Of a DNA stretch of 21,278 nt, positions 1 to 21,278 are shown piece after piece; positions within the stretch are counted from its first letter, which is position 1, and each line of letters opens with the position of its first letter. Made by a program: the position numbers and the translations under genes. The notes under the pieces were generated by a model, which saw only the letters and a list, made by a program, of their open reading frames with translations, searched no databases and was not told where the DNA came from. The stretch lies in IMG/VR virus record IMGVR_UViG_3300044225_005665, positions 1-21,278 of that record, one strand, 5' to 3'. The DNA comes from a virus.

Positions 1-289
1 GGACTACTGATTGAAGAGTATCTAAGGCACTACTAGTTTGATTTTCTATTATTTTTAATCTATTATCTATTTTTGTAAATTTATCTTGAAATTTATTAGC
101 TCCTTCTACACTACAAGCATCTTTATTTATATTTACTTTAAGTTTTTCTGTTAGTTGTTGGGGTGTAGGGATTTGTTTTTTTAATTCTATGATTTTCTTT
201 TTTCCTTCATCTTTAACTTTTTGTTTAGCTCTTACTAAAACTGAATCTAATTGAGAAGATATTATATTTTTTATACTTTGAGTTGACAT
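1..289 (-). CDS. Partial phage tail/baseplate-region protein, N-terminal 96 residues
   Basis: An open frame starts at the ATG whose complement is at 287-289 and runs off the left edge, so only the N-terminus is visible. It begins MSTQSIKNIISSQLDSVL and is lysine-rich. A segment KKKIIELKKQIPTPQQL is followed by a predicted helical region containing one Cys and then LKIIENQTSSALDTL. The start lies 2 nt after the stop of the gene at 291-764, which fits operon packing with the baseplate genes. I do not recognise a named family. The position beside hub-type genes suggests a tail or baseplate component, which is inference. The full length cannot be judged. Confidence 0.75.
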   Translation of the reverse strand, partial: MSTQSIKNIISSQLDSVLVRAKQKVKDEGKKKIIELKKQIPTPQQLTEKLKVNINKDACSVEGANKFQDKFTKIDNRLKIIENQTSSALDTLQSVV

Positions 290-290
290 A

Positions 291-764
291 TTATACTAAT
301 TTAGTGTTTTGACTTTTAAATGATTCAAAATTATTTCTAACATTTTGTATTTCTCTCATTCTTTTTTGCATTATACTATAATTAGAAGGATTTAATCCTG
401 TAGGAGTACTAGGTGTTGTTGATATAAAAGATATATTAAAAGATAAATCTTGATATATTTTTGCTATTAAATCTAATATTTCTACTAAAGACGATAATAA
501 TTCATCACCTAATACTGCTGGTTGTTCTGGTAATGTATTATCAAATTCTAAACCTAAATAAATATTAGGAGAATTTATTACAAATTTACTTTCATTTTCG
601 TCTGAACTAGTATCAAAATGAAAACTACCATTAGTACTAAAACCTATAGCTTTATCAGAAAATAATAAAATACTATCTTCTTTTGCATTAAAAATTAATC
701 TATCTGAGTTAATTAGTACTTGATTTCCTTGATATGATCCTGGTGCTTGTGGTATATATGCCAT
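291..764 (-). CDS. Baseplate spike/hub-associated protein (157 aa)
   Basis: This 157-aa protein starts MAYIPQAPGSYQGNQVLI. Its first 70 residues look like short beta-strand repeats of the kind seen in phage spike or hub C-terminal parts: QVLINSDRLIFNAKEDSILL, then an AIGFSTNGSFHFD-type turn and FVINSPNIYLGL. Residues 80-105 (QPAVLGDELLSSLVEILDLI) form a helix, and the C-terminus is charged. Its start overlaps the stop of the M15 peptidase by 1 nt (764), and it is two genes from the OB-fold baseplate protein, so the three probably build one hub or needle assembly. The structural reading comes from sequence texture and context, not from catalytic residues. Confidence 0.7.
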   Translation of the reverse strand: MAYIPQAPGSYQGNQVLINSDRLIFNAKEDSILLFSDKAIGFSTNGSFHFDTSSDENESKFVINSPNIYLGLEFDNTLPEQPAVLGDELLSSLVEILDLIAKIYQDLSFNISFISTTPSTPTGLNPSNYSIMQKRMREIQNVRNNFESFKSQNTKLV

Positions 765-1351
765 TATATTAAATTTTGATCTGCTATTTTAATGCCATGA
801 GTATAATCTCCATTTCTACTTGTCCCTTCTGCTTTATACATTTCATGTAAATCTTCTCTTTGTGTTGCTATTGAATTAACTTTTATATTATTTTCTTCAA
901 CATAAGAAATATGAATCCATGTTAATGGATCTCTAGCTCCATCAACAAAATCACCAAATTCAGGATATTCCCAAATTAATTGATGGTATGCAGGTAAATT
1001 TTGATAACACCAATTCCATATTAAAGAGGCTTTTTGAGATACACTAAAAATATCAATAGCTAAACCATATTTGTGTTGTGAATTTGTTACTCCTCCTACT
1101 TCATTATTTAAAGCTTCACATCTATATGCTGATGTAATCCATATATCTTTATTTCCTGCGTTAGTATAAGGGGGAAAAGCTTTTCTTAAGGGATCTACAA
1201 TATTATAATGTACTTTTTGTAAATTACTTTTTATTTTAGCAAAAGAAAATTCTGTTCCTTTAAAACTATCTACTCCTGGAAAATTATCTATTCCTTTTGC
1301 ATTTGCTCTATTTGATACATAATATTCTTTAAAACTAAAATCTAATGCCAT
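764..1351 (-). CDS. M15-family peptidoglycan peptidase (D-Ala-D-Ala carboxypeptidase-like), tail-associated
   Basis: This 195-aa protein carries the zinc-peptidase signature of the M15 family. The first ligand motif is SQHKYGLAIDIF at residues 91-102, with the S-x-H-x(3)-G-x-A-x-D pattern (H93, D100). It is preceded by ITSAYRCEALNNEVGG, the usual substrate-loop segment, and a second ligand cluster WIHISY lies at 145-150 (H147). M15 enzymes cleave peptide cross-links or D-Ala-D-Ala bonds in the cell wall. No signal peptide is visible. It sits between two baseplate-type genes, so it is more likely a virion tail enzyme that opens the wall during DNA entry than a free endolysin, although a lysis role cannot be excluded. 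Confidence 0.85.
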   Translation of the reverse strand: MALDFSFKEYYVSNRANAKGIDNFPGVDSFKGTEFSFAKIKSNLQKVHYNIVDPLRKAFPPYTNAGNKDIWITSAYRCEALNNEVGGVTNSQHKYGLAIDIFSVSQKASLIWNWCYQNLPAYHQLIWEYPEFGDFVDGARDPLTWIHISYVEENNIKVNSIATQREDLHEMYKAEGTSRNGDYTHGIKIADQNLI

Positions 1352-1352
1352 T

Positions 1353-2315
1353 TTATAAATCTTCGGTATTAATATTATCTGGTATATTATAACTACTAGG
1401 TATTTCTAAATCATCAGCACCTTTAAAGAAATCACTATCTAAATCTTCTAATGAAGTTCCTTCTATTTCATAATATGCAAATTCTGTATCCTCTATAGAT
1501 TCTTCTATTTGTTGTAACTCTTCTGCAGGTAAATTAGATGCTCTATTTAATTCTATGTCTTCTTTTACATCTGATGTCATTTCAGTATCAGATATTGCTG
1601 GTTCTTCTTTTTGTATCTCTTTAAATATATCTTGACCATATGATTCATCATGCAATGAAGCTGGTTGAAAATTAGATAACTGCTGATCAGAACAAAGATA
1701 CATGCTGGAATGATCTCCATCTATATCTTCTAATATTCTTTCTCCTCCCTCTATATTTTTTAAATTAGAACTTTGTCCATTTCTAATGATGGTAATAGGA
1801 TTTCCTATAGCCCCTTCATTACTCCATCTATTAGGTTTTGATACTTTATTATTGTCTATAGTAGAACCAAATCTTATAGATTGTCCAAACCTACCTTCTA
1901 TCGTAATATCTCCTTCATATGGAAGTAAAGGGTTTATAATAGAAGGATCCGGAAAATACTGTCCCTTATAAAATTCATTATTGGAATCTAAACTATCAGG
2001 ATAAGCATCACTAGTAGGTAATTGATAAATAGAAATAGGAGGATGATAATAATAAATTTTTTTACCTGTTTTATTATAATCTTCATGAGGTTCTATAGTA
2101 ACATGAACTAATTCACCTGGTACGGGATAATGTGATATATTATAATTAAAAGGTTTAGCTAGTTTACAATTAGAACAATCAAAATCTACTGGGGTAGGGT
2201 CATCTATAAATGTAAATAAAATAGATCCTATAGAATTTTCTTTTCCATAAAAATTATAATATTTTTCTTGTAATTCTTTATCTGTTATTATTTCTTGAAC
2301 TCTAGCTAGTTTCAT
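1353..2315 (-). CDS. Baseplate hub-type protein with gp5-like OB-fold region (320 aa)
   Basis: The N-terminal half (about residues 25-180) resembles the OB-fold part of T4-type gp5 baseplate hub proteins in marine phages. Typical segments are YPVPGELVHV near 65-75, then a YEGDITIEGRFGQSIRFGS stretch near 133-151, NPITIIRNGQ near 172-181 and EDIDGDHSSMYLCSDQ near 196-211. The C-terminal 100 residues are acidic, low in predicted structure and rich in Glu/Asp. There is no lysozyme domain, unlike T4 gp5, and the neighbouring M15 peptidase could supply that activity separately. The start at 2315 overlaps the previous gene by 14 nt. The family call comes from remembered motif patterns, so it is moderate. 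Confidence 0.65.
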   Translation of the reverse strand: MKLARVQEIITDKELQEKYYNFYGKENSIGSILFTFIDDPTPVDFDCSNCKLAKPFNYNISHYPVPGELVHVTIEPHEDYNKTGKKIYYYHPPISIYQLPTSDAYPDSLDSNNEFYKGQYFPDPSIINPLLPYEGDITIEGRFGQSIRFGSTIDNNKVSKPNRWSNEGAIGNPITIIRNGQSSNLKNIEGGERILEDIDGDHSSMYLCSDQQLSNFQPASLHDESYGQDIFKEIQKEEPAISDTEMTSDVKEDIELNRASNLPAEELQQIEESIEDTEFAYYEIEGTSLEDLDSDFFKGADDLEIPSSYNIPDNINTEDL

Positions 2316-2685
2316 TTTGGTCTGGTGCTTCTATTTGTTTTGGTTTTTCAACAGTTTTAGCTATTTCTTCAGTTAAATCTTGAAGTTGAGCCATTTCTTC
2401 TTCTGTTAATAATCCACCATCACCTGAATTTACTGTACCTGTAGATAATCGTTGAACAACTGCTGCCATTTTTAATAAAGCATCATCATTTTTAACACTA
2501 ATTTCCATATATTCTTTTATTAATGGAACTACAACGGTAGCATCACCTAGTGATTGTACTAAAGGACGTAATTCTGCAATAAGTTGAGCTAGTTGTTTAG
2601 CTTTTTTCTTTTGATTACCATGAATTTCTTTTAGTAAATCACTAAATGTTTTATCATCGAATAATATTTGATTTAGTGGATCCAT
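2302..2685 (-). CDS. Unrecognised 127-aa helical protein in baseplate region
   Basis: This short, mostly helical protein begins MDPLNQILFDDKTFSDLLKE. Its middle contains a long Leu/Ala/Val-rich stretch (AQLIAELRPLVQSLGDA, then VVVPLIKEYMEISVKNDDAL) and the C-terminus is acidic and Gln-rich. No signal peptide, TM segment, Cys or catalytic motif is visible. Its end overlaps the OB-fold hub gene by 14 nt, which suggests translational coupling with that structural gene. It could be a chaperone or minor baseplate component, but no function can be assigned from the sequence. The start is the first ATG after the 27-nt gap that follows the sigma-like gene. Confidence 0.75.
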   Translation of the reverse strand: MDPLNQILFDDKTFSDLLKEIHGNQKKKAKQLAQLIAELRPLVQSLGDATVVVPLIKEYMEISVKNDDALLKMAAVVQRLSTGTVNSGDGGLLTEEEMAQLQDLTEEIAKTVEKPKQIEAPDQNETS

Positions 2686-2696
2686 ACTATTTTATT

Positions 2697-2704
2697 ATAA
2701 ATAT
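2697..2704 (-). promoter_or_regulatory. Candidate late-promoter string ATATTTAT
   Basis: The minus strand reads CCATATTTATAATAA in the short gap upstream of the gene starting at 2685. The same ATATTTAT string occurs in the gaps at 8729-8736 and 13960-13967. It is not the T4 late box TATAAATA in the coding orientation. Chance is a serious alternative in DNA this AT-rich. Confidence 0.2.
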
Positions 2705-2712
2705 GGGAAAAA

Positions 2713-3423
2713 TTAAACTTTTACGTAACCAGTTTCAATATATTCATCATATAATTTTTTATATAATTTTTTTAATATTTTAGTTACTTTAGTTATAACA
2801 GGAGTTTCTACTCCTGTCATTTCTCTTATATAAATATAAAGAGCTTTTTTATTAAATATTTCTAAATTTTCTCTACGTTTAAATAATATATTTACAGCAT
2901 CACATACTTTTCTATCATGATCCTTTTTAAACATAGTAAACATATTTTTATCTACATATTCTGTAAAATAGTCTATAAAATCTTTTAGCTCTTTTTTACG
3001 TTCATCTCTTCCTAATTGGCGTAGTACTCCTTCATCTTCATCAGCTGCTAAAGGGTCTGCTTTTTGTTTTTTCTTTTTGTAATTATTATTATTATATAAT
3101 ATAAGATAATTTTTACCTACAATAGAAAAATAACTAAATGCTTTAGATCCTTTTTCGGGTTTCCAATAATCTAGTTTTTCTAAGAAAAAACAAACTACTT
3201 CATGTTTTAAATCTTCTAAGGACTCTACTTCTGTGTAATAAAATTTAAATGTATGTATTAAATTTTCAGCTAATTTATAAAAAGCATAGTGAATACGATT
3301 TTTGTAAATATCGTCTCTTTTTTCTTGACTAGGTGCAATTAAATATTCTTGTATAGCAGCATCTACATCTGATGTAAAATATTGTTTTTTTGATGGTTTT
3401 CTACCTCTTTTTTTCTTTAACAT
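2713..3423 (-). CDS. gp55-like late-transcription sigma factor (putative)
   Basis: This 236-aa basic protein opens with MLKKKRGRKPSKK, an AT-hook-like tract. The region from about residue 45 to 115 has the layout of a divergent sigma-70 region 2 as in T4-type gp55: a helix with HYAFYKLAENLIHTF, then EDLKHEVVCFFLEKLDYW, then KGSKAFSYFSIVGKNYLI. A Lys/Asn-rich linker follows, then a C-terminal helical part (EIFNKKALYIYIREMTGVET) that could be an HTH-like region. Such factors direct the host RNA polymerase to late genes. It lies next to structural genes, as expected for a late-gene regulator. The call rests on pattern resemblance. Confidence 0.6.
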   Translation of the reverse strand: MLKKKRGRKPSKKQYFTSDVDAAIQEYLIAPSQEKRDDIYKNRIHYAFYKLAENLIHTFKFYYTEVESLEDLKHEVVCFFLEKLDYWKPEKGSKAFSYFSIVGKNYLILYNNNNYKKKKQKADPLAADEDEGVLRQLGRDERKKELKDFIDYFTEYVDKNMFTMFKKDHDRKVCDAVNILFKRRENLEIFNKKALYIYIREMTGVETPVITKVTKILKKLYKKLYDEYIETGYVKV

Positions 3424-3430
3424 TTACAAA

Positions 3431-3679
3431 TTATTTTAAAGTAAATTCATTTAAAGCTTCTTGTATTTTTTTAAGTTCTTCAAAAAACCATCCTATTTCA
3501 TCATCTGCATAAAAGATATTTTTATTATCTAATTCTTTTAATCTTCGATCACATGCTTCTATAGCTTCACTTTGTTTTGATATAAAATCTTCTAATCTTT
3601 CATTTTTAATTATTAAATTTCTAATTATAAAAAAAGAAGATGTTAATACTATTGTCAATATAATGCTAAGGGTAATCAT
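3431..3679 (-). CDS. Small single-TM membrane protein (82 aa)
   Basis: The N-terminal hydrophobic segment (about residues 2-22, ITLSIILTIVLTSSFFIIRN) is a membrane anchor. It is followed by a charged, probably coiled-coil stretch (ERLEDFISKQSEAIEA, RRLKELDNKN) and an acidic/aromatic tail (EIGWFFEELKKIQEAL). There is no lipobox or cleavage site, so an N-in anchored protein with an outside helix is likely. It is packed between the sigma-like gene and the HD gene with gaps of 7 and 2 nt. The role is unknown. Holin, spanin-like or membrane-tether functions are possible but unsupported. Confidence 0.75.
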   Translation of the reverse strand: MITLSIILTIVLTSSFFIIRNLIIKNERLEDFISKQSEAIEACDRRLKELDNKNIFYADDEIGWFFEELKKIQEALNEFTLK

Positions 3680-3681
3680 AA

Positions 3682-4470
3682 TTAATCTTTAAAGAATGAA
3701 TCTATAACATCAATAGTTGCTTTAGATAGATTCGGGTTATTTTCTGTGTTAACTTTTTTAGCTGCTCTTAATGTTTTATCACCTTTACTACCGTTTTTAG
3801 GTTTAGATGATTGTTTAGGTATTGAATTTGTAGTGCTATTCCAAATTTCAAATTCAATTTGAGCTGCCATATGGTCTGCTTGGTGCATTAATAATGGTAA
3901 ATGTGACCTTAATTTTGTTTCTTTCATACCAGACATAAAATAAAACTTATTACTCTCATCATATAAACCATCATGTATTTTAATACCAATATATTCATTT
4001 TGACTTACTTTACATCCTATTTCTTGTAATAAAAATAAAGAACGTTCTGGTATTTTCATTGCGGGAATATTAGTATTAAATTTATAAACTTGACCTAATT
4101 TATCAATATGCCATTGTGAATCATTTAATTGATAATATTCACCTTCTTGTTGACCCATCTTGCCTAAATCATGGAATAAAGCAACAAAATGCATTTCTTC
4201 AACGGTGTATGTAGATATATCACCACCCATTTTATTCCACGTTTTATATAATTCATTTGCACAGTCATATACACGTAAAACGTGATCAACATAACCCCCT
4301 GCAAATGCTGAATGGTGCCAATTTTTACTTGATGCGGGCATCATCATCATTCTTTCTTTATATTTTTCTAAAAAGGGAATTAATATATTTGTTCTTTCTT
4401 TAGATATATTAGTTTTTATTTCAGTAATATACCTATTCCAATTTGATTGGATTTTTTCTGCTGATAACAT
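3682..4470 (-). CDS. HD-domain metal-dependent phosphohydrolase
   Basis: This 262-aa protein has an HD-superfamily arrangement. The first ligand region WHHSAFAGGYVDHVLRVYD spans residues 51-69 (H53 and H63 are candidates). The HD doublet lies in ALFHDLGKMG (H100-D101), followed by IKIHDGLYD (H166-D167) and LMHQADHMAAQ (D199-H200). The H-x-A-x-x-G-G-x-x-x-H segment resembles YhaM-type HD nucleases and related phosphohydrolases, so the substrate could be nucleic acid 3' ends, dNTPs or a signalling nucleotide. The C-terminal 50 residues are Lys/Ser-rich and probably disordered. It is cotranscribed with the sigma-like gene. The HD fold is well supported and the substrate is not. Confidence 0.8.
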   Translation of the reverse strand: MLSAEKIQSNWNRYITEIKTNISKERTNILIPFLEKYKERMMMMPASSKNWHHSAFAGGYVDHVLRVYDCANELYKTWNKMGGDISTYTVEEMHFVALFHDLGKMGQQEGEYYQLNDSQWHIDKLGQVYKFNTNIPAMKIPERSLFLLQEIGCKVSQNEYIGIKIHDGLYDESNKFYFMSGMKETKLRSHLPLLMHQADHMAAQIEFEIWNSTTNSIPKQSSKPKNGSKGDKTLRAAKKVNTENNPNLSKATIDVIDSFFKD

Positions 4471-4483
4471 AACTTATTTTTTA

Positions 4484-4702
4484 TTAAAGTGGACGTGTAT
4501 TTTGAACATCTCTAGCCCCATAATTATTTGAATGGGATATATTTATTATATTTCTAAGATCTTCAAAACGGTCTTTTAATTCTCCTTCTAACATATAACG
4601 ACTAGCAGCTTTATTTTCACCTCTTTTAATCATTGTATGTAAACGTGCAAAAGATTGGTCTAATCTATCTAAATGTTCATTTATTTGTCTTTCGTAAGCC
4701 AT
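4484..4702 (-). CDS. Unrecognised 72-aa protein
   Basis: This small, charged, mostly helical protein starts MAYERQINEHLDRLDQSFAR. The heptad-like pattern of hydrophobics in the first 40 residues suggests a short coiled coil or helical hairpin. The rest contains RYMLEGELKDRFEDLRNIIN and a polar tail. It has no Cys, TM segment or recognised motif. The start is 4 nt from the stop of the next upstream gene (4707) and the stop is 13 nt before the HD gene, consistent with a single operon. The function cannot be stated. Confidence 0.75.
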   Translation of the reverse strand: MAYERQINEHLDRLDQSFARLHTMIKRGENKAASRYMLEGELKDRFEDLRNIINISHSNNYGARDVQNTRPL

Positions 4703-4706
4703 AATT

Positions 4707-4841
4707 TTATTTTTTATTTTGTTTTACTATATGACTTTTATCTATAAAAACCAAATCTTTTTTACGAGGTTTTGTTCTTTTTATTTTTTCTTTTTTAGGA
4801 TAATAATCCTCTAAAAATTTTTCAATATTTTTAATCTTCAT
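4707..4841 (-). CDS. Small basic protein (44 aa)
   Basis: A 44-codon frame starts at the ATG at 4841 (MKIKNIEKFLEDYYPKKEKI) and ends with a TAA at 4707, just before the next gene's start at 4702. It overlaps the upstream gene's end by 11 nt. About one third of the residues are Lys or Arg (KEKIKRTKPRKKDLVFID), with no Cys or hydrophobic segment. It fills what would otherwise be a 128-nt hole in an operon with no other gaps this large, which is the main support that it is real. The function is unknown. Nucleic-acid binding is possible from the charge alone. Confidence 0.6.
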   Translation of the reverse strand: MKIKNIEKFLEDYYPKKEKIKRTKPRKKDLVFIDKSHIVKQNKK

Positions 4842-5157
4842 TTATGTATTGTTTATAAAGTTGATTACACCAAGTCATATTTTTTTTTAATATTTTTTTA
4901 CGGTCAGGTTCTAAATTAAGAAAATCTGTTGTTTCAATTAAATAACCAATTGCTATTATACGATTTAACTCATCTTTTATTCCTTTTTTTTCAATAAGTT
5001 CTTTTAATAACTCAATATTTTTTAAATATTTTTGTTTTTTTAAATCTGCTGCAGATTGTTGTTTTTGTAAATTATATTCTTTATCATTATCATCAAAAAA
5101 TGACATTATATTAGTTCCTGAGCGGTGTATATTTTTAAATTCGTCTGGTTTTTCCAT
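4831..5157 (-). CDS. Unrecognised 108-aa protein
   Basis: This polar, Lys/Glu-rich protein begins MEKPDEFKNIHRSGTNIMSF. A charged helix (AADLKKQKYLKNIELLKELI) follows, then ELNRIIAIGYLIETTDFLNL and the C-terminal TWCNQLYKQYINED. The start at 5157 follows the stop of the 480-aa gene at 5163 by 5 nt. An internal Met at residue 18 (MSFFDDND) is an alternative start. No family is recognised. The helical content and context would fit a small accessory or assembly protein, but nothing in the sequence shows that directly. Confidence 0.7.
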   Translation of the reverse strand: MEKPDEFKNIHRSGTNIMSFFDDNDKEYNLQKQQSAADLKKQKYLKNIELLKELIEKKGIKDELNRIIAIGYLIETTDFLNLEPDRKKILKKNMTWCNQLYKQYINED

Positions 5158-5162
5158 CCATT

Positions 5163-6605
5163 TTAAGATATTTTTATAAACTGAGAGGATATTTTTGTTG
5201 ATGATGAAGCATAACGCATTACATCGTTAAGAATTTCATCTGCTTGTTCTGGATTATCTTCTAAACGTTCTAAAAATTCTAATCCCATAAAATTAGATGT
5301 TTTCCAAGAAAGTGGTTTTTCATCATATAACTTTTTAAAATCTTTATCATTTATATTTTCTACAAATCTATCAAATAAATAATAAAATTTATTATAATAT
5401 TCGGAGTCATTAATTTTAAAAGCAGCTAATGTATCTTTTTGAAGAGGTAATTGTAATACATTATTTAATTTTAAAATATCATTTACTCCTGTATGGCCAC
5501 ATTTACCTCCTTGGGCTGCTTTTCCTTTTATTTCTGTAGACCATCCAGTTTCAACACTAAAATTTCTACATGTTATAGACCCACCAGTATATTGAATTTC
5601 AACTGTAGATGATTTAACTGTGGTTTTATAACCTTCGTATTTGTATTCATTTCCAGGGGGTATATTAGGATCACCAAATACTTTTGAAGTTGCTTTAGCT
5701 TTTTTACCTATCATTTTTAATGATACCCCAATTAAATCACTATCTTCATAAAAACTAGAAATTTGTCCATTTAATATTTCTAAATTATTTGAAAATGAAA
5801 CATTATTTATTTTAGGAGATATTAACCATATATCAGCTGGATTCCATTTATCATCCATCAATTTTAATCCTTTTTCTTTTTTAGCTGTTTGCCAAGCTAA
5901 ATATATGTCTTTTATTTTTTCAGAACCTCTATGAAATTTAAAATTATTATTAGGAAATAAATCATAAATTTGATTAACAGATTTAGTTGTAGATTCATAC
6001 CATAAAGGTTTTCTTTCTAAAAATTCTTCTATTTCATCTATAGAAGCATCTACATCTACATGAGGTTGAGCTTGTTCAAACTTTTCTCTAACTAAATCAT
6101 CTTTAGTAATTTTTTCACCTTTAACATAATATGCTATAGCTAAACCAAAACAATGTGCTGATTCCATTATTCTAGTATCTACAGTACCACCTCCAGCGCC
6201 TGATCCTGCTCCAAATTCTTTAGTTTTTTTAAATTGATTTAATTTTAATTTTTTACCTGTAGTATCAGTAAAAATTAGTTTATTAAAGTCTTTATCTTTT
6301 AATTTTTGTATTGAATCAGCTGATTGTTCTTTATCTATAGTAATCATAGAACCATCCATTAATTCAAATTCTTCATCATTTTCAATTTTTTTAAGAAAAG
6401 TTTCAGCTCTATTAGGAGTACGATCTTTTCTTAACTCGCCTGGGTTTAAAGAAGCTTCAGACATTCTATCAATGATAGTGTTTGATGGTAAATTTAATTT
6501 TTCTAATAAAGTTTTTAGAATAAAGACATCAGAAGGGTTATCCAAAGATGGATATCCCTTTTGAGTTCTATAGGACCACTCTAACAATAACTCATTAAGA
6601 GTCAT
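5163..6605 (-). CDS. Unknown 480-aa phage protein with possible nuclease-like core
   Basis: The N-terminus MTLNELLLEWSYRTQKGYP is a module I associate with proteins of marine T4-like phages. Near residues 130-160 a glycine loop (FGAGSGAGGGT) precedes an ESAHCFGLAIAYY helix with a conserved-looking Glu. Around 255 the segment WNPADIWLI resembles the substrate/metal-site strand of some restriction-endonuclease-like folds (acidic residue in a hydrophobic strand). The second half holds many beta strands and an ITCRNFSVETGWSTEIKGKA segment rich in charged and Gly residues. A PD-(D/E)XK-type nuclease is one hypothesis and a virion structural protein is another. It is followed by two genes with possible capsid-targeting leaders. 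Function uncertain. Confidence 0.75.
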   Translation of the reverse strand: MTLNELLLEWSYRTQKGYPSLDNPSDVFILKTLLEKLNLPSNTIIDRMSEASLNPGELRKDRTPNRAETFLKKIENDEEFELMDGSMITIDKEQSADSIQKLKDKDFNKLIFTDTTGKKLKLNQFKKTKEFGAGSGAGGGTVDTRIMESAHCFGLAIAYYVKGEKITKDDLVREKFEQAQPHVDVDASIDEIEEFLERKPLWYESTTKSVNQIYDLFPNNNFKFHRGSEKIKDIYLAWQTAKKEKGLKLMDDKWNPADIWLISPKINNVSFSNNLEILNGQISSFYEDSDLIGVSLKMIGKKAKATSKVFGDPNIPPGNEYKYEGYKTTVKSSTVEIQYTGGSITCRNFSVETGWSTEIKGKAAQGGKCGHTGVNDILKLNNVLQLPLQKDTLAAFKINDSEYYNKFYYLFDRFVENINDKDFKKLYDEKPLSWKTSNFMGLEFLERLEDNPEQADEILNDVMRYASSSTKISSQFIKIS

Positions 6606-6611
6606 AAATTT

Positions 6612-6884
6612 TTAACCTTTAAGTATGTTGGCTAATTTTTTAAATCTTTCTTGAAGTGCTTCATCTTTTGGTGCTTCATCATCATCTTCAGCACCTGCAG
6701 TGTTATCACCTTCAAAATAATCTTTTAACATTTCAAAGATATCACGGAGTGTTTTTTCTGCATCTTCATCACCTCCTGTTGCATCTACATCAGCGTCAGA
6801 TACGGCTACATTTGGAGCTGCTTGTTCTTCCAAATATTTATTATATTCTTCAGCTATCATTGATTTTAATTCTTTTAAATTCAT
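6612..6884 (-). CDS. Small acidic protein with leader-like N-terminus (90 aa)
   Basis: I place the start at the ATG at 6884 (MNLKELKSMIAEEYNKYLEE) rather than at the upstream ATG at 6962, which would extend into the neighbouring gene. The first 12 residues match the pattern of a short amphipathic leader ending in I-x-E, the (L/I)-x-E site favoured by T4-type prohead proteases. The body is strongly acidic (SDADVDATGGDEDAEKT and an EDDDEA tract) and ends in a basic helix (RFKKLANILKG). An acidic scaffold or core protein, or an internal capsid protein, would fit. This is inference. There is no catalytic motif. Confidence 0.7.
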   Translation of the reverse strand: MNLKELKSMIAEEYNKYLEEQAAPNVAVSDADVDATGGDEDAEKTLRDIFEMLKDYFEGDNTAGAEDDDEAPKDEALQERFKKLANILKG

Positions 6885-6888
6885 TTTT

Positions 6889-7137
6889 TTACTTTTTGGA
6901 GTTATTATTATTTTTACGTTTATAAGGTTTACGTCCTTTTCTTTTTTTTCCTTTAGCTGCATCTACAACATCTTTTGCTTGTGCAACTGTATTTTTAGCA
7001 GCTGCTTTAACATCTGCTAATTCTTTTTTCATTTCAGCTATTCTAGCTTTTACTTCTTTTAATGCTGCTTCTGCTTTTTCATCTACATCTGTTGAATTCC
7101 AAAGAGCATTCCATAAATTTTTTAAATATTTTATCAT
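6889..7137 (-). CDS. Basic Ala/Lys-rich coiled-coil protein (82 aa)
   Basis: The N-terminus MIKYLKNLWNALWNSTD is amphipathic. A long helix from about residue 18 to 58 is rich in Ala, Lys and Glu (EKAEAALKEVKARIAEMKKE) and is probably a coiled coil. The last 20 residues are very basic (GKKRKGRKPYKRKNNNNSKK) and include an AT-hook-like RKGRKP. This charge pattern suggests DNA contact or packing inside the head. The gene is 4 nt upstream of the acidic protein start at 6884, and the opposite charges of the two products may be related. No named family is recognised. Confidence 0.7.
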   Translation of the reverse strand: MIKYLKNLWNALWNSTDVDEKAEAALKEVKARIAEMKKELADVKAAAKNTVAQAKDVVDAAKGKKRKGRKPYKRKNNNNSKK

Positions 7138-7155
7138 AACGTTTTTATATAATTA

Positions 7156-7572
7156 TTAACAATAAAAGGCATTCATCATCATACAATTAGCTAATCCTAT
7201 TCTATCATTTAGCATGTTTTTACGTTTAGGACCTGCATTATTTAATTTACTTTGCCATCCATTTATTCTACCTTGTAAAAAAGTACAAGCTTTTGTTTGT
7301 CCTTGTGGGTTTTGTTGAATTTCAGCAGTTGAAGGAAAATTAGCATATGGGTTTTGCATAAGTGCATCAGGAACATTTGCTGCTCCCTTAAAATATATTT
7401 TTCCCAATGTTTTTGCAAAACCTACTCTCCAAGCATTAGGATTATAACCACCAGGCATATCACCTGTATCAAACATTTGTGCACAAGCTCCCATATCTTC
7501 ATTAAGGGGTTGTTTGTATTGAAGTTTTGTAATTTCTTCTTTAATAATGTTTTTAAGTACTGATAGTTTCAT
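7156..7572 (-). CDS. Cysteine-containing 138-aa protein with leader-like N-terminus
   Basis: It begins MKLSVLKNIIKEEITKLQ, close in pattern to the leader of the gene at 6612-6884 (M-x-L-x(2)-L-K-x-I/M-I-x-E). After it comes a polar domain with four cysteines (ACAQMF near 30, TKACTF near 96, LANCMM near 130, and the terminal FYC), many Asn and Pro, and segments such as GGYNPNAWRVGFAKTLGKIY. A possible I-x-E processing site lies within residues 10-12. It could be an internal virion protein. The paired cysteines suggest metal binding or disulphides. No family is recognised and the function is open. Confidence 0.7.
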   Translation of the reverse strand: MKLSVLKNIIKEEITKLQYKQPLNEDMGACAQMFDTGDMPGGYNPNAWRVGFAKTLGKIYFKGAANVPDALMQNPYANFPSTAEIQQNPQGQTKACTFLQGRINGWQSKLNNAGPKRKNMLNDRIGLANCMMMNAFYC

Positions 7573-7575
7573 AGT

Positions 7576-8706
7576 TTATAATTTAAGTCCTTTAGATAAT
7601 CCTTCTAAATAAGCTTGTTTAGCTATTTCGTAATATATTTTTATTGAATCTTTTCCTTCTCTAAGAGAAATACCATGTGATCTAATTATTTCAAGTAATC
7701 TTAAATGATTAGCTCTAGTCATATCAGTAGATGCTATTTCATTTTTTTCATTATTTTTTTCTAATAAAAATTCTTCTTCTTCTTTTTTAATGTCTGACAT
7801 TCTAGCTTCTAATTTTTTAATAGTTGCTGGAATGTTATCACCTTTAATATCATCAAGAGTAACTTTATTACCTAGTCCTTTTTCTGTTTGACCAAATTTT
7901 TCAGTATGTTTTTCTAATTTTTTAATAATAGCATCTGGTAGTGTAATAGCTTTTTTATATTTTTCAATATCTTTATCTGCTTTATATACGTCTAAGTGTT
8001 TATCTTTTAAAGCAATTAAGCTACCTTTCATTGGTTCGTCTTCAGTTCCTATATTTCCTTGTTTATCTTGTCCATATAGTAATGCCTTTATAGCATCCAT
8101 TTCTTGTTCAAAACGAGCCATTCCTTTAGCTGCTTTTTTAGCTCTTGTTTTTGATTTTTTATCAGTTATATCTTCATCTTCTTCATCTTCTTTTTGTTCA
8201 GATATTTTCCATTCTGATAATAGTTTTTTTCTTATTTGATCTTTTATAGATTCTTTTAATTCTACCATTTTATCGTCTTTAAATTCTTTTTCTACTGACA
8301 TCATTCCGTCTCCATGGCCTCTAGAATATGTTTCTAAGAATTTATTAAATGTAGTTTCTTTAATTTGCCCACCTTGACTCATTCCTCTTTCAAATTGAAT
8401 TAAAGCTGAATAATATGCTGGGTGTTTACTTTCTAAATTTTTAAGAACAGATTCTGTAGCTTTTTCTCTTTCTTCTACTGTAGATTCTGCTAATCTAGAA
8501 ACACCCATTTGAGTTAATTCATGATCCATGCCTTTTCTAAATTCATATGGATTAACTCTATCTAAACGATTACCTATATTAGCATAAGTGCCATGAGTTA
8601 CTTGACCTTTTCTAGTTGATTTTTCTGCCCCTGAATATATTTGTCCCTGGGTTTTTAAAGGTTTTTCTTTTTTTGGGTTATACCCATAAAATTTATCGTT
8701 TGCCAT
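7576..8706 (-). CDS. Unrecognised 376-aa charged, coiled-coil-rich protein
   Basis: The N-terminal 60 residues are basic and Gly/Tyr-rich (MANDKFYGYNPKKEKPLKTQ), probably extended. The middle contains long Lys/Glu-rich helices (VEEREKATESVLKNLESKH, an EDEEDEDITDKKSK acidic patch, and an EKYKKAITLPDAIIKKLEK helix), and the C-terminus is helical (KIYYEIAKQAYLEGLSKGLK). There is no signal peptide or TM segment. It is the first late-type gene after a 50-nt gap that follows the T9SS gene, so it may begin a transcription unit. A scaffold-like or internal virion role is plausible from composition only. Confidence 0.75.
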   Translation of the reverse strand: MANDKFYGYNPKKEKPLKTQGQIYSGAEKSTRKGQVTHGTYANIGNRLDRVNPYEFRKGMDHELTQMGVSRLAESTVEEREKATESVLKNLESKHPAYYSALIQFERGMSQGGQIKETTFNKFLETYSRGHGDGMMSVEKEFKDDKMVELKESIKDQIRKKLLSEWKISEQKEDEEDEDITDKKSKTRAKKAAKGMARFEQEMDAIKALLYGQDKQGNIGTEDEPMKGSLIALKDKHLDVYKADKDIEKYKKAITLPDAIIKKLEKHTEKFGQTEKGLGNKVTLDDIKGDNIPATIKKLEARMSDIKKEEEEFLLEKNNEKNEIASTDMTRANHLRLLEIIRSHGISLREGKDSIKIYYEIAKQAYLEGLSKGLKL

Positions 8707-8728
8707 GTGTATAATGTATTATTCTGTA

Positions 8729-8736
8729 ATAAATAT
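8729..8736 (-). promoter_or_regulatory. Candidate late-promoter string ATATTTAT
   Basis: In the 50-nt gap between the T9SS gene and the 376-aa gene the minus strand reads TTATATTTATTACAG, 23 nt before the ATG at 8706. It shares ATATTTAT with the gaps at 2697 and 13960. It is weak because the DNA is AT-rich. Confidence 0.22.
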
Positions 8737-8756
8737 AAAATTATTTTAGAAGCTGT

Positions 8757-11700
8757 TTATTGTTTTATTATTCTTTTAGTTATTCTAAGTTTATCATAAA
8801 TTATAGATAAATTATATATTCCTTTAGGTGTATTTGTTAAATCTATTCTTTTTGTTTTTTGTTTAGATGTAATTAATCTTCCCATCATATCATGTACTTC
8901 TATATCTACTATTAATCTAGTATCTATATTTAATATATCTTGTGTTGGGTTTGGATAAACTATTATTGTTCCCGATTCTGCTTCTTCAATTGATGTTGGC
9001 CATCCTTGTTGACAGTAATTATACATTGATTGACATGAAGCATCCCAATCTGTGGTACAACAATAATCATCTATATCAATTACCCAAGCATAACATCCAT
9101 CATTTAACCAATATGGTACTCCGGGTCCTCCATAACAACCAGCATTATATAAACATGCTGTTGAATCAGAAACATTAGCTAAGGGATCATAATTCCAAGC
9201 TGACACATCTGTACATCCTGAGATAATTTCTATACATGAATTATCATCATAACAAGCAAACTCATTATAATTTAAAGCATTAGAATCTGTACATCCTGCA
9301 ATTAAACAACATGAATTATCTGTAGTATTAGCTAAAGGATTATAATTATATGCTAAAGGATCAGTACAACCATAAATAAAAGATTCGCAAGATCCATTAT
9401 CAACATTTGCTAAAGGGTTGTAATTCCACATTGTTGAATCTGTACATCCGTAAATTGGTAAAATACAACTACCATCATCTGTATTTGCATTTGGATCGTA
9501 ATTTAAAGCATTTTGATTAGTACAACCATAAAGAAATGGTATACATGTTCCATTATCTGTATTTGCTAATGGATTATAATTAAATTGAGTTGAATCTGTA
9601 CATCCGTAAATTGGTAATATACAAGATAAATCATCTGTATTTGCTAGTGGGTTATAATTTAATGCAATTGGATTAGTACAACCATAAATAATTATTTGAC
9701 AAGTTCCATTATCAGTATTAGCTAAAGGGTCATAATTAAATGCTGTACTATCTGTGCAACCATAAATGTAAGGGATACAATTTCCTGATGATGTGTTTGC
9801 ATTTGGATTAAAGTTGTACATTGTAGGATCCATACATCCAATTACAACTGATATACAAGAACTATCATTTGTATTTGCATTTACATCATAGTTAAATGCT
9901 GTTGGGTCTGTACAACCATAAATATAAGGAATACAAGAACCATCATCTGTATTAACAGTTATAGAATAATTAAACATTGTAGAATCGGTACAGCCATACA
10001 CATATGGAATACATGTACTATCATCATCAGTTGCAATTGAGTTGAAATTAATTGATAAAGGATTAGTACATCCTAAAATTTCTAATTCATCACATACTCC
10101 ATCACCATCTGTATCTAATATACAAACTCCATAACAGTTATAATATTGAATTGGATAAGTACATCCTCCATTATCTACATTTGCATTAGAATCATAGTTA
10201 CAAGCAATATTATCTGTACAACCTAAATATATACAATTACCATCTGATACATTTGCTAAAGAGTTATAATTGTAAGCTGATGTATCCATACAACCATATA
10301 CTGTTGCGACACATGTACCATCATCTGTATTAGCTAATGAATCGTAATTAAATGCTAACGGATTAGTACAACCATACATTATTGAAATACAACTTCCATT
10401 ATCAGTATTTACATCTATTAAAGGATCACCTGTTGGTTGAATATAATTTAATGCTGATGTATCTGTACAACCATATATTACTGGAATACATACATTACCA
10501 AATGTTGGTAAATCTTCAACTTCTAAAACATATGGAAAAGGGATAGCGTCCCAATAAAGAACTTCAATAAGTGTATCACCTGTTGGTCCCGTAAGTTTAT
10601 ATGCAATTTGATCTATTGAAGTTATTGATTGAGGAGTTGCAAACAAATATGCTGATACTGGTTCATATATATTTAATGGTATTTGAAATGAAATACTATT
10701 ACCATCATTAGCTCCCATTTTATATTGTGAAGATACCCAATCACCTTGTTGTAAACCTAACCATGTACCTCCCCACCCATCAGATGCTCCATCAAATATT
10801 TCTAAAGTATAATATCCAAATATATTTTCACTTGTATTTGCAGTTGTATCATAATTAAAAGAGTTTGTGTCTGTACAACCTACTGTTCTTGGGGGTCCAC
10901 AACTTCCATCATCAAAATCAGCATTTACATTAAATGTTGTTGATAAAGGATTAGTACAACCACCAACGGGCACATACAAATCACATACTGCAGGTTCAAA
11001 TTGAGGTGATGTTGCTAAATAATTAAAATTACCATCAGGATAATCGTCTTGTAAGTTATAAATAATATTTTCATCACAATCTAAAATTACCACGTTACCA
11101 TCAACAGTTCCTCCAAAACATGTACCACATAAACCATCTCCATAACTATCTTCGACTACTAAATCATAAAGTTGGTTTGTGTCAACACAAACAAAAGTAG
11201 AAATAGGTAATCCTTGTTGAGCTCCTGAATAAGTTCCTGTAGGTGCTTCGGCTACAAGTCCACTATCACCAAACAATTTCCAACTTAATTCTCCCCCATA
11301 ATTATCGGGAATAACTACTATAGCAATAGGTGTTTGACCTGTTGAACATGAAGGAATAGTAATACAAGAACCATCATCTATATTTGCCCATGGGTTAAAA
11401 TTAGGGCTTACTGAGTCTGTACAACCTAAAACAGCACCACAAGGTAAACAAGACTCCCAACATACTTGAGGTAAATTAATTCCTGAATCTATTACATTTA
11501 ATGTTCTATTGATAAAACCTTGTCCATCTGGTTGAAAACAAACTGAATTTGGACCTAATTGTGGTAATTCTTGAATTGTCCAATTATCTAACATGTATTT
11601 CCAAAGATATTGTCCTGGTGGTAGAGTTGTTGTATATTCCCAAATATTATCACCATCGGGATCTACCATTGGCATAGAATCAGTCCAATTAATAAAATCA

Positions 11701-12242
11701 CCAGTTACATAAGGTGTTAAAAAAGGATATGGATAATAAGTCATATCTAAAACAAAACTAACTTCATATACACAAGATCCATCTGATATTGTAGCTGTAG
11801 AATCATAGTTTGCTGCATCCGGATTTAAACATCCCATAATAGGAGGTGCACACGGTAATATATTAACTAATGTATCTAAAGTAAAAAATTGTAGTGTTAA
11901 TGGATCAAAGTTAATTATAGGTCCTTGACAATCATTCATCATTTTAAACCAAGCTGGGTTTTGTGATAACCAACCATCTCCATAATTATCAGTTAAAGTA
12001 ACTACGTAATTTCCAGAGTTTATGTTTATAATTGTATCTAAATATTCATGTGCTACCGTTGGTTGATGAAACATTACTGTGTCACCTGATATTGTATCTT
12101 CTACCATAAAGAAATTAGATTCTTGTGGTGCATAAAAATCATATTGTACTGCGAATCTTACCCAACTATCTGTTGGTGGTGGTCCTGGTTGTGCTAATAA
12201 AAATGTTGGCAATAATAATATAAATAATAATAATTTTTTCAT
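8757..12242 (-). CDS. Large secreted repeat protein with T9SS sorting domain (1161 aa)
   Basis: A signal peptide (MKKLLLFILLLPTFLLAQPG, probable cleavage after LLA) is followed by mixed beta domains containing DNYGDGWLS and DGASDGWGG, typical of Bacteroidota exoproteins. One segment (VTGDFINWTD, then WEYTTTLPPGQYLWKYML) resembles a carbohydrate-binding E-set domain. About twenty copies of a 22-26-residue repeat follow the pattern YGCTDxxAxNYNPLANTDDG(S/T)C, with one Cys at each end. Next is a DWDASCQSMYNYCQQ module. The last 70 residues (IIVYPNPTQDILNI, MMGRLI, GIYNLSI) form a type A T9SS C-terminal sorting domain. The product should cross the host outer membrane by the host's type IX machinery. 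A phage gene with this signal is unusual. The role is unknown: surface decoy, exclusion factor or matrix protein are guesses. Confidence 0.9.
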   Translation of the reverse strand: MKKLLLFILLLPTFLLAQPGPPPTDSWVRFAVQYDFYAPQESNFFMVEDTISGDTVMFHQPTVAHEYLDTIININSGNYVVTLTDNYGDGWLSQNPAWFKMMNDCQGPIINFDPLTLQFFTLDTLVNILPCAPPIMGCLNPDAANYDSTATISDGSCVYEVSFVLDMTYYPYPFLTPYVTGDFINWTDSMPMVDPDGDNIWEYTTTLPPGQYLWKYMLDNWTIQELPQLGPNSVCFQPDGQGFINRTLNVIDSGINLPQVCWESCLPCGAVLGCTDSVSPNFNPWANIDDGSCITIPSCSTGQTPIAIVVIPDNYGGELSWKLFGDSGLVAEAPTGTYSGAQQGLPISTFVCVDTNQLYDLVVEDSYGDGLCGTCFGGTVDGNVVILDCDENIIYNLQDDYPDGNFNYLATSPQFEPAVCDLYVPVGGCTNPLSTTFNVNADFDDGSCGPPRTVGCTDTNSFNYDTTANTSENIFGYYTLEIFDGASDGWGGTWLGLQQGDWVSSQYKMGANDGNSISFQIPLNIYEPVSAYLFATPQSITSIDQIAYKLTGPTGDTLIEVLYWDAIPFPYVLEVEDLPTFGNVCIPVIYGCTDTSALNYIQPTGDPLIDVNTDNGSCISIMYGCTNPLAFNYDSLANTDDGTCVATVYGCMDTSAYNYNSLANVSDGNCIYLGCTDNIACNYDSNANVDNGGCTYPIQYYNCYGVCILDTDGDGVCDELEILGCTNPLSINFNSIATDDDSTCIPYVYGCTDSTMFNYSITVNTDDGSCIPYIYGCTDPTAFNYDVNANTNDSSCISVVIGCMDPTMYNFNPNANTSSGNCIPYIYGCTDSTAFNYDPLANTDNGTCQIIIYGCTNPIALNYNPLANTDDLSCILPIYGCTDSTQFNYNPLANTDNGTCIPFLYGCTNQNALNYDPNANTDDGSCILPIYGCTDSTMWNYNPLANVDNGSCESFIYGCTDPLAYNYNPLANTTDNSCCLIAGCTDSNALNYNEFACYDDNSCIEIISGCTDVSAWNYDPLANVSDSTACLYNAGCYGGPGVPYWLNDGCYAWVIDIDDYCCTTDWDASCQSMYNYCQQGWPTSIEEAESGTIIVYPNPTQDILNIDTRLIVDIEVHDMMGRLITSKQKTKRIDLTNTPKGIYNLSIIYDKLRITKRIIKQ
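9150..10485 (-). repeat. Dense in-frame tandem protein-repeat region of the T9SS gene
   Basis: About sixteen successive units of 66-80 nt are visible in the coding strand. Each encodes GC(T/M)(D/N)-x(3)-(A/F)-NY-x(4)-AN-x-D-(D/N)-G-(S/T)-C with a short IYG-type linker. Units differ at many synonymous positions, so expansion is not very recent. A few units are long or lack a Cys. Recombination between units could change copy number. Confidence 0.85.
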
Positions 12243-12243
12243 G

Positions 12244-12588
12244 TTAAAAGGATTCCATTAAAATTTCGTCTATCTTTCCTTGTACTTCTTTTTTAGTAGT
12301 TTCAAGTTGCATCATAATATTTGCTTGAAATCTAGCTACTTCTTCTCCGTTATTAAAAATAATTAAAGTAGGTACAACTACTACTTTATGTTTAGGTCCT
12401 ATTTTTGGATCTTTAGAAATATCTATTCTTAATGTTTTACAATCACTTAATTTTTCTAAATATTCACATTTAGTACCTGAAAAAGGGGCATTAAATTCTA
12501 TTACTGTTAATCCTTCTTGAGGTATACTTTGAGATTTAGCTATTAAACATAGTCCTAAAAATAATAGTACTAGTAATATTTTTTTCAT
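12244..12588 (-). CDS. Exported thioredoxin-fold protein lacking a canonical CxxC
   Basis: This 114-aa protein opens with a signal peptide (MKKILLVLLFLGLCLIAKSQ). The mature part has thioredoxin-like elements: LTVIEFNAPFSGTKCEYLEK where WCxxC would lie (here F-S-G-T-K-C, a single active-site-like Cys), a downstream SDCKTLRIDIS with a second Cys, and VVVVPTLIIFNNGEEVARF containing the cis-Pro loop (V-P-T). Loss of the CxxC suggests a non-oxidoreductase or a single-Cys function in the periplasm. It lies 1 nt upstream of the T9SS gene, so it may assist folding of its many Cys-pair repeats. That link is inference. Confidence 0.75.
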   Translation of the reverse strand: MKKILLVLLFLGLCLIAKSQSIPQEGLTVIEFNAPFSGTKCEYLEKLSDCKTLRIDISKDPKIGPKHKVVVVPTLIIFNNGEEVARFQANIMMQLETTKKEVQGKIDEILMESF

Positions 12589-12589
12589 A

Positions 12590-12874
12590 TTATCTTAATT
12601 TATCAATTTTTTCTTCAATACGATCCATATCTTCTTTTAATTCTTTTACATCTTCTTGTGTAGTCATAATTGTTTGACGTATTAATTGATCTTTCATATC
12701 ATATTCCATACGTGTAATTTCAGGATCTAAAGGTAAAGGTAATTCTTTTGCTTCAGCTATATCTGCTTGTAATGTAAACCACATACCTACAAGAGTAAAA
12801 ATTAATACAGCTATTCCTCCTAATGTTTTAATACTTAATTTTAGTGTTGTTTCTTCGTTTAATTCTTTTGTCAT
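12590..12874 (-). CDS. Single-TM protein with C-terminal coiled coil (94 aa)
   Basis: After a polar N-terminus (MTKELNEETTLKLSIKTLGG) comes one membrane segment (about residues 20-36, IAVLIFTLVGMWFTLQ). A linker with LPLPLDPEITRMEYDMK follows, then a C-terminal coiled coil (EDVKELKEDMDRIEEKIDKL). I have seen this layout in proteins of marine phages, without a defined function. It is packed between the beta-barrel and thioredoxin-like genes with 1 and 5 nt gaps. Topology is probably N-in, C-out. It could be a spanin- or holin-related protein or a membrane tether, but this is not demonstrated. Confidence 0.75.
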   Translation of the reverse strand: MTKELNEETTLKLSIKTLGGIAVLIFTLVGMWFTLQADIAEAKELPLPLDPEITRMEYDMKDQLIRQTIMTTQEDVKELKEDMDRIEEKIDKLR

Positions 12875-12879
12875 TTTTT

Positions 12880-13935
12880 TTAAAATATTACGTAATTTAC
12901 CCCAAATGAAAAGTCATGCCACTTTCTATTCCAATATTTATTATATTTTCCTTCTACAAATGCCCCTAAACTTTTATTAAATTTATAACCAAAAATTAGT
13001 CCACCTGAATAATCTATCCATTGACCATTATTAAATTTATGGTAAGAATATTCATCATTTCTATCTAAATGGTAGGGCATTAAATTACCCCAACTATGAA
13101 GCCAAAAATCATTTGTAAAATGATAATAATCAAATCCCATAACTATAGAATGTTGTAGTGTTTGACTTAATTCGTTTCGTTTTTTTTCTGTATAATTTGA
13201 TAATACTTGAGGTATAACTACACCCTCCCATATTTGAGTATTTTCTGCTACTATATTATTTGAAGGATCAAAATAAATTTCTCCTCCTAAACCATCAAAT
13301 TCAATAGTATATCCTTCTTGTAGCGCTAGTTGTGTATAGTGTAAGTTACCATTTGATAATAACCATTCTTCTAAGGGATCATAACCATAGGGTTCAGATA
13401 ATCTTTGTACTGTACCTACATTAAAAGATAATTTTTTACCTATTTTATATCTATATCTTTGTGAAGCTTCAAAATATTTTATATCAGCAAATCCATCTTG
13501 GATATATTCTACTTTAGTTATCCAATCATCTGCTACATATCTTAAAAAATGTTGTTGATTTAAAAACTTAATACCTTGTTGTCTAGTATAATCTAATTCA
13601 AATAAAAATTCAAATCCTTTAATTTTACCTATAGTTGCATTATCTGAAAAAGAATTTTCAGTACCATTGTAGAATGTATTAGCTCTATTTTCATATCCTA
13701 ATCTTGCTATTTTTCTAACACCTAGAGCAATAGAATAATCAAAAGGTGTTTTTATTGTATTTGTTTCTAAACCATTAGTAACTGAAAATACATCTACATC
13801 TGATATAGAATTACCTCCATTAACAGCACCATAAAATGTTGCAAATTTAAAAACCTTTTTTAATTTGGGTTTCCATTCTTGAGAGGAAGCATTTAATGTA
13901 GTTAATGCTAGGATTAAAAACAAAATCTTTTTCAT
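12880..13935 (-). CDS. Outer-membrane beta-barrel-like protein (351 aa)
   Basis: A signal peptide (MKKILFLILALTTLNASSQE) precedes about 330 residues of alternating polar and aromatic/hydrophobic strands (FEFLFELDYTRQQG, RYRYKIGKKLSFNVGTVQRL, GLIFGYKFNKSLGAFVEGKY). The protein ends FSFGVNYVIF, with the C-terminal Phe characteristic of outer-membrane barrels handled by the BAM complex. A phage-encoded outer-membrane protein could alter the host surface, for example by blocking superinfection. It is the first gene after the tmRNA terminator and heads the exported-protein cluster. The barrel is inferred from the strand pattern, the signal peptide and the terminal aromatic. No specific family is recognised. 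Confidence 0.75.
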   Translation of the reverse strand: MKKILFLILALTTLNASSQEWKPKLKKVFKFATFYGAVNGGNSISDVDVFSVTNGLETNTIKTPFDYSIALGVRKIARLGYENRANTFYNGTENSFSDNATIGKIKGFEFLFELDYTRQQGIKFLNQQHFLRYVADDWITKVEYIQDGFADIKYFEASQRYRYKIGKKLSFNVGTVQRLSEPYGYDPLEEWLLSNGNLHYTQLALQEGYTIEFDGLGGEIYFDPSNNIVAENTQIWEGVVIPQVLSNYTEKKRNELSQTLQHSIVMGFDYYHFTNDFWLHSWGNLMPYHLDRNDEYSYHKFNNGQWIDYSGGLIFGYKFNKSLGAFVEGKYNKYWNRKWHDFSFGVNYVIF

Positions 13936-13959
13936 ATACGGATATTATAATATACGGAG

Positions 13960-13967
13960 ATAAATAT
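13960..13967 (-). promoter_or_regulatory. Candidate promoter string ATATTTAT upstream of the envelope cassette
   Basis: Immediately after the tmRNA terminator the minus strand reads TATATTTATCTCC, 25 nt before the ATG at 13935. A new start of transcription is needed here if the terminator is effective. It shares ATATTTAT with 2697 and 8729. A CCGTATATTATAA string closer to the gene is an alternative. Confidence 0.25.
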
Positions 13968-13995
13968 AAAAAAAAAAGAGCAGCCTAGGCTGCTC
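13968..13995 (-). terminator. Rho-independent terminator after the tmRNA coding piece
   Basis: The minus strand has a 7-bp GC-rich stem, GAGCAGC / GCTGCTC (13989-13995 with 13978-13984), around a CTAG loop, followed by ten T residues (13968-13977). It ends the tmRNA/tRNA transcript and separates it from the beta-barrel gene. Confidence 0.92.
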
Positions 13996-14219
13996 CTTAG
14001 AGTTTTTACGACGTATACTCCATTATGCCGTTGGTGATGGGTACCTTATTAGGCAGCCATCGCAAGTACTGGTTCTTTAGTAGCAATTTCTTTTGTTCCC
14101 AAAAGTCTAATTGCAGCTAAAGTAGCAAATATACCTGCTTTTACCGGTTTAATCTGTGTGCCGATTAACGCATTGATCTTCGTTATATCCTTATCTTGCT
14201 GTCAAAACCAGTCATCCCC
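13996..14219 (-). ncRNA. ssrA: tmRNA coding piece (5' half of a permuted two-piece tmRNA)
   Basis: The piece starts GGGGATGACTGGTTTTGACA at 14219, matching the conserved tmRNA 5' end (acceptor strand plus D-loop-like UGG-x-UU-x-GAC). GGGGATG (14213-14219) pairs with CATCTCC (14312-14318) of the acceptor piece, with G3-U70. H2: GATATAAC (14182-14189) pairs with GTTATATT (14352-14359). A PK1-like pseudoknot is formed by TTAATC (14163-14168) with GATTAA (14149-14154) and CGG (14161-14163) with CCG (14145-14147). A tag frame then ends with ATG GCT GCC TAA TAA (stops 14046-14051). If it resumes at the GCT at 14126 or the GCA at 14114, the tag is 25 or 21 residues and ends PVLAMAA. No tRNA-like 3' end lies downstream, only the terminator. 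The mature 3' end is not known exactly. Confidence 0.9.
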
Positions 14220-14232
14220 TTTATTATATTAG

Positions 14233-14306
14233 TGGAGAATATCGGAGTCGAACCGATGACCTCTTGCGTGCAAAGCAAGCGCTCTAGCCAACTGAGCTAA
14301 TTCCCC
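14233..14306 (-). tRNA. tRNA-Ala(UGC)
   Basis: A complete cloverleaf lies on the minus strand. The acceptor stem is GGGGAAT/ATTCTCC with G3-U70 (the alanine identity pair). The D-arm has GCTC/GAGC, the anticodon stem CTTGC/GCAAG encloses TTTGCAC (anticodon TGC), and the T-arm is ATCGG-TTCGACT-CCGAT. The discriminator is A and CCA is not encoded. It lies 4 nt after the tmRNA acceptor end (14311) and 13 nt before the tmRNA 5' end (14219), so it occupies the intervening segment of the permuted tmRNA gene. Confidence 0.97.
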
Positions 14307-14310
14307 TTTG

Positions 14311-14370
14311 TGGAGATGCCGGGAATCGAACCCGGGTCCATACAAGCAGCTAATATAACTACTAGCGATC
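14311..14370 (-). ncRNA. ssrA: tmRNA acceptor piece (3' half of a permuted two-piece tmRNA)
   Basis: On the minus strand the piece begins near GATCGCTAGTAGTTATATT, directly after the stop of the small gene at 14372. It continues through CTGCTTGTATGGAC to a perfect T-arm, CCGGG-TTCGATT-CCCGG, and ends CATCTCC plus discriminator A at 14311, followed by CAAA, so CCA is not encoded. There is no tRNA D-arm or anticodon arm upstream, so it is not an ordinary tRNA. Its acceptor strand and H2 strand (14352-14359) pair with the coding piece at 13996-14219. GATC (14367-14370) can add pairs with GATC at 14175-14178. The 5' boundary is uncertain by several nt. Confidence 0.88.
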
Positions 14371-14371
14371 A

Positions 14372-14545
14372 TTAATAATTATCTAAATCTTCCCAATCAA
14401 TAGTACTATTTGTTTCTTCTAATTTATATTGTTCAATTTCTTCTTTTAACCTATAAAGTGTTTCAAGTATTTCTGTTTTTGTTAAAGAATCATCTCTTTC
14501 AATATCATCAATTAGTCTTTCAAAATCATCAAGAATTATATCCAT
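14372..14545 (-). CDS. Small acidic protein (57 aa)
   Basis: A 57-codon frame starts at the ATG at 14545 (MDIILDDFERLIDDIERDDS), overlaps the upstream gene's end by 17 nt and stops at 14372, immediately before the tmRNA acceptor piece. The protein is acidic and probably all-helical (LTKTEILETLYRLKEEIEQY, then TIDWEDLDNY). It has no TM segment or Cys. The overlap and continued operon packing support it. Its stop adjoins the RNA gene so closely that the mRNA and the tmRNA precursor are likely one transcript. The function is unknown. Confidence 0.7.
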   Translation of the reverse strand: MDIILDDFERLIDDIERDDSLTKTEILETLYRLKEEIEQYKLEETNSTIDWEDLDNY

Positions 14546-14717
14546 TTTTTTCTTTTATTCGTTTTAAAGCATATTCCCATTTTTCAACAGGAGTTTTCCA
14601 TTTATGTTTTAATTGAGTATTCATTTTTTTAAGTTGTTTATTAAATTTTGGCCATAAACCACTTTCAGTTAATTCTGTATGAATTTCATACATTGTATCT
14701 TCTGTTTGTTTACTCAT
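14529..14717 (-). CDS. Small basic protein (62 aa)
   Basis: This 62-aa protein begins MSKQTEDTMYEIHTELTESG and continues LWPKFNKQLKKMNTQLKHKW, then KTPVEKWEYALKRIKEKNG. The Trp/Lys-rich helical pattern resembles small proteins I associate with marine T4-like phages, with no defined role. The start overlaps the upstream gene's end by 8 nt and the end overlaps the next start by 17 nt, which fits coupled translation. There is no TM segment, Cys or catalytic motif. Confidence 0.72.
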   Translation of the reverse strand: MSKQTEDTMYEIHTELTESGLWPKFNKQLKKMNTQLKHKWKTPVEKWEYALKRIKEKNGYNS

Positions 14718-14856
14718 ATTTACCTATTACTTTATTATATGCTTTTACGTATGCATCTAATTTTGAAAGCCATGTTCCTTTTATAGAAGCTTCTAACATA
14801 TTATATTCTGCTTGAGTTTTTACTTCATTTTTTAAACCATAAGCTCCAGCCTCCAT
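14710..14856 (-). CDS. Small helical protein, start uncertain (at least 48 aa)
   Basis: The supported part runs from the ATG at 14856 (MEAGAYGLKNEVKTQAEYNM) to a stop at 14710. The frame is open back to an ATG at 15063, but that part overlaps the 111-aa gene by 146 nt and reads as Lys-rich out-of-frame sequence. Residues just upstream of the chosen Met (DDEFQIEQIL) look like genuine protein, so the true start may be somewhat earlier, although no ATG, GTG or TTG lies in frame between 14856 and 14920. The helical EAGAYGL segment suggests a small regulatory or accessory protein. The function is unknown. Confidence 0.55.
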   Translation of the reverse strand: MEAGAYGLKNEVKTQAEYNMLEASIKGTWLSKLDAYVKAYNKVIGKYE

Positions 14857-14917
14857 TAATATTTGTTCTATCTGAAATTCATCATCACTTAGTATTTCAA
14901 AACTTTCTGTGCTATAT

Positions 14918-15253
14918 TCATAATCTTTTTTTTGGTTTTCTTCCTCTTTTTTTAGGTTTGTCTCCTGGAAAAAGTTTATAATGTTCTGTCCAGTACTTTT
15001 TTTCAGCACTTTCAAGCGCAGTTTTGTCAGCCTTAGTTGTTCTTTTTTTTCTCCCATTTTCATGATATTTAGGTTTTTGTAAACGTTCTAATTTATTATA
15101 TAACTTTTCTAATTTATCAAATTTAGAATCTATAATTTCTACTAAATAAGGACCATTAGGGAATTTATTTTCATCATAATACCATATAGAATCTTCAAAT
15201 TCTAATTTATATTTTAATTTTTTAGTTATATTTTCTGCTGGTCTTCCTCTCAT
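14918..15253 (-). CDS. Basic protein with N- and C-terminal GRP/AT-hook-like motifs (111 aa)
   Basis: The protein starts MRGRPAENITKKLKYKLEFE and ends DKPKKRGRKPKKRL, so GRP-type basic motifs that can sit in the AT minor groove flank it at both ends. The middle has SIWYYDENKFPNGPYLVEII and a helical KLEKLYNKLERLQKP segment, then a Lys/Arg/Thr-rich stretch (ENGRKKRTTKADKTALESAE). It overlaps the VWA gene end by 4 nt. DNA binding is likely from the charge and motifs. A transcription or nucleoid-associated role in this AT-rich genome is inference. Confidence 0.75.
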   Translation of the reverse strand: MRGRPAENITKKLKYKLEFEDSIWYYDENKFPNGPYLVEIIDSKFDKLEKLYNKLERLQKPKYHENGRKKRTTKADKTALESAEKKYWTEHYKLFPGDKPKKRGRKPKKRL

Positions 15254-17049
15254 GATACTAGATTTTTTTCTAAAAATAAATTATTTAATGTTTTAGTAAC
15301 TTCATTTATATTTTTGGAATCAATAAATGATGCTTCTTTACCATACATAATTTGAAAATTTTCGTTTAATTCTTTTTCTTTAAATACTGTTGTTTTAGAC
15401 TGTATAAAATAACTTAATATTTTAACACCTTTCTTTTTTATATTTTTAACGGCTTTAGCTGTATCTAATATAGCATCTTTTCCTTTATATTTTAAACCTT
15501 TTGTAGCTTCAAATGTTGGATAACCATCACTCATATTAATTAAATAGCTGTCTAAATAATAAGATGAATTAGGGATATATTCATTTAACGCGTTTAAACA
15601 CATTCCTTCTGGTGTTAATCCTTTAGCTTTATAATATGCTAATCGTTTTAAATCTTTTAATGTATGTTTTTTACTGTCAAAAGCCAAAATTAATAATGGT
15701 ATATGTGCTGTTTTAGACGATAAATTAGGATTTACACCTGATGTTCTAATAGATATAGTTAAATCAATATTATCCATTTTTAGAGCTACATAACCTAACG
15801 CAATTGTATTAGTTAATACTTGTTGCCATTTTGTACCTTCCATACTACCACTACCATCAATTGACACATGTAAACTAATTGGTTTATAATTTGATCTATC
15901 TATTTTATAAAACAAATCATCTTCAAAATTAGCAGCATAAATCCGTCTAGGATCAATTTTACCTGTTTTTAAACGTTTAGATGCTAATGTTATTTGTTCG
16001 TTTCTAATTCTTAACTTATGTAATAATTTTTTACCTATTTTAATACCATCTTCTACTTGTGATCTATGTTTAAGATCATTTAAATAAAATGTATTATATA
16101 AATTTGACTCAATAATAGTAGGTGTGATACCTTTAATAACATGTACAGGACAAGATGTTTCTAACACTTTAATATCTTTGATATTAATATTTGATTTACC
16201 AATAGCTTTAACTTGTTTTTGTTCTTTTTTAGTTAAAGATGTTTTAGATATTTGCCCTTTTAAAAAGTTTTCTTGTTTACTAAATGCTTTTTTTATTTCT
16301 TCTTTTGATGTTTTATTATGTTTGGCATTTTTTCTATTTTCTTGTGTTTGATGTTTATTTGAGGGGTTTAAAATAAAATGCATATCAATTAATTGATATA
16401 TTACAATAGCTAGTTCTAATGAATCTTTAGTATTTTTTAATCTATTAATATTTTTTAAATCAACTGTTTTATATATTGTAGGTAATATTTGAAGAGCTGT
16501 AGGATCTGCATTTTTATTGAACATATTAATAATTCTAAACATGTAAGATTCCCAATTTTCTTCTCTATATTCTTTACCTTTTAAACCCTGATTTACTGTT
16601 TTACTATAGAAATATCTTTCATACATTGATCTGTAGTAATTTTGGTATCCAGGGGCTTTATTATAAACTAAATTATCTATACGTCTATCTTCAATAAAAT
16701 TTAATAAAGCTTCAATCCATCTACGTCCTCCCATTAAGTTTTTTTCAAGTAAACGATTTGCTAGTTTTTTTAATACTTTAAAATCAGTGTATATACAATG
16801 CGCTCCTTCATGAAGCGCTAAACCTACCACACTATCAATGTTATGCATATTAATCGTTGATGATATTGTAATTTTTTTACCATTTGTTAATGAATCACCA
16901 TCATTATTTTGAAAAAATTCAACAGGAATATCTTTTTTAGTAAGTATTTTTACAAAATTAGAAATTGCTCTTTGTGTGTGAGCTAATTCAATTAAATTAA
17001 ATTTTTCTGTAGGTGTGTAACTTAACCAGTATGTAGATTTATTTTCCAT
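15250..17049 (-). CDS. HExxH metallopeptidase-like / VWA-domain protein (599 aa)
   Basis: Two parts are visible. Residues 74-125 hold VVGLALHEGAHCIYTDF (HExxH, H80-H84) and then NFIEDRRIDN (E120 as probable third ligand), the layout of zinc gluzincin-like domains found with VWA domains in CobT/NorD-like proteins. After a charged linker (about 230-290), residues 390-560 form a VWA domain with the MIDAS motif DGSGSM at 398-403 and a later NMSDGYPT segment. Such proteins often work with a MoxR-type AAA ATPase, but none is in this window. It is the first gene downstream of the promoter at 17064-17096, with a leader of only about 10 nt. The role in infection is unknown. Confidence 0.85.
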   Translation of the reverse strand: MENKSTYWLSYTPTEKFNLIELAHTQRAISNFVKILTKKDIPVEFFQNNDGDSLTNGKKITISSTINMHNIDSVVGLALHEGAHCIYTDFKVLKKLANRLLEKNLMGGRRWIEALLNFIEDRRIDNLVYNKAPGYQNYYRSMYERYFYSKTVNQGLKGKEYREENWESYMFRIINMFNKNADPTALQILPTIYKTVDLKNINRLKNTKDSLELAIVIYQLIDMHFILNPSNKHQTQENRKNAKHNKTSKEEIKKAFSKQENFLKGQISKTSLTKKEQKQVKAIGKSNINIKDIKVLETSCPVHVIKGITPTIIESNLYNTFYLNDLKHRSQVEDGIKIGKKLLHKLRIRNEQITLASKRLKTGKIDPRRIYAANFEDDLFYKIDRSNYKPISLHVSIDGSGSMEGTKWQQVLTNTIALGYVALKMDNIDLTISIRTSGVNPNLSSKTAHIPLLILAFDSKKHTLKDLKRLAYYKAKGLTPEGMCLNALNEYIPNSSYYLDSYLINMSDGYPTFEATKGLKYKGKDAILDTAKAVKNIKKKGVKILSYFIQSKTTVFKEKELNENFQIMYGKEASFIDSKNINEVTKTLNNLFLEKNLVS

Positions 17050-17063
17050 ATCTATTATTTTAC

Positions 17064-17096
17064 GTTAAGATACGAAAAATATTTTGCTTCTCCAAA
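17064..17096 (-). promoter_or_regulatory. Promoter, four-copy phage family (TTTGG...TTCG TATCTTAAC)
   Basis: The minus strand has TTTG at 17093-17096, then 20 nt ending TTCG, then TATCTTAAC at 17064-17072, 15 nt before the VWA gene's ATG at 17049. The spacing and the TTTG / TAnnTTTn pattern resemble Bacteroidota housekeeping promoters. The same layout recurs at 19080, 20048 and 20284. Confidence 0.7.
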
Positions 17097-17438
17097 TTAT
17101 TTTGCAATTTTCTTTTCAACATATACACAAGTCTCACTAGCTTCAAATCCTTTTTCTAATAATAAGGGTAATGACATAGGTTTACACCATGCATATACTG
17201 TAAAATTTTTAAAATGTTCTGAAACATATATCCAACGAGTGTCCCATAATTTACGATATATACCTTGTCTTCGGTAATTTTCGTGTACCCATGCGTCTAA
17301 AAATTTAATTGTTTTATTTGCTTCTCTTTGAAGATGGATATGTCCTACACATAAATTATCTATATGTGCTACCCAAGCATGAAGAGTATGTTGGGTAGTT
17401 CCCGAAGGGGGAATATGAATAATTGATATAGGCTGCAA
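17097..17438 (-). CDS. GNAT-family N-acetyltransferase (113 aa)
   Basis: This short GNAT-fold protein has the acetyl-CoA-binding motif A at residues 49-64: AWVHENYRRQGIYRKL, matching the R/Q-x-x-G-x-G/A pattern in RRQGIY, preceded by a beta-strand. A later FTVYAWCKPMSLPLLLEKGF segment matches the motif B region (a helix ending in E-K-G-F). GNAT enzymes acetylate amines on small molecules, proteins or antibiotics; the substrate is not evident. It ends beside the VWA-gene promoter. The protein is shorter than many GNATs (about 150 aa), so the N-terminal strands may be reduced. Confidence 0.8.
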   Translation of the reverse strand: MQPISIIHIPPSGTTQHTLHAWVAHIDNLCVGHIHLQREANKTIKFLDAWVHENYRRQGIYRKLWDTRWIYVSEHFKNFTVYAWCKPMSLPLLLEKGFEASETCVYVEKKIAK

Positions 17439-17490
17439 AGTCGATAATGTATTGGATTAATTAAACTTCATTTCCAATACATATATACTT

Positions 17491-17628
17491 TTATAACTGA
17501 TCGTAATATACTTTACTAATTAAATCCGCTAAGAATTCTTTAGCAGTATTTTGATCGTTATTTTCCATATATTCTAACAATATATTTAATTGACTATATA
17601 GAATTTCTTTAGAATTAGAGCTTATCAT
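17491..17628 (-). CDS. Small acidic protein (45 aa)
   Basis: A 45-codon frame runs from the ATG at 17628 (MISSNSKEILYSQLNILLEY) to a TAA at 17491, starting 1 nt after the transglycosylase-like gene's stop. The rest reads MENNDQNTAKEFLADLISKV and YYDQL, a compact helical pattern. There is no TM segment or Cys. The tight junction with the upstream gene supports it. The function is unknown, and an inhibitor or accessory of the neighbour is a guess. Confidence 0.6.
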   Translation of the reverse strand: MISSNSKEILYSQLNILLEYMENNDQNTAKEFLADLISKVYYDQL

Positions 17629-17629
17629 A

Positions 17630-18187
17630 TTAACTATTTATTTGATATTGTACTTTTTTCCAATAATTAGCTGTTGCTGGGTTATTTATACCTTGAGGAC
17701 CACCATTCCAACATCTAGCTATTTCTTCATAAGTTGTTAAATCATAATGTTTACAATATATTTCAAACATTTTAATAGACTTATATCTAGACCATCTATC
17801 TTCATATGTAAATTTTATAGGTGATTTTTTTCGTTGTAATATCCTATTAATATCATCAACCATACATTTTCTTATTTGAAGTATACCTACTGCATCTTCA
17901 CCTACGGCATGTGCAGAATCATTATTACTACTTTCAACCATCATTAATGCTGATAAGATTTTTGTATTATCTGTTACATTATAATCAAAAACACTTTTTT
18001 CCCATTGTAATGTATCTATTACTTTATATAAACTATCTAATTGATTATATAAACTATCTATTAATTCATGTCTGTGATCTATTGTATCTCTTAAACCACA
18101 ATTAATTTCTTCTTTTATTAAGCATTTAGCTAATAAACAAAAAAATATTAATCCAATAAAAATTTTAAAATATGTTATTTTCCACAT
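17630..18187 (-). CDS. Membrane-anchored lytic transglycosylase-like protein (185 aa)
   Basis: An N-terminal membrane anchor (about residues 5-22, TYFKIFIGLIFFCLLAKC) is followed by a coiled-coil linker (ELIDSLYNQLDSLYKVID). The SLT-like lysozyme domain from about residue 75 has SALMMVESSNND with the catalytic Glu at 85, then VGEDAVGILQIRKCM (the G-x-L-Q-I segment) and EEIARCWNGGPQGINNP matching the usual A-x-N-G-G-P signature. It would cleave peptidoglycan glycan strands from the periplasmic face, probably as a signal-anchor endolysin at lysis. Its start overlaps the small Cys-containing gene by 13 nt. Confidence 0.82.
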   Translation of the reverse strand: MWKITYFKIFIGLIFFCLLAKCLIKEEINCGLRDTIDHRHELIDSLYNQLDSLYKVIDTLQWEKSVFDYNVTDNTKILSALMMVESSNNDSAHAVGEDAVGILQIRKCMVDDINRILQRKKSPIKFTYEDRWSRYKSIKMFEIYCKHYDLTTYEEIARCWNGGPQGINNPATANYWKKVQYQINS

Positions 18188-18384
18188 TCTTCATTTTGTT
18201 TATAAGGAAACCATTTATTCCATAATTCTTGTCTTCTATCACATCCGCAATCTTTATCACCATACCACCATTTAACTAAACGTTTAATCCCAGTATAACG
18301 AGTAAATTTTTCAAACGTATCTCCAAAACCACGACTTTGTTGATTCTTTTCTAATTCCTGTTTAATTTGGTTTCTTAAATCCAT
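18175..18384 (-). CDS. Small CGC-motif protein (69 aa)
   Basis: The protein begins MDLRNQIKQELEKNQQSRGF and contains GIKRLVKWWYGDKDCGCDRR, then QELWNKWFPYKQNEECGK. A C-x-C pair (DCGCD) and a third Cys near the end could bind metal or an Fe-S cluster, and the Trp/Arg-rich centre is unusual for a cytosolic enzyme. It overlaps the transglycosylase-like gene by 13 nt and follows the possible lipoprotein gene by 2 nt, so it belongs to the same operon. The family is not named. A structural or lysis-linked role is possible. Confidence 0.72.
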   Translation of the reverse strand: MDLRNQIKQELEKNQQSRGFGDTFEKFTRYTGIKRLVKWWYGDKDCGCDRRQELWNKWFPYKQNEECGK

Positions 18385-18386
18385 AA

Positions 18387-18563
18387 CTATTTAACTTCTT
18401 CTTTTTGACAACAAGATTTTTCAGGTATATTTTGAGTAGCACATCCTCCTAATAAAGTAATAATAATTAATAAAATTATCATACCCATAATACTATACCC
18501 TGCAAATTTTGTACTGTTTTTGTATTGGTCTGGTCTTTTTCCTTGATTATTCAAATTCTCCAT
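18387..18563 (-). CDS. Possible small lipoprotein or single-TM protein (58 aa)
   Basis: I use the ATG at 18563 (MENLNNQGKRPDQYKNSTKF), because the longer frame from 18617 would run 71 nt into the upstream gene. A hydrophobic stretch (YSIMGMIILLIIITLLGGCA) ends in L-G-G-C, a lipobox-like sequence with the Cys at about residue 40. The tail is NIPEKSCCQKEEVK. The 20-residue polar N-region is long for a lipoprotein signal, so a plain TM protein is possible. Next to the transglycosylase-like gene, an outer-membrane spanin-type lipoprotein is one hypothesis. The overlap with the upstream gene is 17 nt. Confidence 0.6.
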   Translation of the reverse strand: MENLNNQGKRPDQYKNSTKFAGYSIMGMIILLIIITLLGGCATQNIPEKSCCQKEEVK

Positions 18564-18804
18564 ATAAATTATATCTTTTTGGTGGTTCTGGTTCTGGTTC
18601 GGCAATATCTTGTTCATGATATATAAATACCTTACCTTCAGCAGCCTTGATTACGTAATTAGTTTCTTGTGTTTGTTGAAATACCCATTCTATACCTTCA
18701 GTTAAAGAAGAAAAAACAGGCTGTTCTTTATCTATTGGTGTCCATCTATCACCAGGAGGAAATCTTTTTAAAACTTGTTTTAGTTGAATATCTTTTTCAG
18801 CCAT
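18547..18804 (-). CDS. Unrecognised 85-aa protein
   Basis: It starts MAEKDIQLKQVLKRFPPGDR and continues with GIEWVFQQTQETNYVIKAAE, KVFIYHEQDI and a Pro/Glu-rich end (AEPEPEPPKRYNLYGEFE). It is soluble, with a small alpha/beta look and no Cys. It overlaps the possible lipoprotein gene by 17 nt. It is the first clear gene after a 60-nt stretch without coding and may be transcribed from the promoter at 19080-19112. The function is unknown. Confidence 0.7.
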   Translation of the reverse strand: MAEKDIQLKQVLKRFPPGDRWTPIDKEQPVFSSLTEGIEWVFQQTQETNYVIKAAEGKVFIYHEQDIAEPEPEPPKRYNLYGEFE

Positions 18805-18864
18805 ATTATTTTTTTAAATCAGTTTCTCGCTCTTTACCCACACCCACAGTCCTACGTATATACA

Positions 18865-18957
18865 TTAATCAAGAAACCACATACGAGCGGCTTTCTTAAT
18901 TGGAAACCATAATGGTATGGTAATTCCTATTATATATTCTTTAACTGCGTTTACCAC
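18865..18957 (-). CDS. Possible 30-aa peptide with GTG start (low confidence)
   Basis: A short frame from the GTG at 18957 reads (M)VNAVKEYIIGITIPLWFP, then IKKAARMWFLD, ending at 18865. The basic, Trp-containing hydrophobic pattern looks protein-like, and the start overlaps the upstream small gene by 17 nt, like other junctions in the operon. There is no ATG start and the length is minimal, so it may be chance. Confidence 0.35.
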   Translation of the reverse strand: MVNAVKEYIIGITIPLWFPIKKAARMWFLD

Positions 18958-19075
18958 GTTTGGGTTTATATTCGTTAATAATTAATGTTTTATTTTTATT
19001 TCGCGCCATTTCAGCCGCGATCTTTCTATATAGTGGGGATGATAACTCACACCCATTGTATTTACGTTTTGTCAT
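18941..19075 (-). CDS. Small basic protein (44 aa) directly after a promoter
   Basis: The start is set at the ATG at 19075 (MTKRKYNGCELSSPLYRKIA), not at the longer frame from 19216, because the promoter box at 19080-19088 lies just upstream of the shorter start. The product is short and basic (AEMARNKNKTLIINEYKPKR, GKRS) with one Cys. The leader would be only a few nt, so near-leaderless initiation is expected. The function is unknown. An early host-takeover peptide is a guess based on position. Confidence 0.6.
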   Translation of the reverse strand: MTKRKYNGCELSSPLYRKIAAEMARNKNKTLIINEYKPKRGKRS

Positions 19076-19079
19076 ATGT

Positions 19080-19112
19080 GGTAATATACGAAAAATATCT
19101 GAGGTATCCAAA
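19080..19112 (-). promoter_or_regulatory. Promoter, four-copy phage family (TTTGG...TTCG TATATTACC)
   Basis: TTTG lies at 19109-19112, then 20 nt ending TTCG, then TATATTACC at 19080-19088 on the minus strand. The spacing and the TTTGG / TTCG context are identical to those at 17064, 20048 and 20284. It precedes the ATG at 19075 by about 5 nt, implying a nearly leaderless transcript. Confidence 0.72.
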
Positions 19113-19260
19113 TAGGCTCGATGAAAAAGATCCGTAAAATTCTCTTTTTTGGGATCTGTATATCTTATATCAAAATGGGATTTTTGGAAAAAAGAACCAA
19201 ACATGCGGAGATGCACGTGGATAACGCGGTTAATCGTATGTGTTTTCTATAATTACAGTG

Positions 19261-19338
19261 TTATATATCTAATGTATATACTGTAATCATAATAAGAATA
19301 TAGAGGAATGCAGAAATGTCTAACTTTTTTTCTTTCAT
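19261..19338 (-). CDS. Possible 25-aa membrane peptide (low confidence)
   Basis: The ATG at 19338 opens MKEKKLDISAFLYILIMITV and ends YTLDI at 19261. The charged N-terminus and single hydrophobic segment are typical of tiny membrane peptides. A longer frame to 19539 exists, but its upstream part has odd codons and no promoter or ribosome-binding context. The peptide could be chance within a mostly non-coding stretch. Confidence 0.3.
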   Translation of the reverse strand: MKEKKLDISAFLYILIMITVYTLDI

Positions 19339-19499
19339 TTTTAAACATGTTTTATTGCATATACATAACACTACATGAGGATATACCTTAATTTTAAATA
19401 TTACATGATTATAACGTAAGTGTAATATGGTATATTTGTATATATGAGCTCGATGTGAAAGATCGTTAGCGAGGAGAAAATACACCCAAACTTGCGCGT

Positions 19500-19513
19500 G
19501 TATGTGCACATAC
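19500..19513. repeat. Perfect 14-nt palindrome GTATGTGCACATAC
   Basis: The two halves GTATGTG and CACATAC are exact complements. The site lies in the non-coding stretch between two small genes, so it could be a dimeric regulator site. No regulator is identified. Confidence 0.45.
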
Positions 19514-19587
19514 GTACATGGCACGCAATTGCGGCGCATCCATACGCAATCAATATGCTAACATATGCTAGCGTATCGATAGACTAC

Positions 19588-19615
19588 GAATGCAAACCAA
19601 TTACGATTTGCATTC
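19588..19615. repeat. Inverted repeat downstream of the 122-aa gene
   Basis: GAATGCAAA (19588-19596) and TTTGCATTC (19607-19615) form a 9-bp stem around a 10-nt loop, 23 nt after the stop at 19639 in the minus direction. No T-run follows on either side, so it is not a standard rho-independent terminator. It may be an mRNA 3'-end hairpin or an operator. Confidence 0.5.
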
Positions 19616-19638
19616 ATACACTATTGTATTGTTAGTAA

Positions 19639-20007
19639 TTATTTTATAAATTGCAACGTTTTTAAGTTCAATTCAACATTTACACGCTTACCTAATATGA
19701 ACGTGTAACCTTGTACTTTAGTACGTCCTACATAACTTACATTACATACAAACGAACCTGCTTCACTTACTATACAACCTAAATCATCTTTGCTTGGTTT
19801 GTATGCATACGTACTATAATCACCTCTGTTTACTTTAAATTGATTTCCTTTTTTAAACTTAGAATTTACATCAGCATAAAACGCTTGCTTAGCTAAACGC
19901 TTTTGTCTTTCAGATGTTTTATTTACTGGACGACCTGTATTGTTAGTTCTACCATCTATTTTAACTTCTTTTTTTACTTCAATTTGGATTTTGTTTAATT
20001 TTGTCAT
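19639..20007 (-). CDS. Basic early-type protein with GRPVN motif (122 aa)
   Basis: I prefer the ATG at 20007 (MTKLNKIQIEVKKEVKIDGR), which leaves a 35-40-nt leader after the promoter at 20048. The ATG at 20037 would add ten residues. The N-terminal half has TNNTGRPVNKTSERQKRLAK, a GRP-type basic motif that I associate with small marine-phage proteins. The C-terminal half is a small beta domain (DLGCIVSEAGSFVCNVSYVG, then TKVQGYTFILGKRVNVELNL). It probably binds nucleic acid. A role in early takeover or transcription is inference. Confidence 0.7.
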   Translation of the reverse strand: MTKLNKIQIEVKKEVKIDGRTNNTGRPVNKTSERQKRLAKQAFYADVNSKFKKGNQFKVNRGDYSTYAYKPSKDDLGCIVSEAGSFVCNVSYVGRTKVQGYTFILGKRVNVELNLKTLQFIK

Positions 20008-20047
20008 TTTAATTTGGTTTTTGTTTGTTTTTATCATTATTTACTCT

Positions 20048-20080
20048 GTAAATATACGAACCCTCTCTTGCTTCTCCAAG
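20048..20080 (-). promoter_or_regulatory. Promoter, four-copy phage family (CTTGG...TTCG TATATTTAC)
   Basis: CTTG at 20077-20080 is followed by 20 nt ending TTCG and TATATTTAC at 20048-20056. The GAGGG-TTCG-TATATTTAC segment is shared exactly with the copy at 20284. The TTGGAGAAGCAA segment is shared with the copy at 17064. It drives the 122-aa gene at 19639-20007. Confidence 0.75.
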
Positions 20081-20098
20081 CAAATTCGCATAAGTCTT

Positions 20099-20254
20099 TT
20101 AAAAAACTAACAAATCAACAGCCATTTCTCCTGTTGGTTTACCATTAAATGTTATTTCGTAATTAGGATCCATTCCACTAACTGTAACATCATCAATTAA
20201 ATCATTAATGTTTGAAAACTCTCTTTTGTAGTAACTGCAATTTAAACTGTACAT
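20099..20254 (-). CDS. Small acidic protein (51 aa)
   Basis: A frame from the ATG at 20254 reads MYSLNCSYYKREFSNINDLI, then DDVTVSGMDPNYEITFNGKP and TGEMAVDLLVF, ending at 20099. The alternating strand/turn pattern looks like a folded small domain rather than chance. The promoter copy at 20284-20316 lies 30 nt upstream, which is good support for expression. The function is unknown. Confidence 0.65.
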   Translation of the reverse strand: MYSLNCSYYKREFSNINDLIDDVTVSGMDPNYEITFNGKPTGEMAVDLLVF

Positions 20255-20283
20255 ATGCTTTATTTTTTTAATTATTTACAGTT

Positions 20284-20316
20284 GTAAATATACGAACCCT
20301 CTTTCAGGTAACCAAA
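20284..20316 (-). promoter_or_regulatory. Promoter, four-copy phage family (TTTGG...TTCG TATATTTAC)
   Basis: TTTG at 20313-20316, 20 nt ending GAGGGTTCG, and TATATTTAC at 20284-20292 on the minus strand. An AAAGACTTATGCGA segment upstream is also shared with the copy at 20048, so the two regions are probably related by duplication. It drives the 51-aa gene at 20099-20254. Confidence 0.75.
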
Positions 20317-20520
20317 CTATCTCGCATAAGTCTTTCTTAGACTGCACATTCAATTCATACAAACAAACATTCAGACAGCCAAATATATTATATGAAGTTG
20401 TTGTTTTATTTATGAACAATGCTGTTCGTAAGTAGATGGTAGGCTATATAAAAAAAGTTTGGCTTACTCATAATGAATATTGACGACGTTCAGACTAGTT
20501 CGATTTACAATTATTTAACT

Positions 20521-20562
20521 TTACATACACTATTATGTAATACTATACAATTATATATCAAA
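20521..20562. repeat. Imperfect direct repeat, copy 1
   Basis: The segment starts TTACATACACTATTATGTAA and ends TATATCAAA. Copy 2 at 20597-20639 shares the ACATACAC, ATTATGTAA, TTACAATATATCAAA-type blocks in the same order, 76 nt away. Each copy holds a TTACATA / TATGTAA inverted pair. Confidence 0.6.
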
Positions 20563-20596
20563 CTATACATAGATTTCTATATACTAATATACTAGT

Positions 20597-20639
20597 TAAC
20601 ATACACACATTATGTAAGTATGCATTACAATATATCAAA
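20597..20639. repeat. Imperfect direct repeat, copy 2
   Basis: The segment starts TAACATACACACATTATGTA and ends TATATCAAA, matching copy 1 at 20521-20562 with a few substitutions and a one-base length difference. It lies upstream of no obvious promoter. Confidence 0.6.
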
Positions 20640-20725
20640 GAACAACATAAAAACAATGTATTTAATACTAGAAAAAAAGTACTAAATCATCGCATATGTT
20701 ATACAGTGTTAATTAGTAACTTACA

Positions 20726-21010
20726 TTATTTTGCTAACAAAGCAATAACATAATTCAATGTACCATCTAACGTAAGATATTCGTTTGGCATATAATGATT
20801 ATACTTTACTAACACATCATTTATATCACTAATACTACTACAATGTAATATCTCGTTAACCATTACACTTAATTCATTATCATAATCTTCGTCTGTTACT
20901 TGTGTTACCTTACCACGTCTTGAGGTGTAGTAATCTTCATACAATCGCTTTTGCATGTCAGCCATTAACACTTCATGTATTACTTGTTTGTTTTCACTGT
21001 TTAAATTCAT
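20726..21010 (-). CDS. Unrecognised 94-aa acidic protein
   Basis: The protein begins MNLNSENKQVIHEVLMADMQ and continues with KRLYEDYYTSRRGKVTQVTD, a DEDYDNELSVMVNEIL helix, and YLTLDGTLNYVIALLAK. It is soluble and helical with one Cys. The ATG at 21010 follows an ACCAAATAAAA-type leader like that upstream of the gene at 20007 (ACCAAATTAAAA), which suggests a common early-gene leader. The function is unknown. Confidence 0.7.
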   Translation of the reverse strand: MNLNSENKQVIHEVLMADMQKRLYEDYYTSRRGKVTQVTDEDYDNELSVMVNEILHCSSISDINDVLVKYNHYMPNEYLTLDGTLNYVIALLAK

Positions 21011-21092
21011 ATTGATTCTTTTTTATTTGGTTTCATATATACATAGGAAATAGTTGCATGTGTGGCCGTAAGGCACTTTCTAAAACTAAATC

Positions 21093-21275
21093 TTAAATTT
21101 TTTTAAACTCAACACATATAAAGAGACAAATACTCATTATGCAACAAAAAACAAAAAACATCATTTCATTTAAAGGGTCAGCAAATGAAATATAGTTTAA
21201 GATTTTACCACTTATTGTAAGCCAAGCTAAGTATAAACTTAATAAACCTCCTAATATGCATTTTGAATTTTTCAT
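21093..21275 (-). CDS. Small two-TM membrane protein (60 aa)
   Basis: The protein reads MKNSKCILGGLLSLYLAWLT and continues with an ISGKILNYISFADPLNE loop, then a second hydrophobic segment (MMFFVFCCIMSICLFICVEF) and a basic end. Two TM segments around a short loop are predicted. Its start is 3 nt from the right edge, so a longer N-terminus outside the window cannot be excluded, although the ATG fits. The function is unknown. Confidence 0.6.
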   Translation of the reverse strand: MKNSKCILGGLLSLYLAWLTISGKILNYISFADPLNEMMFFVFCCIMSICLFICVEFKKI

Positions 21276-21278
21276 ATA

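Follow-up and report, generated by a model that had tools for sequence, protein, structure and literature searches.

Evidence for a circularly permuted phage tmRNA gene with a tRNA-Ala(UGC) gene in its intervening sequence

The DNA analyzed here, hereafter the window, is a stretch of 21,278 nucleotides from a marine virus, taken from an IMG/VR record. It carries on its minus strand (14371-13999) a permuted tmRNA, whose elements follow one another in the order acceptor piece, tRNA-Ala(UGC), coding piece, post-tag pseudoknot and terminator. The acceptor piece (14311..14371, its 5' end being presumptive) was delimited with ARAGORN, the Rfam model RF04321 and the covariation seen in an alignment of relatives (A1, see below). 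It successively contains three strands recognized by covariation (H2b, 14371-14367; H2a, 14359-14352; and H2c, 14346-14342), the T-arm of the tmRNA (CCGGGTTCGATTCCCGG, 14335-14319) and the 3' strand of the acceptor stem (CATCTCC, 14318-14312), followed by the discriminator base A73 at 14311. A 4-nt linker, CAAA (14307..14310), which does not encode CCA, leads to the tRNA-Ala (14233..14306), a complete cloverleaf with anticodon UGC, G3:U70 and A73. This tRNA was identified by ARAGORN, by the Rfam tRNA model RF00005 (70.5 bits, E 7.6e-14) and by compensatory changes relative to its counterparts in two relatives, L001 and L002. A second linker of 13 nt (CTAATATAATAAA, 14220..14232) then precedes the tmRNA 5' end. 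CCA is encoded at neither of the two acceptor ends, the sequence being CAA at 14311 and CTA at 14233.

The 5' part of the coding piece (14174..14219), defined by RF04321 and by covariation, brings the complementary strands, i.e., the acceptor 5' strand (GGGGATG, 14219-14213), H2c (14199-14195), H2a (14189-14182) and H2b (14178-14174). It is followed by a tag reading frame of 37 codons and its stop (GTQIKPVKAGIFATLAAIRLLGTKEIATKEPVLAMAA; 14049..14162, stop at 14051-14049) and by an H-type pseudoknot (13999..14031), in which stem 1 pairs 14031-14027 with 14012-14008 and stem 2 pairs 14021-14017 with 14003-13999. An intrinsic terminator hairpin with its T run closes the unit (13975..13998). Every landmark that the original prediction had listed was thus found in place, from the T-arm, CATCTCC and the A at 14311, through the 4-nt gap, the tRNA-Ala(UGC) and the 13-nt gap, to the tmRNA 5' end, the tag frame and the terminator (hairpin at 13998-13975). 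On the same strand, three small ORFs (117, 62 and 57 aa; 14372..15063) lie upstream and are likely the head of the operon, and a gene for a 351-aa protein lies directly downstream (12880..13935); relatives of this gene likewise stand behind the tmRNA in other phages with a long tag, such as L002.

The permuted nature of the gene was confirmed independently. ARAGORN calls a permuted tmRNA (tmRNA*) at 13958-14403 with a tRNA-Ala(TGC) within it, and the covariance model tmRNA_permuted (RF04321) matches the window with 70.2 bits (E 6.2e-12), above its cut-off of 47 bits. Moreover, a search of the whole window for the T-loop motif GTTCGANNC returned only two occurrences, one belonging to the tmRNA and the other to the tRNA. 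Hence, the tag is not followed by a conventional 3' half, and the order is truly permuted, as had been proposed.

The host can be placed at the level of the phylum. The window encodes, at 8757-12242, a 1161-aa protein with many repeats of the YGCTDPxAxNYxxxANxDDGSC type and with a C-terminal type 9 secretion system (T9SS) sorting domain (Por_Secre_tail, PF18962, 43.1 bits), apparently a phage protein built for the type 9 secretion of the host. This sorting domain is a secretion signal of Bacteroidota. In addition, six collinear genes of the window (291-4470) have homologues, in the same order, in Flavobacterium phage immuto (77165-80233, 31-48% identity), a phage that encodes gp20- and gp23-like head proteins and in which ARAGORN found no tmRNA. 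Taken together, the PF18962 domain and the six collinear homologues make a Bacteroidota host a well supported assignment for this phage, itself known from a metagenomic contig alone.

We then considered whether the two tmRNA pieces belong together. The alignment A1 joins the 5' parts of the coding pieces to the acceptor pieces of 24 distinct relatives, the spacer having been removed. Across the acceptor stem, the T-stem and three inter-piece helices, 99.0% of the cells are paired, and the covariation score reaches 0.389, against a mean of 0.148 for shuffled alignments (0 of 500 attain 0.389) and at most 0.078 when the partners are slid. Changes on both sides were observed at 13 pairs of the whole structure, including four of the five pairs of H2c and four of the five of H2b, and RNAalifold recovers the same helices unaided. 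The 7-bp acceptor stem between the pieces bears the alanine identity elements G3:U70 and A73, and it covaries. This stem and the 8-bp H2 helix (14189-14182 with 14359-14352) had been predicted from the window, and the pairs of both indeed covary in relatives; two further helices, 14199-14195 with 14346-14342 and 14178-14174 with 14371-14367, had been overlooked. In the post-tag pseudoknot, stem 2 also covaries in 20 relatives (score 0.939 versus 0.453 after shuffling, 0 of 500), in an alignment where six rows were re-registered by hand by one column, while stem 1 is nearly invariant and therefore uninformative. Folding of the window precursor on its own was uninformative. Its minimum lies at -56.4 kcal/mol and the canonical fold at -49.1 to -52.6 kcal/mol, so that an alternative in which the acceptor-stem partners are swapped is favored by 4-7 kcal/mol; the two acceptor stems are similar and can exchange partners. 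Single-sequence folding of the precursor, in which the canonical structure is not recovered (z -0.75), was thus discarded as support.

The tag frame exists in two lengths. The 37-codon frame is free of indels and stops in the window and in L002, L090 (where it is cut off near its end), L099, L100, L109, L118 and L111, and the remaining relatives have a 10-codon tag of the type GEQVEMAMAA. Judging from the alignment with these 10-codon relatives, the resume codon is probably GGC at 14162; ARAGORN starts the frame later. The tag ends in AMAA in the window and in AMA(A/V) in the relatives, and the frame is open in every complete copy. The pN/pS ratio of the 37-codon tag is 0.74 in frame, versus 0.58 and 0.91 out of frame. 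As the tag frame does not stand out from the other frames in these ratios, it is the open frame and the conserved end that argue for translation of the long tag. Where the locus extends far enough, the gene downstream of the long-tag members is a relative of the 351-aa gene of the window. Another relative of this gene occurs on contig IMGVR_UViG_3300030433_001734 (L074 and L086, the same contig), together with a one-piece tmRNA with the tag AESHSSALPLQSVELALAA; both forms of tmRNA thus occur among related phages.

Could the tmRNA pieces be the decaying remnants of a host gene, only the tRNA mattering to the phage? The preference of the single sequence for another fold would agree with this, as would a long tag devoid of a clear codon-level signal and the damaged state of one relative, L111, where the 5' part of the coding piece has been lost; the tmRNA gene is thus not indispensable in every relative. 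The strong covariation of the inter-piece helices in 24 sequences and of the pseudoknot in 20, and the tag frames that stay open and end in AMA(A/V) in every complete copy, largely contradict it, and we give this explanation very little credit.

A pattern search for the acceptor piece in IMG/VR recovered at least 29 related loci. Acceptor piece and coding piece follow each other in the same order in all of them except L111, three (L102, L106 and L117) stopping inside the coding piece, shortly past its 5' end. What lies between the two pieces is far more variable. A tRNA-Ala is present in the window and in two IMG/VR contigs whose flanks differ (L001 and L002), a tRNA-Glu(TTC) in L104, and a stretch of about 70 nt where no tRNA is called in L103, L107 and L110; the majority, i.e., the remaining relatives, have a spacer of 17-21 nt. 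In one of the latter, L090, homologues of the 62- and 117-aa genes precede the tmRNA, and the pieces are separated by 20 nt that contain no tRNA; L090 hence represents an empty site. The tRNA-Glu in the L104 spacer is identical (73/73) to a free-standing tRNA-Glu of the related phage L103, so the same tRNA is found both inside and outside the slot. The order of pieces expected in relatives is therefore kept, and the tRNA, rather than being a fixed part of the arrangement, is an optional, variable insert. With this gap empty or filled with other tRNAs in related viruses, the spacer appears to be repeatedly used by viruses as a tRNA slot.

These comparisons also bear on the quality of the assemblies. 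All the genomes concerned are metagenomic contigs, in which fragments of a tRNA and of a tmRNA might have been misjoined. Three contigs that differ in their flanks and have diverged in sequence show the same order, and a like arrangement occurs with tRNA-Glu and tRNA-Asn in other loci, which leaves an assembly artefact with a negligible probability. Direct DNA similarity to isolate phages matched only the tRNA or the T-arm, and none of the isolates in the collection carries a window-type tmRNA. The sole match among genome contigs, L084, is a tRNA array without tmRNA and was rejected as a false positive.

The three tRNA-Ala copies share 62-64 of their 74 bases. Pairing is preserved in all their stems, three pairs of the anticodon stem and two of the T-stem having undergone compensatory changes, and the anticodon UGC, G3:U70 and A73 are constant. 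This pattern, drawn from three sequences only, fits a tRNA-Ala that is kept functional. In a tree of the tmRNA parts (about 175 columns), the three tRNA-Ala carriers do not form one clade (AU p 0.0047) and the presence of a tRNA requires at least four changes of state. A single origin of the tRNA-Ala insertion was consequently rejected, in a tree that is short and where recombination is possible; about 175 columns allow repeated gain, repeated loss or recombination as the source of the scattered distribution.

Considering all these data, we hold it very likely that the window carries a phage-encoded, circularly permuted tmRNA gene with a working tRNA-Ala(UGC) gene in its intervening sequence, and the arrangement originally proposed, in a phage of Bacteroidota, is supported. 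From the established processing of tRNAs and tmRNAs, its maturation can be pictured as follows. Transcription up to the terminator would yield a single RNA comprising the acceptor piece, the tRNA-Ala and the coding piece. Two cuts by host RNase P would follow. The one at 14306, where the tRNA begins, would release the acceptor piece with a trailer of 4 nt, and the one at 14219, where the coding piece begins, would release the tRNA with a trailer of 13 nt. Trimming of the 3' ends and addition of CCA at 14311 and 14233 would then complete both alanine-accepting ends, which could be charged. The two tmRNA pieces would pair again through the acceptor stem and the three H2 helices, and the tmRNA, bound by host SmpB, would rescue stalled ribosomes and add a tag ending in AMAA.

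The role of the tRNA itself is a separate matter. We tentatively propose that, in phages, tRNA genes recurrently land in the spacer of permuted tmRNAs, and that the tRNA acts there as a processing module, whose own RNase P and 3' sites would cut the precursor into its pieces, while supplying an alanine tRNA. The window would then carry a tRNA-punctuated tmRNA, in a phage-borne lineage of permuted tmRNAs separate from the three described so far. Alternatively, the tmRNA would be functional and the tRNA a mere passenger, copied into a neutral, AT-rich spacer and having no selected role; it would be tolerated as long as processing is undisturbed. The absence of the tRNA from most relatives, its scattering over the tmRNA tree with at least four changes of state, and the filling of the slot by different tRNAs (Ala, Glu and Asn) are what such a passenger would predict. 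On the other hand, the compensatory changes in three diverged tRNA-Ala copies indicate that the fold has been kept over time, and the carriers of the window-type tmRNA family showed no broken tRNA. We therefore regard a passenger without function as rather unlikely.

The landing-site proposal extends to other permuted tmRNAs, in which we searched more generally for a second T-loop between the acceptor end and the coding 5' end. An intact tRNA-Asn(GTT) was found in the spacer of L137, L190, L194, L248, L249, L250 and L242, the first three of which match the cyanobacterial model RF01851 with 100-121 bits. These cyanophage-type loci resemble the window in having an intact tRNA as the intervening sequence, and differ from it in the identity of the tRNA and, for L137, L190 and L194, in the cyano-type tmRNA. 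Several of them lie within Asp-Tyr-Thr tRNA arrays. In the isolates S-CAM4, S-SM1, ACG-2014e and ACG-2014g, tRNA-Thr and tRNA-Asn are close together without a tmRNA, and in the isolate S-SSM7 a few nt separate the two pieces of a cyanophage-type permuted tmRNA. Among at least 120 loci with spacers of 75-105 nt, ARAGORN called an intact tRNA in L137, L190 and L194, L104 having been found separately. With tRNA-Ala and tRNA-Glu in the window family and tRNA-Asn in the cyanobacterial type, tRNAs are thus present in the spacers of at least two types of permuted tmRNA. The spacers of L187, L232, L240, L241 and L243-L247 contain T-arm-like hairpins with a long closing helix, and L232 also a tRNA-like D-arm; these may be degenerate tRNAs, the search pattern itself having required a T-loop.

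The window family shares with the two-piece tmRNAs of Alphaproteobacteria, Betaproteobacteria and Cyanobacteria (RF01849, RF01850 and RF01851, merged in RF04321) the order of the pieces, the acceptor stem, the T-arm, H2 and the tag frame. Four of its members (L090, L091, L099 and L118) score above the cut-off of RF04321 only and below those of the three separate models, a comparison that rests on relatives since a same-clan tRNA match masks the test in the window. The first 20 nt of the tmRNA in this family are identical to those of one-piece phage tmRNAs, e.g., L089 and L093. From these sequence comparisons, it looks like a separate phage-borne family of permuted tmRNAs, outside the three modelled lineages.

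The locus is not without precedent. Two-piece tmRNAs are known from phages, such tmRNAs accounting for 53 of 133 unique phage tmRNA structures in PMC9004378, 50 of them from aquatic phages, with three lineages named. These tmRNAs, e.g., that of methylophage Melnitz, are likewise phage-borne, permuted and marine; they are of alphaproteobacterial, gammaproteobacterial or cyanobacterial type, and no tRNA in the spacer is mentioned where that paper describes them. A tRNA-Ala in the intervening sequence of a tmRNA, for which the original prediction knew of no precedent, has also been reported once: in a MAG that is nominally archaeal (GCA-2688965__sp002688965.2), Nawrocki, Petrov and Williams (2025, PMC11915505) describe a single permuted tmRNA enclosing an intact tRNA-Ala with a high score, call this a unique feature and warn of misbinning. 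Going by its published description, this case shares the tRNA-Ala in the intervening sequence with the window, and is single and without a phage link. It is conceivable, as a guess, that the tmRNA of this MAG comes from a window-type phage. The part of the claim that stands is the phylum, no earlier report of permuted tmRNAs having been found for phages of Bacteroidota. What is new is thus this Bacteroidota-phage family and its recurrent tRNA capture, neither being described in the main text of PMC11915505 or PMC9004378, where a supplementary entry is possible. An isolated oddity, a tRNA-Ala spacer in a doubtful archaeal MAG, is thereby linked to a recurrent phage arrangement, and the natural series of empty, tRNA-Ala, tRNA-Glu and tRNA-Asn spacers makes tRNA capture and its effect on tmRNA maturation directly testable. 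It also carries a warning for annotation, as such genes can be missed by pipelines that discard a tmRNA call when it overlaps a high-scoring tRNA.

Several minor features accompany these loci. Of 23 distinct sequences upstream of acceptor pieces, 15 (L001, L096-L099, L101-L104, L107, L108, L110, L112, L116 and L118) have the motif TATTTATA at 14-16 nt before the conserved acceptor motif, with 0.006 expected in each; the window, L002 and L090 lack it there. Read in reverse complement, it is the T4 late promoter TATAAATA. This motif is promoter-like, and transcription from it would start near the 5' end of the acceptor RNA. The spacers of about 70 nt in L103, L107 and L110 contain two copies of a TATATTCAATTAGATATAAT-like repeat. 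Four related phages have the DUF805b RNA motif (RF02914) at no more than about 1 kb from the tmRNA (L001:4347-4386, L103:8511-8548, L107:3622-3656 and L110:10073-10107). Directly behind the coding piece of another permuted tmRNA, a tRNA was observed that matches RF00005 with 42.8 bits and contains an insert of about 70 nt (L087:2783-2922), and in a one-piece tmRNA (L092:1062-1500) the T-loop region is apparently interrupted by an intron-like insert.

Follow-up and report, generated by a model that had tools for sequence, protein, structure and literature searches.

Sigma-A (sigma-ABfr) promoters of Bacteroidota have the elements -33 TTTG and -7 TAnnTTTG (PMC7366714, PMC9723704). In phage T4, early promoters have been described as 'uber' UP/-35/TGn/-10 promoters, and middle promoters carry a MotA box at -30 together with a -10 element (PMC2988021). 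In our literature search, early or late promoter classes of T4-like Bacteroidota phages were not found described. Here we analyzed a 21,278-nucleotide stretch of viral DNA (the window), whose source virus probably infects marine flavobacteria, and compared it with related phage contigs and with host genomes.

Four promoter-like sites in the window

The initial annotation of the window had described a family of four promoters, and the four sites were confirmed at their positions, all on the minus strand, each upstream of a minus-strand start codon and none in the left half of the window (Table 1). The distance from TTTG or CTTG to TAT was exactly 20 nt in all four. The parts (T/C)TTGG, TTCG and TATMTTWMC were also present; however, the box after TAT[AC]TT was less fixed than had been claimed, as shown by TATATTACC at site 2 and TATCTTAAC at site 1. 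A matrix was then trained on sites of four other phage contigs, leaving out those of the window, and both strands of the window were scored with it. The four sites scored 34-44 bits and all other positions fell below zero, the next best being -0.4 bits on the minus strand and -6.7 bits on the plus strand. In 300 order-2 Markov windows, the best score was -1.4 bits on average and 17.2 bits at maximum.

Table 1. Promoter sites, the ORFs that they precede and other features of the window (scores from the matrix built without window sites)
Feature	Positions	Strand	Score (bits)	Sequence and remarks
Promoter site 1	17064..17096	minus	33.8	TTTGGAGAAGCAAAATATTTTTCGTATCTTAAC; predicted +1 ~17060; leader ~11 nt to ATG 17049
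Promoter site 2	19080..19112	minus	36.3	TTTGGATACCTCAGATATTTTTCGTATATTACC; predicted +1 ~19076; ATG 19075 at +2, leaderless or nearly so
Promoter site 3	20048..20080	minus	43.5	CTTGGAGAAGCAAGAGAGGGTTCGTATATTTAC; predicted +1 ~20044; leader ~7 nt to ATG 20037
Promoter site 4	20284..20316	minus	39.2	TTTGGTTACCTGAAAGAGGGTTCGTATATTTAC; predicted +1 ~20280; leader ~26 nt to ATG 20254
ORF of site 1, 599 aa	15250..17049	minus		weak PHROG match, function unknown; orthologues in five phage contigs
ORF of site 2, 44 aa	18941..19075	minus		read from the sequence; no family match (PHROG)
ORF of site 3, 132 aa	19639..20037	minus		no PHROG match
ORF of site 4, 51 aa	20099..20254	minus		from ORF list and family search
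Upstream element of site 3	20087..20099	minus		AAAGACTTATGCG; at about -57 to -45, ~6 nt upstream of the -33 box
Upstream element of site 4	20323..20335	minus		AAAGACTTATGCG; same basis as for site 3
Late-type box	2695..2705	minus		TATTTATAA; ORF 2302-2685 starts 9-11 nt downstream
Sigma-like gene	2713..3423	minus		weak PHROG sigma match; no other sigma-like gene was seen in these phages

The element was also found before orthologues of the site 1 gene in three related contigs (L002, L003 and L005) and ~200 nt upstream in L006. The ATG at +1 to +2, as at site 2, recurs at sites of other phages. A search of viral contigs with the 132-aa protein of site 3 returned 0 relatives. Inspection by eye of the 599-aa ORF revealed a DGSGSM motif, which is von Willebrand-A-like.

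Distribution and conservation in related phages

The element, RYTTGG-N15-TTCG-TATATTTACG, was detected at more than 200 sites (224 non-redundant) in contigs of dozens of related phages, and a scan of viral contigs with a strict pattern gave 75 stretches. In contig G006 (163.6 kb), TTGG-N15-TTCGTATMTT with at most one mismatch occurred 28 times on the coding strand and 0 times on the other strand, with 0 matches to control patterns; counts were similar in most of 17 other records. The spacing of 15 was present in 21/27 TTCGTAYNTT sites of this contig and in 4/4 sites of the window. T/C-TTGG at -33 was found in 4/4 window sites and at 91-100% per position over the 75 sites. TAnnTT at -12 to -7 reached 99-100% over the same sites, a value that is partly built into the search pattern, and it was recovered de novo as well. 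De novo EM found the element in G006, in other contigs and in the cultured Flavobacterium phage immuto (640 bits vs ~140 in shuffles). In immuto it has the drifted form GTTGC-N15-TTC-n-TATATTTAGG, seen ~50 times and mostly in the non-structural half of the genome, and in a third lineage, phage Mel-JY01, the form TTG-N16-TTCG-TATATTTG combines this architecture with a TTTG box of the host type. The proposed Bacteroidota -33/-7 layout with an added TTCG was thus borne out, and TTCG (TTC in immuto) adjoins the -7 box.

The spacer, which the initial annotation did not mention, is conserved too, as GG-AGAAGC or GG-xTxCCx. In an unbiased set of 71 sites from four reference contigs, spacer hexamers were of the AGC type in 24, CCN in 17 and other in 30; the share of AGAAGC in the 224-site set is inflated, as loci were fetched with that word. 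Among leaders, RNAalifold on a MAFFT alignment gave 0 consensus hairpins, and stems predicted from single sequences were enriched (35% vs 6%).

Genes 3' of the sites include those for DNA polymerase, a gp32-like SSB, a 5'-3' exonuclease, GTP cyclohydrolase and a PD-(D/E)XK nuclease, whereas the regions of terminase, portal, major head protein and baseplate are site-poor. In G006, the region at 57-127 kb, which holds replication genes and small ORFs, contains 27 of the 28 sites (p=2e-9), and in immuto 42 sites fall in 0-77 kb vs 12 in 77-160 kb (p=1e-5). Sites of the relatives were nearly always directly before a start codon, and in the set of 71 no first ATG preceded the predicted +1 by more than 1 nt. 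This distribution, the position relative to start codons and the presence of a separate late box (see below) point to a family of early promoters built on the -33/-7 layout of Bacteroidota. The sequence data support the assignment of the four sites to one predicted promoter class for early (takeover and DNA-replication) genes of large T4-like Bacteroidota phages. The early class suggested in the initial annotation is in agreement with this, as the sites stand before replication genes and small genes of takeover type, and structural regions have almost none.

We considered whether such conservation could arise for other reasons. One is that a peptide is encoded, since the strong form corresponds in one frame to approximately KDFRKNIWRSxxxxFVYLRGK-stop and the spacing of 15 equals five codons. 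This frame is open through window sites 3 and 4, and the spacers vary in a way that resembles synonymous W-[LIF]-P / W-R-S codons. However, frame openness was no higher than in column-shuffled sites (0.32, 0.50 and 0.47, compared with 0.44, 0.48 and 0.37), and the third positions of TTC GTA TAT hardly vary, which indicates selection on nucleotides. A coding peptide is refuted by these two observations. Another is that a mobile or duplicated cassette spread together with small early genes, the promoter itself being unselected. Tandem small genes of immuto do share identical leaders; yet among the 224 non-redundant sites, and also across three phage lineages, the core has been kept but the flanks, the spacers and the genes downstream vary, and we find this explanation extremely improbable.

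Some sites carry additional pieces. AAAGACTTCCGC or AAAGACTTATGCG is found at an equal position before many strong sites of other phages, and AAAGACTTCYGC, which we looked at as a candidate alpha-CTD UP element, is confined to the strong subclass, where it lies at about -57 to -45. A sequence ATTTAC-N-GTAAAT around the start recurs in the same subclass only. It might be that these pieces, together with the TTGG...CCAA dyad, act as an operator which binds a regulator that silences or boosts early genes. The recurrence of the upstream element and of the sequence around +1 would fit such a combination of promoter and operator, but the extra pieces are missing at replication-gene sites and are therefore unnecessary for the promoter class, and no candidate regulator was found. 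An operator thus appears unlikely.

Candidate readers of the early-type sites

The phage sites resemble sigma-A promoters of Bacteroidota in having TTTG at about -33 and TAnnTT at -12, ~20 nt apart, a T-rich TTn pre-box and an A-rich spacer. They differ from them in A for G at -5, in the fixed C of TTC(G), in a strong GG after TT and in the near-fixed spacing. In one Flavobacteriaceae genome, the host motif was tt.gTAYYTTTGC, accompanied at the appropriate distance by a weak T-rich/TTTG region, and the -5 base of the box was G in 98%. In the phages, this base was A in 58/71 sites of the four reference contigs and G in 4, and A in 89% of the immuto matrix. This contrast is softened by an AT-rich marine flavobacterial MAG, which showed 52% G and 34% A at the apparent -5 position, although its motif was weak. 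TTC(G) before the -7 box extends a weak TTnG preference already seen in a flavobacterial host genome. The complete element gave 7 matches in 198 Flavobacteriaceae genomes vs 18 for reversed-pattern controls, i.e., it is at or below background. The 198 genomes and the -5 base rule out a plain copy of a host promoter. Thus, of the initial proposal that the host sigma factor reads these sites, the layout and the early class stand, but the view that they are ordinary host sigma-A promoters is not supported.

We think it probable (about 0.65) that these are extra-strong early promoters read at once by the host sigma-A polymerase in the manner of T4 early promoters. Each site would be an over-complete flavobacterial sigma-A promoter, with RYTTGG at -33, a spacer of fixed length, TTC(G) and TATATTTA. 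Host RNA polymerase with sigma-A would read the sites on DNA entry and start transcription ~12 nt downstream from the first T of the TAT box. The extra contacts might give these promoters the advantage over those of the host that early promoters of T4 have in E. coli. Genes served in this way may be those of host takeover, nucleotide metabolism and DNA replication. In favor of sigma-A, Mel-JY01 keeps the spacing and TTCG with a host-like TTTG, and a de novo search of site-free upstream regions found no other early class, only the late box TATTTATA. Against it, the fixed spacing and the linked spacer hexamers exceed what sigma-A is known to read, most phage sites have A at -5 and hosts do not use the complete element.

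The latter observations could instead mean that an early-made or injected protein of the phage first retargets the host polymerase, either as a -33 activator like MotA/AsiA or as a phage sigma, with the conserved GG-AGAAGC/GG-xTxCCx as the site of that factor. The change from G to A at -5 in two phage lineages and the absence of the element from host genomes would be explained in this way, as would the inheritance of the hexamers AGAAGC and xTxCCx as linked blocks, the partial dyad TTGG-N5-CVAR (69% of four pairs complementary) and the one sigma-like protein that the phages encode. However, there is no second early class to supply the factor, Mel-JY01 shares the architecture but keeps the host-type TTTG, the only sigma-like gene belongs with the late genes, for which a separate box exists, and no candidate factor was identified. 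We regard retargeting as possible but doubtful. Equally tentative is the corresponding idea that the phages might have an early code of their own (RYTTGG-N15-TTCG-TATATTTA with A at -5), poorly read by sigma-A, whose phage-borne factor would be a counterpart of sigma appropriation. A phage sigma as the reader of the four sites was set aside, as only one sigma-like gene per phage was seen.

Compared with T4 early promoters, the sites similarly combine more elements than host promoters use, with a consensus beyond host elements, and lie before prereplicative rather than structural genes. They differ in being built on a Bacteroidota and not an E. coli promoter, and their recognition by unmodified host polymerase is putative. 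As in T4 middle promoters, a conserved box in the -30 region stands beside a host-type -10/-7 box; in contrast to these, the host-type -33 TTTG is kept and the MotA box (a/t)(a/t)TGCTT(t/c)a is absent in coding-strand orientation. The early and late classes together provide a testable promoter code for T4-like Bacteroidota phages, and phage immuto on Flavobacterium sp. LMO8 is a cultured system available for tests. The element could also be used to annotate early genes in many phages known from metagenomes, and such promoters could serve as strong expression parts in flavobacteria. The systematic change at -5 raises a testable question about what Bacteroidota sigma-A needs beyond TAnnTTTG.

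Late-type box and the sigma-like gene

T4 late promoters have the sequence TATAAATA and are read with gp55. Late genes of the phages analyzed here have a box different from that of the early-type sites, TATTTATA, which was found de novo in both G006 and immuto. Regex counts of this motif against its reversed pattern were uninformative, because it is nearly its own reversal, and shuffles were used instead. Similar to T4, these phages carry a late class without a -33 element and a candidate gp55-like sigma, although the late box differs from that of T4; the four window sites have a -33 box and do not belong to the late class. Under the sigma-A reading of the early sites, the late structural genes would be served by this second box, probably with the gp55-like sigma.

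The ORF at 2713-3423 is probably this gp55-like late sigma, and it is likely to act with the late class rather than with the four sites. For the sigma-like protein, AlphaFold gave a model of poor quality (mean pLDDT 69), and a PDB fold search yielded weak sigma-like matches only (E 0.2 or worse). Where detected, there was one sigma region-2-like ORF per relative, and the window protein is 43-44% identical to those of G006, G014 and G016.

Distribution of the promoter element

On the minus-strand reading of the window, a 21,278-bp piece of a virus record, all four members of the promoter family described in the initial annotation lie exactly where it had placed them (Table). We scanned both window strands with a matrix derived from the sites of four other phage contigs and no window sites. 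The four sites stood apart (43.5, 39.2, 36.3 and 33.8 bits); the next best scores were −0.4 bits (minus strand) and −6.7 bits (plus strand). At best, 300 order-2 Markov versions of the window reached 17.2 bits. A chance origin of these sites is excluded.

The 599-aa gene read from the first site has orthologs in phage relatives (55–83% protein identity); the element was directly upstream in L002, L003 and L005, and at a distance of about 200 nt in L006. A strict-pattern search detected it in 75 stretches of viral contigs and, among 84,980 bacterial and archaeal genomes, in only five stretches from two MAGs, which we infer to be on short contigs resembling phage. Contigs L104, L105 and L107, which carry up to 10 of these promoters and were binned in a MAG labelled Candidatus Pelagibacter, are probably misbinned phage contigs. 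The consensus of 75 sites was R-Y-TTGG-N15-TTCG-TATATT-T-A-C-G, with a conserved stretch, AAAGACTTCYGC, approximately 7–18 nt upstream of TTGG, and de novo EM on upstream regions recovered the same element without a prior.

In G006, a related phage record of 163.6 kb, the coding strand held 28 sites, while the opposite strand and the reversed pattern gave none; most other records behaved in the same way. The 57–127 kb region holds 27 of these 28 sites. Downstream genes include those for DNA polymerase, a gp32-like protein, 5'-3' exonuclease, GTP cyclohydrolase, a PD-(D/E)XK nuclease and an HNH protein, as well as a cluster of small ORFs; terminase, portal, major head protein and baseplate genes are in the site-poor part. 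Across the phages, most sites stop 6–60 nt ahead of an ATG. With +1 set 12 nt downstream of the initial T of the TAT box, the first ATG was never more than 1 nt upstream of the predicted start in 71 sites, and a few sites would be leaderless. It is very likely that these sites are promoters.

The G006 major head protein is 60% identical to that of the cultured Flavobacterium phage immuto (Immutovirus; host Flavobacterium sp. LMO8), whose version of the element is GTTG[CG]-N15-TTC-n-TATATTTAGG. At 10 bits or more, immuto had 54 coding-strand matches versus one on the opposite strand; 42 of its matches were in the first 77 kb, and one of the few beyond precedes the annotated DNA primase. The head protein of Microcystis phage Mel-JY01 (PP395634.1; L136–L145) shares 50% identity with that of G006, and the element of this phage, TTG-N16-TTCG-TATATTTG, keeps the host-type G. 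Mel-JY01, recorded from a cyanobacterium, has Bacteroidota-type early promoters and a head protein like that of a relative of Flavobacterium phages; the bacterium that it truly infects may be a member of the Bacteroidota present in the culture.

Comparison with host promoters

Upstream regions of a Flavobacteriaceae genome yielded tt.gTAYYTTTGC, with G at −5 in 98%, preceded at about 20 nt by a weak T-rich/TTTG region. These features agree with the TAnnTTTG box that was mapped in F. psychrophilum (PMC9723704) and with the −33 TTTG of B. fragilis; the latter is a reported element for which no counterpart could be found in F. johnsoniae (PMC7366714). The phage element thus exaggerates the TTTG and TTnG preferences of the host and departs from the host motif at −5, where A stands in place of G. 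In 198 Flavobacteriaceae genomes, the complete element occurred no more often than background. AT-rich marine flavobacteria gave weak promoter signals only, and one such MAG tolerates A at the apparent −5.

The initial annotation attributed these promoters to the host sigma factor. We do not place them in the host sigma-A promoter family, since the test for G at −5 came out negative, but we propose that they work like its members. Unaided reading by host sigma-A polymerase is the best explanation (probability roughly 0.65), as no early class other than the element was found, only host polymerase can read the DNA on entry, and Mel-JY01 ties the element architecture to the host box. The A for G change at −5 leaves room for reading via a phage factor, which we consider rather unlikely. 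The closest mechanism is that of T4 early promoters, which have been described as 'uber' promoters carrying additional consensus (PMC2988021).

The strong sites of the small-ORF cluster have the upstream element, a spacer block (AGAAGC or xTxCCx, positions linked) and ATTTAC..GTAAAT around the predicted +1. A short leader stem with a purine-rich loop was present in approximately 35% of these strong sites versus 6% of shuffles, just past the predicted start (e.g., L086, L090 and L107). No consensus fold was obtained for strong-site leaders. Stem sequences differ yet remain complementary (GGC/GCC, GGGT/ACCC, GTGC/GCAC, GACG/CGTC), which suggests selection at the RNA level in this region. Replication-gene sites have none of these extras.

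Late-type boxes and other features

Element-free upstream regions of G006 and immuto contain TATTTATA about 5–30 nt ahead of start codons, in many cases those of structural genes; this box takes the place of the T4 late box TATAAATA. One sigma-region-2-like ORF was present per phage, where detected. The separate box and the single ORF fit a scheme of early and late classes, as in T4.

Features of the window
Feature	Position	Strand	Remarks
Promoter site 1	17064-17096	-	
Promoter site 2	19080-19112	-	
Promoter site 3	20048-20080	-	
Promoter site 4	20284-20316	-	
Late-type box	2695-2705	-	TATTTATA(A)
Permuted (two-piece) tmRNA gene	14049-14357	-	Rfam RF04321, 70 bits (cut-off 47)
tRNA-Ala(TGC), complete	14233-14306		70 bits; inside the intervening segment of the tmRNA
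1161-aa ORF	8757-12242	-	repeated 'YGCTDPxAFNYDPxANTDDGSC' units (by eye)
Stretches between early promoters	19115-19640, 20420-20720		long, no convincing genes; many CATATG/TACGTA-like words

Permuted tmRNAs were also found in the relatives L002, L003, L004 and L005 (67–79 bits), with no tRNA match reported in these four. The 1161-aa repeat protein is unusual for a phage. By eye, its start is signal-like, and its KGIYN-type C-terminal tail resembles the type IX secretion signals of Bacteroidota.
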